Positions 1-55,137 of a stretch of DNA of 55,137 bases are shown in pieces. Source of the DNA: Acetobacteraceae bacterium (lineage in GTDB: Bacteria; Pseudomonadota; Alphaproteobacteria; Acetobacterales; Acetobacteraceae). The position numbers and the translations under genes were made by a program. The DNA lies in NCBI GenBank assembly GCA_031291795.1, contig JARLIJ010000267.1:1-55137 (forward strand), in the 5' to 3' direction. Numbering within the stretch: the first letter of the stretch is position 1; the number at the start of each line of letters is the position of its first letter. Under the pieces are notes generated by a model, which was not told the origin of the DNA, did no database searches, and worked only from the letters and a program-made list of their open reading frames with translations.

Positions 1-1
1 C

Positions 2-643
2 CCGGTCCTGCCGGACATCCGCAACTTCACCGACCTGGGCAGCCTGACCCTGTTCTTCGGCGCGCTCAACCGCGAGGAGGACTGGCGCTGGCTGATGCCG
101 GTGCTGAACGCGGTCGCCGCGATGGCGGGCGAGCGGCTGAAGTTCTGCGTCGTGCACGACCGCGGCTTTTTCGAGGCGCTGGAAACGCCGCACAAGACCT
201 TCACCCCGACCTGCGACTACGACACCTACATCGATCTGCTCGGGCGCAGCGAAATCTCGTTCATGCCGCTGGGCGACAACGCTTTCAACCGCGCCAAGTC
301 GGACCTGAAGTTCATCGAGGCAGGGGCGTGCCGGGTGGCGTCGCTGGCCAGCAGCGTGGTCTACGGCGACAGCATCGTGGAGGGCGACACCGGCCTGCTG
401 TTCCGCGATCCCGATGAACTGCGCGTCAAGCTGCTGCGGCTGGTGGCGATGCCGGAACTGGCCCAGGAACTCGGTGACAACGCACGACGCTATGTCGCGG
501 AGCACCGCATGCTAGCCGGCCAGGTGAGGCCGCGCATCGCGTGGTACCGCTCGCTCTGGGCCCGGCGCGACGCACTGACGGCCGCCTTGCGCGAGCGGCT
601 CGCGGAGATCGAAGGCACGCGGGAACTGACGGCCGCGCTGTAG
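2..643 (+). CDS. glycosyltransferase family protein, C-terminal part
   Basis: The open frame runs in from the left edge of the window and stops at 641-643, so only the last 213 codons are visible. The visible part resembles the C-terminal nucleotide-sugar-binding half of a GT-B glycosyltransferase: a segment reading SLTLFFGALNREEDW (a Rossmann strand after the hinge), then FMPLGDNAFNRAKSDLKFIE and a following GACRVASLAS/DTGLLFRDPDEL stretch, which is the usual EX7E-like donor region and the helix after it. The final part (RYVAEHRMLAGQVRPRIAWYRSL) is the terminal helix that folds back in this class. No signal peptide or membrane segment is seen in what is present. Donor and acceptor cannot be told from this fragment. 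The insertion sequence begins about 20-40 bases downstream. Confidence 0.75.
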   Translation, partial: PVLPDIRNFTDLGSLTLFFGALNREEDWRWLMPVLNAVAAMAGERLKFCVVHDRGFFEALETPHKTFTPTCDYDTYIDLLGRSEISFMPLGDNAFNRAKSDLKFIEAGACRVASLASSVVYGDSIVEGDTGLLFRDPDELRVKLLRLVAMPELAQELGDNARRYVAEHRMLAGQVRPRIAWYRSLWARRDALTAALRERLAEIEGTRELTAAL

Positions 644-673
644 TTCTGCCGAAGTTCTCCGCCTCCCCTTTGT

Positions 674-1623
674 TCAGACCGAGGACAAGGTGGACACATG
701 TTCGGGGACATGGTGGACGGTTTTGACGTCATCCTGGCGCAGATCGATCTGCGCCAGGATGTATCGGCGATAGCAGAGCTCGAACAGGCCATCCTGGCTT
801 GTGGCCCTGAGGGCGAGCTGCTTTCCGGCCAAGGCTTTGTAGGCGCGCAGGGTGCGGCCTTTGAAGACGAAGCAGCCGCTCTGATCGACTTTTCGCACCT
901 CGGCCTGGGGTTCGTACTCGGGCGGAACAATCGCTTCGGGCACGGATCTTTGGCTCATGCGATAGCGCGTGGCCGGGGTTTGCATGCCCATGCCTTCGTG
1001 CGGCCGTTTGGCGTTGTAGATGGGTCGCCAGGCGTCGAAGGCGGCCTGCGCCTCGGCGAGGCTCTTGAAGGCCCGGCCGTCGAGCCCTCGGCCTTGAGGG
1101 TGCGGTGGAAGCGCTCGTCCTTGCCCTGGGTCTGGGGATGATAGGGCCGGCCGTGGGAGACGCCGATGCCCAGGTCCGTCAGCCACACGCTGAGGCGGCT
1201 GTGCTCGCCGTGTCCGGCCGATCCCCAGGGCGGGCCGTTGTCAGACAGGATGCGCAAGGGCAGGCCGTAGCGGCCGAACACCGCCTCCAGGCGGGCGCGC
1301 ACCGTCTGGCCCTGTTCGTCGCCGCAGGCCCCGATCTCCAGCGCATAGCGGGAATGGTCGTCCAGCACCGTCAGCGGATGACAACGCCCCCGGTCCAGGT
1401 CGAACCAGCCCTTGAAGTCCATCTGCCAAAGGTCGTTGGGCGCCGCGTGCTCGAAGCGAACCCAGTCGCGCCGTTCGCCCGCGCCAGGCCCGTTCAAGAC
1501 GCCGCGCCGGCGGATCATCTGGGTGATCGTCGAGGCCGACGGCGGCCGCTCCAAGCCTTGGTCTTGCAGAACCCGGCGGATTTTGCGGCCACCCCAGGCC
1601 GGGTGCTGCGAGCGCACCGCCAT
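674..1623 (-). pseudogene. IS481-type transposase, frameshifted
   Basis: Two overlapping minus-strand frames together give one integrase-core transposase. The first (from 1623) reads WGGRKIRRVLQDQGLERPPS, then LWQMDFKGWFDL (first catalytic Asp), LTVLDDHSRY, LRILSDNGPPWGS (second Asp) and PQTQGKDERFHRTLKAE (catalytic Glu). The frame is then lost near 1085 where one C appears to be missing, and the other frame continues with GRAFKSLAEAQAAFDAWRPI, YNAKRPHEGM and the C-terminal domain, stopping at 674 inside the left terminal repeat. The N-terminal helix-turn-helix usual for full-length IS481 transposases (about 350-380 residues) is not found upstream of 1623, so the protein is truncated as well as shifted. 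IS481 elements do not normally use programmed frameshifting, so I read this as decay. Confidence 0.8.
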
Positions 1624-1685
1624 GACCTTCGCCTCCAGATGCCAAAAGTGTCCACCATGTCCCCGAACACCCGTCCACTATGTCC
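683..1685 (-). mobile_element. IS481-family insertion sequence, decayed
   Basis: About 1.0 kb bounded by inverted repeats. Each end carries two copies of a GGACATGGTGGAC-like motif: on the left at 683-695 and 706-718, on the right, inverted, at 1650-1662 and 1673-1685. The inner pair lies in a perfect 19-base inverted repeat (700-718 with 1650-1668). Outside them CTCCCCTTTGT at 663-673 matches ACAAAGGGGAG at 1695-1705, so the true element may extend to about 663-1705. No clear target-site duplication was found. The single gene inside is a DDE transposase on the minus strand that is broken by a frameshift, so the copy is probably not self-mobile. Confidence 0.8.
730..761. repeat. 32-base perfect palindrome in IS end
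   Basis: The 16-base arm CATCCTGGCGCAGATC is followed at once by its reverse complement, with no spacer. It lies inside the 3' end of the transposase reading frame, where it encodes ILAQIDLRQ. It could act as a transcription-blocking hairpin at the end of the element, but no T-run follows it. Confidence 0.8.
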
Positions 1686-1752
1686 CCAGTCTATACAAAG
1701 GGGAGAGGGGGAGCATCGGCTGCGGCACGATTCCAATCAGGCAGAACTTGCC

Positions 1753-3312
1753 CTACTGCGAGGGCGGCACGACGGCGGATTGCTGGCCCTCAATCATCGG
1801 CGGCAACAGGGCGGCCGCGTAGGCGGCAGGGTTCCCGATCAGCGTCCGGGCCGTGTCGATGTCGGCATCCCGCCCCTCGGCGGCGGGACACGGCGCGCGC
1901 AACGCCAGCACCTGGGCCGGCGGCAGCGGCGCCCGGGCCGCACGATGGGCCAGGATTGCCGCCTGCATCGGTTGGATCCCGTCGGCCAGCGCGGCCAACT
2001 GCCGGTGCAGCACGTCCCCCCCCAGGCTGGTACAAACCTGCGGCAGCACGCCCAGGCCCTGCAGCGGCCAGAGCCGTGGCGCCAACACGCGGCTCCAGGT
2101 CACGAACAGCTCGCCGCCATCGGGCAGCCCCGCGATGGTCTGCACCAGGCCCTTGCCCAGGGTCACGCTGCCGACCACCACGGCGCGGCCGCGATCCGCC
2201 AGCGCAGCCGCGAGCACTTCCGCCGCACTGGCGGTGCGGCCATCGACGGTGACGACGATCGGGACATCCTCCGCCAGCTCGCCGCTGCCGGAGCGCCAGA
2301 CATGGGCCGCGGCCGGATCGCGGCCGGCGGTGTAGGCGATCACGCCGGTCGGCAGCAGGGCGTCGGCGGCGGTGACCGCCTGACGCAGCAGCCCGCCGCG
2401 ATTGCCACGCAGGTCAAGCACCAGGCCGGTGGGCGCGCGCGGACTGGCCAGCTCGTCCTGCAGCGCGCGGGACAATTGCGCATCGGTGCTGTGGTTGAAC
2501 CCGGTGATGCGCAGGATGAGCGTGTCGCCGACGCGCTGGGTGAAGACGGTGTCCGGCGGCACCATGACCCGCGTCATGTCCTGGCTGCGCACCCGCCCGT
2601 CCCGTCCGCGCCAGGCCAGGGTCAGCACGGTGTTCTCGGGGCCGGCGATCCAGCCGGCGACGGCGGCAACATCGCGTCCGCGTGTGCCCTGCCCGTCCAC
2701 TGTCAGGATGGCATCGCCGGGACGCAGGCCGGCCAGCGCGGCGGGGCCCTCCCCGATCACGGACTGCACCACGATCGCGGCGCCGCGCTTCATCAGCGTC
2801 AGCCCGATGCCGGCGACGCCGTTGCGCTGCTCCCGGTCCTCGCCCGCCTCGGACGGGCCGACATAGCGCGAATACGGATCGAGGTGGTTGAACACCTCGT
2901 CGAAGAAGCTTTGCACGATCCCCTGGGTGCCGGCCTGGCGTATCGCCGGCGACGAGCCGACGGCAGCACTCGCGAGCGACGTCGCCACGGTGGCCCAGGC
3001 ACGCGGGTCCTCGTCCTTCGGACCGGCGGTGTCGAACACCGGCCGGTTCTGCTGCACCAGCCGCAGCCTGCCGTCACGCAGCTCCGCGATCACCGCAGGG
3101 TCAAGCGCGGTCAGCCCGCGCAGGCCCCACAGCGTGAGTTGCGAGACCGGCACAGGCTCCAACGTACGGGGCGCCATGAAGGCGAGCGCGGTCGCATAGA
3201 CCTCGGTGGTCAGATGCGGATCGAACCCGATGCCACCAGAACCGCCCACCCCTGCATCGGCATTCGCTCGGCCGATCAGCAGGATGAACAGCAGGGCGCT
3301 GACGCGGATCAC
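1753..3312 (-). CDS. S41 family C-terminal processing peptidase
   Basis: Predicted 519-residue periplasmic serine protease of the CtpA/Prc type. The start is a GTG at 3310-3312 whose bases overlap the TGA of the upstream rnr gene (GTGA), implying translational coupling; it gives a signal peptide MIRVSALLFILLIGRANA. A PDZ domain follows at about residues 165-235 (GIGLTLMKRGAAIVV, GLRPGDAILTVDG). The catalytic dyad is visible as Ser362 in DGRTASAAEV and Lys387 in TLGKGLVQT, 25 residues apart as expected for this family. An LDLRGNRGG motif precedes them. Substrates are unknown; members trim envelope proteins. Insertion-sequence DNA lies just beyond its 3' end. An open frame extends further upstream but only through rnr in another frame, so that longer form is not credible. 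Confidence 0.88.
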   Translation of the reverse strand: MIRVSALLFILLIGRANADAGVGGSGGIGFDPHLTTEVYATALAFMAPRTLEPVPVSQLTLWGLRGLTALDPAVIAELRDGRLRLVQQNRPVFDTAGPKDEDPRAWATVATSLASAAVGSSPAIRQAGTQGIVQSFFDEVFNHLDPYSRYVGPSEAGEDREQRNGVAGIGLTLMKRGAAIVVQSVIGEGPAALAGLRPGDAILTVDGQGTRGRDVAAVAGWIAGPENTVLTLAWRGRDGRVRSQDMTRVMVPPDTVFTQRVGDTLILRITGFNHSTDAQLSRALQDELASPRAPTGLVLDLRGNRGGLLRQAVTAADALLPTGVIAYTAGRDPAAAHVWRSGSGELAEDVPIVVTVDGRTASAAEVLAAALADRGRAVVVGSVTLGKGLVQTIAGLPDGGELFVTWSRVLAPRLWPLQGLGVLPQVCTSLGGDVLHRQLAALADGIQPMQAAILAHRAARAPLPPAQVLALRAPCPAAEGRDADIDTARTLIGNPAAYAAALLPPMIEGQQSAVVPPSQ

Positions 3313-5459
3313 CTTCGGCCCGATGACTTTCCACTGGATGACGGGCGGCCGGATGAGGACCCACCGGACCGCTTCCCCGGCTGGTTGCGTGGATCGCCTT
3401 GCATGATGTGGAAGACGAGGCCGCCGGTGACCGGGCTCGCTTCGGCCAGTCGCACCTCGACTTCCTGCGCCAGCCTGAACACCAGGCGGCTGCGGCGACC
3501 GGACAAACTCTGTTCCCCTTCGTCGTGAAACCAAAAATCGTCCGGCAGCGTGGAGACGGGCACGAGTCCGCTGGCCCCGGACTCCGCAACAGTGACGAAA
3601 AGTCCGAATCGGGTCACGCCGGAAATGCGCGCAGCGAAACGCGCGCCCACTTTGTCCGCCATGTATGCAGCAAGGTAACGGTCGATGGCGTCCCGTTCGG
3701 CCAACTGGGCCCGCCGTTCGGTCGCGGTGATGTGTTCGGCGGTGTCCGACAGCCCTGCCGCCTGCTCGTCCGACAATCCGTCCGTGCCGAGTCGCAGGGC
3801 CGCGATCAGCCCACGATGCACCAGCAGGTCGGCATAGCGGCGGATCGGGCTGGTGAAATGCGCATAGCGCGTCAGGGCCAGCCCGAAATGACCGATATTG
3901 TCCGGGTCGTAGGCGGCCTGCGACTGGCTGCGCAGCATCACCTCATTCACCAGCGGGGCTTCCGGCGTGTCGGCGACCTTGCGCAGCACGTGGTCGAGGT
4001 CGCGCGGATGCACCTGGTCGCCGGCCGGCAGCGTGATCCCCATGGTGGCGAGGAAGCTGCGCAGATTGGCCAGCTTCTCGTCCGAGGGCGGCGCATGCAC
4101 GCGATAGACGCAGGGCGTGTGGCGGCGTTCCAGTTCCTCGGCGGCGGCGACGTTGGCCAGCACCATGAACTCCTCGATCAGCCGGTGGCTGTCGAGCCGC
4201 GGGCGCGGCTGCACGCTGAGCACGCGCCCGTCGTCGCCCAGCACCACCTTGCGCTCCGGCAGGTCGAGGTCGAGCGTGCCGCGGGCGATGCGCGCCGCCA
4301 GCAGCGAGCGGTACGCGGCATAGAGATGCGGCAACGGCAGGCCGAGGTCATCGCCGGCATCCTGGGCGCGCTGGACGTCCTCGTAGGTCAGGCGGGCGGC
4401 GCTGCGCATCAGGCCGCGGCCAAAGCGGTGCTCCGTCTTGCGGCCGGCGGCGTCGATCTGCATTTCGACGAACAGGCAGCCGCGCTCTTCCTGCGGACGC
4501 AGGCTGCACCAGCCGTTCGACAGCGCCTCGGGCAGCATCGGCACGACGCGATCGGGGAAATACACGCTGTTGCCTCGGGTGCGGGCGGCGTGATCGAGCG
4601 CGGAGCCGGGCTTCACGTAGTGTGCGACGTCGGCGATCGCGACGATCACGCGGAAGCCGGCATCGGTCGGTTCGGCGAAGACGGCGTCGTCGAAGTCGCG
4701 AGCGTCCTCGCCGTCGATCGTGACCAATGGCGTGTCGCGCAGGTCGGTGCGCCGGCCCAGCCCCACGCCACGCGCGCGGCCGGCCTCGGCGAGGGCGGGT
4801 TCGGGGAATTCCTGCGGGATGTCGTGGGTGTGGATCGCGATCAGGCTGACTGACCTGGCGTCGCCCATGCGCCCGAGGCGCTCGATGATGCGCGCCGGCT
4901 TCAGGCCGAACGCGTGGTGCGGCAGCGGTTCGGCCAGCACGATCTCGTCGGGTTCGGCACCGCCCTCGCTGCCGGCCGGCACGATCCACTCGGCCTTGGA
5001 GCGGCGGTCGGTCGGGATGATGCGGTTCTCGGTGCGGCCCCGCTTGAACACGCCCAACACGCGGCCGGGCGCATCGGTCAGCCGCTTCATGGTGCGGCCT
5101 TCGTAGCGGTCCGGCGTGCCGGGGCGGCTGTAGATGCGCTTGAGCCGCGCCAGCACGCGTTCGCCCGGCGCGAGGGCGGGGCGGCCCTTCAACTCCGGCT
5201 GCATCAGGATCTGCGGCGGCGGGCCGGCTGCGCTGTCCCAGCCGACCGGGCGGGCGACGGCGTCGCCGTCCGGGTCGGTGCCGATGACCTGCACGATTGC
5301 GGTTTCCGGCAGGCTGTCGCGGAACCGGCGCGGTTCGCGCGGCGGACGCTCGTCAGCAGCGGCACTATCCTGGGTGTCGGCGCGATCCTGGGGGGCGGCG
5401 CGATCCGGGGTGTCGGCACGGTCGCGACGGGCCTGCCGGCGCTTGGGCCAGCTTGTCAC
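3309..5459 (-). CDS. rnr: ribonuclease R, short N-terminus
   Basis: 3'-5' exoribonuclease that degrades structured RNA. The core is clear: cold-shock-type OB domains, the RNB catalytic region with IDGEDARDFDDAVFAEP, DVAHYVKPGSALD, RGNSVYFPDRVVPMLPE and HFTSPIRRYADL, then an S1 domain (RISGVTRFGLFVTV) and a Ser/Lys/Arg-rich tail. I place the start at the GTG at 5457-5459, giving 716 residues. The first 50 residues are Arg/Asp/Pro-rich and lack the helix-turn-helix domain that usually opens RNase R in this group; I did not find it in another frame. Upstream in-frame starts would run into the promoter region of the divergent gene. A 28-codon frame with a strong ribosome-binding site ends in TGA overlapping this GTG. 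The 3' end overlaps the S41 protease start. Confidence 0.9.
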   Translation of the reverse strand: MTSWPKRRQARRDRADTPDRAAPQDRADTQDSAAADERPPREPRRFRDSLPETAIVQVIGTDPDGDAVARPVGWDSAAGPPPQILMQPELKGRPALAPGERVLARLKRIYSRPGTPDRYEGRTMKRLTDAPGRVLGVFKRGRTENRIIPTDRRSKAEWIVPAGSEGGAEPDEIVLAEPLPHHAFGLKPARIIERLGRMGDARSVSLIAIHTHDIPQEFPEPALAEAGRARGVGLGRRTDLRDTPLVTIDGEDARDFDDAVFAEPTDAGFRVIVAIADVAHYVKPGSALDHAARTRGNSVYFPDRVVPMLPEALSNGWCSLRPQEERGCLFVEMQIDAAGRKTEHRFGRGLMRSAARLTYEDVQRAQDAGDDLGLPLPHLYAAYRSLLAARIARGTLDLDLPERKVVLGDDGRVLSVQPRPRLDSHRLIEEFMVLANVAAAEELERRHTPCVYRVHAPPSDEKLANLRSFLATMGITLPAGDQVHPRDLDHVLRKVADTPEAPLVNEVMLRSQSQAAYDPDNIGHFGLALTRYAHFTSPIRRYADLLVHRGLIAALRLGTDGLSDEQAAGLSDTAEHITATERRAQLAERDAIDRYLAAYMADKVGARFAARISGVTRFGLFVTVAESGASGLVPVSTLPDDFWFHDEGEQSLSGRRSRLVFRLAQEVEVRLAEASPVTGGLVFHIMQGDPRNQPGKRSGGSSSGRPSSSGKSSGRR

Positions 5460-5542
5460 GCGGCGGCGGCTGCGCGACGGCGGCGGGCGATCCGGTTCCG
5501 GCCACCGGCGGGACGGAGATGATCGACCTGGGATGGCTTCAC
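5456..5542 (-). CDS. possible 28-residue leader peptide upstream of rnr
   Basis: A GTG at 5540-5542 is preceded, at 10 bases, by a consensus AGGAGGT (complement of 5553-5559). The frame encodes MKPSQVDHLRPAGGRNRIAR followed by an Arg/Ala-rich end and stops with a TGA at 5456-5458 that overlaps the proposed rnr GTG. No homologue is recognised. It may be a coupled leader peptide. Alternatively the ribosome-binding site belonged to a longer rnr whose first codons have been put out of frame by an indel. Confidence 0.3.
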   Translation of the reverse strand: MKPSQVDHLRPAGGRNRIARRRRAAAAA

Positions 5543-5661
5543 GGCGGGGGAGACCTCCTACGGGGCCAGACTGCCACAGGCGGCGCGGGCGGACGATGGT
5601 TTTTCTGCATGGTGCCGCTCGAAGCGGCACGTCGCGGCACGTCCCAAGAGATCGCCGGGGC

Positions 5662-7338
5662 ATGCCGATGGCCCCGACCGTCACGAACATGCAAAAGAAA
5701 CCCGTTACAGTGCGCCTTCCGAAACTGCCGAACAGGTGGAATTTCGTGCTGCAGGGGTGGCCGGACACCGCAGGACCACCGGTCCTCCAACCGAAGCAAG
5801 ACACCACCCGTCCGAGGGCCAGTTGCCCGCACGCAACGTCCCGCAGCACGGCGTTTTCGTTCCAGGTCGTGTTGGGGGCCGGCGTCGTCTTCGGCGTGCC
5901 GTTCGGTCTGTTCTATCGGCTCATCCTGTTCCATTTCTATGTCCGAGGCAGCTTCCTGCTCGATACCGGCCTGCTGGCCTCGCTGATGTACCATGCCACG
6001 CCCGCCCTGAATTTGCCGCCCAGCCTGGGCGGCGAGAGCTTCTTTGCGTTCCATGTCGCGCCGATCCTGATGCTGGTGTCGGCGGCAAGTACGCTGCTGC
6101 CGTTCTCGATGCCGCAGGTATTCGCGGGTTTCGTGGGCCTCTGCCACGGATTGCTGGCCCTGGCAGTCTACTGGCTCCTGGTGGAAGGCCATGGCGGGCG
6201 GCGCGGTTGGCCCCTCGCGCTGGCCGTGCTGGCGTCCGTGGCCTTTGCCTGCAACGGATTGGCGCTGGATATCGCGCGCTTCCCGCACTTCGAGACATTC
6301 GCGGCCGCGAGCCTGCTGCTGTTCTTCGTCGCACTGGTGCTGGAACACCGGCTGGTCGCCGTCGCCTGCTTCCTGCTCGCCGTCGCGACGCGGGAAGATG
6401 TCGGGCTGCACGCCTTCGGCTTCCTGGCCGTATGGGCGACGGTGAACCGGTTCCGGCGCGTGCCATGGCGGGAAACCATCTGGATCGCCGGTTTCGCGAT
6501 CGCCGGCCTCGCCTGGTCGGCCGCCTCGCTTCTGCTGCAGCACCGGGCCTTTCCGAACGCGTCGTCATTCGTGCGCGTCTATCTCGGCGATCCGCCCTTG
6601 TCCCATCTCAGCGCCCCGCTCGTGGCGACGCGCCTGGCCGGGTGGCTCTGGCTCCATCCGGCCATCATCCTGCCGGCCATCGCCGCCGCGATCTGGGCCA
6701 GGCGATCGCACAACCCCCACGTCATCGTCGGCTACGTGGCCTGTATCCCCTGGGCGTTGCTGCATGTGCTCGCCGCCTCCGAATTGGCCGGTTGGATGGT
6801 CGGCTACTATGGCTATCCATTCCTCGTCGCGATGGCGTGGCCCTGGCTCGCCGTCCGCATCCGCCGCCGGCAGGATCCGGCTGCACCGGTTCTGGCCATG
6901 CCGTCAGCCAGCCTGCTGGCAATGGTCGCGTTGAGCCTATTGCCATTGGGCCGGACGTACGATCCCGGCCGGATCAGCCTACCCGCGGCGTTCCTGCAGG
7001 CGCCCTCCGCGGCGCTGCAGGCGAGGACGGATCGCGGTATCGCAGCCATTGTCGCGGCACGGCCAGCCTTGGGGCGGCTCGTCGTGGACAACAGCGTGGC
7101 AGCACTGCGCCCGTGGGCCTTCGCGCGCACCGAGGTGGCGGGATGGTCCGATCAGCCGCCCGACACGGTCGTGTTCTTCTCGGAGGGCTTCGATGCCGAG
7201 AGGCTGCGCGCGGTCACCGACCTGCCAGGACACTACGCGATCCCGGGCACCGAACTCCGGATCTCGACCGACCGCCCAGCCCAGACGATGCAGGCGCTCG
7301 GTTTCACCCAGTCGGAGCGCGTGCAGGCTGGCTGGTAG
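5662..7338 (+). CDS. DUF2079-like polytopic membrane protein
   Basis: About 558 residues with roughly ten hydrophobic segments, starting after a polar N-terminus of about 70 residues. The opening of the membrane part, LILFHFYVRGSFLLDTGLLA, with PPSLGGESFFAFHVAPILML, matches the pattern of DUF2079 proteins (LDTGLF...G.SFFA.H..P), which are GT-C-fold-like inner-membrane proteins of unknown function. The C-terminal 150 residues form a soluble domain ending QALGFTQSERVQAGW. ATG at 5662 is chosen; ATG at 5668 and 5689 are in-frame alternatives and none has a strong ribosome-binding site. It stands between topA and rnr on the opposite strand and so breaks an otherwise co-oriented housekeeping block, which suggests insertion of the gene there. 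No catalytic residue can be assigned from sequence alone. Confidence 0.75.
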   Translation: MPMAPTVTNMQKKPVTVRLPKLPNRWNFVLQGWPDTAGPPVLQPKQDTTRPRASCPHATSRSTAFSFQVVLGAGVVFGVPFGLFYRLILFHFYVRGSFLLDTGLLASLMYHATPALNLPPSLGGESFFAFHVAPILMLVSAASTLLPFSMPQVFAGFVGLCHGLLALAVYWLLVEGHGGRRGWPLALAVLASVAFACNGLALDIARFPHFETFAAASLLLFFVALVLEHRLVAVACFLLAVATREDVGLHAFGFLAVWATVNRFRRVPWRETIWIAGFAIAGLAWSAASLLLQHRAFPNASSFVRVYLGDPPLSHLSAPLVATRLAGWLWLHPAIILPAIAAAIWARRSHNPHVIVGYVACIPWALLHVLAASELAGWMVGYYGYPFLVAMAWPWLAVRIRRRQDPAAPVLAMPSASLLAMVALSLLPLGRTYDPGRISLPAAFLQAPSAALQARTDRGIAAIVAARPALGRLVVDNSVAALRPWAFARTEVAGWSDQPPDTVVFFSEGFDAERLRAVTDLPGHYAIPGTELRISTDRPAQTMQALGFTQSERVQAGW

Positions 7339-7468
7339 CGCTCTCCGGCCAGGACGCGGGCGCACCGTCAGCCGCGGGTGGTGCGGGCACGATATGGGGG
7401 AAGTCCCGTCCCCGCCCCAATGTTAGCGCGTATGGGGCTCGTCCCGCGCAGAGCGGACGGAACCGCCT

Positions 7469-10258
7469 TCAGTCAGCCGCGTGCCGCCCTGCAGACTTGG
7501 CAGCCGGCTTCTTCGCAGCGGCTTTCTTCTTGGCCGCCGGCTTGGCCGCCTTTGCAGGAGCGGCTTTGGCCGAGGCTGCGGTGGCACGCACAGCCGGTGC
7601 CGTGCGCCGTTCTGCCCCCTCCGCCGCCGCGGCCTTCTTCGCAGCCGCCTTGCGCGGGGCCTTCGCGGGTGCCTCGCCGCTGGCTGGCGCGGCCGCCTTG
7701 GCCGGGGCCTTGCCCTTGCGCCCCGCGGCACCGCGCGGCTTCAGCGTCTTGCCCTTGTCGGCCAGCAGCGCCACCGCATCGTCCAGCGTGATGTCGTCCA
7801 TCGACACCCCGCGCGGCAGGTTGGCCACCGTCTTGGCGTGCTGCACGTACGGCCCGAAGCGGCCCTTGCGCACCGAGACCAGTTCCTTGTCCTTGGGATG
7901 CGGCCCGATCGTGCGCACGCTCGCCAGCTTCTTCGCCAGCAGGTCCACCGCGCGGTTCAACCCCAATGCCAGCACGTTATCGTCGCGGTCGAGCGAGCCG
8001 AACACCGCACCCATCCGCACATAGGGACCGAACCGCCCGATGCCGGCCTCGATCTTCTCGTGGGTGTCGGGATGCTGCCCGATCTCGCGCGGCAATCCCA
8101 GCAGGCCGATCGCCTGGTCGAGCGTGATCTGCTCGCCGTCCATGCCGCGCGGCAGCGATGTCCGCTTGGGCTTGGGCGCTTTCTTATCCTTCTTGTCCTC
8201 GCCGTTCTCGCCCATCTGGACATACAGCCCGTACGGGCCGCGGCGGACGGTGATCTCCTCGCCGGTATCCGGGTGGTGGCCGAGGGCGCGCATGCCCTCT
8301 TTCAGCGTCTCGCCGCCCTCCTCGGAGGAGTCGATCGCGAGCCGGCGGGTGTACTGGCAGGCCGGATAGTTCGAGCACCCGATGAAACTGCCGTAGCGTC
8401 CCAGCTTCAGCCCCAGCCGCCCGGTGCCGCAGGCGGCGCAGACGCGCGGGTCCGATCCATCCTCCCGCGAGGGGAAGAAATGTGGACCGAGGTCCTGGTC
8501 CAGCGCCGCGATCACGTCGCTGATCTTCAGGTCGCGGGTCTGCTCGACCGCCTTGGAAAATTCATCCCAGAAATTATGCATCACCACGTGCCAGTCGAGC
8601 TGGCCGGCGGAGATGTCGTCGAGCTTCTCCTCCAACGCCGCGGTGAAGCCGGTGTCTACGTAATGCTCGAAGATGCTGACCAGGAAGGCGGTCACCAGCC
8701 GGCCGCGGTCCTCCGGGATGAAACGCCGCTTCTCCAGCCGGACGTATTTCCGGTCCTGCAGCACCGTCAGAATGGAGGCATAGGTGGAAGGCCGGCCGAT
8801 CCCCAGCTCCTCCATCTTCTTCACCAGGCTGGCTTCCGAGTAGCGCGGCGGCGGCTGGGTGAAATGCTGGCTGGCGGCGACGTCGCCCCGCTTCAGCGGA
8901 TCGCGCTCCGCCATCGGCGGCAGCATGCGGTTGTCTTCCTCGGCCGCGGCGCCCTCGGCGGTGTCGTCGGTGTCCTCCCGATACAGCTTCAGGAAGCCGT
9001 CGAATGCGACGATCGAGCCGGTGGCGCGCAGCTTCTGGCCTTTGGCGTCGGTGACCTCGACACTGACCTGGTCGAGTTCGGCCGACTGCATCTGCGACGC
9101 GACGGCGCGCTTCCAGATCAGTTCGTACAGCCGGCGCTGGTCGTGATTCAGGCCGGCGGCCACGCTTTCGGGCGTGCGGGTAACGTCGGTCGGGCGGATC
9201 GCCTCATGGGCTTCCTGGGCGTTCTTCGCGCGGCTGGTGTATTCGCGCGGGCCGGCCGGCAGGTAGTCGTGGCCGTAGACGTCTTTCACATGGTCGCGGA
9301 TGCCGAAGATCGCCTCGCGCGCCATCTGCACGCCGTCAGTCCGCATATAGGTGATCAGGCCGGTGGTTTCGCCGCCGATATCGACGCCTTCGTACAGCCC
9401 CTGCGCCACGCGCATGGTCTGCTGCGCGCCGAAGCCCAGCTTGCGCGACGCCTCCTGCTGCAGCGTGGAGGTAGTGAACGGCGGCGGCGGATTGCGCTTG
9501 ACCCGCTTGCGTTCGACCGATCCCACGGTGAACGCGCCGGCCTCGACGGCGGCTTTGGCCTTCAGCGCGAGCGCCTCGGTGTTCAGGTCGAACTGGTCGA
9601 GTCGCTTGCCGTCCAGGTGGGTCAGCCGCGCGGTGAACGGTGCGCCACCCGGCGTGGTGAACAGCGCCTCGATCGTCCAGTATTCCCGCGCCCGGAAGAC
9701 CTCGATCTCGGCTTCCCGCTCGCAGACCAGCCGCAGCGCGACCGATTGCACGCGTCCGGCCGACCGGCTGCCGGGCAGCTTGCGCCACAGCACGGGGGAG
9801 AGCGTGAAGCCCACCAGGTAGTCCAGCGCGCGGCGGGCCATATAGGCCTCGATCAGCGGCTGGTCGAGGTCGCGTGGATGCGCCATCGCGTAGCGGACGG
9901 CGGTGCGGGTGATCTCGTTGAAGGTGATCCGGCGGACCTCGACGCCCTTCAGCGCGTGCTTGTCGGCCAGCATGGCCTTGACGTGCCAGGAGATCGCCTC
10001 GCCCTCGCGATCCGGGTCGGTGGCGAGATATAGGGTGCTGGCGCCCTTCAGGGCCTTGGCGATGGCGCTGACCTGCTTGTCGCCGCGGGCGTCCGACTCC
10101 CAGTCCATCGCGAAGTCCTGCTCCGGCCGGACGGAGCCGTCCTTCGGCGGCAGGTCGCGCACATGCCCGAAGCTGGCAAGCACGGTGAAACCGCCGCCCA
10201 GATAGCGGTTGATGGTCTTGGCCTTGGCAGGCGATTCGACGACGACAACGTCTGTCAT
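7469..10258 (-). CDS. topA: DNA topoisomerase I
   Basis: Type IA topoisomerase that relaxes negatively supercoiled DNA; 929 residues. The TOPRIM domain opens at the start codon (MTDVVVVESPAKAKTINRYL) with ATDPDREGEAISWH; the active-site tyrosine is Tyr304 in GLITYMRTDG. After the gate domains come a four-Cys zinc finger (CAACGTGRLGLKLGRYGSFI, then CSNYPAC) and a series of topoisomerase C-terminal repeats with the GPYGLYVQMG / GRFGPYVRMG / GRFGPYVQH signature. The last 80 residues are an Ala/Lys/Pro tail (KKAAAK, PAAKKK repeats) like a histone-H1 tail, common in alphaproteobacterial TopA and likely to hold DNA. It follows dprA by 16 bases on the same strand, so the two are probably co-transcribed. 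The 130 bases downstream contain no gene. Confidence 0.97.
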   Translation of the reverse strand: MTDVVVVESPAKAKTINRYLGGGFTVLASFGHVRDLPPKDGSVRPEQDFAMDWESDARGDKQVSAIAKALKGASTLYLATDPDREGEAISWHVKAMLADKHALKGVEVRRITFNEITRTAVRYAMAHPRDLDQPLIEAYMARRALDYLVGFTLSPVLWRKLPGSRSAGRVQSVALRLVCEREAEIEVFRAREYWTIEALFTTPGGAPFTARLTHLDGKRLDQFDLNTEALALKAKAAVEAGAFTVGSVERKRVKRNPPPPFTTSTLQQEASRKLGFGAQQTMRVAQGLYEGVDIGGETTGLITYMRTDGVQMAREAIFGIRDHVKDVYGHDYLPAGPREYTSRAKNAQEAHEAIRPTDVTRTPESVAAGLNHDQRRLYELIWKRAVASQMQSAELDQVSVEVTDAKGQKLRATGSIVAFDGFLKLYREDTDDTAEGAAAEEDNRMLPPMAERDPLKRGDVAASQHFTQPPPRYSEASLVKKMEELGIGRPSTYASILTVLQDRKYVRLEKRRFIPEDRGRLVTAFLVSIFEHYVDTGFTAALEEKLDDISAGQLDWHVVMHNFWDEFSKAVEQTRDLKISDVIAALDQDLGPHFFPSREDGSDPRVCAACGTGRLGLKLGRYGSFIGCSNYPACQYTRRLAIDSSEEGGETLKEGMRALGHHPDTGEEITVRRGPYGLYVQMGENGEDKKDKKAPKPKRTSLPRGMDGEQITLDQAIGLLGLPREIGQHPDTHEKIEAGIGRFGPYVRMGAVFGSLDRDDNVLALGLNRAVDLLAKKLASVRTIGPHPKDKELVSVRKGRFGPYVQHAKTVANLPRGVSMDDITLDDAVALLADKGKTLKPRGAAGRKGKAPAKAAAPASGEAPAKAPRKAAAKKAAAAEGAERRTAPAVRATAASAKAAPAKAAKPAAKKKAAAKKPAAKSAGRHAAD

Positions 10259-10274
10259 GACTATACGAATGGTC

Positions 10275-11402
10275 CTACAATGCCGCCGCCAACAGCGTGA
10301 CGCAGCCCCCCGGCAGCGCTTCTACGCGGCCGGCAAGCTCCAGTTCCAGCAGCACGGCTGCCACGGCGGACGGTGACAACTGGCAGCGCCGCACCAGATC
10401 GTCAACCGCCGTGGGTGCGGCGGACAGCAGAGCCAGCACGGTTTGGCGTGCATCGGGGGGGATTGCAGGGGCATCCGGGGGCGTTAGCGGGGCCTCCTGC
10501 GGCTGTTCCGCAACCATGCCGTGCGGCACCGCCGTGGGGAACGCGGGCAACGTGCCGAGTACATCCTCGGCGGTCTCCGCCATCAACGCACCCTGGCGGA
10601 TCAGGTCATTGCCGCCGCGCGCCCGCGGGTCGAGCGGCGAGCCCGGCACGGCGAACACCTCACGCCCGGCTTCCTGGGCAATCCGCGCGGTGATCAGGCT
10701 GCCGGAGCGCAATGCCGCCTCCACCACCACCACGCCCAGCGACAGGCCGGCGATGATGCGGTTGCGCCGGGGGAAGTGGCGCGCCTGAGGGGCGGTACCG
10801 AACGGCGCCTCAGTGACGACGGCGCCGTTGGCGACGATCTGGTTCTGCAGGGCGACGTTTTCCTCCGGATAGGGCTGGTCGAGGCCGCCGGCGACCGCGG
10901 CGACGGTCCGGCCGGTGCGCATGGCGCCGACATGGGCCGCCGTGTCGATGCCGCGGGCGAGGCCCGACACCACCACGACACTACGCGCGAGGTCGCCGGC
11001 CAGCGCCTCCGCGATGCGCTGGCCGTTGGAGGAGGCGTTACGTCCGCCAACCATCGCAACCGCGCTGGCGGAGAGCAGGGCGGGATCGCCCAGCACGGCT
11101 AGACAGGGCGGCGCATCGTCCAGCAGCGCCAGCAATGGCGGGTAGCCGGGCGTGCCGAGGAACAGCAACCGTCCGCCCAGGCGGCGGGTCTGCTCGATCT
11201 CGTGCGCCGCCGCCTCCCGCGTCGACACCACGGGGGGCGCCGGGCGGCCGCCGGCACGGGCAAGCTGCGGCACGGCGTCGAGTGCCGCAGCCGGGGTGAG
11301 GTAACGCTCGAGCAGGCGGCGATAGGTGACCGGCCCGATGCCTTCGGTGCGGATGAGGCGCAGCCGGTCGAGAGCGTCGGCCGGGTCCGGCGTGGCAGGC
11401 AT
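10275..11402 (-). CDS. dprA: DNA-processing protein DprA
   Basis: Loads RecA on single-stranded DNA taken up during natural transformation; 375 residues. An N-terminal helix-hairpin part (LRLIRTEGIGPVTYRRLLER) precedes the Rossmann-like DprA domain with YPPLLALLDDAPPCLAVLG, MVGGRNASSNGQRIAEALA, VSGLARGIDTAAHVGA and YPEENVALQNQI, then AALRSGSLITARIAQEAGRE and FAVPGSPLDPRARGGNDLIR. The C-terminal 60 residues are a winged-helix (DDLVRRCQLSPSAVAAVLLE) seen in many DprA proteins. It lies between plsY and topA on the minus strand, the common order in alphaproteobacteria. Whether the strain is naturally competent cannot be judged here. Confidence 0.96.
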   Translation of the reverse strand: MPATPDPADALDRLRLIRTEGIGPVTYRRLLERYLTPAAALDAVPQLARAGGRPAPPVVSTREAAAHEIEQTRRLGGRLLFLGTPGYPPLLALLDDAPPCLAVLGDPALLSASAVAMVGGRNASSNGQRIAEALAGDLARSVVVVSGLARGIDTAAHVGAMRTGRTVAAVAGGLDQPYPEENVALQNQIVANGAVVTEAPFGTAPQARHFPRRNRIIAGLSLGVVVVEAALRSGSLITARIAQEAGREVFAVPGSPLDPRARGGNDLIRQGALMAETAEDVLGTLPAFPTAVPHGMVAEQPQEAPLTPPDAPAIPPDARQTVLALLSAAPTAVDDLVRRCQLSPSAVAAVLLELELAGRVEALPGGCVTLLAAAL

Positions 11403-11449
11403 GGGCGCGGTCCTTCTGCACCGCCGGCCTGGCTGCCGACGGGCCAGCG

Positions 11450-12046
11450 CTACGCCCGGTGTGCGCTGCCCTGGCCGATGCGCGGTTCGGTCCCGGCCAG
11501 CAGGCGGCGGATATTGGCGTGGTGGCGGGCGTAGACCAACACAGCAATTGCCAACGCCAGCTTAACGAGGTCGTGGTCGGCGAGCCCCCACGCCAATAAA
11601 GGCGCCGCGGCGAACGACACCAATGCTGCCAGGGACGACAATTTCGCCAGTTTCGCGACGACCAGCCAGATCGCGCCGGCGGCGAGCCCGACCGGCCAGG
11701 CGGCGGCGATCAGCACGCCGTAGCTGGTGGCGACGCCCTTGCCGCCCTTGAAGCCGAGCCAGACCGGGAACAGGTGGCCGAGGACCGCGCCGATGCCGGC
11801 CCACAGTGCGGCCTGGTGGCCGGCCAGGGCGGCGGCGATCAAAACCGCGGCAGCGCCCTTCAGGCCGTCCAGCACGAGGGTCGCGGCGGCGAGGCCCCGA
11901 CGGCCGGTGCGCAGCACGTTGGTCGCGCCGATATTGCCGGAGCCGACGCGACGGATGTCCCCCAGGCCGGCTGCGCTGGTCAGCAGCAGGCCGAACGGGA
12001 TGGAACCGAGCAGGTAGCCGAGGAGGACGAAGGCGATGGGCGGCAT
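11450..12046 (-). CDS. plsY: acyl-phosphate glycerol-3-phosphate acyltransferase
   Basis: Inner-membrane enzyme that moves the acyl group from acyl-phosphate to glycerol-3-phosphate, giving lysophosphatidate, the first committed step of phospholipid synthesis. 198 residues with five hydrophobic segments. Family motifs are present: [11 protein letters not shown] at the N-terminus, [17 protein letters not shown] (the glycerol-phosphate/phosphate loop), and [16 protein letters not shown]. The C-terminal [20 protein letters not shown] is also typical. It heads the plsY-dprA-topA run; dprA starts 47 bases after it. A palindromic hairpin repeat lies between it and the divergent pepN. Confidence 0.96.
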
Positions 12047-12140
12047 GACAGACTCTCTGTGCGGCCGGGGGCCGGATGGTCGAGACCAGGATCAGGATAT
12101 CGAGGCCAGCGGTAAGCGACCCAATCGTCGCCCACCACCT

Positions 12141-12189
12141 CCCTCTCGTCGACATGGCCGGGCTTGACCCGGCCATGACGACGAGAGGG
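12141..12189. repeat. palindromic repeat in plsY-pepN intergenic region
   Basis: CCCTCTCGTCG at 12141-12151 pairs with CGACGAGAGGG at 12179-12189, and between them ATGGCCGGG and CCCGGCCAT pair again around a short loop. The same core (GGCCGGGCTTGACCCGGCC type) occurs in the larger nested elements at 15060-15325 and 46453-46611, so this is one copy of a dispersed family. It lies between two divergent starts, so it is not a simple terminator. Confidence 0.75.
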
Positions 12190-12279
12190 ACGTCGACTCA
12201 CGCCCCCCTGGCGAACCGGTTATTGGTTGCCACCTGAGTGTCTGTCCAGCCACCCCCTCGCCCCGCACGGAGTTCCCGC

Positions 12280-14937
12280 ATGCACGACGCGCAGACTGCC
12301 ACCGCAATCGCCCCCAGGCCCGTGCTGCTGGCGGAATACCAGCCGCCGGCCTTCCTGGTGGACAGCGTGGCGCTGGGCTTCGTGCTGGACGAACATGCCG
12401 CCCGGGTGACCGCCCGCCTGGCGCTGCGACGCAACCCGGCCGCCCCGCCCAACGCGCCGCTGCACCTGGACGGCGAGGCGCTCACGCTGGTGCGGATCGC
12501 GCTCGACGGCCGCGAACTCACTCCCGTGGCCTACCGTCTGGAACCCGGCGCGCTGGTCATCGACACCCTGCCCGACAGCGCCATCCTGGAGATCGAGACC
12601 CGGATCGACCCGGCGGCCAACAGCGAGCTCTCCGGCCTTTATCTTTCCAACGGCAGCTACTTCACCCAGTGCGAGGCCCAGGGCTTCCGCCGCATCACGT
12701 ATTTCCCCGACCGCCCGGACGTGATGGCGCGCTACACCGTCACGATCGAGGCCGACGCCGCCCGCATCCCCGTGATGCTGTCGAACGGCAACCCCGGACC
12801 GGTCGAGACCCTGCCGAACGGCCGCCATCGCGTGGTGTGGACCGACCCGCATCCCAAGCCCTGCTACCTGTTCGCCCTCGTCGCCGGCGACCTCGTCTCC
12901 CTGCAGGACCGCTTCACCACCAGCTCCGGCCGGGAGGTCGCGCTGGGCATCTATGTCCGCCGCGGCGATGAGGGAAGCTGCGCCCACGCCATGCACTCGC
13001 TGAAGACCTCGATGAAGTGGGACGAGGACGTGTTCGGCCTGGAATACGACCTCGACGTGTTCAACATCGCCGCAGTGTCGGACTTCAACATGGGCGCGAT
13101 GGAGAACAAGGGGCTCAACGTCTTCAACACCAAATACGTGCTCGCGCAGCCGGAGACCGCGACCGACGGCGACTACCAGGGCATCGAGTCGGTCATCGCG
13201 CACGAGTATTTCCACAACTGGACCGGCGACCGGGTGACCTGCCGCGACTGGTTCCAGCTGTCGCTGAAGGAAGGCCTGACGGTCTATCGCGACCAGGAGT
13301 TCTCGGCCGACCAGGGCAGCCGCGCGGTCAAGCGGATCGGGGACGTGCGGATGCTGCGGGCGGCCCAGTTCCGCGAGGATGCCGGCCCGCTGGCGCACCC
13401 GGTGCAGCCGGCGAGCTATCTCGCGATCGACAATTTCTACACCGCGACGGTCTACAACAAGGGCGCCGAGGTCATCCGCATGATGGCCACCATCATCGGG
13501 CGGCAGGCGTTCCGCCGCGGCATGGACCTGTATTTCCAGCGCCACGACAACCACGCGGTGACGATCGACGACTTCGTTGCCGCCATGCAGGACGCGTCCG
13601 GCGTGGACCTGGAGCGGTTCAAGCTGTGGTACCATCAGGCCGGCACGCCGGAGCTGACGGTGTCCGACAGCTACGACCCGGCCGCCAAGCGCTACACCCT
13701 GACCATCGCGCAGCGCACGCCGCCGACGCCCGGCCAGCCGGACAAGCAGCCACTGGTGGTGCCGGTGGCGATGGGGCTGCTGGACGGCAACGGCCAGGAA
13801 CTCCCGACCAGGCTCGCCGGCGAGGCCGCGGCGCACACCGGCACCCGCGTGCTGCTGGCCGATGCGGCGGAAAGCCGCTTCGTGTTCGAGGATGTGGCCA
13901 GCCCGCCGGTGCCCTCGCTGCTGCGCGGCTTCTCCGCCCCGGTGAAGCTGCTGGGCGTCACGCCCGAACGGCTGACCTTCCTCGCAGCGCACGACGCCGA
14001 CCCGTTCGTGCGGTGGGAATCCGGCCAGCAATACGCCACCCAGGCGCTGCTCCGCATGATCGCCGCCCGCCACAACGGTGCGGCACCCGAGGTCGATCCC
14101 GCCCTGGTCGACGCCATGGCCGCCACGCTCGGCGCAGCCGGCACCGACCCGGCCTTCGTCGCCGAGGCGCTGTCGCTGCCGGGCGAGGCCTTCCTCGCCG
14201 ACCAGATGCCGGTCGCCGACGTCGATGCGATCCACGCGGTGCGCAACCAGACCCGCCTCGCGATCGGCGCCGCCCTGCGCGACGCACTGCGCGCCACCTA
14301 TGAGCGGCTGACCGACACCGGCCCGTACGCGATCGATGGCGCCTCGATCGGCCGGCGGTCGCTGCGCAACACCTGCCTGGCCTATCTGGCGGCCGGCGGC
14401 GATGCCGAGGGCATCCGGCTGGGCAAGGCGCAGTTCGACGCGCAACGGAACATGACCGACGTGCTCGCCGCGCTGAGCGTGCTGTGCGCGGTCGACTGCC
14501 CGGAACGCGCCGCGGCGCTGGCGGCCTTCCATGCCGCCTGGCACGGCGATGCGCTGGTGCTCGACAAGTGGTTCGCGATCCAGGCGATGTCCCCGCTGCC
14601 GGACACGCCCCGCGCGGTGCGCGCACTGGCCGACCATCCGGACTTCGACCTGCGCAACCCGAACCGGGTGCGCGCGCTGGTCGGCAGCTTCTCGGGCGGG
14701 AACCAGGTACGGTTCCATGACGCCTCGGGCGCGGGTTACCGGTTCCTGGCCGACACCATCCTCGCCCTCGACCCCATGAACGGCCAGGTCGCCGCCCGTA
14801 TGGTCGCCCCGCTCGGGCAGTGGCGCCGGATGGACCCGGCATGCCAGGCGCTGATGCAGCAGGAACTGCGGCGGATCCTGGCGCTGCCGGGTCTGACCAC
14901 CAACACCTATGAGATCGCGTCGAAGAGCCTGCCGTAA
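12280..14937 (+). CDS. pepN: aminopeptidase N (M1 family)
   Basis: Cytoplasmic zinc metallopeptidase that removes N-terminal residues from peptides; 885 residues, close to the 870 of the E. coli enzyme. The exopeptidase signature GAMEN is at residues 272-276 (MGAMENKGLNVFNTKYVLA), and the zinc site is HEYFH (308-312) with the third ligand Glu331 in LSLKEGLTVYRDQEFSADQG. The downstream YNKGAEVIRMM Tyr region is present. The C-terminal half (FSAPVKLLGVTPERLTFLA, and the helical solenoid ending YEIASKSLP) is the PepN-type Ig-like and armadillo part, so this is the PepN branch. ATG at 12280 is chosen for its ACGGAG ribosome-binding site seven bases upstream; an in-frame ATG at 12238 has none. Confidence 0.96.
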   Translation: MHDAQTATAIAPRPVLLAEYQPPAFLVDSVALGFVLDEHAARVTARLALRRNPAAPPNAPLHLDGEALTLVRIALDGRELTPVAYRLEPGALVIDTLPDSAILEIETRIDPAANSELSGLYLSNGSYFTQCEAQGFRRITYFPDRPDVMARYTVTIEADAARIPVMLSNGNPGPVETLPNGRHRVVWTDPHPKPCYLFALVAGDLVSLQDRFTTSSGREVALGIYVRRGDEGSCAHAMHSLKTSMKWDEDVFGLEYDLDVFNIAAVSDFNMGAMENKGLNVFNTKYVLAQPETATDGDYQGIESVIAHEYFHNWTGDRVTCRDWFQLSLKEGLTVYRDQEFSADQGSRAVKRIGDVRMLRAAQFREDAGPLAHPVQPASYLAIDNFYTATVYNKGAEVIRMMATIIGRQAFRRGMDLYFQRHDNHAVTIDDFVAAMQDASGVDLERFKLWYHQAGTPELTVSDSYDPAAKRYTLTIAQRTPPTPGQPDKQPLVVPVAMGLLDGNGQELPTRLAGEAAAHTGTRVLLADAAESRFVFEDVASPPVPSLLRGFSAPVKLLGVTPERLTFLAAHDADPFVRWESGQQYATQALLRMIAARHNGAAPEVDPALVDAMAATLGAAGTDPAFVAEALSLPGEAFLADQMPVADVDAIHAVRNQTRLAIGAALRDALRATYERLTDTGPYAIDGASIGRRSLRNTCLAYLAAGGDAEGIRLGKAQFDAQRNMTDVLAALSVLCAVDCPERAAALAAFHAAWHGDALVLDKWFAIQAMSPLPDTPRAVRALADHPDFDLRNPNRVRALVGSFSGGNQVRFHDASGAGYRFLADTILALDPMNGQVAARMVAPLGQWRRMDPACQALMQQELRRILALPGLTTNTYEIASKSLP

Positions 14938-15670
14938 GGCGGGCCGGCCGCTGCCGGAGGCGTGGCTGCGGATGAGGTGCTTGCGGCACGGCAGCAAAGC
15001 TGAAGTGGAACGCCAAGGCGCCAAGACACCAAGGGGTCTGGACCAGGACGTGGAGTGAACCCCATGGGTGAGACACGCTGGCTAAAGCGGTTTCAGGCCG
15101 ACCGGAAAACCGCTATGGCCCACCGGGCGCCGCCCCCCCACGTCATTGCCGAGCTTGACCCGGCAACCCATTCCGCACCGCCGGTGCCTGTGGGGATTGC
15201 CGGGTCAAGCCCGGCAATGACGCTGGGAGAGGTGCCCCGCGGCCGATTCCAGTCTCGTGAAAGTGCTCTGAGGCTCGTTCTCCCTTCACACCAACGGGCC
15301 TTGGCCGCGTGTCTCACCCATGGGGGTCATTCCAGTCGTAGAGTACCGATCCATCCGGCGATGGCATGTCCGAGGACAGCCGTGAGATGGCTTCGACCCC
15401 TTGGCGTCTTGGCGTTGACCTGAACAACCGACGCCATCTGGCACCAGCCTGCCCCCGTGGGCAGCGCCGCACCACTCGACAGGGCAAACAAACCCGTACC
15501 GACGAAACACGGCCAGGCCAGCCCCCTCGATCGGCCGTTTCGGGCGATTGCCCGACACGCCTCCGGCCCCATCTGGTTGATCCAGGTCAACGACGCTACC
15601 ACCATGCGCTGGCAGAGACACGGTCCTGCCTGCGCAGATTGCGAGCATCCTGAATGGAGTTCGTCACGAA
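14938..15670. other. gene-free stretch made of nested inverted repeats
   Basis: 733 bases between pepN and dhaK with no credible gene. From outside in: AACGCCAAGG(C)GCCAAG...CCAAGGGG at 15009-15036 is matched in reverse by CCCCTTGGCGTCTTGGCGTT at 15397-15416; CCCCATGGGTGAGACACGC at 15060-15078 has an exact reverse complement at 15307-15325; AAGCGGTTTCA...GACCGGAA near 15082-15110 pairs imperfectly with TTCCAGTCTCGTGAAAGTGCT near 15245-15270; and GCCGAGCTTGACCCGGCAA at 15148-15166 pairs with TTGCCGGGTCAAGCCCGGC at 15197-15215. The short frame at 15327-15605 (minus) encodes hydrophobic residues but no recognisable family. Confidence 0.75.
15060..15325. repeat. 266-base nested palindromic element (MITE-like)
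   Basis: The termini are a perfect 19-base inverted repeat, CCCCATGGGTGAGACACGC (15060-15078) and its reverse complement (15307-15325). Inside are two further inverted-repeat layers shared in design with 46453-46611. No protein is encoded. The structure suggests successive insertions of small palindromic elements into one another, or a single composite non-autonomous element; I cannot tell which from one genome. Confidence 0.7.
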
Positions 15671-16663
15671 ATGAAAAAGATTCTGAACGAACCGTCCGCC
15701 TATGTCGATGAAATGCTTGACGGCCTGACGCTGGCCCATCCGGAATTCTACCAGCGCGTGGCGAAGCGCGTGATCAAGCGCCCGGATGCGCCGATCAAGG
15801 GCAAGGTCGGCATCGTGTCCGGCGGCGGCTCCGGGCATCTGCCGGTCTTCACCGGCTATGTCGGGGCCGGCCTGCTCGATGCCTGCGCCATCGGCAACGT
15901 GTTCGCCTCCCCCTCGGTCGACGACATGGCGACCGCGATCCGCGCCGCCAATGGCGGGGCCGGCGTGCTGCGCCTGTACGGCAACTACGGCGGCGACGTG
16001 ATGAACTTCGACATGGCCGGCGACATCGCCGAGATGGAGGACATCGAGACCACCTCCGTCCTGGTCGCCGACGACGTCGCCAGCGCGAAGTCCGATGAGC
16101 GCGAGAAGCGGCGCGGCGTGGCCGGCATGGTCTACGCCTACAAGATTGCCGGCGCCGCGGCGGATGCCGGATTGCCGCTCGCCGAAGTCACCCGCCTCGC
16201 CCAGAAGGCCGCCGATGCGTGCCGCACGATCGGCGCCGGGTTGTCGGCCTGCACCGTGCCGCAGGCGGGCAAGCCGACCTTCTCGATCGGCGAGGACGAG
16301 ATGGAAATGGGCCTGGGCATCCACGGCGAGCCCGGCGTCTGGCGCGGCAAGCTGAAGCCGGCGGACGCCATCGCCGAGGAAATGCTGGGGCATCTGCTCG
16401 CCGACCGGCCGATCAGGTCGGGCGACCGGCTTTCGGTGCTGGTCAACAGCCTCGGCGCCACGCCGCCGGAGGAACTCTATATCCTCTACCGGTACATCGC
16501 GCCGGTGCTGCAGGCCGCCGGCGCCGAGATCGTCATGCCGCTGGTCGGCCGCTACGCGACCTCCATGGAGATGGCCGGGGTTTCGGTCACGCTCTGCGCG
16601 CTCGACGCGGAGCTGGAGCCGCTGCTGCTGGCACCGGCCTCCTGCGCCTTCTGGACGGTATGA
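15671..16663 (+). CDS. dhaK: dihydroxyacetone kinase subunit DhaK-like
   Basis: Substrate-binding half of a dihydroxyacetone-type kinase; 330 residues. The GGGSGHLPVF loop is at 51-60 and the hemiaminal-forming His218 is in GIHGEPGVW, so carbonyl substrates can be bound covalently. GNYGGDVMNFDMA and DDVASAK are also conserved. It overlaps the downstream dhaL by ATGA. There is no dhaM phosphotransferase gene beside it, so phosphate could come from ATP-bound DhaL or from a PTS protein encoded elsewhere. The neighbours (LysR, MFS symporter, racemase, deacetylase, DHDPS-like aldolase) suggest a specialised catabolic role, perhaps on a C3-C4 ketose rather than dihydroxyacetone; paralogues of this family act on erythrulose. 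The exact substrate is inference. The ribosome-binding site (TGGAG) is weak and about 11 bases away. Confidence 0.88.
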   Translation: MKKILNEPSAYVDEMLDGLTLAHPEFYQRVAKRVIKRPDAPIKGKVGIVSGGGSGHLPVFTGYVGAGLLDACAIGNVFASPSVDDMATAIRAANGGAGVLRLYGNYGGDVMNFDMAGDIAEMEDIETTSVLVADDVASAKSDEREKRRGVAGMVYAYKIAGAAADAGLPLAEVTRLAQKAADACRTIGAGLSACTVPQAGKPTFSIGEDEMEMGLGIHGEPGVWRGKLKPADAIAEEMLGHLLADRPIRSGDRLSVLVNSLGATPPEELYILYRYIAPVLQAAGAEIVMPLVGRYATSMEMAGVSVTLCALDAELEPLLLAPASCAFWTV

Positions 16664-17274
16664 CCGCCATGGCCCTGACGACAGAGACGCTCCGGACCGC
16701 CGGCAGCCGGCTGGCTGCAGCGGCCGACACACTCGCCCCCGAACTCAACACGCTGGACGGGCAGATCGGCGACGGCGACCTTGGCGTCACGCTGCAGCTT
16801 GCGACCGGCGCCATGGCCGAAGTGCTGCTGGGGCTGCCGGACGATGTCGGCCTCGCGTTCATGCAGTGCGCGCAGGCCGTCACCCGCGCGGCGTCGTCGA
16901 GCTTCGGGACCCTGTTGGCAACCGCGCTGATGAGCGCGGCGAAGGCCACCAAGGGCCGCACGGACGTGCCGTGGACGGACATCCCCGCGCTGCTGGCCGG
17001 TGCCATCGCGTCCATCAAGCAGCGCGGCAAGGCCGACCTGGGCGACAAGACGGTGCTGGATGCGCTGGAGGCCGCGCGCCTGGCCACCGACGGCCTCGAC
17101 GACCCGGCAGCCCAGCTCGCCGCCGCCGACGCAGCGATCGCCGAGGCGCTTGAGGCCTTCTGCGGGCGGCCCAACAAGGTTGGCCGCGCGCGGATCTGGG
17201 CGGACCGGACCATCGGCCTGGATGACCCCGGCATGGTGGCACTGAAGCGCATCGTCGAGAGCCTGCGGGGCTGA
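16660..17274 (+). CDS. dhaL: dihydroxyacetone kinase subunit DhaL-like
   Basis: Nucleotide-binding half of the kinase; 204 residues, all-helical barrel family. Mg-ADP ligands are seen in LDGQIGDGDLGVTL: Asp33, Asp38 and Asp40, with the same spacing as Asp30/35/37 in E. coli DhaL, although the last motif residue is Leu where the E. coli protein has His (DGDHG). The later part has SSFGTLLATALMSAA (glycine/serine phosphate loop region), GDKTVLDAL and GRARIWADRTIGLDDPGMVA, which is a diverged form of the GRASYLGERSIGHQDPGA segment. The ATG at 16660 overlaps the dhaK stop (ATGA). An in-frame ATG four codons later is the alternative start. With dhaK it should form a two-subunit kinase. Confidence 0.87.
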   Translation: MTAMALTTETLRTAGSRLAAAADTLAPELNTLDGQIGDGDLGVTLQLATGAMAEVLLGLPDDVGLAFMQCAQAVTRAASSSFGTLLATALMSAAKATKGRTDVPWTDIPALLAGAIASIKQRGKADLGDKTVLDALEAARLATDGLDDPAAQLAAADAAIAEALEAFCGRPNKVGRARIWADRTIGLDDPGMVALKRIVESLRG

Positions 17275-17425
17275 CCGGCGTCCCGCGCGGAACGGCCGCC
17301 GGGGCACTGGCCGTCCGCCGCCGGACATCGGTCGCCGGCTGATTTGGAACCGAGCGAAACAGCCGGTAAGCCGTAGCGCGAGACAACGCGAACGGGAGAA
17401 ATTCCGGTACGCCGGAGGAATGGCC

Positions 17426-18376
17426 ATGCGCCTGCGCAACATCGACCTGAACCTGCTGGTGGTCTTCGAAGCGCTCCAGGCACAGCGCAGCGTCTCCAAT
17501 GCCGCCGAGCAGCTCGGTTTGACGCAATCGGCGGTGAGCCATGCCCTGCGGCGGCTGCGCGCGACGTTCGGCGACGAGCTGTTCATCCATGGCAAGGCGG
17601 GGCTTGAACCGACCCCGCGCGCGGCGGAAGCCGCCGACACGATCCGCATTGCCCTCGAACAGATCGAGCGGGCGGTCGGCCAGGCCGCGCCGTTCGACCC
17701 CGCCACTGCGACCCGCAGCTTCAGCCTGCGCATTTCAGAATACGTCTCGAGCCACCTGCTGCAGCATCTCTGTCCGTTCCTGCAGCGGGAAGCGCCGGGC
17801 ATCCAGCTTCGAGCGACGCATTTCACCGGCGCCCCGCGCGACAACGAGATCGTCGGGGACGAAATCCATGTCAGCTTTGGGACGCAGACGCGCAACCACA
17901 CGCACTACAACCGATTGCGGGTCGTCTCGGAGAATTTCGTCGTGGTGATGCGCCGGAGCAATCCGGCCGCCGCCACGCCGCTGACGCTGGCCGGCTATAT
18001 CGCGCTCAACCACGTCAAGGTCTCGGGCACGATCGGCACCAACATGATCGACGACGCGCTGGCCCGCCTGGGGCTGCAGCGGCACGTGGTCTTCCAGGTC
18101 CCGACATGGCGCGATGCCTGCCATATTGCCGGCGAGTCCAACCTGGTCGCGGCAATGCCCGCACGCTGGGCCATGGAATCCGGTGCGCTCGGCAGCGCGG
18201 CCGAGGGCGCGGGTTCGGCATCCGGTCGCTATCACATCGAGCCGCTGCCGCTGGACGGCATCGTCTTCGCGATCGACCTGCTGTGGCAGCCCCGCTACGA
18301 CGCCGACGCCGGCCACGCATGGCTGCGTGCCGCGATCGCCGAGCAGTTTCGTACCACGGCACCGCCGACCCGCTGA
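17426..18376 (+). CDS. LysR-family transcriptional regulator
   Basis: 316 residues. The N-terminal winged helix-turn-helix reads LRNIDLNLLVVFEALQAQRS, SNAAEQLGLTQSAVSHALRR and LRATFGDELFIHGKAGLEPT, characteristic of the NodD/LinR-type branch of LysR regulators. A periplasmic-binding-protein-like effector domain follows from about residue 90. ATG 17426 is preferred to ATG 17420 because the GGAGG at 17414-17418 is seven bases from the former and only one base from the latter. It is co-oriented with dhaKL upstream and the MFS gene downstream; a palindromic site at 18446-18472 in the gap before the MFS gene is a candidate binding site. The effector is unknown but is probably a substrate or intermediate of this island. 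Confidence 0.93.
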   Translation: MRLRNIDLNLLVVFEALQAQRSVSNAAEQLGLTQSAVSHALRRLRATFGDELFIHGKAGLEPTPRAAEAADTIRIALEQIERAVGQAAPFDPATATRSFSLRISEYVSSHLLQHLCPFLQREAPGIQLRATHFTGAPRDNEIVGDEIHVSFGTQTRNHTHYNRLRVVSENFVVVMRRSNPAAATPLTLAGYIALNHVKVSGTIGTNMIDDALARLGLQRHVVFQVPTWRDACHIAGESNLVAAMPARWAMESGALGSAAEGAGSASGRYHIEPLPLDGIVFAIDLLWQPRYDADAGHAWLRAAIAEQFRTTAPPTR

Positions 18377-18445
18377 CCTCGGCGCGATCGCATTCCACGC
18401 CCGCCGTTGTGGGCGGCGACAAGTCCACCATGCAGTACTGCTTAA

Positions 18446-18472
18446 CCTCCATGAATGCCATTCATGTGGAGG
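18446..18472. promoter_or_regulatory. candidate operator upstream of MFS gene
   Basis: CCTCCATGAAT and ATTCATGTGGAGG form an imperfect inverted repeat around a three-base centre, 85 bases before the MFS start and about 70 after the LysR stop. It contains a T-N11-A pattern compatible with LysR-type sites. No -35/-10 pair could be assigned with confidence. Confidence 0.4.
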
Positions 18473-18556
18473 ATGAGAACTATGATCTATGGCGCCGCGC
18501 GCCGTGCCGCTACCCTACTTGAATAAATGCCAAATGATGCCATGGGAGGCAATGTG

Positions 18557-19858
18557 ATGACCGGGAAGCGTCGCTACTTCGTTTATAGTGGTCTTTTCCT
18601 GTTGATGTTCATCAGTTACATCGATCGGATCAATCTCTCCGTCGCGGCCAAGAATATCGCCGATGCGTACAATCTTTCGCCCATCCAGCTCGGGTATATA
18701 TTCTCGGCCTATCTCTGGACCTACCTTGTCCTGCTGATCCCGATGGGTCTGGCGGTCGATCGTTTCGGCGGGCGCACGATATCCTATGCCAGCCTCGCGG
18801 TCTGGTCCCTTGCGAGCATCTGGACCGGCCTTGCAACCACCTACGTGGTGCTGTTCCTCTCCCGCCTCGTGCTTGGCGTCGGCGAGACCTCCACCTACCC
18901 GGCAGGTGCCAAGATCATCCGCGAATGGGCCCCGCCCAGTGAGCGTGGGATCGCCACCGCATTCCTTAACACCGGCGCCCATGCCGGCCTGTGCTTCGGG
19001 TCCGTGCTGGTCGGCTGGCTGATCGTCGAATTGGGCTGGCGCGAATCCTTCTACATCACAGGCGCAGCGGGCCTTGTTCTGGCCGCTGTCTGGTTCCTTT
19101 ACTATCGGCGGCCGGACGAGGCGTCGTGGCTTGGGGATGCAGAGCGGCGCTACATCCAGGGTGCGGTCAAGGAGACCCATGAGAGTACCGGGATCAGCAC
19201 GGGCCTGGCACTGAAGAGCCTGGTGCGCAGCCGCTCCATGTGGGCGCTGGCGCTGACCCAGGGTTGTGCCGGCTACACCCTGTACCTGTTCATGACATGG
19301 CTGCCGAACTACATGGCGACCGCCCGCGGCATGGACGTGCTGAAGAGCGGCCTGTTCTCGGCCATCCCCTACGGCAGCGCGGTGGTCATCGGCCTCGGTC
19401 TCGGTTGTGTCAGCGACCGCTTGCTGAAGCGCTCGGGTAGCACCCCGGCCGACCGGCGCAAGCTGATCGCCACGCTCCTTGTGCTGTCCTCGGTCATTCT
19501 GCTTACGCCGCTCGTGAGCTCGATCTGGGTGGTGGTCGGACTGATGAGCATCTCGCTGGGCTGCGTCGGCACGGTCATGGCGCTGGACATCGCGTTGACG
19601 ACCGACCTGCTGACCGATGGCCGCTGCAACGGCGTGGCCGTCAGCCTGCTGATCCTCGGCGGCAACACCTTCGGCATCGCCGCCCCGATCGTGACCGGCT
19701 ACATCGTTGCCGCCACGCACGGGTTCTCCGGCGCGTTCATCATCTCCGGCGTGCTCCTGCTGACCGGCACTGTGATCATCATGCTCGGCGCACGCCACCC
19801 GATCGAGATCAATGTGTCGCACACACCGGCCGACACCATGTCCCTCGAAACCGTCTGA
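18557..19858 (+). CDS. MFS transporter, anion:cation symporter (ACS) type
   Basis: 433 residues, twelve predicted membrane segments. The N-terminus (RRYFVYSGLFLLMFISYIDR, INLSVAAKNIADAYNLSPIQ, LGYIFSAYLWTYLVLLIPMG) and the loop motif LAVDRFGGRTIS are diagnostic of the anion:cation symporter branch, which carries carboxylates such as glucarate, tartrate, phthalate and hexuronates. LVLGVGETSTYPAGAKIIREW matches the second signature. ATG 18557 has GGGAGG seven bases upstream; in-frame ATGs at 18527 and 18542 lack such a site. It is followed after 16 bases by the racemase-like gene. It probably imports the anionic substrate of the island. Confidence 0.92.
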   Translation: MTGKRRYFVYSGLFLLMFISYIDRINLSVAAKNIADAYNLSPIQLGYIFSAYLWTYLVLLIPMGLAVDRFGGRTISYASLAVWSLASIWTGLATTYVVLFLSRLVLGVGETSTYPAGAKIIREWAPPSERGIATAFLNTGAHAGLCFGSVLVGWLIVELGWRESFYITGAAGLVLAAVWFLYYRRPDEASWLGDAERRYIQGAVKETHESTGISTGLALKSLVRSRSMWALALTQGCAGYTLYLFMTWLPNYMATARGMDVLKSGLFSAIPYGSAVVIGLGLGCVSDRLLKRSGSTPADRRKLIATLLVLSSVILLTPLVSSIWVVVGLMSISLGCVGTVMALDIALTTDLLTDGRCNGVAVSLLILGGNTFGIAAPIVTGYIVAATHGFSGAFIISGVLLLTGTVIIMLGARHPIEINVSHTPADTMSLETV

Positions 19859-19874
19859 GCGGGCGGGGGCTGTC

Positions 19875-20666
19875 ATGAACGAGTTCGTTGCAATCGCTGA
19901 CCGTCTCGTCCCGGTCGACTACGGCGAACGCCTGCGCGCCGGCATCCTGGTGCCGTCGGGCAACGCGGTCGCCGAACCCGAGATCAGGGCAATGCTGCCG
20001 AACGGGGTGTCGGCCCTGGTCACCCGCCTGCCGTTGCGCGGCAGTTCCGAACCGGAACTGCTGGCCATGCTCGACGGCCTGGAGACGGCCGCCGGCCTGC
20101 TGCGGGATGCCGGCGTCGGGGTGATCGTGTTTCACTGCACGGCGGTTTCCACCTTCGCGCCGCACCTCGCGGGGGACATCCGCAGTCGCATCTCGCGGGC
20201 CACCGGCGTCCCTGCCTTCGCCACCTCGGACGCGATCCTCGCCGCCTGCACCGCCCTCAAGGCCAGGCGCGTCTCCCTGCTCACGCCGTATATCGAGCCG
20301 GTGCACAAACGGGAGATCGCGTTCCTGACCGGGGCCGGACTCAAGGTGGTCGACGATGCCTGCCTCGGGATCGATACCAACGATGCGATGGCCAAATTGC
20401 CACCGCAGTACCTGCTGGATTGGGCAAGCCGCACCCAACCCTCCACGTCAGGCGCCGATCTATGCTTCCTGAGTTGCACAGCCTTGCGATCGGCACCCGT
20501 CATTGCGGCGCTTGAAGCCCGTACAGGCCTGTCCGTGCTCACCAGCAACCAGGCGATGGCCTGGTACCTTCTGCGCGCGGCAGGCCTGCCTGATGCCGCG
20601 CCGGGATTCGGTCGCCTGTTCGATTGTGCAGCAGGCCTCCAACTCCCGAAGAGCAGCGATTTTTAA
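19875..20666 (+). CDS. Asp/Glu racemase superfamily, maleate-isomerase-like
   Basis: 263 residues. The opening RAGILVPSGNAVAEPEI and the two cysteines, Cys88 in VIVFHCTAVST and Cys201 in FLSCTALRSAP, sit where maleate isomerase and amino-acid racemases carry their catalytic pair; arylmalonate decarboxylases keep only the second. This favours a cis-trans isomerase or racemase over a decarboxylase. Immediately upstream is a carboxylate symporter, immediately downstream a PuuE/cyclic-imidase-like gene, so conversion of a maleate-like half-acid to a fumarate-like one is a reasonable hypothesis. ATG 19875 is chosen because it follows a G-rich ribosome-binding site; the frame is open further upstream within the MFS 3' end. 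Confidence 0.8.
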   Translation: MNEFVAIADRLVPVDYGERLRAGILVPSGNAVAEPEIRAMLPNGVSALVTRLPLRGSSEPELLAMLDGLETAAGLLRDAGVGVIVFHCTAVSTFAPHLAGDIRSRISRATGVPAFATSDAILAACTALKARRVSLLTPYIEPVHKREIAFLTGAGLKVVDDACLGIDTNDAMAKLPPQYLLDWASRTQPSTSGADLCFLSCTALRSAPVIAALEARTGLSVLTSNQAMAWYLLRAAGLPDAAPGFGRLFDCAAGLQLPKSSDF

Positions 20667-20679
20667 AGGAGCCGAAACC

Positions 20680-21546
20680 ATGTCCCAACATGCCAACATG
20701 CCAGAAATCCGCCGCGCGCCGCAGAACATGCGGTGGCCGGGCGATCGCAATGTCGCAGTCGTCTTCAACGTTGCCTATGAAGTCTGGTCGGAAGGCGCCG
20801 TCTCGGCGATCGGCCCGATGGGCAACCCGATGCGCGGCGACATCTTCGACGCCAACGCGGACACCTATGGGCGCTACGGTGCCGCCACCGGCATCCGTCG
20901 GCTGATGGGTGTGCTGGCGCATGCCGGTATCACAGGGAACGTGTTCACCTCCGGCGTGCTCGCCGAACGCGATCCCGACCAGGTCCGCGCCGTTGCGAAG
21001 GCGGGCCATGAGATCGTGACGCATGGCTATGCGCAGGACCTGATCCCCGCCTCGCTGTCGGCCGAACAGGATGAGGATTACATGCGTCGCGCCACGCAGG
21101 GCCTCGCCAGCGTGACCGGCACGCATCCGTCCGGCTGGATCAGCCCCCGCGCCACGGCCTCCGTCGACACGATGCGCCGCCTGGTTCGCCATGGCTACAA
21201 ATGGCAGGGCGACTCTCTCGATACCGACCTGCCCTACCTGCAGAAGTTCGAGGAAGGCGACCTGGTCGCAGTGCCCCTCAGCATCGAGGTCAACGACCTG
21301 GCACACTCCATGCGCTTCGGCCGTACGCCGCGGCAATTCGTGGAGCTGTTCGACGACGCCCTCAGCCACATGCTTGCGAATACCAAGGACGTGGTCATCC
21401 TCGACGTGCTCGTCCACAGCCATTGCTACGGCCGGCCGGCCGGCGCCTGGGCCTATGCCGAGATCGCCGAGAAATGTGCCGGGCGGAAGGACATCTGGAT
21501 CACCACCCGCGGCAAGATCGCCGACCACTTCCTGAGCCAGATCTGA
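20680..21546 (+). CDS. polysaccharide-deacetylase-fold hydrolase, PuuE/cyclic-imidase-like
   Basis: 288 residues, NodB-like barrel. It is of the PuuE/cyclic imide hydrolase type rather than a peptidoglycan deacetylase: no signal peptide, the early motif reads VVFNVAYEVWSEG with Glu34 in place of the Asp-Asp pair, then a later GHEIVTHGYAQDLIPASLSA motif and TGTHPSGWISPRATASVDTM. C-terminal VILDVLVHSHCYGRPAGAW provides further conserved His residues. Known relatives open cyclic amides or imides (allantoin, succinimide, maleimide). Context with a maleate-isomerase-like gene supports an imide or a hydantoin-like substrate, but that is inference. ATG 20680 has AAAGGA nine bases upstream and lies just after the racemase stop. 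Confidence 0.8.
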   Translation: MSQHANMPEIRRAPQNMRWPGDRNVAVVFNVAYEVWSEGAVSAIGPMGNPMRGDIFDANADTYGRYGAATGIRRLMGVLAHAGITGNVFTSGVLAERDPDQVRAVAKAGHEIVTHGYAQDLIPASLSAEQDEDYMRRATQGLASVTGTHPSGWISPRATASVDTMRRLVRHGYKWQGDSLDTDLPYLQKFEEGDLVAVPLSIEVNDLAHSMRFGRTPRQFVELFDDALSHMLANTKDVVILDVLVHSHCYGRPAGAWAYAEIAEKCAGRKDIWITTRGKIADHFLSQI

Positions 21547-21578
21547 ACGCTGCTGCGTAAGACTTTTGAAGTAGCCGC

Positions 21579-21621
21579 CTCACGGATCCTGGACTCCACA
21601 CCTGGCTCCAGGATCCGTGAG
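21579..21621. terminator. strong hairpin after the deacetylase gene
   Basis: CTCACGGATCCTGGA (21579-21593) and TCCAGGATCCGTGAG (21607-21621) form a perfect 15-base stem with a 13-base loop, 32 bases after the stop codon. No T-run follows (CAAAAGCG), so it may be an attenuating or RNA-protecting hairpin instead of a classical terminator. Confidence 0.5.
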
Positions 21622-21813
21622 CAAAAGCGACGACCGTCCGATGTGTGGCTCGCATCGGCGAACACACAGCACAGGCAATGGAAGCCTCAGTCTTCCTGAA
21701 TAACCGGCAATCGGGCGGCGACCGATCGTTTATTGGCCAAGCTGTGACGGCGAGCGTCGCCCTGCCGCCGAACGACCCCCACGAAGACCTTTGAGTATAC
21801 AGGATGTCACGCC

Positions 21814-22743
21814 ATGCTCAGTCCCACCACCAAGGGGGTTTATGCCATCGCCCCCACGCCCTTCCTTGAAGACGGGCGCATCGATTTTGCCAGCATCGGC
21901 CATATCTCCGAGCTCTATGCCGCCGCCGGATGCACCGGCATCACCGTGCTCGGCATCATGGGCGAAGCGTTGAAGCTCGACGCCGACGAAGCCGTAGAGG
22001 TCACCCGCGCGTATATCCGCGCCACGACGCTGCCGGTGGTGGTCGGGGTCTCCTCACCCGGCTTTGCCTCGATGAAGGCGCTTGCCCGATCCGCGATGGA
22101 CCTGGGTGCCGCCGGCGTCATGATATCGGCGCAGCCCAGCCTGCGGACGGATGACGACGTCATCAATTATTTCCGCAATGCCGCGGAGGCGATCGGCGCC
22201 GACACCCCCTGGATCGTCCAGGATTATCCGCTGACCACCAACGTCAAGATGACCGCCAGCGTCATCGAGCGGATCATCACCGACAACCCCAACTGCAAGA
22301 TGCTCAAGGCCGAGGATTGGCCGGGCCTCGACAAGCTAACGGCGCTCCGGCAATCCAAGTCGGAGCGTATCCGCGATATCCCGATCCTGTGCGGGAACGG
22401 CGCGCTATTCTTGGACTTCGAAATGGAGCGTGGTGCCTCGGGATCGATGACCGGCTACGCCTTCCCCGAAATGCTCGTCGATGTGGTGCGCTTCCACCAG
22501 GAAGGGCAGCGCGACGCCGCGCACGATCTGTTCGACGCGCATCTTCCGCTGCTGCGCTATGAGCAGCAGCTTGCGATCACGCTTGCGGTGCGGAAATACG
22601 TTATGCAGCGGCGCGGCATGATCGCGAGCGCCGCGCAGCGCAAGCCGGGCAGTGCACTCACGCCCAAAGCCCGGGCCGAGGTGGACTACCTGCTCAGCCG
22701 CCTCGCCCGGCTGGATCCGAACGCGCGGCCGTTCGCGGCCTAG
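21814..22743 (+). CDS. DHDPS/NAL-family class I aldolase
   Basis: 309 residues, TIM-barrel Schiff-base enzyme. Lys165 (CKMLKAEDWPG) and Tyr138 (IVQDYPLTT) are the catalytic pair. The substrate loop reads GIMGE (47-51) instead of the GTTGE/GSTGE of dihydrodipicolinate synthase, and the arginine after the Tyr that binds the carboxylate in DapA is absent, so this is probably not a lysine-pathway enzyme. A second, more DapA-like paralogue lies at 42820-43746. The gene closes the catabolic island, 267 bases after the deacetylase, and may cleave or dehydrate a keto acid produced by it. Promoter-like sequence in the gap could give it separate expression. Confidence 0.88.
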   Translation: MLSPTTKGVYAIAPTPFLEDGRIDFASIGHISELYAAAGCTGITVLGIMGEALKLDADEAVEVTRAYIRATTLPVVVGVSSPGFASMKALARSAMDLGAAGVMISAQPSLRTDDDVINYFRNAAEAIGADTPWIVQDYPLTTNVKMTASVIERIITDNPNCKMLKAEDWPGLDKLTALRQSKSERIRDIPILCGNGALFLDFEMERGASGSMTGYAFPEMLVDVVRFHQEGQRDAAHDLFDAHLPLLRYEQQLAITLAVRKYVMQRRGMIASAAQRKPGSALTPKARAEVDYLLSRLARLDPNARPFAA

Positions 22744-22897
22744 CGCCCTCCGTCAGGGCGGCCGGCCACTCCCGGCCGCCTGCCCCCGCCATACGTGCTG
22801 ATGCGATGCCACTGCTGTGCCCCCAAGGCGAAGCGGTGGCATGCCTCAGCCTGATCGCGGGCCGGCACGGTCCGGTCCGGCTGCATGCCACATTGGA

Positions 22898-23033
22898 GCG
22901 GATGCTGGATTGAAGCGGATGCTGGATTGAAGCGGATGCTGGCCGATGACGGCGCCAGCCGGCTGGATCAGGGTGGACTGTCCGCCGCCCGCGCTGATCG
23001 TGGAATTCCTTGAGATCGTGGAATCCCTTGGAA
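22898..23033. repeat. two short tandem repeats before tRNA-Val
   Basis: The 17-base unit AGCGGATGCTGGATTGA occurs two and a half times at about 22898-22941. A second direct repeat, GATCGTGGAATTCCTTGA then GATCGTGGAATCCCTTGG, lies at about 22997-23032. They sit between the aldolase stop and the tRNA 3' end. No CRISPR-like spacer structure is present and no gene was found in 22744-23036. Confidence 0.75.
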
Positions 23034-23036
23034 GGA

Positions 23037-23111
23037 TGGTGGGTGCGACAGGGATTGAACCTGTGACCCCCGCCGTGTGAAGGCGATGCTCTCCCGCTGA
23101 GCTACGCACCC
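23037..23111 (-). tRNA. tRNA-Val (anticodon CAC)
   Basis: On the minus strand the acceptor GGGTGCG (23111-23105) pairs with CGCACCC (23047-23041). The D arm is GCTCAGCGGGAGAGC, the anticodon stem TCGCC/GGCGG encloses TTCACAC with anticodon CAC, and the T arm is CAGGTTCAATCCCTG. A discriminator A at 23040 is followed by an encoded CCA (complement of 23037-23039). It reads GUG codons. Confidence 0.95.
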
Positions 23112-23293
23112 ATCCCACAAGGGCGGGCTTGATAGGCGGGCGGGATTGGCAGTGTCAAGCCGTCTCCACCCCCGGCTTGCCGACCGCGCCATGGCGTCCG
23201 ACCGCCGTCCTCCCTGCCGCCCTCCTTGTGGCGCCACGCGCCGAGGCCGTGCTACGCACATTTCAACCAGCCCCTCCGAGCGGAGTGCCGCGC

Positions 23294-25100
23294 GTGGATC
23301 AACCGACGCTGTTCGTCACCGCTGCCGTTTCCCTGGCGCTGAGCGGCAGCCTGCTCGGGATCGCACGGCCGCCGGGTCGGCACCTCGATCCGCTGACGCT
23401 GTGGGCACTGGGCATGCTGTGCGGGGCCATCGGGTTGCTGCTCGCGATCACCCCCGGCCCGGCGATTGTCGGCACCGACCTCGCCCGCGGCATGCTGCTG
23501 CTGGGCATCGGCGTGTCCTGGATCGCCGCGTGTGGCTTCGCCGGCGTGCGGACAAAGCCGACGATGGCAGCAGCGGGCGTCGCGGTGTGGCTGGTCGCGC
23601 TGCGGTTCCCGCCGTTCGACGCCGCGGGAGGGCCGCAGCTCGCGCTGTCCTGCACGATCGGCGGCGCCTACACGATCGCCATCGCCCTGGCGCTCCGTCA
23701 TGTCGAGCCGCTGCGTGCCCGCCGCCCCGCGCTGCTGCTGCTGGCCATCCACGCGGCGCTTTACCTGGTGCGCGCGGCCCTCGCCGCGACGGCCCTCGAT
23801 ACCGGCCACGACACCGCCCTGACCACGATCATGCTGCTGGAGGCGCAGGTCCACACCATCGCCATGGCCTTCCTGCTGCTGGCGATGACCAACGAACGAG
23901 CGGAGCGCCGCGGGGCCGAAGCGCTGGCCGAGGCGCAAAACGCGGCCGAGGCCCGCAGTCGGTTCCTCGCCCAGCTCAGCCACGAAATCCGCACCCCGCT
24001 CAACGGCATGCTTGGCCTCGCCCAGCATCTCCGCCGCGACACCCAGCCTGCTGGCCATGCAGCGGCAGCAGGTCGAGACGCTGGAGGCTGCTGGGCGGCA
24101 TCTGCTCGCGATCGTCAACGACACGCTGGACCTGGCCAGGATCGACGCCGGCCAGGTCGAGCTGGTGTTTCGCCCGTTCAGCCCGGCGGTCGCGGCCGAG
24201 GACTGCCTGTCGCTGGTGCGCGCAGCGGCGGTGGACAAGTGCATCGCGCTGCGGCTGTCGATCGATGCGGCGGCACCGGCGATGGTCTCCGGCGACAGTA
24301 CGCGGCTGCAGCAAATCCTGCTGAACGTGCTGTGGAACGCGCTGAAGTTCACGCCGGATGGCGGGCGCGTGGCGTTGTGGGTCACCATGGCCGGCGGCCT
24401 GCGGTTCGAGGTCAGCGATACCGGCCCCGGCATTTCCCAGGCGTCATGGGAGCGGCTGTTCAAGGACTTCAGCATGCTCGATCGGTCGCTCGGAGGGACC
24501 GGCCTCGGCCTGGCGATCTCGGCCCGGCTCGCCGCCCGGATGGGAGGGCGCCTGGGCTACCATCCCGGCCCGCACGGCACCGGTAGCCTGTTCCGGCTGG
24601 ACCTGCCCTGGCACGCGACCGCGCCTGTGGCGGCCGTACCTGGGGCGCCGGCACAGGCCAGGCCGGCACCGGAGGCAAAGCTGGAGACACCTCCCGCAAG
24701 CGTGGGGCTGCATTTGCTGGTGGTCGACGACGTGGCGGCGAACCGCTTCCTGCTGCAGGCCATGCTGACCGCGGACGGCCATCGCGCGACCGAAGCGGCG
24801 AGCTACGCCGAGGCGTTGACCTACCTGGGTATGGAGCGGTTCGACGGCGTGCTGCTCGACCTGCGCATGCCTGGCATCGATGGGTTGGAGACCGCACGGC
24901 GCATCCGTGCGCTGAACGACCGCATCACTGCCGCGACCCCGCTGATCGCGGTCTCGGCGGATAATGCGCCCGAGACGCTGCAGGTCTGCCTCGCGGCCGG
25001 CATGGTCGGGCTGGTCACCAAGCCGATCGAACGCCCGGCGCTGCTGGAGGAATTGCAGGGCTTGGTGTTGCGCCGTGCGCGGCTGGTGCCCAGTGCATAG
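23294..25100 (+). pseudogene. hybrid sensor histidine kinase, interrupted by +1 frameshift
   Basis: Two overlapping frames give one hybrid kinase of about 600 residues. From the GTG at 23294 (GCGGAG eight bases upstream) come six to seven hydrophobic segments (FVTAAVSLALSGSLLGIA onward), then the phosphoacceptor His230 in LSHEIRTPLNGMLGLAQ. The frame is lost at the CCC run 24042-24044, where removing one C restores RRDT-SLLAMQRQQVE. The other frame continues with NVLWNALKFTPDGG (N box), DTGPGIS, GGTGLGLAISARLAARMGG, then a receiver domain LLVVDDVAANRFLL with phosphoacceptor Asp in VLLDLRMPGIDGLE, and TKPIERP. All key residues survive, so the shift is recent, a sequencing error, or a slippage site. 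If real, the first product would be a kinase lacking its ATPase domain. Confidence 0.8.
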
Positions 25101-25172
25101 GGGACGCCTGAGGCGTGGGGGTCGCCAACGCCGTCGTCTTCGGTAAACTGGGCGCGACAGCAAGAGGCTTCG

Positions 25173-26153
25173 ATGACCGCGACTCGTCTACGCATCGGCA
25201 TTGCCGGCGCGGGCCATTTCGGCCGCTACCATGCCTTGAAGGCCGCTGCCTCGGAGCGTGCGCGGCTGGTCGGCGTGTTCGACCCCGATACCGAACGGGC
25301 GAAGACCGTCGGGTGGGAGGCCGGGGTGCCCGAAATGGCGTTCGAACCCCTACTGGCCGGGATCGACGCGCTGATCGTCGCGGCGCCGGCCGAGGCGCAC
25401 CATGCGCTGGCCGCCGCCGCGCTGCGGGCCGGCAAGCACGTGCTCGTGGAAAAGCCGATCGCGGCCACGCTGGAGCAGGCCGACGAATTGGCCGCGCTGG
25501 CGACGGAGCGCCGGCTGGTGCTGCAGGTCGGGCACCTGGAGCGGTTTTCCGCCGCCTTCCGCGCGCTTGAGGGAAGGGCCGGCGCGCCGCTCTACATCGA
25601 GGCGACGCGCATCGCCCCGTTCAAGCCGCGTGGGACGGACGTGTCGGTTATCCTGGACCTGATGATCCACGACCTCGACCTCGTGCTGGCCTTGGTGGAC
25701 AGCCCGATCGAGAGCGTGGACGCGGTGGGGGCGCCGGTCGCCAGCCCGCGTGAGGACATCGCGAATGCCCGCATCCGGTTCGAGAACGGCGCGGTGGCGA
25801 CGATCACCGCCAGCCGGATTTCCCCGCGCACGGAGCGGCGGATGCGGATTTTCGCGCAGGACGCCTACCTGGCGGTGGATTTCGCGGCCCGCAAGCTGAC
25901 GGTGATCGGGCGGGAGCGTGGCCTGCCGGTGCCGGGTGTGGCCGGCTTCAGGATGGAAGAGGTGTCGTGGAAGGACCACGATTCGCTCGCCGCGGAACAC
26001 GCCGCGTTCGTCGCATCCGCGTTGGATGGCTCGCCAGTGCTGGTGGATGCCGCGGCCGGACGGCGCGCGCTGGCGGCGGCGCTGGCGGTGGGCGACAGCA
26101 TGAAGGCCTCGCAGGCGCGGATGACCGCGACCGGGTTGATCCACATCGGCTGA
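25173..26153 (+). CDS. Gfo/Idh/MocA oxidoreductase, GnnA-like candidate
   Basis: 326 residues with an N-terminal NAD(P)-binding Rossmann fold (RIGIAGAGHFGRYHALKAAA) and the family EKPIA motif (HVLVEKPIAATLEQA), followed by the substrate barrel with QVGHLERFSAAFRAL and ILDLMIHDLDLVLALVD. The gene is tail to tail with lpxB. In Acidithiobacillus a GnnA oxidoreductase of this superfamily is encoded beside lpxA/lpxB and makes the 3-keto sugar for amide-linked lipid A; the neighbourhood here suggests the same job, but the partner transaminase GnnB is not in the window. The superfamily acts on many sugars, so this remains a hypothesis. The frame is cleanly bounded and the start MTATRLRIG needs no adjustment. 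Confidence 0.85.
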   Translation: MTATRLRIGIAGAGHFGRYHALKAAASERARLVGVFDPDTERAKTVGWEAGVPEMAFEPLLAGIDALIVAAPAEAHHALAAAALRAGKHVLVEKPIAATLEQADELAALATERRLVLQVGHLERFSAAFRALEGRAGAPLYIEATRIAPFKPRGTDVSVILDLMIHDLDLVLALVDSPIESVDAVGAPVASPREDIANARIRFENGAVATITASRISPRTERRMRIFAQDAYLAVDFAARKLTVIGRERGLPVPGVAGFRMEEVSWKDHDSLAAEHAAFVASALDGSPVLVDAAAGRRALAAALAVGDSMKASQARMTATGLIHIG

Positions 26154-26169
26154 GACCGGGCGAGCTCGC

Positions 26170-27300
26170 CTACAGCAGCGCCAGCACCGCCTCGGCCGCG
26201 GCCTCGGACGGCAGCAACCCGCCGGGCGGACGCAGGGCAGCGAGCGGTGCGGCGACCGCGGCACGCTGGGCCTCTGCGACGGCCGAGTCGGTCAGCAAGC
26301 CGTTCAGCACCCAAGCCAGCCGCTCGGGCGTGCAGTCGGCCTGGATCAGCTCCGGGATCAGTTCACGGCCGGCGATCAGGTTCAGCACTGAGACGTATTT
26401 CACCTTGACCAGCCGCGTCGCGATCATCGCCGTCAGCGGGTTCACCCGGTAGGTCACCACCATCGGCACCCCCGCAAGTGCCAGTTCCAGCGTCGAGGTG
26501 CCGGATTTGGTCAGCGCGGCAGCCGAGGCGGCGAACGCGTCGTGCTTCTCCTCGGTCTCGCTGACCAGGATCGGCGACACCGGCCACGAGGCCGTGCCGG
26601 CGTGCACGGCTTCCGCCACCGTCCGCGCCACCGGCACCACCGGCACCAGCCCGGCCGGCAGGCGCTTCAGCGTCTCGCCCAGGATCGGCAGCAGGCGGGA
26701 GACCTCGGTGCGGCGGCTGCCCGGCATCACGGTCAGGATACGCGCGTCCTCTGCCAGGCCGTGGCGGGTGCGGAACCGGGCGGCATCGCCGGTCTCGGCG
26801 CCGCTCTCCAGGACCGGGTGACCGACAAACACCGCGGGCAGGTTGTGGCCGGCAAAATAGTCCGGCTCGAACGGCAGCAGGCACAGCAGGCGGTCCCACA
26901 GGCCGGGATAGTGCTTCACCCGGCCCTCCCGCCAGGCCCAGACCTGGGGCGCGACGTAATGCACGCGGGGAATTCCGAGCGGGGCGATGGTGCGGAGGAT
27001 GCGGTGGGTGAAGCTGGGGGAGTCGATCGTCACCACCACGTCGGGACGGCGGGCGGCGATGTCCTCGGCCGTCTGGCGCAGCCGCGCCCGCAGGCGCCGC
27101 AGTTGCGGCAATACCTCCAGCAGCCCCATCAGCGCCAGTTCGCGCATCGGAAACAGGCTGGCGAGGCCCTGCGCCGCCATGGCTTCTCCGCCGATGCCCG
27201 CGAATTCGATGTCCGGACGGCGCGCGGCGATCGCACGCATCAGGCGGGCGCCGAGGACGTCGCCGCTCTGCTCGCCGGCGATCAGGTAGAGCAATGTCAT
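26170..27300 (-). CDS. lpxB: lipid-A-disaccharide synthase
   Basis: GT19 glycosyltransferase that joins UDP-2,3-diacylglucosamine and lipid X to form the lipid A disaccharide at the inner membrane; 376 residues. Motifs: IAGEQSGDVLGARLM at the start, FAGIGGEAMAAQGL, LMGLLEVLPQLRRLR, VVTIDSPSFTHRI, HYVAPQVWAWREGR, CLLPFEPDYF and FVGHPVLE, then MPGSRRTEVSRLLPIL, TKSGTSTLELALAGVPMVVTYR and LIAGRELIPELIQ. ATG at 27300 is chosen: the open frame reaches 87 bases further upstream but that stretch lies inside a long inverted repeat. It is convergent with the Gfo/Idh gene, 16 bases apart. Confidence 0.97.
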   Translation of the reverse strand: MTLLYLIAGEQSGDVLGARLMRAIAARRPDIEFAGIGGEAMAAQGLASLFPMRELALMGLLEVLPQLRRLRARLRQTAEDIAARRPDVVVTIDSPSFTHRILRTIAPLGIPRVHYVAPQVWAWREGRVKHYPGLWDRLLCLLPFEPDYFAGHNLPAVFVGHPVLESGAETGDAARFRTRHGLAEDARILTVMPGSRRTEVSRLLPILGETLKRLPAGLVPVVPVARTVAEAVHAGTASWPVSPILVSETEEKHDAFAASAAALTKSGTSTLELALAGVPMVVTYRVNPLTAMIATRLVKVKYVSVLNLIAGRELIPELIQADCTPERLAWVLNGLLTDSAVAEAQRAAVAAPLAALRPPGGLLPSEAAAEAVLALL

Positions 27301-27344
27301 TGCGCGGCCGGTTGGTTCAGCGTCATATCGACAGGAGATAGAAT

Positions 27345-27449
27345 CTCCCCCTCCCCTTGAGGGAGGAGGTTGGGGGGAGGGGGCCAACCAGCACCGTCAG
27401 TAGCCGTGGGCCCCCGCCCCCCAACCCCCACCCTCAAGGGGAGGGGGAG
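27345..27449. repeat. long G/C-rich inverted repeat between lpxB and purS
   Basis: CTCCCCCTCCCCTTGAGGG...GGTTGGGGGGAGGGGG (27345-27383) is matched in reverse by CCCCCGCCCCCCAACCCCCA, then CCCTCAAGGGGAGGGGGAG (27410-27449), giving imperfect arms of about 40 bases with a 25-base loop. It lies between co-oriented genes and would form a very stable RNA hairpin. Repeats of this type are dispersed in many high-GC proteobacterial genomes. Confidence 0.8.
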
Positions 27450-27462
27450 AAGTGCCATCCCG

Positions 27463-27705
27463 TTACCCATCGACAGACACCCGGAAGCTCTCGATCACCA
27501 TGTTCGCCAATAGCTTACGAGCCATTTCCTCGGCCTCGGCCCGCGCCTTGGCGGGGTCGGTCTCGGCCAGTTCCAGCTCGATCACCTTGCCGGCGCGCAC
27601 ATCCTGCACGCCCTTGAAGCCCAGCGTCTCCAGCGCATGGGCGATCGCCTTGCCCTGCGGATCGAGCACGCCCGTCTTCAGCATCACGGTCACAACGGCC
27701 TTCAC
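27463..27705 (-). CDS. purS: phosphoribosylformylglycinamidine synthase subunit PurS
   Basis: Small subunit of the FGAM synthase complex (PurL-PurQ-PurS) in purine synthesis; 80 residues, the usual size. The sequence [20 protein letters not shown], then [20 protein letters not shown], is diagnostic. The start is a GTG at 27703-27705 overlapping the purC stop (GTGA), so translation is coupled to purC. PurQ normally follows PurS in this group; here an inverted repeat and lpxB follow instead. Confidence 0.95.
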
Positions 27706-28466
27706 TGCATGATCTCCGGCCCTTTGAGGTCGCGCATCCCCGCCTCCGGCAGGATGCCGAGGCGCTTGGCGACCTCCTGGTACGCTTCCTCGACCTTGCC
27801 CAGGTCGCGGCGGAAGCGGTCCTTGTCCATCTTCTCGTTCGTCTTGCTGTCCCACAGCCGGCAATTGTCCGGGCTGATCTCGTCGGCCAGCACGATCCGC
27901 ATCTCCTCATTCTCCCACAACCGGCCGAATTCCAGCTTGAAGTCGACCAGCGTGATGCCGACGCCGAGGAACAGTCCGGTCAGGAAGTCGTTGATTCGCA
28001 GCGTCAAAGCGACGATGTCGTCGAGATCCGCGGTGCTCGCCCAGCCGAAGCACGTGATGTGCTCCTCGGACACCATCGGGTCCTTCAGCGCGTCGTTCTT
28101 GTAATAGTACTCGATAATCGAGCGCGGCAGGCGGGTCCCTTCCGGAATATTCAGCCGCTCCGACAGGCTGCCGGCCGCCACGTTGCGGACCACGATCTCC
28201 AGGGGCACGATCTCGACCTCCCGGATCAGCTGCTCGCGCATGTTCAGGCGCCGGACGAAATGGGTCGGGATGCCGATCTCGCCCAGGCGCATCATCAGGT
28301 ATTCGCTGATCCGGTTGTTCAATACCCCTTTGCCGGTAATGATGCCCTTTTTCTGGGCATTGAACGCGCTGGCATCGTCCTTGAAGTACTGCACGAGCGT
28401 GCCTGGTTCCGGCCCCTCGAACAGGATTTTCGCTTTGCCTTCATATAACTGACGGCGGCGGGCCAT
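27702..28466 (-). CDS. purC: phosphoribosylaminoimidazole-succinocarboxamide synthase
   Basis: SAICAR synthetase: joins aspartate to CAIR with ATP in purine synthesis; 254 residues. Motifs include [16 protein letters not shown] at the start, [58 protein letters not shown] and [19 protein letters not shown] 28466 is used, with AAGGGGA as ribosome-binding site; the frame is open 24 codons further upstream but through a Pro-rich unlikely segment. It is followed by purS with a 4-base overlap. Confidence 0.97.
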
Positions 28467-28571
28467 CGCGGTTCCCCTTGGCGGTCCGCCCGTAACGGGC
28501 GGCGGGGGCGGGTATAGCAGCGGTGCCCCGGGACACAAAGGCCGCGGTCCGATGCTGCTTTCGAGGGCAGG

Positions 28572-29285
28572 CTAGACCGGACGGAACGGCGCCGCATGCG
28601 GGCGGCCGGCGGCGAACAGCCAGATCGGCGGCGCATCGGCCGGCAGCGCGACCAGGGAGGCACAGACCGTGCCGAACCCGCCCCTCGGATCGATGTCGAG
28701 CTGGGACTGCGCCCCCCCGCCCCGATCCCCCAACAGCGCCGGCCAGTCGTGCCACCCCCCCGGTTCGGGCGGCGTTGCGGCCCGGAACCGCGGCAAATGA
28801 CGAGCGATTCTAGGGCTTTGCAGGTCATTCGGGTCGTGCGCCGTGACCATGTGCAGGCCTGCCGGCAGGGGCTCCACCACCGGCCTCCCCTGCCCCGTCC
28901 CCCGCACGAACAGGGCGCCAGCCGCGTCGGCGATCACCATGTTGAAGCCACGCCAGAGGCCGGCATCCAGCGCTGCGATGGCCTGCGCGCCGGCCGCAGC
29001 GGTGGGCTGCGAGACAGCCAGGATCGGCAGCGCGCCGCGGCTGCGCTTGCCGGCCTCGGGCCCCAGCGTGCCGGGCCGGTTGAGCACCGCCGCCACCACG
29101 CCCGAGGGGCCCAGCGCCATCCAGGTGCCCCCGGCACTGCGATCCCGCCCCCCGATCACCCCCGGATGCTCCGGCCACCAGGCAGCAGGCGGGTCCCAGG
29201 CGCGGTCGACCCGCTCGTCGCGGTTGGCGGCGAGGGCGACCGGCCAGCGATGGCCAGGGCGGATCAGGACGACGACGGTGCACAC
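28572..29285 (-). CDS. NRDE (TANGO2-like) family protein
   Basis: 237 residues of the Ntn-fold NRDE family, named for a conserved Asn-Arg-Asp-Glu, seen here as LAANRDERVDR. Members begin Met-Cys-Thr-Val, with Cys2 as the likely nucleophile, so I place the start at the GTG at 29283-29285 to give MCTVVVLIRPG. An in-frame ATG at 29297 gives four more residues. GGTWMALGPSGVVAAVLNRP and NMVIADAAGALFVRG are further conserved segments. The molecular role of bacterial NRDE proteins is not established; the human homologue TANGO2 is linked to mitochondrial lipid and haem handling. It lies 105 bases downstream of purC's start on the same strand. Confidence 0.85.
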   Translation of the reverse strand: MCTVVVLIRPGHRWPVALAANRDERVDRAWDPPAAWWPEHPGVIGGRDRSAGGTWMALGPSGVVAAVLNRPGTLGPEAGKRSRGALPILAVSQPTAAAGAQAIAALDAGLWRGFNMVIADAAGALFVRGTGQGRPVVEPLPAGLHMVTAHDPNDLQSPRIARHLPRFRAATPPEPGGWHDWPALLGDRGGGAQSQLDIDPRGGFGTVCASLVALPADAPPIWLFAAGRPHAAPFRPV

Positions 29286-29664
29286 GCCTTCCAGCATGAC
29301 CGAGGCGCCTCGGAAGACAATCCGCGCGCAGCACCCGCGACGCAGCACTGGCATGCACCGGGGGCTGGGAGGCCGGCGCGCGGCATCCCAATATCCGGTA
29401 CCATTCCGGGACCGGATCCGGACCGGTCCGGATCCGGACCCTGGCTGGCTCAGAAACGTGTCACGACCGGCGCGGTTCTGTGGCCCGAAATGACACAAAA
29501 AGGGCACAAAACGCGGCATGATCGGGCCAGCCCGCTGCCCCCATCAGACGCGGGCGCCCGATTCGTCAGGGTCCCCGACCCGCCGGCGTGCGCCGCGCGA
29601 CCAGCCCTGCGTTCCCTCCCGTGCAGGTTCGGTGCAGGGAAACCGGGTGAACTTTCCCGACCCG
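29286..29664. other. intergenic stretch with long palindrome
   Basis: 379 bases without a gene. It holds a perfect 26-base palindrome at 29412-29437 and an AT-richer segment near 29488-29520. A weak stem TTCCCT...AGGGAA lies at about 29611-29641, just beyond the stop of the Hint protein gene, and might terminate it. No promoter could be assigned. Confidence 0.6.
29412..29437. repeat. 26-base perfect palindrome
   Basis: CCGGATCCGGACC followed directly by GGTCCGGATCCGG. It contains nested palindromes (CCGGATCCGG twice and GACCGGTC), so several alternative hairpins or a dimeric protein site are possible. It lies about 130 bases upstream of the NRDE start. Confidence 0.85.
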
Positions 29665-32600
29665 CTAGGCCGCCGTGCGCCGGGCAGGCTCTCCGAACAG
29701 CGGATAGCGCGTCGCGCCGACCAAATGCAGCACCACTTCCAGCGCCCCGTCGATCCCCTCGAACAAGGCAAGGGGGATCCCCGCATCGCCACTGGTCCAG
29801 CGCAGGTCGTCGGCCGGCTCGTAGCCGTGGAAGCCATCCGCCAGCCGGCCATCCGACGCCTCGATCGACCTGACGCGCATGCCCTGGCGCAGGGTGACGC
29901 GCCGCAGGGCCACGCCGAGCGATCGGGGATCGCGCACCAGGCCAAGCTCTGCCGGCACCGCGTCGCGGGAGGCAATGCGCACCGAACCGGGCCGATCGGC
30001 AAGGTGGAAAACGACCAGTTCGCCGCGCCGCGCCGCCGCCTCGATACGCTGCCCGTCGACCAGCAGATGCAGGTCGGGGTCGTCGGTCAACGGCGGCAAG
30101 GTGCGCGGACCCGCGCGATCGAGGAAGCGGCGCCAGGCGGCATCGACGATCGGACCGCCGGTCAGCACCGGCGCGCAGGGCTCCTGCGGCGGCAGGCCCC
30201 AGCCGGCGTTGGCGTTCTGGAACAGCCACCGATTGCCGTCATCGCGATAGCTCTCGGCCGGCGCGCCGTCGGCCACCAGCACGTCATGCGATTCCAGTTC
30301 GATATGATACAGCGAGACTTCCTGCGCGCGATCGTCCCAACGGATCGAACGGTGGTTCACCAGGAACTCCACCGGGATCAGCACGTCGTCCACGAACAGC
30401 GCATGGGCCTTGGTCACGCGCAGGTCGCGGTACGGCACGTTGGGACCGATCGCGTTGCGTTCCACGATCACCGGCGTGGCGGCACTGCGCTTGCCGCGGG
30501 CGACTTGCTGGCGGCCAACGCCGACCCACAGGATCGGCCGGACCGCGCCGCTCGCGGTCAGCACAAGGTCGCCGGCCGAAAGGCGTTCGACCGGCATTTC
30601 GCCCCCCGGCGTGGCGATCATCGTGCCGGCACAGAAACAGAGCACCGTGAGCGAGCTGGTGACCGCCGTGCTGCTGCCGACACCGTCGGTGACGGTCCAG
30701 GAGATCGTGCGGCCGTTGTCTGCCAGATGGTTGGTCGGATCGCCCGCGAAACTGTAGGCCACCGACTGCAGTGCCGCCTGGTATTGCGCGATGGTTGCGC
30801 TGCCGGTGAGGTTCAGCACGCCGGTTCCGCCATGGTAGGTGCCGGTGATGCCGTTCTGGTCCGTGAAATCAAGCGTATCGCCGGCCAGGAAGCCGCTGCT
30901 GATGCTGACGCTCGCGCCGGTCAGGATGCCGCCGCTGTCCGGATCGCTGACGGTCAGGCCGGGATCGAGCACGATGGGGGCGGCGTTCTCCGGATAGGTC
31001 ACCGTTCCGCCGGCCGTCACGACCGGGGGTTCGTGCACCACGTCCAGCGTGCTGGTGGCGCCGGCGGAGGAAACCACGCCGTCATTGACCGACCAGGTGA
31101 TGGTGCGGCTGGTGCTCGCCCCGCCGGTCGGATCGCCGGTGGTGGGGGAGAAGATGTAGCTGACCGATTCCAATGCGGTCTGGTACGCCGCGACCGAGGC
31201 GACTCCGCTAAGGGTCAGCACGCCGTTCGCGTAGCTGCCGGAAATGCCGTTCTGGTTGGTGAAGTCCAGCGTGTCGCCGGCAATCGAGCCGCCGATGGTG
31301 ATCGTGGCACTGCTGATGTCGCCGCCGCTGTCGGGTGCGGCGAGCACCAGGCCGGCATCGAGCACGACCGGCGCGGTGCTGCCGCCAAGGTAGCTGACCG
31401 TCGCGCCGGCGGTGATGGTCGGGGCCGCGTGGACGACATCGAGCGTACTGGTGGCCGCGGTGCTTGCAAGTACGCCGTCATTCACCGTCCAGGCGATCGA
31501 CCGGGTCTGATGCGTGTTGCCGACGGTCGGATCGCCGTTGCTGGGGGCGAAGCTGTAGGCGACCGAGTCCAGCGCCGCCTGGTAGGTCGCGATGCTGGCG
31601 CTGCCGCTCAAGGTCAGCGTTCCGCTGCTGAAGCTGCTGGACAGCCCGCCGGGCGTGCCGACCGTCAGCGTATCGCCAGTGACGAAACTGCCGATCACGA
31701 CGGTTGCGCTGGCCAATGTGGCGCTGGACGCATCGCTCACGGTCAGCCCGCTGTCGAGCTTCACCGCCGCCCCGCCGCCGGTGAACGTCACGGTCGTTCC
31801 GGCCGTAACGACCGGGGCATCGTGCACGGTGACCGATGAGGTCGCGGTCGGGCTGGTGATGATGCCGTCGCTGACGGTCCAGTCGATCGTGCGTGACCCT
31901 GCGGTGGCGCCGGTCGAGGAGAAGGTGACGCTGTCGAGCACTTGCTGGTAATGCGCGACCGTGTCGTTGCCTGTCAGCGTCAGCGTATCGGTGCTGGACG
32001 AGAACGTGAACGCGATGTTGGTGCCCGAGACGGTGGCGGACATCGTATCGCCGAACGCGCTCGAGCCGCCCGCCACCGAGACCGTGGCGGAGGCGAGGTT
32101 CTGGCCATCCGCGTTCGTGACGGTTGCCGTGGAGTCGAGCGTGATCGCCGTGGCGTTGTGGATGTAGCTGAGCGCGCCGCTGGCGGTGACCGTGGGCGTC
32201 GAGAGGAAAGCCAGGTCGGCGGGTGGCGAAGCGGACGTCGTGGTCTCCTGGTAGACCCGCGTGAGCGACGCGCCCTTGGAGGGCGTCATGCTGCTTTCGT
32301 AGATGCCGCTGCTGGAACCGGCGTTCCCGCTGGCGATGTAGAAAAGGCTGTCCTGCGTGTCCAGGACGATGTTCCTGGGCTGTTCGGCGGCCGCGCCGGA
32401 ATAGAGTGTCGAGACTGAAGTAATCGTGACGTTGCCGCTTTTGACCGTGAAAGGCGCGCTGAAGATATAGTCGTCGGCGGTGCTGGCGCCGTTCGAGGCC
32501 GTGAAGAACAGGGTGTGCGTTGCGACGTCGACCGCGATACCGGTCAGGAAGCTCTCGTTGGGATTGCTGACCGCCAGGATGTTCTGGACAGACGCGCTCA

Positions 32601-33897
32601 ACTCGCTGTTCAGGGTCGTGACCGACCCGTTGGCCATGTTGCCGACGTCGATGTTGTTCGTGACCTGGTTGTTGGAATCGCTGTCGATGAAGAAGATCAG
32701 GTTGTCGGTCTGGTCCAGCGAGAGGCTGATCGGGGTCAGCACGTTCGCGCTCGTCGCCACGGCCGTGACGGCATGCGTGGTGATGTTGATCTTGTAGACG
32801 CCGGCGACGATGGTGTCGTTGTCGGTACCCGGTCCGGCGCTGCCATAGCCGAAATACAGGTACCCGTTCGGCTGATCCAGCGCGAGGCCGCCCAGCGAAT
32901 AATCGCCGGGAAAGTCGGTCGGCGCATTGAAGATGCTGACCGGCGCGCCCCCGGACAGGCTGCCCACCCGGATATTGTCGGTGCCGCTCGGGCTTGGGTT
33001 GACGCCGTCGCTGTTGTCGATGAAGAAATATTCGTTCAGTGGCGCATCGATCGCCAGACCGGCAAAGATCTGGACATAGGTATTCGACTGGTCGCTGATG
33101 ACATCGGTCGTCGTGCCGACGATGGTGCCGGTGACGCCGATCTGCTCGATCCGCGTGAGCGACGTTGCCTCACCTGCGTTGAAGTCCGCGAACAACTGGT
33201 TGGTGGTGAGGCTGAGCTCGTCCGGATAGGCGCTCATGGTCGCGGCGGTGAACGGTGCGGACACATCGATCGTGCCGGTGTTGACGTCGAGCCCCCAACT
33301 GCCGCCACCTGCGGCCGCACCGACCAGATGGGACGCAGCGGCGATGGTGGCGCCACCGGTCGCCTGCGACAATTGCTGGAGGAACGCGGTGCCGGCGGCA
33401 TCCTGTGCGACGTCGCACCCATAGATCTGGATATCGCCGCCGGGCTGCAGGGCCGCGCCGATCGCCGCCAGTTGGGCGGTATAGTCGGCGATGGTGCCGG
33501 CATCGAGACGGGTGTCGCCGAGCGCGATTTCGCCATCCTGGCCGTGGGCGACGATGTCGATGGCGGCAAGGTTCGTGATGTGGTGGCTGGTCAGCCAGTC
33601 GGCGATCTGCTGCACGCCGTCCAGGGCCGGGTCGAGCACGACGGCGATGACGCCCGGCGCGACGCCGCGCGCAAGGAGTTGCGCATCCGGAACACTGCCA
33701 TCGATGAAGACGACCTGCCGGAGCGGCGCGGTATCATCGCCGGCGCGATGGGGGGCATCCAGGGTGCCGCCGTCCGGCGCCTGGCTCTGCGGCAGCGGAT
33801 CGCTTGCCGTCGCGTTCGCGATGTCGACCGCCCAGGTTGCATCGTCCGACGCCCCCTGGTGCGTCCTGGACGGATGGCGGTCGCCTCGTTGCGTCAT
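29665..33897 (-). CDS. DUF4347, propeller, four-repeat, Hint exoprotein
   Basis: A 1410-residue multi-domain protein, start ATG 33897 after a GAGGGGGGA ribosome-binding site. Residues about 61-205 are a DUF4347 domain (QVVFIDGSVPD, IDIVAHGQDGEIALG, IQIYGCDVAQDAAG). About 225-560 resembles a beta-propeller (GLALDQPNGYLYFGYG, FFIDNSDGVNP). About 566-1083 holds four tandem repeats of 110-130 residues, each ending SRTI.WTV.DG and separated by AP.VTAG linkers. At about 1084 a Hint domain starts (CFCAGTMIATPGGEMPVERL), followed by a Hint-associated C-terminal region. No signal peptide is present; DUF4347 proteins are usually large surface or secreted proteins, so type I secretion is likely but no transporter is nearby. 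The Hint part may self-cleave. Confidence 0.88.
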   Translation of the reverse strand: MTQRGDRHPSRTHQGASDDATWAVDIANATASDPLPQSQAPDGGTLDAPHRAGDDTAPLRQVVFIDGSVPDAQLLARGVAPGVIAVVLDPALDGVQQIADWLTSHHITNLAAIDIVAHGQDGEIALGDTRLDAGTIADYTAQLAAIGAALQPGGDIQIYGCDVAQDAAGTAFLQQLSQATGGATIAAASHLVGAAAGGGSWGLDVNTGTIDVSAPFTAATMSAYPDELSLTTNQLFADFNAGEATSLTRIEQIGVTGTIVGTTTDVISDQSNTYVQIFAGLAIDAPLNEYFFIDNSDGVNPSPSGTDNIRVGSLSGGAPVSIFNAPTDFPGDYSLGGLALDQPNGYLYFGYGSAGPGTDNDTIVAGVYKINITTHAVTAVATSANVLTPISLSLDQTDNLIFFIDSDSNNQVTNNIDVGNMANGSVTTLNSELSASVQNILAVSNPNESFLTGIAVDVATHTLFFTASNGASTADDYIFSAPFTVKSGNVTITSVSTLYSGAAAEQPRNIVLDTQDSLFYIASGNAGSSSGIYESSMTPSKGASLTRVYQETTTSASPPADLAFLSTPTVTASGALSYIHNATAITLDSTATVTNADGQNLASATVSVAGGSSAFGDTMSATVSGTNIAFTFSSSTDTLTLTGNDTVAHYQQVLDSVTFSSTGATAGSRTIDWTVSDGIITSPTATSSVTVHDAPVVTAGTTVTFTGGGAAVKLDSGLTVSDASSATLASATVVIGSFVTGDTLTVGTPGGLSSSFSSGTLTLSGSASIATYQAALDSVAYSFAPSNGDPTVGNTHQTRSIAWTVNDGVLASTAATSTLDVVHAAPTITAGATVSYLGGSTAPVVLDAGLVLAAPDSGGDISSATITIGGSIAGDTLDFTNQNGISGSYANGVLTLSGVASVAAYQTALESVSYIFSPTTGDPTGGASTSRTITWSVNDGVVSSAGATSTLDVVHEPPVVTAGGTVTYPENAAPIVLDPGLTVSDPDSGGILTGASVSISSGFLAGDTLDFTDQNGITGTYHGGTGVLNLTGSATIAQYQAALQSVAYSFAGDPTNHLADNGRTISWTVTDGVGSSTAVTSSLTVLCFCAGTMIATPGGEMPVERLSAGDLVLTASGAVRPILWVGVGRQQVARGKRSAATPVIVERNAIGPNVPYRDLRVTKAHALFVDDVLIPVEFLVNHRSIRWDDRAQEVSLYHIELESHDVLVADGAPAESYRDDGNRWLFQNANAGWGLPPQEPCAPVLTGGPIVDAAWRRFLDRAGPRTLPPLTDDPDLHLLVDGQRIEAAARRGELVVFHLADRPGSVRIASRDAVPAELGLVRDPRSLGVALRRVTLRQGMRVRSIEASDGRLADGFHGYEPADDLRWTSGDAGIPLALFEGIDGALEVVLHLVGATRYPLFGEPARRTAA

Positions 33898-33933
33898 GGT
33901 CGTGTCCCCCCTCGATTCCGGCGGCTGGCACAA

Positions 33934-34397
33934 GCAGGATTGCCGGCCGTATCGTTTCGTGCTGGCCGTGGGCGCGCCGGGACGGCTGGATTAATGGCGC
34001 CCCGGTTCGGAAGCCAGCAAAAATTATCGTTACATACACGTATCCGCGGATGCGCCGCTTGTAACACGAATCTCATGAGTCGATTCGCTTGACCCGGCCC
34101 GTCCGGGGCATTAGCTTTGGTCAAGTTCTCGTGTCGTTAACTTCGGCCGACAGGTCATCCTCGCGGTGCCGCCGGGCACTGCGACATAACAAAATTGTGT
34201 ACGACAGGACGGATACCAAACAGGAACGACAGACGTCAGCACCATCGATCAAGTGTCGCGGGCGATAAGTGTCGTAGTCGCGGTTATTGCCGTGGCCACG
34301 GGACAAAGCCGTGGTAAACGTTTGGCACACAGGATGAATCGCGCTACATGGCGACAGCCAAGCTTGCAAATATGCGGGCGCAACGGGGAGATACGGC
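33934..34397. other. divergent promoter region, no gene seen
   Basis: About 460 bases between the Hint protein and the first collar gene. It is visibly richer in A/T than its surroundings (for example around 34018-34045 and 34185-34210), as expected of a bidirectional promoter region. Short palindromes (ACAAAATTGTGT near 34191, CGCGGGCGATAAGTGTCG near 34256) are present, but no -35/-10 pair could be named with confidence. Confidence 0.5.
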
Positions 34398-34928
34398 ATG
34401 GAACCGTTTGTCGGACAGGTCATTTCGGTCGGCTTCAACTTCGCACCGATCGGCTGGCTGGCGTGCAACGGCCAGCTTGTGCCGATTTCCGAATATGAAG
34501 TCCTGTTCAACCTGATCGGAACCACCTACGGCGGCAATGGCACGACCAATTTCGGCGTTCCCGACCTGCGCGGACGGACGCCGCTCTGCATGGGCCAGGC
34601 CGCTGGCCTCTCGACCTACGTCCTGGGCCAGATGGCCGGCGCGGAGAGCGTGACCCTGACGGCAAACCAGATTGGCTCGCACAACCACACCTTGCTGGCA
34701 TCCGCCCAGGCCGCCGCCGTCAGCGTACCCACGACCAGCACCGCGCTTGGGATCGGCTCGCAAACGGCGCTCAATTTATACGCCGTCCCGCCCGCCTCGA
34801 CGACGCTGAACGGCGGATCGATCGGCAGCCCGGTGGGCGCGGGCAATCTCCCGCACGAGAACCGGCAACCTTACCTGGCCGTGAACTACATCATCGCCTA
34901 TGCAGGGGTTTTTCCGTCGCAGTCATAG
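34398..34928 (+). CDS. phage tail collar domain protein (MdpB-like) 1
   Basis: 176 residues. The collar fold signature is FNFAPIGWLACNGQLVPISE, LIGTTYGGNGTTNFGVPDLR, then GRTPLCMGQ, and the C-terminal NLPHENRQPYLAVNYIIAYA. This is the microcystin-dependent-protein type found in sets of three in many proteobacteria, away from prophages. A GGGGAG ribosome-binding site precedes ATG 34398. It is the first of three tandem paralogues of almost equal length (176, 180, 184 residues) that presumably act together, perhaps as a surface-exposed heterotrimer. The function is not established. Confidence 0.9.
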   Translation: MEPFVGQVISVGFNFAPIGWLACNGQLVPISEYEVLFNLIGTTYGGNGTTNFGVPDLRGRTPLCMGQAAGLSTYVLGQMAGAESVTLTANQIGSHNHTLLASAQAAAVSVPTTSTALGIGSQTALNLYAVPPASTTLNGGSIGSPVGAGNLPHENRQPYLAVNYIIAYAGVFPSQS

Positions 34929-35026
34929 GGCCGTCGCAATCATCGGGCGGCTGCGGTCGCAGGCCCCGATACGCCGCGGACCGCATGGCCGCCAGGCCGG
35001 ACGATGGACCATACCGGGAGACAAAC

Positions 35027-35569
35027 ATGGCACAACCCTTCCTCGGACAGATCACCGTTTTTCCCTTCAACTTCGCCCCGGTCGGTTGGATGACCTGCAG
35101 TGGCCAATTGCTGCCGATTTCGCAATACGCCGCGCTGTTCTCGCTGTTGGGCACGAACTACGGCGGCAACGGCACCAGCAACTTCGCATTGCCGGACCTG
35201 CAGGGCCGCGTGCCGCTCAACCAGGGGCAAGGGCCCGGTCTGTCGGATTACGTCATCGGTGAGGCGGCCGGCGACGAGACGGTCCAGTTGACCGGCAGTA
35301 CGATGCCAGGGCACAGCCACAGCCTGGGCGCCACGACGACGCACGGCTCGACCAACGAACCGGCGGGCAAACTGCTGTCGACCGTGCAGACCGGCGGCCT
35401 GGCAGGCGGCGACAAAGGCCTGATCTACAGCGCAAGCGCCCCGGACACCGCCCTGTCGCCCGGGTCGATTGCCGCGGCCGGCGGCAACCAGCCGCACGCC
35501 AACATGCAGCCTTATCTGGCCCTGACCTACTGCATCGCGATGACCGGCGTGTTTCCGTCACGCCCGTAA
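35027..35569 (+). CDS. phage tail collar domain protein (MdpB-like) 2
   Basis: 180 residues, paralogous to its two neighbours: FNFAPVGWMTCSGQLLPISQ, LLGTNYGGNGTSNFALPDLQ, GRVPLNQGQGPGLSDYVIGE and the C-terminal HANMQPYLALTYCIAMTGVF. The middle section (residues 95-150), which is the variable tip in tail fibres, differs strongly from the other two copies. ATG 35027 is chosen because it aligns with the starts of the neighbours; the frame is open 14 codons further upstream. It follows the first paralogue after 98 bases. Confidence 0.9.
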   Translation: MAQPFLGQITVFPFNFAPVGWMTCSGQLLPISQYAALFSLLGTNYGGNGTSNFALPDLQGRVPLNQGQGPGLSDYVIGEAAGDETVQLTGSTMPGHSHSLGATTTHGSTNEPAGKLLSTVQTGGLAGGDKGLIYSASAPDTALSPGSIAAAGGNQPHANMQPYLALTYCIAMTGVFPSRP

Positions 35570-35629
35570 GACGCGCCGGGACAAGGCAAGACGCATTCGG
35601 GCAAATGACGCATTCGGGGAGCATGCACG

Positions 35630-36184
35630 ATGGCTGAACCATATCTTGGCCAGATCGAGATCTTCGCCTTCGGTTTCGCGCCGAGGAACTGGCTCCTCTG
35701 TGCCGGCCAGACCCTGCCCATCAACCAGTACCAGGCCTTGTTCAGCCTGATCGGAACCACCTATGGCGGCAATGGCATCAACACGTTCCAGTTGCCGAAC
35801 CTGCAGAGCCGTATCGCAATCGGCCAGGGCAGCGGCGCCGGCCTGACACCGCGCGTCCTGGGTGAAGTCGGCGGCGAGGAGAACCACACCCTGTTGGTGA
35901 CCGAGACGCCGCCGCACACCCACCCGATCAATGCCGCGGCGAAGGCCGTCGTTGCGAACAATGTCGACGCGCCCGGCAACACCGTCGTGCTCGCCGCCAC
36001 CACCGGCAAGGACAAGGCCGGCGGCACGCTGACCGTCAATCTCTATGTGACGGATCAGCAACCGAACCAGGTGATGGGCCCCGCGATCGGCATGACGGGC
36101 GGGCAGCCGCATCCCAACCAGATGCCTTACACCGTGCTGAATTATTGCATCGCAACGAGCGGCATCTTCCCGTCACGGAATTGA
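35630..36184 (+). CDS. phage tail collar domain protein (MdpB-like) 3
   Basis: 184 residues, third collar paralogue: FGFAPRNWLLCAGQTLPINQ, LIGTTYGGNGINTFQLPNLQ, SRIAIGQGSGAG and HPNQMPYTVLNYCIATSGIF. PHTHP replaces the SHNH/GHSH of the other copies at the His-x-His metal site seen in trimeric tail fibres. Good GGGGAG ribosome-binding site before ATG 35630. It ends 13 bases before the convergent DUF6916 gene. Confidence 0.9.
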   Translation: MAEPYLGQIEIFAFGFAPRNWLLCAGQTLPINQYQALFSLIGTTYGGNGINTFQLPNLQSRIAIGQGSGAGLTPRVLGEVGGEENHTLLVTETPPHTHPINAAAKAVVANNVDAPGNTVVLAATTGKDKAGGTLTVNLYVTDQQPNQVMGPAIGMTGGQPHPNQMPYTVLNYCIATSGIFPSRN

Positions 36185-36197
36185 GCGCGACACCGTT

Positions 36198-36530
36198 TCA
36201 GTTGAACACGACCTGGTAGTCCTGCCGGTCGTGGGCCGGCGTGTGGATCGGGATGATGTAGAACCCGAATACCGGCCCGTCCTCGACCTCGGCCTGATAG
36301 AAGCCTTCCGGCAGGATGTCGCCGGCCGGCCCCTGGAAGATCAGGGAAAACGACTGGCGCACAGTGCCGGGGACCGGGACGTGGTCGGCCGCGTCGATGC
36401 TCGTGAGGCGAAGCGCAAGATGGCTCCCCGGGAAGCGGAACACCTTACCGAGATGCGGTTCGAAGTCGTGATGCTGCAACGGCTCGTTCATGGCCTGGCA
36501 CATCCTGTCGCAATGGTTCGGTAAAGTCAT
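36198..36530 (-). CDS. DUF6916-like small protein
   Basis: 110 residues, soluble, beta-rich: HHDFEPHLGKVFRFPGSHLA, FSLIFQGPAGDILPEGFYQA and GPVFGFYIIPIHTPAHDRQD. Small proteins of this type (DUF6916) are encoded next to collar-domain triads in other genomes, so they are likely partners. ATG 36530 has CGGAG five bases upstream; internal ATGs nine and thirteen codons later are alternatives. It is convergent with the third collar gene and divergent from the GNAT gene. Confidence 0.75.
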   Translation of the reverse strand: MTLPNHCDRMCQAMNEPLQHHDFEPHLGKVFRFPGSHLALRLTSIDAADHVPVPGTVRQSFSLIFQGPAGDILPEGFYQAEVEDGPVFGFYIIPIHTPAHDRQDYQVVFN

Positions 36531-36584
36531 GACGGCTCCGGCGTTTCTTAGCGACGCAGGCGCGGCCGGTAAAGGAGGTGCGCG

Positions 36585-37121
36585 ATGACCGGGAGGCTGT
36601 TGCTGGAAACGTCGCGCGGGCCAATCGCGCTACGCCCGGAACAGGATGGCGACCGGACGTTCCTGTATGACCTGTTCTGCAGCCACGTGCTGCCGGACAT
36701 CGCCCGGCTGCCGATCGACGACAGCACGCGCGATGCGCTGGTGGGCATGCAGTTCATCTCGCAGACGACGACCTATCGCACCCAGTTCCCACAGGCGCGC
36801 TTCGATATCATCGAGCGGGAGGGCGTGCCGATCGGACGGCTGGTCGTGGACGATGCCGGAGATGTCGCCTGCATCGTCGATTTCGCGCTGCTGCCGGGTG
36901 TTCGGGGCAGCGGCATGGGATCTGCCATCCTGGCCTGCGTGCTGGCACCGCTGGGCGAGCGCGGCCGCGCAGTGCGGTCGACGGTGGTGTGGAACAACGA
37001 GGCATCGTTGCGGATGTGCCGCCGCCTGGGGTTTGTTCATATCGGCGGCGACCCGCCGTTCATGCAACTGGAATGGCACGCCGGCGCCGGGTCCGGTCAG
37101 CCGGTGCGCCCATTCGGGTAG
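36585..37121 (+). CDS. GNAT family N-acetyltransferase
   Basis: 178 residues. The acetyl-CoA binding motif A is VDFALLPGVRGSGMGSAILA, followed by motif B (WNNEASLRMCRRLGFVHIG). The N-terminus (GPIALRPEQDGDRTFLYDLF) is the usual first strand and helix. GNAT genes commonly accompany the collar/DUF6916 group, so it could modify one of them, but a substrate cannot be read from sequence. AAAGGAGG precedes ATG 36585. Its last 25 bases overlap the convergent GFA gene. Confidence 0.9.
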   Translation: MTGRLLLETSRGPIALRPEQDGDRTFLYDLFCSHVLPDIARLPIDDSTRDALVGMQFISQTTTYRTQFPQARFDIIEREGVPIGRLVVDDAGDVACIVDFALLPGVRGSGMGSAILACVLAPLGERGRAVRSTVVWNNEASLRMCRRLGFVHIGGDPPFMQLEWHAGAGSGQPVRPFG

Positions 37122-37492
37122 CTGGGCAAGGCCGGTTCCAGCGACACCCACGGCAGGCGCGTGGCGGTCTCCACCTGGTCATGCGGCGGCAACGCGGCCG
37201 GATCGTCCAGGCTGCAGGTTGTCACATCGATCTCGTCGGAATGCCGGTCGGTCTCGAATGTCAGCGGTGTGCCGCAGGTGGCGCAGAAGCGGCGCGTGGC
37301 GTGGGCGCTGGACTGGTAGGCGGCAGGCGTCGCGCCGGTGAAGCGGAAGTCTGTCCGCCTGACGCTGAACCAGGTCACATACGCCGCACCCGCCGCCCGT
37401 CGGCACATCGAGCAGTGGCAGTTGGTCTCGTGGTACGGCGTGCCGCCCGCTTCGTAGCGCGTGGCACCGCACAGGCAGCCGCCGGTCAACAT
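37097..37492 (-). CDS. GFA family zinc protein
   Basis: 131 residues of the glutathione-dependent-formaldehyde-activating (GFA, CENP-V) family. Zinc cysteines are all present: GGCLCGATRY, CHCSMCRRAAG and RRFCATCGTPLTF. Most members do not act on formaldehyde, so no reaction is assigned. ATG 37492 is chosen because AGGAGG lies eight bases upstream; the frame stays open ten codons further. It converges on the GNAT gene with a 25-base overlap of coding ends. Confidence 0.9.
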   Translation of the reverse strand: MLTGGCLCGATRYEAGGTPYHETNCHCSMCRRAAGAAYVTWFSVRRTDFRFTGATPAAYQSSAHATRRFCATCGTPLTFETDRHSDEIDVTTCSLDDPAALPPHDQVETATRLPWVSLEPALPSYPNGRTG

Positions 37493-37559
37493 GCGAGACG
37501 CCTCCTGGGTGGCTGAGGCCACCGAGGTGTCGGCAGCCTCCCGCCACGGGCCGGTTCGG

Positions 37560-39038
37560 TCAGGTACCGATGCCGCCGATCGCCATGTACTTGATCTCGA
37601 GGTAGTCCTCGATCCCGTATTTGGACCCCTCGCGGCCGAGACCGGAGGATTTCACGCCCCCGAACGGCGCCTCGGCGGTGGAGATGATGCCCTCGTTGAT
37701 GCCGACGATGCCGTATTCCAGCGCCTCGGCCACGCGGAAGATGCGGCCGACATCGCGGGCATAGAAATACGACGCCAGGCCGAACTCGGTGTCGTTGGCG
37801 AGGCGGATCGCTTCCTCCTCGGTCTTGAAGCGGAACAGCGGCGCGACCGGGCCGAAGGTTTCCTCGCGGAAGATCACGGCATCGTGCGGGACGTTGGCCA
37901 GGATCGTCGGCAGGAAGAAGTTGCCGCCCAGCGGGCTGCGCTTGCCGCCGGTGACGATGGCGGCGCCGCGTTCCAGCGCGTCCTCGATGTGCGCTTCAAC
38001 CTTGGTGACGGCGGCGGCGTTGATCAGCGGGCCCTGCAGCACGCCGGGCTCCATGCCGTTGCCGATCTTCATGGCCTCGACGGCGGCTTTCAGCTTGGCG
38101 GCGAAGGCGTCGTAGACTCCGTCCTGCACCAGGATGCGGTTGGCGCAGACGCAGGTCTGGCCGGTGTTGCGGAACTTGCTGCCCATCGCACCGACCACCG
38201 CGGCGTCGAGGTCGGCATCGTCGAACACGATGAACGGCGCGTTGCCGCCCAGCTCCATGCTGGTCTTCTTGATGGTCGGCGCGCACTGCGCGAGCAGCTT
38301 CGCGCCGACCTCGGTGCTGCCGGTGAAGCTCAGCTTGCGCACCAGCGGGTTGGAGGTGAGTTCGGCGCCCATCTCGGACGATCCGCCGGTCAGCACGTTG
38401 CAGACGCCGGCCGGCATCCCTGCCCGTTCCGCCAGCACCGCCAGCGCCAACGCCGAGAACGGGGTCTGGCTGGCCGGGCGGATCACGCCGGTGCAGCCGG
38501 CGGCCCAGCCGGGGCCGGCCTTGCGGGTGATCATGGCGGAGGGAAAATTCCAGGGCGTGATCGCGGCGAACACGCCGATCGGCTCCTTGGTCACCAGGAT
38601 GCGGCGGCCCTTGGCGTTCTGCGGAATGGTGTCGCCGTAGATGCGCTTCGCTTCCTCGGCGAACCACTCGATGAAGCTGGCGGCGTAGGCGATCTCGCCG
38701 CGGCTTTCGGCCAGCGGCTTGCCCTGTTCGGCGGTCATGATGACGGCGAGGTCGTCGGCATTCGCCAGCATCAGGTCGTTGAGCTTGCGCAGGATGGCGC
38801 TGCGCTCCTTGGCGAGCATGGCGCGCCAGGCGGGGAAGGCGCGGGCGGCGGCCTCGATCGCGCGGCGGGTTTCGGCAGTGCCCATGGCGGGGACCTCACC
38901 CACCGCTTCGCCGGTGGCCGGGTTCTTCACCACGATCGTCTTGCCGCTGTCGGCCTCCACCCACTTACCGTCCAGGTAGTTCGCCTGGCGGAGCAGGGTC
39001 GGGTCCTTCAGCGGCAATTTGGAGACGGGGTTCAGCAT
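37560..39038 (-). CDS. gabD: succinate-semialdehyde dehydrogenase, GabD type
   Basis: NAD(P)-dependent aldehyde dehydrogenase, 492 residues. The catalytic Cys is in [19 protein letters not shown] and the general base Glu in [19 protein letters not shown]. The cofactor region reads [19 protein letters not shown] and [18 protein letters not shown]. The N-terminal [20 protein letters not shown] and C-terminal [20 protein letters not shown] are typical of GabD (GABA and 4-hydroxybutyrate breakdown to succinate). Substrate is inferred from family resemblance. ATG 39038 follows AGGAGGA; a longer in-frame start at 39119 would add an unlikely 27 residues. No GABA aminotransferase is adjacent. Confidence 0.92.
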
Positions 39039-39206
39039 GGATCGGTCCTCCTGGCCTGGGTTAGCCGGAAGATAGGCGCTTGGCGGCAGGGTGTCAGGGT
39101 GGGGGACCGGGATATGCAATTGCTATTCGGACGCCGATCGCGCTCCATCGGAATGCTATCCGGCATCGCCAATCTTCTGCGCCTCACATGACGTGAAAGG
39201 GCGCCC

Positions 39207-39314
39207 GTGTTCGATCTGCTGCTGCTGGGCCTGCTGGCGATCGCCTTCGCCGGAGCGGGCGGTTACATCCTGATCTGCCACGACCTGACGGCAACGGCGG
39301 ACAAGCCGCGATGA
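39207..39314 (+). CDS. kdpF: K+-transporting ATPase subunit KdpF
   Basis: 35-residue single-span membrane peptide ([20 protein letters not shown], then [15 protein letters not shown]). The GTG start is at 39207 and the TGA at 39312-39314 overlaps the kdpA ATG (ATGA). Size, hydrophobic profile and position directly before kdpA identify it as KdpF, the lipid-like stabiliser of the KdpFABC complex. Confidence 0.85.
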
Positions 39315-41029
39315 CCTGGGTGGGCTGGCTGCAGATCGTCCTGTTCGCCGCGGTGGTCGTCGCGGCGGTGAAGCCGTTCGGGCGGCATATCGCAGACAGC
39401 CTCGACGGGCGCGGCTGGCTCGCGCGTCGTTGCGCACCGGTGGAACGCGGGTTGTACCGCCTCGCCGGCGTCGATCCCGCCCAGGAACAGAGCTGGATCG
39501 CCTATGCCTTTGCGCTGCTGGCGTTCCACGTCGTGGGCATCGTGGCGCTGTATGCGCTGCAGCGCGTGCAGGCCTGGCTGCCGCTCAATCCGCAGCAGTT
39601 CGCAGCGGTCTCGCCGGACCTGGCGCTGAACACCGCCGTCAGCTTCGCCACCAACACCAGTTGGCAGTCCTATGGCGGCGAGACCACGCTGAGCAACCTG
39701 GTGCAGATGGCCGGCATCGGCGTGCAATCCTTCCTCTCGGGCGCCAGCGGCATCGCCGTCGCGATCGTGCTGGTGCGCGGCTTCGCCCGCCGGTCCGCGC
39801 ACACAGTCGGCAATTTCTGGGTCGATGTGACGCGCGCCACGCTCTACGTGCTGCTGCCGGTCTGCATCGTGGCCACGCTGTTCCTGGTCTGGCAGGGCGT
39901 GCCGCAGACACTCGGCGCCTCGGTGAGTGCCACGACGCTGGAGGGCGCGCAGCAGGTGATCGCGCGCGGCCCCGTCGCCTCCCAGGTCGCAATCAAGCTC
40001 TTGAGCGGCGACGGCGGCGGCTTCTTCAACGCCAACTCCGCGCATCCGTTCGAGAACCCGACGGCGCTGACGGGCCTGGTCGAGATGGGCCTGATCTTCC
40101 TGATCGGCGTCGCGCTGACCCACACGTTCGGGCGGATGGTCGGCGACGCGCGGCAGGGCTGGGTGCTGTTCGCCGCGATGGCGGTGCTGTTCGTGGCCGG
40201 GCTCGTGGTGGTCTACGGCGCCGAGGCCGGCCATGCCCCCGCGCTGTCCGCCCCCGGCATCGACCAGGCGGCCGGTGCGTGGCAGGGCAACATGGAGGGC
40301 AAGGAAGTCCGCTTCGGCGTGGCGCAATCCGCATTGTTCGCGACGGTCACGACGGCGTCCTCGGACGGCGCGGTGGATGCGATGCATGACAGCTTCATGC
40401 CGCTGTCGGGCCTGGTGCTGCTGACCAACATGATGCTGGACGAGGTGGTCGTCGGCGGCCCCGGCTCCGGCCTGTTCGGCATGCTGCTGTTCGTCGTGGT
40501 CGCGGTGTTCGTGGCCGGCCTGATGATCGGTCGGACGCCGGAATACCTCGGCAAGAAGATCGAGGCGAACGAGGTCAAGATGACCATGCTGGCGCTGCTG
40601 TGCGTGCCGGCGTTCATCCTGGTGATGGCCGCTGGGGCAGCCGTCCTGCCGGCGGGCGTGACGGCGCTGAACAATGCCGGGCCGCATGGGTTTTCCGAGA
40701 TCCTGTATGGCTACACCTCGGGTGCCGCGACCAACGGCAGCGCGTTCGCCGGGCTGAGCGCGAACACGCCGTTCTGGAACCTGACGCTGGCGGCTGCGAT
40801 GTTTGCCGGGCGGTTCCTGGTGATGGTGCCGGTGCTGTGCGTCGCGGGCACGCTGGCGGCGAAACGGATCGTGCCGCCCTCGGCCGGGACGCTGCCGACG
40901 CATGGCACGCAGTTCGTGGGGCTGCTGGTCGGGACGATCGTGATCGTGGGTGGGCTCACGTTCCTGCCGGCGCTGGCGCTTGGGCCGGTGGCCGAGCAGT
41001 TCGCGATGGCGGCGGGGGTGATGTACTGA
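39311..41029 (+). CDS. kdpA: K+-transporting ATPase subunit KdpA
   Basis: K+-selective pore subunit of the high-affinity Kdp pump; 572 residues with about ten membrane spans. All four selectivity-filter loops are intact: [53 protein letters not shown] and [20 protein letters not shown]. The C-terminus ([30 protein letters not shown]) is complete. Normally kdpB and kdpC follow at once; here the next 100 bases encode nothing and the next gene is on the other strand, so the operon is cut after kdpA. Without KdpB no energised transport is possible unless kdpB is elsewhere. Confidence 0.96.
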
Positions 41030-41135
41030 GGAGAGCCGGGGAGCAACACGCGAAGATTGACGCGGGGGACTCCTTGGGGGAACGGGCGGATTCATGTGCG
41101 ATCGGCCGGACGTGGATGCCCCGCTTGTACCGGCA

Positions 41136-41742
41136 CTAACCGTCCAGATAGACCACGTAGAAGTGGCCGAAGAGATGGCGAATCCTGTCGGGCATCCTGG
41201 CCGGTGCGATCATGCGCTGTTGGTCGAGGTAAGTTGTGCGGGCACGTGTCTTCCAGTCCTCCGACCGCTCATCATCCGACCGAGCGAAGCCATCGCTTTC
41301 GTCGAATACGAGATAGACCAGTGTTTGACCAAAGACCGGTGAAGCATCGCGCCAGAAGAACCATAGGAGCCGCGGCGGTGGCGCATCTGCTTCCGCATCG
41401 ATTCGTGCCTGATAGTCCTGGCGGAATAAGAAATAATGCACATAGTCACCGGGTGCCGGTGATGGAATTGGCGTGGCGGGGCGCAGGATCAGCAAAGCAA
41501 TCAACACCGGCATCGCAAGACAGGACAGCGCCGCGCCAGCGTCTACGCCAGGAAAATACCACCGCGAAAATCACGAGCGTTGCCGCCGTGATCGCAAGCG
41601 CAAACCAGCACGCGAGCGTCAGGAGCAAAAGCGGCATCCCGAACGGCCCCGTGGTCGATGTGAAGGTTTCGATCAGGTCGAGCGCCATCGGCACGCCAAG
41701 TGCCGCACATGCCGGCCATATGAAAAATCGATCAGCAGTCAC
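41136..41742 (-). pseudogene. frameshifted small membrane protein, unknown
   Basis: Two overlapping minus-strand frames read as one protein of about 200 residues if one base is removed near 41515. The N-terminal part from GTG 41742 (MTADRFFIWPACAALGVPMA, then LLLLTLACWFALAITAATLV and IFAVVFSWRRRWRGAVL) has two membrane segments; the C-terminal part (LAMPVLIALLILRPATPIPS, then DYVHYFLFRQDYQARIDAEA, WFFWRDASPVFGQTLVYLVF and HLFGHFYVVYLDG) has a third and a soluble tail. If the frames are separate, the second could still be translated from ATG 41513 as a 125-residue protein. No family is recognised. Confidence 0.55.
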
Positions 41743-41769
41743 GCATCGAGCCCCGTGACGTTTGCCGTG

Positions 41770-42071
41770 CTCATTGCTCAGCACCAAGTCTGCACCCCCT
41801 GACCAAATTTCGCACGGTCCCGTAACGGCTACCGGGCAGCAGCTCGGCCGAAGCAAACATCCAACCATCCGCCAGCACCAGAGTAATCACCGGCAACCCA
41901 TCCATGACGATGAAGCGGAAGTGTTTGTGCAATGCTGCGCCCACAGAGCGTCCCGAAGCTGAACCGCAATGTCCGATGGCGTCGGCTTGAGGGCAGTCGT
42001 TTGCAGCAGGAACGGTCGGGACAGCGAGGCTGTGAATTTTTCTCTTTTTCCTGCTGGAAATTCGCCCGCGA
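41770..42071. other. decayed stretch between kdp locus and IS remnant
   Basis: About 300 bases without an intact gene. Minus-strand fragments in two frames (SDIAVQLRDALWA near 41935-41985, then FRFIVMDGLPVITLVLADGW near 41860-41925) look like pieces of one short protein with a shift between them, ending with MFASAELLPGSRYGTVRNLV. I do not recognise it. Confidence 0.35.
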
Positions 42072-42720
42072 TTGCGATTCGATATCGGGACACTTCGCCC
42101 GCTGAGCCCGCTGGACCCGCTGTTTGACACCCCTCCCGACCAGCCGGTTCCCTCCCCCTGTGGGCGCGGCGCCCCGCGCCTGCTGCAGGCCGAACGCCGC
42201 GAGGTCGCGCTGCGTGCCACCTCGCTCGACGAACCGATCGGTCCCGACCACCTTGCCCGTCTGGTCTGGGAGATGGTGCAGCGCTTCGACCTCCAACCCC
42301 TGCTCGATACGGTCGACGCCTGCGAGGGCACACCCGGTCACCCGCAAACCGACCCAGCCATCCTGGCGGCACTCTGGCTGTATGCCACGCTCGACGGCGT
42401 CGGCAGCGCCCGCGAGCGCCTCGCGCGGGTGGAGGCGGCCCTGGCTGCGATGCCCGATTCGCCGCCGAGACCCAGCACGGGCTGGTGGCAGCGGTGGCGG
42501 TGACGACCTCGGGGGCGGACCAGAACGCGCTCGAGGGCATGCATGCGCAGGTCGTGGACACCTATCGGCATGTGCCGGCCAATTGGCTGGTCGACGGCGG
42601 CTATGTCTCGCAGGATGGTATTGAGGCGGTGACCGAAGCAGGCAGCGATCTGCATGCGCCGCTCGGTACCCTGCTCGCCAAACGCGACAGCGCCGCCCTG
42701 ATCAGGGGCAGCAGAAAAAC
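42072..42720 (+). pseudogene. IS1182-family transposase remnant, internal deletion
   Basis: The first frame (42072-42503) carries the IS1182-type N-terminal domain: LDEPIGPDHLARLVWEMVQR, FDLQPLLDTVDACEG and HPQTDPAILAALWLYATLDG. It then breaks, and a second frame from 42485 carries a central transposase segment: GLVAAVAVTTSGADQNALEG, VVDTYRHVPANWLVDGGYVS and DGIEAVTEAGSDLHAPL. The several hundred bases that should encode the part between, including the first catalytic Asp, are missing, as is the C-terminus. Terminal inverted repeats were not found. Confidence 0.75.
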
Positions 42721-42761
42721 GTCACAGCCTCGGAGCCCCAACCTTCCTTCAGCCGCCCACA

Positions 42762-42797
42762 CCGTGCGATGGCGGGTCGCCGCCCGCCATCGCACGG
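42762..42797 (-). terminator. hairpin downstream of dapA
   Basis: CCGTGCGATGGCGGG (42762-42776) and CCCGCCATCGCACGG (42783-42797) form a perfect 15-base stem with a 6-base loop, 22 bases beyond the dapA stop on the minus strand. No T-run follows, as is frequent in high-GC genomes. Confidence 0.6.
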
Positions 42798-42819
42798 CAA
42801 CGCAGGCCGGCGGCTGGGC

Positions 42820-43746
42820 TCAGCCGGCCAGCGCCAGGTGACGGCGCGGCGAGCCTCCCACCGCCGCGGCCATCATCTCGGGCAGCAGGGCGTGCAAACG
42901 CTCCCGAGTTGCCGCACTGGCCCGAGTCAGAGGCAACCGCACCGCGTCGGCGCACAGCCCGAGTTCGGCCAGCGCGGCCTTGACGGGGATGGGGTTGCTT
43001 TCAGCGAACAATGCCGCATGCAGCGGGTCGAGCTGGTCGCGCAACCGGCCGAACGTCACCAGGTCGCCGGCGTCCCACGCACGATGCAGCGCGGCGCACA
43101 GGGCGGGCGCGACGTTGGCCGTCACCGAGATGCAGCCCGCGCCACCCATGGCGCGATAGGCCGGCGCCGTGGCATCGTCGCCGGAGAGTTGCAGCAGGTC
43201 GCTGCCGCACAGCGCCCGCAGCCGGGGCGGACGCGACAGGTCGGCAGTGGCATCCTTCAGGGCGACGATCAGCTGGTCCTCGAACAGCCCCGCCACCGTC
43301 GCATCGGCGATCGCCACGCCGACCCGGCTGGGCACGTCGTACAGCACGATCGGACGATCGGTGGCATGGGCGATCGCGCGGACATGCGCGGCGATGCCGC
43401 ATTGGGTCGGCTTGACGTAGGGCGGCGGCGCGCACAGCAGCCCGTCGGCGCCGGCGCGCACGGCATCCATCGCGAGGGCGATCGACTGGTCGGTCGCGAC
43501 CGCGGTGCAACCCCCTACCACGGGCACGCGGCCAGCGGCGACCTCGACCGCGACGCGCACCACGCGCATCGCCTCCGCCGCAGTGAGCGTTGCCGCCTCA
43601 CCGGTGCTGCCGCACATCACCAGGGCATTGCTGCCGCGCTGGATCTGCCACTCGACGAGGCGCGCAAGGGCGGTCTCATCGATCGCGCCGGCGCGGAACG
43701 GGGTGACGAGCGCCACCCACGAGCCGCCTGGAAGGGCCTGGCCCAT
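42820..43746 (-). CDS. dapA: 4-hydroxy-tetrahydrodipicolinate synthase
   Basis: Class I aldolase joining pyruvate and aspartate semialdehyde in lysine and peptidoglycan-precursor synthesis; 308 residues. Catalytic set: CGSTGEAATLT (Ser47, Thr48), Tyr136 in IVLYDVPSRVG, Arg141, and Schiff-base Lys164 in VALKDATADL, with spacing as in E. coli DapA (Tyr133, Arg138, Lys161). The presence of the Arg separates it from the catabolic paralogue at 21814-22743. It may still be a second copy, since biosynthetic dapA usually lies near smpB in this group. It starts 3 bases after the preceding gene, so they form an operon. Confidence 0.85.
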   Translation of the reverse strand: MGQALPGGSWVALVTPFRAGAIDETALARLVEWQIQRGSNALVMCGSTGEAATLTAAEAMRVVRVAVEVAAGRVPVVGGCTAVATDQSIALAMDAVRAGADGLLCAPPPYVKPTQCGIAAHVRAIAHATDRPIVLYDVPSRVGVAIADATVAGLFEDQLIVALKDATADLSRPPRLRALCGSDLLQLSGDDATAPAYRAMGGAGCISVTANVAPALCAALHRAWDAGDLVTFGRLRDQLDPLHAALFAESNPIPVKAALAELGLCADAVRLPLTRASAATRERLHALLPEMMAAAVGGSPRRHLALAG

Positions 43747-43749
43747 GGT

Positions 43750-44208
43750 TCAGGCCCTCGCCGCGAGGGAGAAGGCCGGCAGGCAGGCGGACAGCACGCT
43801 GCCGCCTGCGCCGTCACGCCGGCGCAGCCCGGAGAACCCATGCAGCCGCAGCACCCGCGACACCGGCACGGCCAGGTGCCCGGGAGCGCCCAGCACGATG
43901 CGTCCGGTCGGCACCAGCGCCCGCCGCGCATGCCCTGCGATCATGGCCGCCTGCTCCACGGAGGCGAGCTGCGGCACCAGCACGAGGTCCGCCACATGGG
44001 GCTCCGGCCGATCGCAGCTGCGCAGTTCGGTCACCTCCTGGCAGCCGCCGCGGATCAGGGCGCACATCAGCTCGACCGCCCCGTGACCGAGGATCAGGAC
44101 GCGTTCGTCTTCCAAGCCAGTCAGCCCGTCCAGCAGCGCGAGCGCCGGATCGTTGCCCGGTGAGGCCGGCGCAGGCGCGCGGGCCACCAGGACCTGATGC
44201 AGAGACAT
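43750..44208 (-). CDS. methyltransferase-fold protein, degenerate
   Basis: 152 residues, start ATG 44208 after a strong AAGGAGGA site. The pattern VLILGHGAVELMCALIRGGC, then VADLVLVPQLASVEQAAMIA, ALVPTGRIVLGAPG and RVLRLHGFSGLRRRDGAGGS follows the strand-helix order of a class I SAM methyltransferase, but the glycine loop reads GHGAVE instead of GxGxG, so cofactor binding is doubtful. It is encoded directly upstream of dapA (3-base gap). The function is unknown. Confidence 0.6.
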   Translation of the reverse strand: MSLHQVLVARAPAPASPGNDPALALLDGLTGLEDERVLILGHGAVELMCALIRGGCQEVTELRSCDRPEPHVADLVLVPQLASVEQAAMIAGHARRALVPTGRIVLGAPGHLAVPVSRVLRLHGFSGLRRRDGAGGSVLSACLPAFSLAARA

Positions 44209-44231
44209 GGAGTCCTCCTTGGTTATGGAGA

Positions 44232-44387
44232 TCAGCGTGCCAAATGTCGCTGCCCGTCAGCCGCTGGTCGTTCCGCCAGGCGTGCGACGCAGCGGCCGAT
44301 TGCAGCGGTGGTCAGCAACGTGAGCAGGGCCAGCGCAGCCATTGCGGCGGGCGCCAGCGTCAGAAGGGAGAGAGGGACTTTGCTCAT
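44232..44387 (-). CDS. possible 51-residue single-span membrane protein
   Basis: From ATG 44387: MSKVPLSLLTLAPAAMAALA, then LLTLLTTAAIGRCVARLAER, with one hydrophobic segment and a basic polar tail. It lies 23 bases before the methyltransferase-like gene on the same strand. The ribosome-binding site is weak and no homologue is recognised, so it may not be real. Confidence 0.35.
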   Translation of the reverse strand: MSKVPLSLLTLAPAAMAALALLTLLTTAAIGRCVARLAERPAADGQRHLAR

Positions 44388-44488
44388 GGCCCGCGAAAGA
44401 TCGGGCGATGGCCGTAGGAACGCGATTGGTCTCGCGCGAGGACGGCATAGCAATTCCGTAAAAGGCGGACCGCTTTGGTGGCGGCAGG

Positions 44489-45691
44489 TCAGGTGTTCGG
44501 CATGAACCGCAGGAAGGCGTTCTCGCCGACGTGATGACCGGGCGGCAGCGATCCGAAGGGCGGGAACGGCACGCTGCCCAGGCAGGGCGCGAACACGCTG
44601 TCGTGGATCAGGATGCTTTGCCGGACGACCGGCCACACTGCCTCGGACAACACGTCCTGGTCGACGTGGTCGTTCTCCGTGCGCCAGGCGGTATAGGCCC
44701 CCAGCAGCGTGGCGACGTCCGGCAGCACGCCGCCGACCCCGCCCCACATTCCGGCCAGCAGCAGGTCGGTGTGGCTGGGCCAGTCGCGCATGGCGTGGAA
44801 CCACTGGTGGGAGCCAAGCCAGGCGTCGATCGCCACGCGTTCCTTCACCGTCAGCAGCGAATCGGCATCGCGGCACAGGAAGCGCCGCACTGTGGGATCG
44901 GCGATCACGTCGAAGCGCCACAGCAGCCGGCGGTGCGCCGGCTGGTTCGGCGGCAATGCCATCGGCCGCAATTCGACGTTGAGCGCCGCCAACCCCTGGA
45001 GATAGCCAGGATCGACGTCGCGGTCGTGGTAGACGCGCAGGGTCCAGCCGGGAAACAGATGCGGTGCGAGCCTGGCGTTCTCCAGCAGCGGCACCTGGTA
45101 GCGCGGCGCGTTGCCCCACAGGCAATAGGCGATGACGTTCTCGGCCGGCGCCAGCAGGTTGATCGGCGGCGGCGCGCCGTCCGGCACCCGCATAAGCGGG
45201 GCGCGGCCACCGAACATGCGGTCTTTCGCCGCCAGCGCCGCGCGGCCGGCCGGGATCGCCAGGTCGGGCCGGCCCAACCGGTTGTAGCAATCGCAGAGGC
45301 AGTCATGCACGTTCGGGCTGTCGGACCCGAGCGCGATGGCGTGGTCGGAGGCGGCGATGGCGCCGGCGAAGTCGCCGCGGGCCAGCAGGAAGACGGCCAG
45401 GTTCTCGGGCATCGCGGGGTTGCGCGGGAACTGGGCGATGCCCCGGCGCAGGATCGCCTCGCCCTCATCGAACCGCTTTGCGGCGTGCAGCATCAGGCCG
45501 AGGAACAGGATGTCGTTCGGCTCCAGGCTGCCGGCGACGGCGGCGGCCTCGGTCGCGCGGGCCTGCAGGTCCAGCGCGTCGGCGAAGGCGCCGCGCGCGT
45601 ACGCCTCGCTTGCCATGCGCCGCAACTGGTCGAGCATCGGGGGGACGGCCGGTGCGGCAGCGATGCCGGGGTTGCGGCCGGACCAGGACAT
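44489..45691 (-). CDS. TPR-containing glycosyltransferase-like protein
   Basis: 400 residues. The first 150 are tetratricopeptide-like helices (MASEAYARGAFADALDLQAR, LFLGLMLHAAKRFDEGEAIL, NLAVFLLARGDFAGAIAASD). From about residue 190 the protein resembles GT-A enzymes: NVIAYCLWGNAPRYQVPLLE, PHLFPGWTLRVYHDRDV, and a DxD motif in RFLCRDADSLLTVKERVAID, then GMWGGVGGVLPDVATLLGAY. A surface-glycan or protein-glycan role is probable, but donor and acceptor are unknown. Start ATG 45691 lies 4 bases after the SIMPL gene stop. Confidence 0.75.
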   Translation of the reverse strand: MSWSGRNPGIAAAPAVPPMLDQLRRMASEAYARGAFADALDLQARATEAAAVAGSLEPNDILFLGLMLHAAKRFDEGEAILRRGIAQFPRNPAMPENLAVFLLARGDFAGAIAASDHAIALGSDSPNVHDCLCDCYNRLGRPDLAIPAGRAALAAKDRMFGGRAPLMRVPDGAPPPINLLAPAENVIAYCLWGNAPRYQVPLLENARLAPHLFPGWTLRVYHDRDVDPGYLQGLAALNVELRPMALPPNQPAHRRLLWRFDVIADPTVRRFLCRDADSLLTVKERVAIDAWLGSHQWFHAMRDWPSHTDLLLAGMWGGVGGVLPDVATLLGAYTAWRTENDHVDQDVLSEAVWPVVRQSILIHDSVFAPCLGSVPFPPFGSLPPGHHVGENAFLRFMPNT

Positions 45692-45695
45692 CGGG

Positions 45696-46394
45696 TCAGC
45701 GCGGCTGCAGGACGACGTCCGCCTCGGCCGTGGCGGTGACAGCCACGTCCTGGGGCGCCACGCTGGGGGCCGGTGCAACGGCGGCCAGGGCCATCGGTGC
45801 GGGCATCGCCGCGCGGTACAACGGCTGCTGGGGTTCGGCGGTGTCCAGGCGAATGTCCTTGAACTGCTCGAAGCGCAGGTCGAGCAGGCCGGCGGCCTCC
45901 TCCGCCCGCCCGCGCAGGGCCGTCAGCGCCTGCTTCGTCGCCTCCTGGTGCGCCCGCCGTTCGGCCTCCCGCGACAGGCGCCAGCCGAGGCTGCCGACCG
46001 CCAGGCCCTTCTGCTGCAACTCGCCCACCAGTTTCAGCAAGGCGGCGTCATCGTGGCTGGACAGATTGAGCGTCTGGGTGGCCTGCCACCGTTCGGTGCG
46101 GTCCTGGGGCGTGGGGCCGACCCGCCAGACGCCGTAGCCGCCGGTGGAAACCGTCACGCCCGGCTGTGCCTTCGTGCGGGCCAGCGCATCCTGCATCACG
46201 GTGTTCACCCGCGCCTGGGCTTCGGCAGCGGTGGCGCTGGTGGCCTCGATCCGCATGGCAGCGGCGAGTTCATCGGGTGCGGCCATCACGGTCGCGGTCT
46301 CGCCCAGATGCAGATGGGTTTCCGCCCACGCCGGTCCGGCGGCCAGGAGGGTACCGCACAGCAGAGTGGCGAGCAGGGCGCGGGGGCAACGCAT
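45696..46394 (-). CDS. SIMPL domain (DUF541) periplasmic protein
   Basis: 232 residues with signal peptide MRCPRALLATLLCGTLLAAG followed by PAWAET (cleavage after AWA). The mature part has the SIMPL/DUF541 pattern HLGETATVMAAPDELAAAMR, EAQARVNTVMQDALARTKA, GYGVWRVGPTPQDRTERWQA and AHQEATKQALTALRGRAEEA. Its role in bacteria is not well defined; relatives such as BP26 form periplasmic channel-like oligomers. ATG 46394 is used because it starts the signal peptide; the open frame extends 19 codons further upstream. It is followed at 4 bases by the TPR glycosyltransferase gene. Confidence 0.85.
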   Translation of the reverse strand: MRCPRALLATLLCGTLLAAGPAWAETHLHLGETATVMAAPDELAAAMRIEATSATAAEAQARVNTVMQDALARTKAQPGVTVSTGGYGVWRVGPTPQDRTERWQATQTLNLSSHDDAALLKLVGELQQKGLAVGSLGWRLSREAERRAHQEATKQALTALRGRAEEAAGLLDLRFEQFKDIRLDTAEPQQPLYRAAMPAPMALAAVAPAPSVAPQDVAVTATAEADVVLQPR

Positions 46395-46452
46395 CGGCGG
46401 GTTCCGGATCGGGATCGGCACTACCCTGCCCGGCGCTTGGATCGCGGGCAAG

Positions 46453-46611
46453 CTAGAGCGGTTTCACGGTGACTGGAAAACCCATGCCGTCATGGCCGGG
46501 CTTGTCCCGGCCATCTGTACCAGCACCGTGCCGCGATTGATGCCCGGGACAAGCCCGGCCATGACGATCTCTGACAATGGCAGGTTTCCAGTCAGCCGGA
46601 ACGTGCTCTAG
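46453..46611. repeat. 159-base nested palindromic element
   Basis: Outer arms CTAGAGCGGTTTCACGGTGA...(46453-46482) and the reverse of CTAGAGCACGTTCCGGCTGA...(46583-46611) pair imperfectly; inner arms GGCCGGGCTTGTCCCGGCC (46494-46512) and CCGGGACAAGCCCGGCCAT (46544-46562) pair as well. It has the same design as the layers inside 15082-15270. It ends 10 bases before the TetR operator palindrome. Confidence 0.75.
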
Positions 46612-46620
46612 GGCAGAGAA

Positions 46621-46637
46621 TACAATCTTGGATTGTA
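46621..46637. promoter_or_regulatory. palindromic operator upstream of TetR gene
   Basis: TACAATC-TTG-GATTGTA, perfect 7-base half-sites around a 3-base centre, 55 bases before the TetR-family start, in an A/T-rich segment. The position and symmetry suit an autoregulatory site. Confidence 0.6.
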
Positions 46638-46691
46638 GCGCTACACGCAGTGGTATAAGAACATAAATGGAACATCGTATGGAGCAGCCTG

Positions 46692-47402
46692 ATGGCATCA
46701 TCCTTCCTGTCGCTGGCCGAACCGGACACCGCCCCCACCGGAGCCCCTCCGGCGAACGACATCGTGCGCCACCATCGCGCGCGGACGGTCACGACGCAGG
46801 ACCATCCGGAATGGCTGCGCACCCGCCGCCAGATCCGCCGCGCGGCGGCGCGCCTGATCGGTGAACGGGGGGTGTTGCGGGCAACACCGCGGGCGATCGT
46901 GCGGGCTGCGGGCCTGCCGGGCATCACGCTCAGCGAGTGCTATCCGACGCGGGAAGCGCTGCTGGCGGATATCATGTCGCGCCATCTCGACGGCCTGACC
47001 TGCTGGGTCATCGCAGCGCGGGACGCGGCCGGCCAGGAGGGGGCGGCGGTGCAGATGGAGGCCATGATCGGGGCGTTCCTGGCCTCCGCACTGGCGGAGC
47101 GCAACGAGCACCGGCTGCTGCTGCAGGCGACGGACCTGCTGACGCCGCGGGCGCAGGCGCATGTGCGGCTGCGCTGCAACGGCCTGGCCGCGCTGTTCGG
47201 GGAAGCGCTGGCCGAGACGGTGCCGCAAGCGTCCGGGCCGGCGGTGAAGCTGGCCTCGCTGACGCTGATGAGCGCGCTGAGCTGCGCGGTGCTGTGGTTC
47301 GATCCGGACGGCAGCGTCGCGGTGTCCGGCTATGCGCGGATGCTGGTCGGCATGGCGGTGGAGGGCGCGCGTGGCAGCGTGTTGCGGCGGGGACGGGGGT
47401 AG
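46692..47402 (+). CDS. TetR-family transcriptional regulator
   Basis: 236 residues. After a flexible N-terminal extension of about 40 residues comes the DNA-binding domain: TRRQIRRAAARLIGERGVLR, ATPRAIVRAAGLPGITLSEC and YPTREALLADIMSRHL (Tyr at the usual recognition-helix position). The C-terminal ligand domain ends with SGYARMLVGMAVEGARGSVL. The nearest candidate targets are itself, through the palindrome at 46621-46637, and the divergent SIMPL-glycosyltransferase pair. It converges on the molybdoenzyme gene with 7 bases between stops. Confidence 0.9.
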   Translation: MASSFLSLAEPDTAPTGAPPANDIVRHHRARTVTTQDHPEWLRTRRQIRRAAARLIGERGVLRATPRAIVRAAGLPGITLSECYPTREALLADIMSRHLDGLTCWVIAARDAAGQEGAAVQMEAMIGAFLASALAERNEHRLLLQATDLLTPRAQAHVRLRCNGLAALFGEALAETVPQASGPAVKLASLTLMSALSCAVLWFDPDGSVAVSGYARMLVGMAVEGARGSVLRRGRG

Positions 47403-47409
47403 CGCGCCC

Positions 47410-49623
47410 TCAGGCCACCCCCACGATCTCCACCTGGTTGGTGTTGTAGGTCGTCGCGCCGCAGGGGGCGGCACGGTCGGTGGTGAGCGCGTTGGCGCAG
47501 CCCTGCGTGTCGTCCCCGTCCTGCCCCGGCGCAAACCAGGCGCCCTCCTTGATCGAGACCACGCCCGGCGCGATGCGGTCGGTCACCTGGGCCGGCAGCA
47601 CGGTGGCGCCGATCGCATTGAACACGCGCACCCGCTGGCCATCGGCGATGCCGCGGGCCGCCGCATCGTCGGGATGCAGCCAGACCGTGTCCGGATCGAC
47701 CCGCGCGAGGTTCGGCTGGTTGCCGTGGATCGAATGCGTCCGCGCACGTGACTTCGGCGTGCACAGCATCAGCGGGAAGCGCGGGTCGGGTGCCGGCGGC
47801 TCGATCCAGGTCGGGATCGGCGGGATGTGGCCCAGGCCGTACGGATCCGGGTTGGCTGCAAGCGTCGTCGAGTACAGCTCGATCTTTCCCGATGGCGTCG
47901 CGAACGGATGGGCCTGCGGGTCGCGGATCTGGCGGGCGAAGGCAACAGCCTCTTCCGGCGGCGGGAAGCGCGCCACACCCGCTTCGGCGAACCGGTCGAA
48001 ATCACCCACCGCGTCGGCGGTCAGGGCGCGCAGCCACTGTTCCTCGGTCTTGTCGTTGTAGCTGTTGATCCCGACGCGACGGGACAACTCGTCGAAGATG
48101 TCGATGTCGTTGCGGCACTCGTACATCGGCGCGATCGCCTGGCGCATGTAGATCGCGTAGTGCCCTGCCCCGGCCCAGGGCGTCTGGACGTCGTTGCGTT
48201 CCCAGAAGGTGGTCGCCGGCAGCACGATATCGGCCAACCGCGCGGTTGGCGTCAGGAAATGGTCCTGCGCCACGATGAATTCCACGCCGTCGAGCGAGGC
48301 TGCCATCTTCCCCGCATTCGGGCACTGGTTGAACAGGTCGCCGCCGGCCGAATAGATCAACTTGATATCCGCGGGATAGCCGCCCGACGGGCCGCGCGCC
48401 AGCAGGTCGGCCAGCAGCGGGGACGCCACTTTCGACTGGATGGGGTTCTTGCCGATCGGCAGGCTTCTTATTCCCGCCCGACCGGTGACACCGTTGCTGA
48501 CGCCGGAATTGCCGCCGCGGATGCCGACATTGCCGGTGATCGCCGCCAGCGCGTAGGCGGCACGGTGGAACTGCTCGCCATACAGCGTGCGCCCCGGCGC
48601 GTAGCCGGCCTGGATCGCCGCCGGCTTGCTGGTGGCGAATTCGATCGCCAGCCGCCGGATCGTCGCCGCCGGAATGCCGGTGATCGCCGCGGCCCATTCC
48701 GGGGTTTTCACGACACCGTCGGCCTCGCCCATCAGGTACGCGCGGTAGGACCCGCCCGCAGGGGCACCCGGCGGCAGATGCGCCTCGTCGAAGCCCAGCA
48801 CATGGCGGTCGCAATAGGCCTGGTCGTGCAGGCCCTCGGCCACGATGACCTGCGCCATGGCGAGCAGCGCCGCGGTGTCGGTCGAGGGTCGGATCGCGAC
48901 ATGCTCGTCCGCCAACTGCCGGCTGGTCATGGTCTGGCGCGGATCGACGCAGACGATGCGCGTGCCCTGCTGCTTCGCCTGCTTCAGGAACGCCATGGTG
49001 CCGGTGCCGAACGTGCCGTCGCCGGGGCTCCAGCCCCACATCAGGATGAACTTCGAGTTGACGTAGTCCGACGGTTCGCGCCCCGCCGCCTTGTAGTTCA
49101 CCGACGCGCCATAGGTCATGTGGACCGCGAACACCTCGGCCTCGGCCGACATGTTCGACCACAGATCGGTGCAGCCGCCGAACATATACAGGAACCGCTG
49201 CGCCGCGACGCGCCCGTGCAGCATCGACGTGCTGCCGGTACGGGACGCATCCAGGATCGCCGCGTTGCCGTATTCGGTGCGGACCCGGAGCATCTCGCGC
49301 GCCACCTCGTCCAGCGCCTCGTCCCAGGTGATGCGCGCGAACCGGCCGGAGCCGCGCGGGCCGGTGCGACGCATCGGGTATTGCAGCCGGTCGGGATGGT
49401 AGGTGCGCTCGACCTGTCCGACGCCACGGGCGCAGGCGGGCAGCGGCGGATGGTCCGGGTTCCACCGTCGCTGGTCGGTCGAGATGCGCACGATCCGGCC
49501 GTCCTGCACGTGCGCATTGACGACGCAGCGACCGCCGCAGTTATGGCCGCAGGTGCTGGTGACGACGGTCTCGCCGGGTCGTGCGGCGACGCGCGGGGCC
49601 TCGTAGATCGTTTCGTTCGGCAT
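47410..49623 (-). CDS. DmsA-like molybdopterin oxidoreductase
   Basis: 737 residues, DMSO-reductase family. The [4Fe-4S] site is Cys25, Cys29, Cys33 (CGHNCGGRC) and Cys64 (LPACARG). The molybdenum-ligand position is Ser in GGCTDLWSNMSAEAEV. Sequence similarity to DmsA runs end to end, including RTYHPDRLQYPMRRTGPRGS, RIVCVDPRQTMTSRQLADE, AAITGNVGIRGGNSG, QDHFLTPTARLADIVLPAT and the C-terminal TTYNTNQVEIVGV. Unlike DmsA it has no Tat signal peptide from either ATG (49623 or 49653) and no DmsB or DmsC gene nearby, so it may work in the cytoplasm with an unknown partner. The true substrate is not established. Confidence 0.85.
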   Translation of the reverse strand: MPNETIYEAPRVAARPGETVVTSTCGHNCGGRCVVNAHVQDGRIVRISTDQRRWNPDHPPLPACARGVGQVERTYHPDRLQYPMRRTGPRGSGRFARITWDEALDEVAREMLRVRTEYGNAAILDASRTGSTSMLHGRVAAQRFLYMFGGCTDLWSNMSAEAEVFAVHMTYGASVNYKAAGREPSDYVNSKFILMWGWSPGDGTFGTGTMAFLKQAKQQGTRIVCVDPRQTMTSRQLADEHVAIRPSTDTAALLAMAQVIVAEGLHDQAYCDRHVLGFDEAHLPPGAPAGGSYRAYLMGEADGVVKTPEWAAAITGIPAATIRRLAIEFATSKPAAIQAGYAPGRTLYGEQFHRAAYALAAITGNVGIRGGNSGVSNGVTGRAGIRSLPIGKNPIQSKVASPLLADLLARGPSGGYPADIKLIYSAGGDLFNQCPNAGKMAASLDGVEFIVAQDHFLTPTARLADIVLPATTFWERNDVQTPWAGAGHYAIYMRQAIAPMYECRNDIDIFDELSRRVGINSYNDKTEEQWLRALTADAVGDFDRFAEAGVARFPPPEEAVAFARQIRDPQAHPFATPSGKIELYSTTLAANPDPYGLGHIPPIPTWIEPPAPDPRFPLMLCTPKSRARTHSIHGNQPNLARVDPDTVWLHPDDAAARGIADGQRVRVFNAIGATVLPAQVTDRIAPGVVSIKEGAWFAPGQDGDDTQGCANALTTDRAAPCGATTYNTNQVEIVGVA

Positions 49624-49658
49624 CCGGATCTGCCCCCATGACGTGCGGCCCATCCACC

Positions 49659-50062
49659 TTAACAGGCATGGCGCCCACCGCTACTGCCATGCGTGGCTCG
49701 CAAGACCGGCTGGAGAAGGGCTGTCCGGTGGAAGCCCTCGGCCGCCAGCAGCGATGCCGGCATGCAGAGGGCCGCGGCAACCCCGGGTGCCAGCAGGTCG
49801 TGCAGGAGATATTGGCCGGCCAGGATGATCGGGACGTGGACGAGATACAGGCTTCATAGCCGCCCCACAGCAGCCGCAGCGGCGTCTCGAACAATGCCCA
49901 CTCGAACGCCCCGTGCGGCACAGTCGCGTGGTCGGATATCTGAAAGCGCGCGAAATCCGGCAGCACCATGAGCGTATGGTGGAACATGACGACAAGCGCA
50001 GCGACACCGCGTAATCCATCGAGTGCAGCGATGCTGCCGGCGGAGAGGGTGGGCCCGGGCAA
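49659..50062 (-). pseudogene. acyltransferase 3 (OafA-type) pseudogene, core deleted
   Basis: The minus-strand frame from ATG 50062 gives the N-terminus of an acyltransferase-3 protein (SIAALDGLRGVAALVVMFHH, the catalytic His region, then ALFETPLRLLWGGYEA). Near 49856 the sequence passes into another frame, LYLVHVPIILAGQYLLHDLL, then APGVAAALCMPASLLAAEGF, which is the C-terminal end of such proteins (SLYLVHVP motif), stopping at 49659. About 250 residues in the middle are missing and the junction is out of frame. The gene is therefore dead. Related proteins O-acylate surface glycans. Confidence 0.8.
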
Positions 50063-50177
50063 ATGCAGCTCGCTTCCCTACAGCAAGAGCACGCTAACCC
50101 TTTCTGCACTCAAACGAAAGGTTCGCGACGCCCGGCGACCACGCAATGAAACAGCACCCTGCCGGCCGCATTGGCGG

Positions 50178-51644
50178 TCAGGGGGCGATGCTGATCGGCT
50201 CGCCGAGCGGCAGCCGCTCCGGTGTCTTTACCTGGATCAGGTGCCCGCTCATCAGCTCGATCTCGATTGCAAGTGCCAGGCCGTCGGTCGATGGTGCCAC
50301 ACCCTCGAACGCAAGCTCCGTGTCCACGCCGGAGCACAGCGCATTCCACGCGGAATAGAGGCCGTTGCCGTTGACCAGGTTTTGCACGTCCGGCCGCGGC
50401 CGCCACACCGGGGTCTCGCGCGTCACGCCTTCCAGCGTGATCCGGAGCCACCGGATATCGGCATTGACCAGGCACCAGCCAGACAGTTGCAGCCCGATGC
50501 CGTCCTGGGTCGGCCGTGCCTCCAGGCCGAACGACCACTGCCGCGGCAGGCCGCCCGCCGGGTCGGGCGGGACTTCGGCCAGGAAATCTGCCTCCTCGTC
50601 CGGTTCCGGACCACGGAAGCTGCGCTGCTGCGGGCCGACGCCTTTCTCCAGCCACAGCAGGAACATCGACGACTGGTCGCGCGGGCTGAGCAAGCCGATG
50701 TAGCGCGACGCATAAGCCGGCAGCAGCTGCATCACGTCCCGCCGCACCGCGTCACCGACACCCAACTGGCTGCACAACGTGGAGACGACCGCAACGCCGG
50801 TGGCATGGACGCCGCAAGGCAGCGCCTCCGCCGAGGCGAAACCCAGCTCAAGCCCCATCTGCTCGAACGCATCGGCCTCGAACATGTGCTTGTCCTCGAG
50901 GGACACGAGGAACGCGAGGTCGCCCTGGTGCAGCATCGCGCGGCGGCCTTCGGAGAGCACGTTGTGCAGCTTCTGCCGGTCCTGCGAGAATGCGTCGCCG
51001 CGCGACTGGAGCTGCGCCACCACGTCGGCCAGCGTGTGCATCAATGCCCGATGGAAGCGCAGGTTCGGCTCCAGGAAGAGCGCTCGGCCGCCGGGTTTGA
51101 GGCTGCGGAACACCTCGGCGAGAAAGCCGCGCACATCGAGGATATGGTGCAGTACCGAGGTGCCGGCGCAGGTATCGAACACGGCGTCGCGGAACATGTT
51201 CTCCTCGCCGCTATAGGTCGCGAACGCGACCGGGATGCGTGCGAGCAGGCCGCGCGACGCGAGCTGGTCACGGCAGGCCGAGAGCATGGCGACGGACACG
51301 TCGGTCAACACCGCATCGCGGGCACTGCCGCTGGCAAGCAACGCGCGGGAGAACAGCCCGGTGCCGCAGCCAACTTCGAGCACGGAGCCGAAACTCTCCG
51401 GCCAGCGATCGCCGGCAAAGCGCTGTATCGCCTGGTATCTCTGCGCGGCTCGGTCGTCGTCGACGCCATGCGTCTCGTCGTATTGGTCGGCATCCAGCAT
51501 CGTATCGAACCGGCCACGCACGAAGTCCACCACGCCGTTCTGCACGAACACCGGTTCGTTGCAGGACCGGCACGCCAGGTAGTCGGCGTTGAACGGACGC
51601 AGCGCGCCGCGGCACAGCGGGCAGTGGAACTTGTCGAGCAGCAT
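50178..51644 (-). CDS. Zn-ribbon SAM methyltransferase with beta-sandwich tail
   Basis: 488 residues in three parts. Residues 1-45: Trm112-like zinc ribbon with Cys8, Cys11, Cys25, Cys28 (FHCPLCRG, YLACRSCNEP). About 55-300: class I methyltransferase, SAM loop VLEVGCGTGLFSRALLASG (88-106), TSVLHHILDVRGFLAEVFRS and LKPGGRALFLEPN. About 350-488: a beta-rich domain (GLQLSGWCLVNADIRWLRIT, VWRPRPDVQNLVNGNGLYSA) of the type fused to glycosyltransferases of surface glycans. The start ATG 51644 overlaps the TGA of the upstream SnoaL-like gene (TGATG), so it is coupled. It is the last gene of the 54963-50178 operon. The methyl acceptor is unknown; the tail suggests a glycan or glycolipid. Confidence 0.85.
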   Translation of the reverse strand: MLLDKFHCPLCRGALRPFNADYLACRSCNEPVFVQNGVVDFVRGRFDTMLDADQYDETHGVDDDRAAQRYQAIQRFAGDRWPESFGSVLEVGCGTGLFSRALLASGSARDAVLTDVSVAMLSACRDQLASRGLLARIPVAFATYSGEENMFRDAVFDTCAGTSVLHHILDVRGFLAEVFRSLKPGGRALFLEPNLRFHRALMHTLADVVAQLQSRGDAFSQDRQKLHNVLSEGRRAMLHQGDLAFLVSLEDKHMFEADAFEQMGLELGFASAEALPCGVHATGVAVVSTLCSQLGVGDAVRRDVMQLLPAYASRYIGLLSPRDQSSMFLLWLEKGVGPQQRSFRGPEPDEEADFLAEVPPDPAGGLPRQWSFGLEARPTQDGIGLQLSGWCLVNADIRWLRITLEGVTRETPVWRPRPDVQNLVNGNGLYSAWNALCSGVDTELAFEGVAPSTDGLALAIEIELMSGHLIQVKTPERLPLGEPISIAP

Positions 51645-52099
51645 CACGATGCGGGCTTCTCCGGCTTGTCGCGGAAGGAGCGGGTGGGCACGTCGCGAAA
51701 CAGCGACATGTGGGTGTGCTGTGCGACAAAGGATGCGTCGGGCGAGGGCCGCACCAGCACGACCGTGGTGCGACCGGGCCGATCGTACGGCGTGCCGTCC
51801 TGCCGGTAGCCGGTGGAGTCGAACACGCCCATGCCGACCGCCTGCAGCCGGTCGGGCGAGACGATCGCGCGGATATCGGGGCGGAAGCGAAACCCGTCGA
51901 TGTGGTGCCAGACGTTGCGCCACTGCACCCGTTCGGCTTCGTCGCGGCCGGTCATGAAATCGGTGAAGGTGCCGAACGCAATCATGTCCTCGGCAAAGAT
52001 CGGGCGGGCGGCCACGAAGTCGACCGCCTGCACGTGGTCGGCGAGGGTCTGGAACCAGTGCCGCACGGCGGCGAGGTCGTCGGGATGCGGCTCTGCCAT
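51644..52099 (-). CDS. SnoaL-like / DUF4440-type small protein
   Basis: 151 residues with the cone-shaped NTF2 fold: AVRHWFQTLADHVQAVDFVA, ARPIFAEDMIAFGTFTDFMT, VQWRNVWHHIDGFRFRPDIR and TTVVLVRPSPDASFVAQHTH. Such proteins act as isomerases, cyclases or ligand binders in small-molecule pathways, or have unknown roles. ATG 52099 has AAGGAG six bases upstream. A longer TTG start at 52114 is less likely. It lies 11 bases after the enoyl-CoA hydratase gene and overlaps the methyltransferase start. Confidence 0.75.
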   Translation of the reverse strand: MAEPHPDDLAAVRHWFQTLADHVQAVDFVAARPIFAEDMIAFGTFTDFMTGRDEAERVQWRNVWHHIDGFRFRPDIRAIVSPDRLQAVGMGVFDSTGYRQDGTPYDRPGRTTVVLVRPSPDASFVAQHTHMSLFRDVPTRSFRDKPEKPAS

Positions 52100-52110
52100 G
52101 ACAGTCTCCT

Positions 52111-52848
52111 TCAACTCCCGCGGAACACTGGCTTGCGCTTTTCCTTGTAGGCGGCAATGCCTTCCTGCAGGTCGGCGGACTGGCGCACGGTGGCCATGGT
52201 CTGGCTGACCGCGACCATACGCTCGATCGGGCCAACCGGCATGATCTCGTTGACCAGGCGTTTCAGCGTGTTGACCACCAGCGGCGCGGACTCCACGAGT
52301 TCCTGGGCCATCGCCAGGGCCTCGGCCTCATGCTGGCCGTTGGGCACCACGCGGTTGACGAAGCCGACATCGTAGGCGCGCTGCGCCGGGACCTTGGTGC
52401 CCAGCAGCATGACCTCCATGGCCAGCTTGTGCGGCATGCGGCTGACCAGGCTGCTGATGCCGCCCGCGGTCGTGCCGAGCTTCGCCTCGGGGTAGTAGAA
52501 CAGGGTGTTTTCGGTGGAAACCATCAGGTCGCACATCATCACCATAACGATGCCGCCGCCCACCACCCAGCCGGTGGTTGCCGCAATGATCGGCTTGTCG
52601 GTCCGGAAGCCCACATTCGGGATTGCCCGCCACAGCTCCGGCAGGTCCGTCACGTCGGCACCCGAGGTGAACGCACGCTCGCCGGCCGAACTCAGGATCG
52701 CGACGCGCTTTTCCGGATCGGCATCGAAGTTCTGGAACGCACGCTGCAGCTCGACCGCGACGGCCCGGCTGATCGCGTTCAGCTTCTCCGGGCGGTTGAT
52801 CCGGATGATCGCGATCGGCCCGCGGTCCTCCACGCTGACGACGTTCAT
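52111..52848 (-). CDS. enoyl-CoA hydratase/isomerase family protein
   Basis: 245 residues, crotonase fold. IIRINRPEKLNAISRAVAVE at the start, oxyanion-hole segment RAFTSGADVTDLPE, then TTGWVVGGGIVMVMMCDLMV, where the second oxyanion glycine sits. The first catalytic Glu of true hydratases would fall near MVSTENTLFYYPEAKLGTTA; the GTTAGG loop departs from the usual PEV.LG..P pattern. The reaction may thus be isomerisation, hydrolysis or C-C bond cleavage and not simple hydration. It is in the middle of the pterin-like operon, 19 bases after the PTPS-like gene. Confidence 0.88.
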   Translation of the reverse strand: MNVVSVEDRGPIAIIRINRPEKLNAISRAVAVELQRAFQNFDADPEKRVAILSSAGERAFTSGADVTDLPELWRAIPNVGFRTDKPIIAATTGWVVGGGIVMVMMCDLMVSTENTLFYYPEAKLGTTAGGISSLVSRMPHKLAMEVMLLGTKVPAQRAYDVGFVNRVVPNGQHEAEALAMAQELVESAPLVVNTLKRLVNEIMPVGPIERMVAVSQTMATVRQSADLQEGIAAYKEKRKPVFRGS

Positions 52849-52867
52849 GGTGTGGTTTCCCCGTTCG

Positions 52868-53269
52868 TTATGCGATTGGACCCTCGTATGCGGCCCATGC
52901 GGTCGGCGCCTCGCGCACCAGGATCTTCATGGCGGTGACGGCACACCCGCCCTCGCCTAGCTTCCCGTCGCGACAGGCCGCGGCGAGCAGGGTGTGGATG
53001 TGGAACGCCATGTATTCGGTGGTCGTGTTGATGCCCGCGAACGCCGGATTGTCGTCGAGGTTGGTGTAGTCGACGGTCGCCAGCACGCGGCGCAGTTCGA
53101 CCTTGGCGAGGCCGATATCGACCAGCAACTGGTGCGGATCGAGCTGCGGGGCGCGGAACTCCGCCTCCACCGCGAAGGTGGCGCCGTGCAGGCGCTGGGC
53201 GGGGCCGAATTCCTCGCCCTGGAAGCTATGGGCGACCATGATGTGGTCGCAGACGGTCAGGCTGAACAT
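52868..53269 (-). CDS. 6-pyruvoyl-tetrahydropterin synthase / QueD family
   Basis: 133 residues, T-fold. Zinc histidines are visible: MVAHSFQGEEFGPAQRLHGA contains the first His and the paired RLHGA His; DYTNLDDNPAFAGINTTTEY contains the Asp and the Thr/Glu-type terminal part. The Cys of the catalytic triad found in mammalian PTPS and QueD is not obvious at the usual place. The start codon follows directly on the alcohol-dehydrogenase stop (no gap). Acting on dihydroneopterin triphosphate or a related pteridine is known for the family; the substrate here is inferred from the RibD-type neighbour. Confidence 0.85.
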   Translation of the reverse strand: MFSLTVCDHIMVAHSFQGEEFGPAQRLHGATFAVEAEFRAPQLDPHQLLVDIGLAKVELRRVLATVDYTNLDDNPAFAGINTTTEYMAFHIHTLLAAACRDGKLGEGGCAVTAMKILVREAPTAWAAYEGPIA

Positions 53270-54241
53270 TCACCTTCTCCCGTAGCTGATCACGTGGCAC
53301 AGCCCACCTTGTGCCAGGATCCGCGGCATCTCTCGCGGCAGATCGTCGAACGCGGTCGGCCCATCCAGAACAGCGTCATAGGCGGGATCGGCCAGCAGAT
53401 CGAGTGCCGTCGCCAGCCGTTCGGCATGGCTCCGCCGGCCGCGCATGGCGGGTGCAACCATGCCGACCTGGGTGGCGATCAGACGCAACCGGCGGGCATG
53501 GAAGGCCTCCCCGAGCGGCAGGGCGGGCGCCTGGTCGCCATACCAGGAGGCTTCGACGATGCGGGCCTCGGGGGCGGCGCGGTCCAGCGCCAGGCGCAGG
53601 CCGGCTTCGGTGGCGGAAGCGTGGACGACCAGTTCCTGGTCGCGTGGCGCGGCATCGGGGGCCGCGAAGCTGCAGCCGAAGCGGTGGGCAAGTGCGGCAC
53701 GGGACGGGTTGGTGTCGACGATCGTCACACGGGTTGCAGGGATGCGCGCCAGCAACGACGCCGCGAGCAGCCCGACCACGCCGGCACCGATCACCAGCAC
53801 GCGCTCGCCGGCAAGCGGGACCGCGTCCCACAGCAGGTTGAGCGCGGTCTCCATGTTCGCCGCCAGCACCGCGCGCTGGGTGGGCACGGCATCAGGCACC
53901 GGGATGCACATGGCAGTGGGGGCGACGAATGCCTCCTGGTGCGGGTGCAGGACGAAGACGCGGCGTCCGTCCGCCTCGCCCACGGTCGCGTAGCCGTATT
54001 TCACCGGGAACGGGAATTTGCCGGCCATCAGCGGCGCGCGCATCGCGGCGTATTGGCTGGGGGGCACGCGGCCGGCGAACACCAGCGCCTCGGTGCCGCG
54101 CGAGACGCCGCTTGCCAGGCTGCGCACCAGGGTCTCGCCGGGGGTCGGGGACGGCAGCGTCTCCGGCTGCAGGGCGCCGACGCCGGGCGCAACCATCCAG
54201 AACGCGCGGGTCATGTGTCCCGCCGTGGGATGCGGGATCAT
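53270..54241 (-). CDS. zinc-type alcohol dehydrogenase (MDR) without typical zinc site
   Basis: 323 residues of the medium-chain dehydrogenase/reductase superfamily. The Rossmann signature is GERVLVIGAGVVGLLAASLL with TIVDTNPSRAALAHRFG; the N-terminal half has LVRSLASGVSRGTEALVFAG and FPFPVKYGYATVGE, the pattern of Zn-ADH-like proteins with SGISRGTE instead of CG.C..D, so the catalytic zinc ligands are lost. This resembles bacteriochlorophyllide/threonine-dehydrogenase-like enzymes of biosynthetic clusters. ATG 54241 overlaps the stop of the RibD-like gene (ATGA) and has GAGGGAGG; ATG 54214 is an alternative nine codons on. It passes straight into the PTPS-like gene. Confidence 0.85.
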   Translation of the reverse strand: MIPHPTAGHMTRAFWMVAPGVGALQPETLPSPTPGETLVRSLASGVSRGTEALVFAGRVPPSQYAAMRAPLMAGKFPFPVKYGYATVGEADGRRVFVLHPHQEAFVAPTAMCIPVPDAVPTQRAVLAANMETALNLLWDAVPLAGERVLVIGAGVVGLLAASLLARIPATRVTIVDTNPSRAALAHRFGCSFAAPDAAPRDQELVVHASATEAGLRLALDRAAPEARIVEASWYGDQAPALPLGEAFHARRLRLIATQVGMVAPAMRGRRSHAERLATALDLLADPAYDAVLDGPTAFDDLPREMPRILAQGGLCHVISYGRR

Positions 54242-54963
54242 GCCTCCCTCAGCGGGATATCGAGCAGCACGTCGCAGCCCAGCCGATAGGTCGACCAGCC
54301 GAAGCGGCGCGCGTCGGCCAACGCACCGACCGCAGGCATCGGGAAGGCCTTCACGCCGCCGCCCATCAGCAACGGTGCCACCGTGACGTGCAGCCGGTCG
54401 AGCAGGCCCGCGGCGAGGAACCGGGTGACCGTCACGCCACCGCCCTCGACGAACACGCGCCGCAGGCCGCGCTCCGCCAATGCCGCCAGCACCGCCAGCA
54501 GATCGAGGCCGTCCGCCTCGCGTGGGACGCGCAACACCTCGGCCGCGCCCACACGCGCGCAGACGCGGGCATCCGTCGCGGCCACCACCAGCGTTTCGGT
54601 GCCGCCGAGGAATACGCGGTGCCGGGACGTCAGCCGACAGGACGGGTCCAGCACCACCCTGACCGGACTGGCTCCCTCCACCAGGCGGGTGGTGAGTTGC
54701 GGGTCGTCCGCCAGCACCGTGCCCACGCCCACCACGACCGCATCCGAAAGCGCGCGCAGCCGGTGGGTATGGGCGATGTCCTGCGGCCCGCTGATCCAGT
54801 GCGACTGGCCGGTGGGGGTGGCGATGTAGCCGTCGAGCGACTGGGCGAGGCGCCCGAGCACGAAGGCGGATGCGGCAAGGAGCGGACCGTACAGCGGCAC
54901 GCCACCGCACGCCGCACGGCGATCCAGCAGGCCGCGCCATGCCTCGGGAGACAGTTCGTCCAT
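54238..54963 (-). CDS. RibD C-terminal-domain pyrimidine reductase-like protein
   Basis: 241 residues of the RibD_C/dihydrofolate-reductase-like family: VLGRLAQSLDGYIATPTGQS, HWISGPQDIAHTHRLRALSD, AVVVGVGTVLADDPQLTTRL, then VFVEGGGVTVTRFLAAGLLD and VAPLLMGGGVKAF. The N-terminal deaminase domain of RibD is absent, so it is a stand-alone NADPH reductase for a phosphoribosylaminouracil-type or pteridine-type compound. It is the first gene of the six-gene operon. ATG 54963 is the only start that keeps the N-terminal 35-residue extension. No riboflavin gene is nearby in the window. Confidence 0.87.
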   Translation of the reverse strand: MDELSPEAWRGLLDRRAACGGVPLYGPLLAASAFVLGRLAQSLDGYIATPTGQSHWISGPQDIAHTHRLRALSDAVVVGVGTVLADDPQLTTRLVEGASPVRVVLDPSCRLTSRHRVFLGGTETLVVAATDARVCARVGAAEVLRVPREADGLDLLAVLAALAERGLRRVFVEGGGVTVTRFLAAGLLDRLHVTVAPLLMGGGVKAFPMPAVGALADARRFGWSTYRLGCDVLLDIPLREA

Positions 54964-55137
54964 GGCAGCGCCAGTATCACGCCGCCATCATGGCCGGTAG
55001 CTCAGAGGCCAGGGCAATTGCTTGCAGCAAGCAAGGGCGGGGCGCTGCCCCGCACCCCGCCAGGGGCCTGGCCCCTGGACCCATTCTGTTGGTGTTCATC
55101 GGGGGAGAGGGGCTACTCGGACCAACCAAGGCCCGAG
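54964..55137. other. window edge with G/C-rich hairpins
   Basis: No gene start seen. It contains GGGGCGCTGCCCCGCACCCC and CCAGGGGCCTGGCCCCTGG (about 55036-55080), which form consecutive small hairpins, and an A/C-free-looking direct repeat TTGCAGCAAGCAAG near 55022. Such strings are dispersed in acetic-acid-bacteria-type genomes. The promoter of the six-gene operon should lie here, but no -35/-10 pair was clear. Confidence 0.5.

Follow-up and report, generated by a model that had tools for sequence, protein, structure and literature searches.

The genes for a RibD_C-type reductase, an MDR dehydrogenase and a PTPS-IV protein form a conserved unit, and we propose, with a confidence that stops a little short of even, that the three enzymes form the core of a pathway, so far uncharacterised, leading from GTP to a pterin- or aminopyrimidine-type metabolite. 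The operon analysed here lies in a 55,137-nucleotide stretch of Acetobacteraceae DNA (the window) and is one family-specific version of a cluster that has relatives in other bacteria and in salt-loving archaea.

A conserved trio within a six-gene operon

A preliminary description of this DNA had claimed a six-gene set on the minus strand, and all six genes were found by reading of open frames and by Pfam/NCBIfam profiles:

54238-54963, minus strand: RibD_C-type reductase, no deaminase domain (241 aa; PF01872, E 6.8e-44); core gene
53270-54241, minus strand: MDR dehydrogenase without zinc ligands, BchC-like (sub-threshold NCBIfam TIGR01202 bchC); core gene
52868-53269, minus strand: PTPS-IV protein with FGPAQ signature (PF01242, E 2.2e-21); core gene
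52111-52848, minus strand: crotonase-fold protein (PF00378, E 8.2e-51); accessory gene
51644-52099, minus strand: SnoaL-like protein (PF13474, E 4.9e-5, slightly above cut-off); accessory gene
50178-51644, minus strand: Zn-ribbon SAM methyltransferase (P0006) with conserved C-terminal tail (PF08241, E 1.1e-16); accessory gene

The same description called the operon coupled, which holds for three of its five junctions: the RibD_C and MDR frames have an ATGA in common, the MDR and PTPS genes abut with zero gap (TGA ATG), and the SnoaL and methyltransferase genes overlap in TGATG, whereas PTPS and crotonase, and crotonase and SnoaL, are separated by short gaps of 19 nt and 11 nt. The contig ends, at position 55137, 174 bases upstream of the operon's first start codon. 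No promoter-like site was found, terminator-like sites were at chance level (2 observed against 2.5 expected), and Rfam gave zero matches at gathering score in window positions 46000-55137 and in 7 further loci.

Whether the three core genes stay together as neighbours elsewhere, a test set beforehand, was assessed in two samples: 45 PTPS-IV loci from a scan of genome contigs (scan loci), and 26 matches in a set of 398 Pseudomonadota genomes, the window not counted (sampled genomes; 27 with the window's own). They do: an MDR gene adjoins PTPS-IV on the same strand at every one of the 45 scan loci and in all 26 sampled genomes, and a RibD_C gene is near it in 40/45 and 22/26, respectively. PTPS-IV occurs without MDR in two Streptomyces plasmids. 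As a linkage control we asked how often RibD_C lies no more than 10 kb away: from PTPS-IV in 23 of the 27 genomes (window counted), from a separate QueD-like copy in 0/7, and from FolE, which is present in 26 of the 27, in 0/26. A folate reading was set aside as the main explanation.

Crotonase, SnoaL protein and Zn-ribbon methyltransferase are encoded by accessory rather than core genes, seen only in one Acetobacteraceae branch. A crotonase gene is near PTPS at 11/45 scan loci and in 0/26 sampled genomes, the Zn-ribbon methyltransferase occurs at 6/45 scan loci, and the SnoaL gene at only two of the 45 (L003 and L004, the window's two nearest relatives). On the tree the crotonase form appears as one change, with support of only 75/52. 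In all seven methyltransferases aligned (P0006 and six relatives) the N-terminal CxxC...CxxC (C9, C12, C26, C29) is invariant and the C-terminal tail alignable. In three of 11 other crotonase-type genomes a second locus, next to cytochrome b561, encodes a protein related to the pathway methyltransferase; RibD_C is also present there once. Genes of four-carbon-acid-kinase type and for a class II aldolase, which follow the cluster at 27/45 and 25/45 scan loci and in 0/26 sampled genomes, were judged to be a neighbouring operon.

Residues and relatives of the core enzymes

The reductase (P0001) consists of the RibD_C domain alone (residues 35-209 of 241), the N-terminal deaminase of bifunctional RibD being absent. 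Its best PDB match is 6p8c, a 2,5-diamino-6-ribosylamino-4(3H)-pyrimidinone 5'-phosphate reductase (E 9.5e-27), closely followed by RibD of bacteria. Because a RibD_C-family copy lies outside the cluster in 26 of the 27 genomes (in that of the window, a separate 378-aa frame on contig C141), the one in the cluster seems in most cases to be additional to riboflavin synthesis. The ordinary riboflavin pathway was set aside as the main explanation. In genome G047 the cluster RibD_C is the sole copy found, and may also serve riboflavin synthesis.

The dehydrogenase matches no Pfam MDR family above cut-off (ADH_zinc_N, E 0.0022, falls below), while a generic Rossmann family, AlaDh_PNT_C, is slightly above its own (E 7.6e-6). 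Two NCBIfam profiles match far under cut-off: HpnZ-type alcohol dehydrogenase (E 7.3e-13) and the bacteriochlorophyllide dehydrogenase BchC, which is similar over residues 25-248 (E 1e-12) but scores 47.8 bits against a cut-off of 291.25. Zinc MDRs carry a GHE motif, at the position of which the window protein has YGY. Ser48 occupies the first Cys-ligand position, and in none of the alignment columns do more than 80% of the 84 rows (83 relatives and the reference) have Cys, in agreement with the earlier label of this enzyme as zinc-less; a zinc-dependent MDR alcohol dehydrogenase was rejected for want of the Cys/His/Glu ligands.

Residues 21-25 of the window PTPS (P0003) read FGPAQ, which passages of PMC5445326 give as the signature of PTPS-IV, a group published without an assigned function. 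Throughout the 82 bacterial PTPS-IV rows A24 and Q25 are kept, H14, H28, E85 and E120 are invariant, and alanine stands at both the PTPS catalytic Cys position (A24) and that of the third zinc His (A30), so that QueD's HGH zinc motif is replaced by HGA. With alanine at these two positions the window PTPS should not do QueD-type chemistry, which changes the earlier reading of it as a PTPS/QueD homologue. The window PTPS scores 37.1 bits against TIGR03367 (QueD; cut-off 89.25), and apart from this sub-threshold match Pfam and NCBIfam profiles placed none of the six operon proteins in a queuosine family. A strong separate QueD-like copy occurs in 7/27 genomes, never within 10 kb of PTPS-IV. A queuosine reading fits poorly and was set aside as the main explanation: Cys and HGH are absent from 82/82 rows, and the operon has no queuosine neighbours. 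Annotation as 6-carboxytetrahydropterin synthase, the QueD name, is carried by 14 of 20 plasmid matches; such QueD-type annotation of PTPS-IV in public records is misleading. Haloarchaeal PTPS proteins are 23-25% identical, with His replacing A30 in 4/4 rows. The nearest solved structure is 3d7j (E 2.7e-40), SCO6650 of Streptomyces coelicolor, which like the window PTPS carries the FGPAQ...HGA motif and was deposited as an uncharacterised protein.

Partners of the core and a proposed route from GTP

Within 8 kb of PTPS-IV in the 26 sampled genomes we counted MDR in 26, GT4 in 25, a methyltransferase in 24, RibD_C in 22, a CDP-alcohol phosphotransferase in 12, RibA in 11, a flippase-like protein in 10 and a creatininase in 6. 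Relatives of the operon contain both of the extra partners, GTP cyclohydrolase and glycosyltransferase, for which the preliminary description had proposed a search (RibA 11/26, GT4 25/26). Its remark that no riboflavin gene lies nearby holds for the window, whereas in 11 genomes the cluster includes a RibA-type GTP cyclohydrolase II; the window operon and the 45 scan loci showed no GTP cyclohydrolase. On contig C400 of the window genome a second RibA-like frame, with TetR-like and 2-oxoglutarate-oxygenase-like neighbours, was judged unrelated by sight. Two haloarchaeal plasmids carry a gene for GTP cyclohydrolase IIa ahead of MDR-PTPS. The periplasmic-glucan genes MdoH or MdoG lie within about 9 kb of the cluster in 14/26 genomes. 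The preliminary description had suggested a possible surface-glycan link from a putative beta-sandwich tail on the window methyltransferase; the glucan neighbourhood is seen in genomes other than the window's.

Conservation of the trio, together with these GTP cyclohydrolase and glycosyltransferase partners, makes the previously suggested pteridine or aminopyrimidine well motivated as a predicted product, and a pterin-like small molecule is probably what the cluster makes from GTP. Gene identities, neighbourhood conservation, active-site losses and distribution are observed; every chemical step of the following route is what we infer. GTP cyclohydrolase II would open GTP, encoded by the cluster in other species and, in the window species, probably shared with riboflavin synthesis. 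Were the formyl group retained, a creatininase-type hydrolase could remove it. The RibD_C enzyme, without deaminating, would reduce the ribosyl chain to ribityl; the zinc-less MDR would oxidise a side-chain alcohol to a ketone, and PTPS-IV would hold the guanine-like ring via its conserved glutamate and help the 5-amino group close on the ketone, giving a dihydroneopterin-type pterin by a chemistry other than the zinc- and cysteine-dependent one customary for PTPS. GT4 and the methyltransferase may then decorate the product in most sampled species, and in many a membrane-bound form is suggested by the presence of the CDP-alcohol phosphotransferase and the flippase-like protein. The decoration genes may have been replaced, or relocated to another locus, in the branch to which the window belongs. 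Several observations speak against this route. The sugar chain would be reduced and then reoxidised, a net isomerisation; FolE does the equivalent in one step. The 45 scan loci lack a GTP cyclohydrolase, two Streptomyces plasmids have PTPS-IV without MDR, the only RibD_C of G047 may also serve riboflavin, the haloarchaeal PTPS is divergent, and the creatininase and RibA results that follow fit poorly.

As for the formyl group, a passage of PMC9478397 describes a creatininase-family enzyme that acts as a formamidase when S. meliloti makes riboflavin, which favours the proposed step. For the three scanned creatininases of the clusters the best match is MftE, the mycofactocin peptidase (106-147 bits, cut-off 172), with the deformylase ArfB matching weakly (37 bits at most, cut-off 180). 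A Tyr-to-Met change marks formyl-retaining RibA. Met is present in both Streptomyces clusters, L049 and L056, which have RibA and creatininase, and Tyr in the other four clusters with both genes (L071, L073, L076, L077) as well as in the remaining RibA rows, so that a pairing of creatininase with Met-type RibA failed.

In its most specific form, which we regard as a long shot, the proposal is of a second, FolE-independent route to dihydroneopterin-type pterins in bacteria and haloarchaea: GTP opening, RibD_C reduction, reoxidation by the BchC-like, zinc-less dehydrogenase at C2', and closure of the ring on a PTPS fold whose zinc site and cysteine bacteria have lost. In many species the pterin would be glycosylated, methylated and phospholipid-carried, perhaps decorating periplasmic glucans in glucan makers.

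Alternative readings and known systems

It is rather unlikely that the product is flavin- or lumazine-like, with RibD_C and RibA supplying a ribityl pyrimidine that MDR and PTPS-IV alter toward a decorated flavin. Both suppliers are riboflavin-type enzymes, and RibA is in 11/26 clusters, but the cluster RibD_C has no RibD deaminase domain, PTPS folds are known for pterin-like rings, and the (incomplete) gene tables of 14 annotated plasmid stretches name neither lumazine nor riboflavin synthase. That names-only riboflavin-synthase check, the MftE-like creatininases and the AlaDh_PNT_C match weigh against the main reading, the pterin route, though none of them bears on the core trio.

With similarly low probability, the product could be an aminopyrimidine or pterin that is glycosylated and serves as a head group: the CDP-alcohol phosphotransferase would attach it to lipid, and it would be moved across the membrane and perhaps handed on to osmoregulated periplasmic glucans. 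The Acetobacteraceae form would then be a soluble remnant. The phosphotransferase (12/26 loci), flippase-like (10/26) and MdoH or MdoG (14/26) genes favour this, as do the phosphoglycerol and phosphoethanolamine that E. coli glucans receive from phospholipids, according to the abstract of PMC3818809. However, phosphotransferase, flippase and glucan genes occur in 0/45 scan loci within the sequence covered, and the glucan-gene link may stem from common osmotic regulation. The cluster also occurs in Streptomyces and haloarchaea, which to our knowledge are not makers of such glucans.

Salvage or repair of damaged riboflavin or pterin intermediates, with no new product, appears improbable: the trio's members are related to housekeeping enzymes, and FolE, further RibD_C copies and often other PTPS-family frames lie elsewhere in the genomes, but the conserved partners (glycosyltransferase, methyltransferase, phosphotransferase) argue for a pathway that builds a decorated product. 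For a role in coenzyme F420 synthesis, to which PTPS-IV is tied in a passage of PMC5041015 citing unpublished work, speak an FO synthase in the window's own genome (CofH, 515.7 bits) and the fact that F420, too, is fed by GTP ring opening of the archaeal type. That the cluster serves F420 is very improbable, however, and was set aside as the main explanation: CofH, the one marker searched for, exceeds its cut-off in 1/27 PTPS-IV genomes, the window's own, where it lies on a different contig, with a strong but split, sub-cut-off match in G200 and weak matches in ten further genomes.

PTPS-IV is recognised as a branch, without assigned function, of an enzyme family that has been studied heavily, and our counts fix its partner set in bacteria and a related set in haloarchaea. 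With the usual PTPS catalytic residues gone in bacterial PTPS-IV, and the published F420 idea unlikely for most sampled bacteria, the proposed pathway from GTP to a pterin- or aminopyrimidine-type metabolite would replace a vague annotation by a defined orphan pathway, one open to reconstruction with GTP and four or five enzymes.

Archaeal-type GTP ring opening (GTP cyclohydrolase III/IIa, ArfB and a RibD_C-type reductase) uses similar kinds of enzyme, with IIa linked in two haloarchaeal plasmids. It differs in that the three scanned cluster creatininases are far below the ArfB cut-off and nearer MftE, and we know of no place in it for MDR and PTPS-IV. No paper on the full gene set was found among the matches listed in a literature search whose coverage mostly excludes subscription journals, and a passage of the Arthrobacter paper PMC9608346 deals with ordinary riboflavin genes. 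The AGeNNT cluster-node 62 PTPS-IV neighbourhood (PMC5445326) has the FGPAQ signature in common with the window PTPS and is reported with PF01872 (RibD_C) and PF00925 (GTP cyclohydrolase); among the partners given in the node 62 section there is no MDR, GT4, methyltransferase, phosphotransferase or periplasmic-glucan gene, and it gives no function and no crotonase form. Most biological pterins begin with FolE, according to a passage of PMC13259868. The pterin glycosides cyanopterin, limipterin, tepidopterin and solfapterin, which passages of PMC3546692 and PMC13259868 do not link to the cluster, are glycosylated pterins, the kind of product predicted here.

Layout and conservation of the operon

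The six minus-strand genes named in the preliminary description are all present in the window, where they and the adjoining features are arranged as follows:

50178-54963, minus strand: the operon, transcribed in the order RibD_C reductase (stand-alone), MDR-type dehydrogenase, PTPS, crotonase, SnoaL-like protein and methyltransferase bearing a zinc ribbon at its N terminus
49541-50109: a short frame close downstream, apparently a gene remnant, whose match to Acyl_transf_3 covers only positions 1-31 of that family (E 0.0003, below the cut-off)
47413-49620: a molybdopterin oxidoreductase gene, following the operon

The RibD_C and MDR genes overlap at an ATGA, the MDR and PTPS genes meet without a gap, spacings of 19 and 11 nt separate PTPS from crotonase and crotonase from SnoaL, and the last two genes overlap at a TGATG. 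The first start codon, that of RibD_C, lies 174 bases from the contig end, which is on the upstream side; at L004, the relative at the shortest path on the tree, the reductase heads the gene set and is preceded by flagellar-type genes (judged by eye). A gene related to the molybdopterin oxidoreductase also follows the L004 cluster, indicating that synteny extends beyond the six genes.

Searching genome contigs with the window PTPS protein returned 45 loci, nearly all carrying Acetobacteraceae or Rhodospirillales labels. At all 45 an MDR gene adjoins PTPS on the same strand, with gaps of at most 753 nt and mostly below 100 nt, while RibD_C is near PTPS at 40. The five misses are L040, whose contig is cut within the MDR gene, L018, whose RibD_C sits at a second locus, L011, L045 and L046. 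Genes for a four-carbon-acid-sugar-type kinase and a class II aldolase follow the GT4-type cluster, which has a GT4 glycosyltransferase, at 27 and 25 of the 45 loci, respectively (e.g. L035, 10890-12772).

A profile built from 17 PTPS-IV proteins and run over 398 Pseudomonadota genomes identified this PTPS group in 27 genomes, including that of the window, spread over 20 of 213 genera; of 150 genomes from the window's own family, 67 (window included) carry it. Loci from all 26 non-window genomes were fetched for neighbour counts. Within 8 kb of PTPS, MDR was found in all 26 (gap 13-128 nt), GT4 glycosyltransferase in 25, methyltransferase in 24, RibD_C in 22, CDP-alcohol phosphotransferase in 12, RibA-type GTP cyclohydrolase in 11, a flippase-like LPG_synthase_TM protein in 10, FkbM methyltransferase in 8, cytochrome b561 in 7 and creatininase in 6. 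As a linkage control, RibD_C was at most 10 kb away from PTPS-IV in 23 of the 27 genomes, compared with 0 of 7 for a separate QueD-like copy and 0 of 26 for FolE.

The pairing of MDR and PTPS also occurs on plasmids. Matches were obtained to 20 plasmid records with PTPS and 32 with the MDR protein, and 13 of the 15 records opened hold both, with varying partners, in Streptomyces, Microbacterium, Rhizobium, Peteryoungia, Methylosinus, Palleronia, another Rhodobacteraceae strain, Thiodictyon and haloarchaea; two Streptomyces plasmids have PTPS without MDR. On two plasmids from Haloarcula, MDR-PTPS is immediately preceded by a gene for GTP cyclohydrolase IIa. Haloarchaeal PTPS proteins may represent another subfamily in the same slot, given their 23-25% identity to the window PTPS (three proteins aligned) and the histidine that replaces bacterial Ala30 in 4 of 4 rows (the L055 row being partial).

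Properties of the core enzymes

The window PTPS carries the FGPAQ signature, which places it in PTPS-IV. A neighbourhood of this group with RibD_C and PF00925 genes was reported in 2017, in an excerpt that gives no function (PMC5445326). Alignment with the PTPS structure 2g64 sets a cysteine against Ala24, and against Ala30 the second His of the HGH motif. Both alanines are kept in 82 of 82 bacterial rows, which also show no variation at His14, His28, Glu85 or Glu120. The catalytic, zinc-binding and substrate-binding roles given to the aligned positions are those known for the PTPS family. The QueD chains 4ntk and 3qna likewise have alanine at the Ala24 position, and we take both to be Cys mutants. 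The closest solved structure, 3d7j (SCO6650), was deposited as uncharacterised.

The RibD_C reductase is devoid of a deaminase domain. Its top structure match is 2,5-diamino-6-ribosylamino-pyrimidinone phosphate reductase with bacterial RibD close behind, so sequence alone cannot fix which pyrimidine it reduces. In the MDR protein, Ser takes the place of the first cysteine ligand and YGY that of the expected GHE (residues numbered on P0002, the window protein, whose start is one codon ahead of the ATG), and no column of its 84-row alignment holds Cys in more than 80% of rows. The best family matches, of BchC and HpnZ type, are both far below cut-off.

Relationship to known pathways and a proposed route

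The trio of RibD_C, MDR and PTPS-IV seems to come on top of the ordinary pathways, with one exception, because FolE (26 of 27 PTPS-IV genomes) and RibD_C-family copies outside the cluster (26 of 27) exist elsewhere in these genomes. On other contigs, the window genome (69% complete) carries frames for a RibD-length RibD_C protein and a RibA-type protein, along with a QueD-like gene and FolE. Seven of the 27 genomes hold a strong QueD-like copy apart from PTPS-IV, PTPS-IV is the sole PTPS match in 9, and the extra PTPS-family matches in the 11 genomes beyond the window's class are weaker and lie within longer frames. The exception is G047, a genome listed as complete, where the cluster RibD_C is the only one found; this copy might also be used to make riboflavin, or the strain may make none. 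A second GTP cyclohydrolase II-like frame in the window genome (L093, contig C400, 2-958), truncated by the contig end and away from the PTPS-IV cluster, is adjoined by TetR-like and 2-oxoglutarate-oxygenase-like frames.

A 2016 review presents PTPS-IV, as unpublished work, as part of F420 synthesis (PMC5041015). FO synthase CofH scored above cut-off in 1 of the 27 genomes, that of the window and no other. This match (contig C348, 4311-5357), in an 813-aa frame, is well above cut-off, and the window bacterium may therefore make F420. In G200 (contig C156, 8308-9319), CofH-like matches are spread over several frames, as with a broken or misassembled gene.

The reading with most support is a route from GTP to a decorated pterin-type product. 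The GTP ring would be opened to give a reduced aminopyrimidine, whose side chain would be oxidised and whose ring would then be closed to a pterin-type product, both presumably at the MDR/PTPS-IV stage, before decoration. We found no description of the full gene set in the literature searched, most subscription journals being outside its reach. The first steps of the proposal rest on the linked enzymes and on a S. meliloti creatininase-family enzyme that acts as a formamidase (PMC9478397). The three cluster creatininases scanned scored best against MftE and weakly against ArfB, all below cut-off, and these scores count against a creatininase-formamidase step.

A formyl-retaining RibA was also considered. 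S. coelicolor SCO6655 reportedly gives the formylated intermediate owing to a Tyr-to-Met change, and Met occupies this position in both Streptomyces clusters; in the other four clusters that combine creatininase with RibA the residue is Tyr, so formyl retention by RibA is no general rule.

The crotonase-type variant and the periplasmic-glucan neighbourhood

The window belongs to a variant in which crotonase is found near PTPS (11 of 45 scan loci, 0 of 26 sampled genomes), the zinc-ribbon methyltransferase being present at 6 of the 45 and SnoaL at 2. When MDR and PTPS proteins were concatenated for a tree (45 rows after removal of L040; root set for drawing only), the 12 crotonase rows, window included, called for one change with modest support (75/52). 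They are nested with two GT4-type rows in a 15-row group (99/93), and because of this grouping the GT4 form looks ancestral. Three of the 11 other crotonase-type genomes hold a relative of the pathway methyltransferase beside cytochrome b561 at a second locus, one of which also contains a RibD_C 63% identical to that of the window; such a relative was unmatched in the remaining 8 and in the window genome. At least two of these second loci (L097, L098 and L099) share a similar long membrane-protein-like frame, as judged by eye.

Within the stretches fetched for the 26 sampled loci (~9 kb either side), MdoH (OpgH) was found at 12, two of them short edge pieces, MdoG at 6, and one or the other at 14. 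Of 22 genomes with MdoG, 6 have it no more than 10 kb from PTPS-IV, versus 0 of 21 for FolE and MdoG. Neither MdoH nor MdoG was found at the 45 scan loci, where the stretch per locus is often shorter. A serious rival is that the cluster product is a lipid-borne head group, since the phosphoglycerol and phosphoethanolamine borne by E. coli glucans are derived from phospholipids (PMC3818809).
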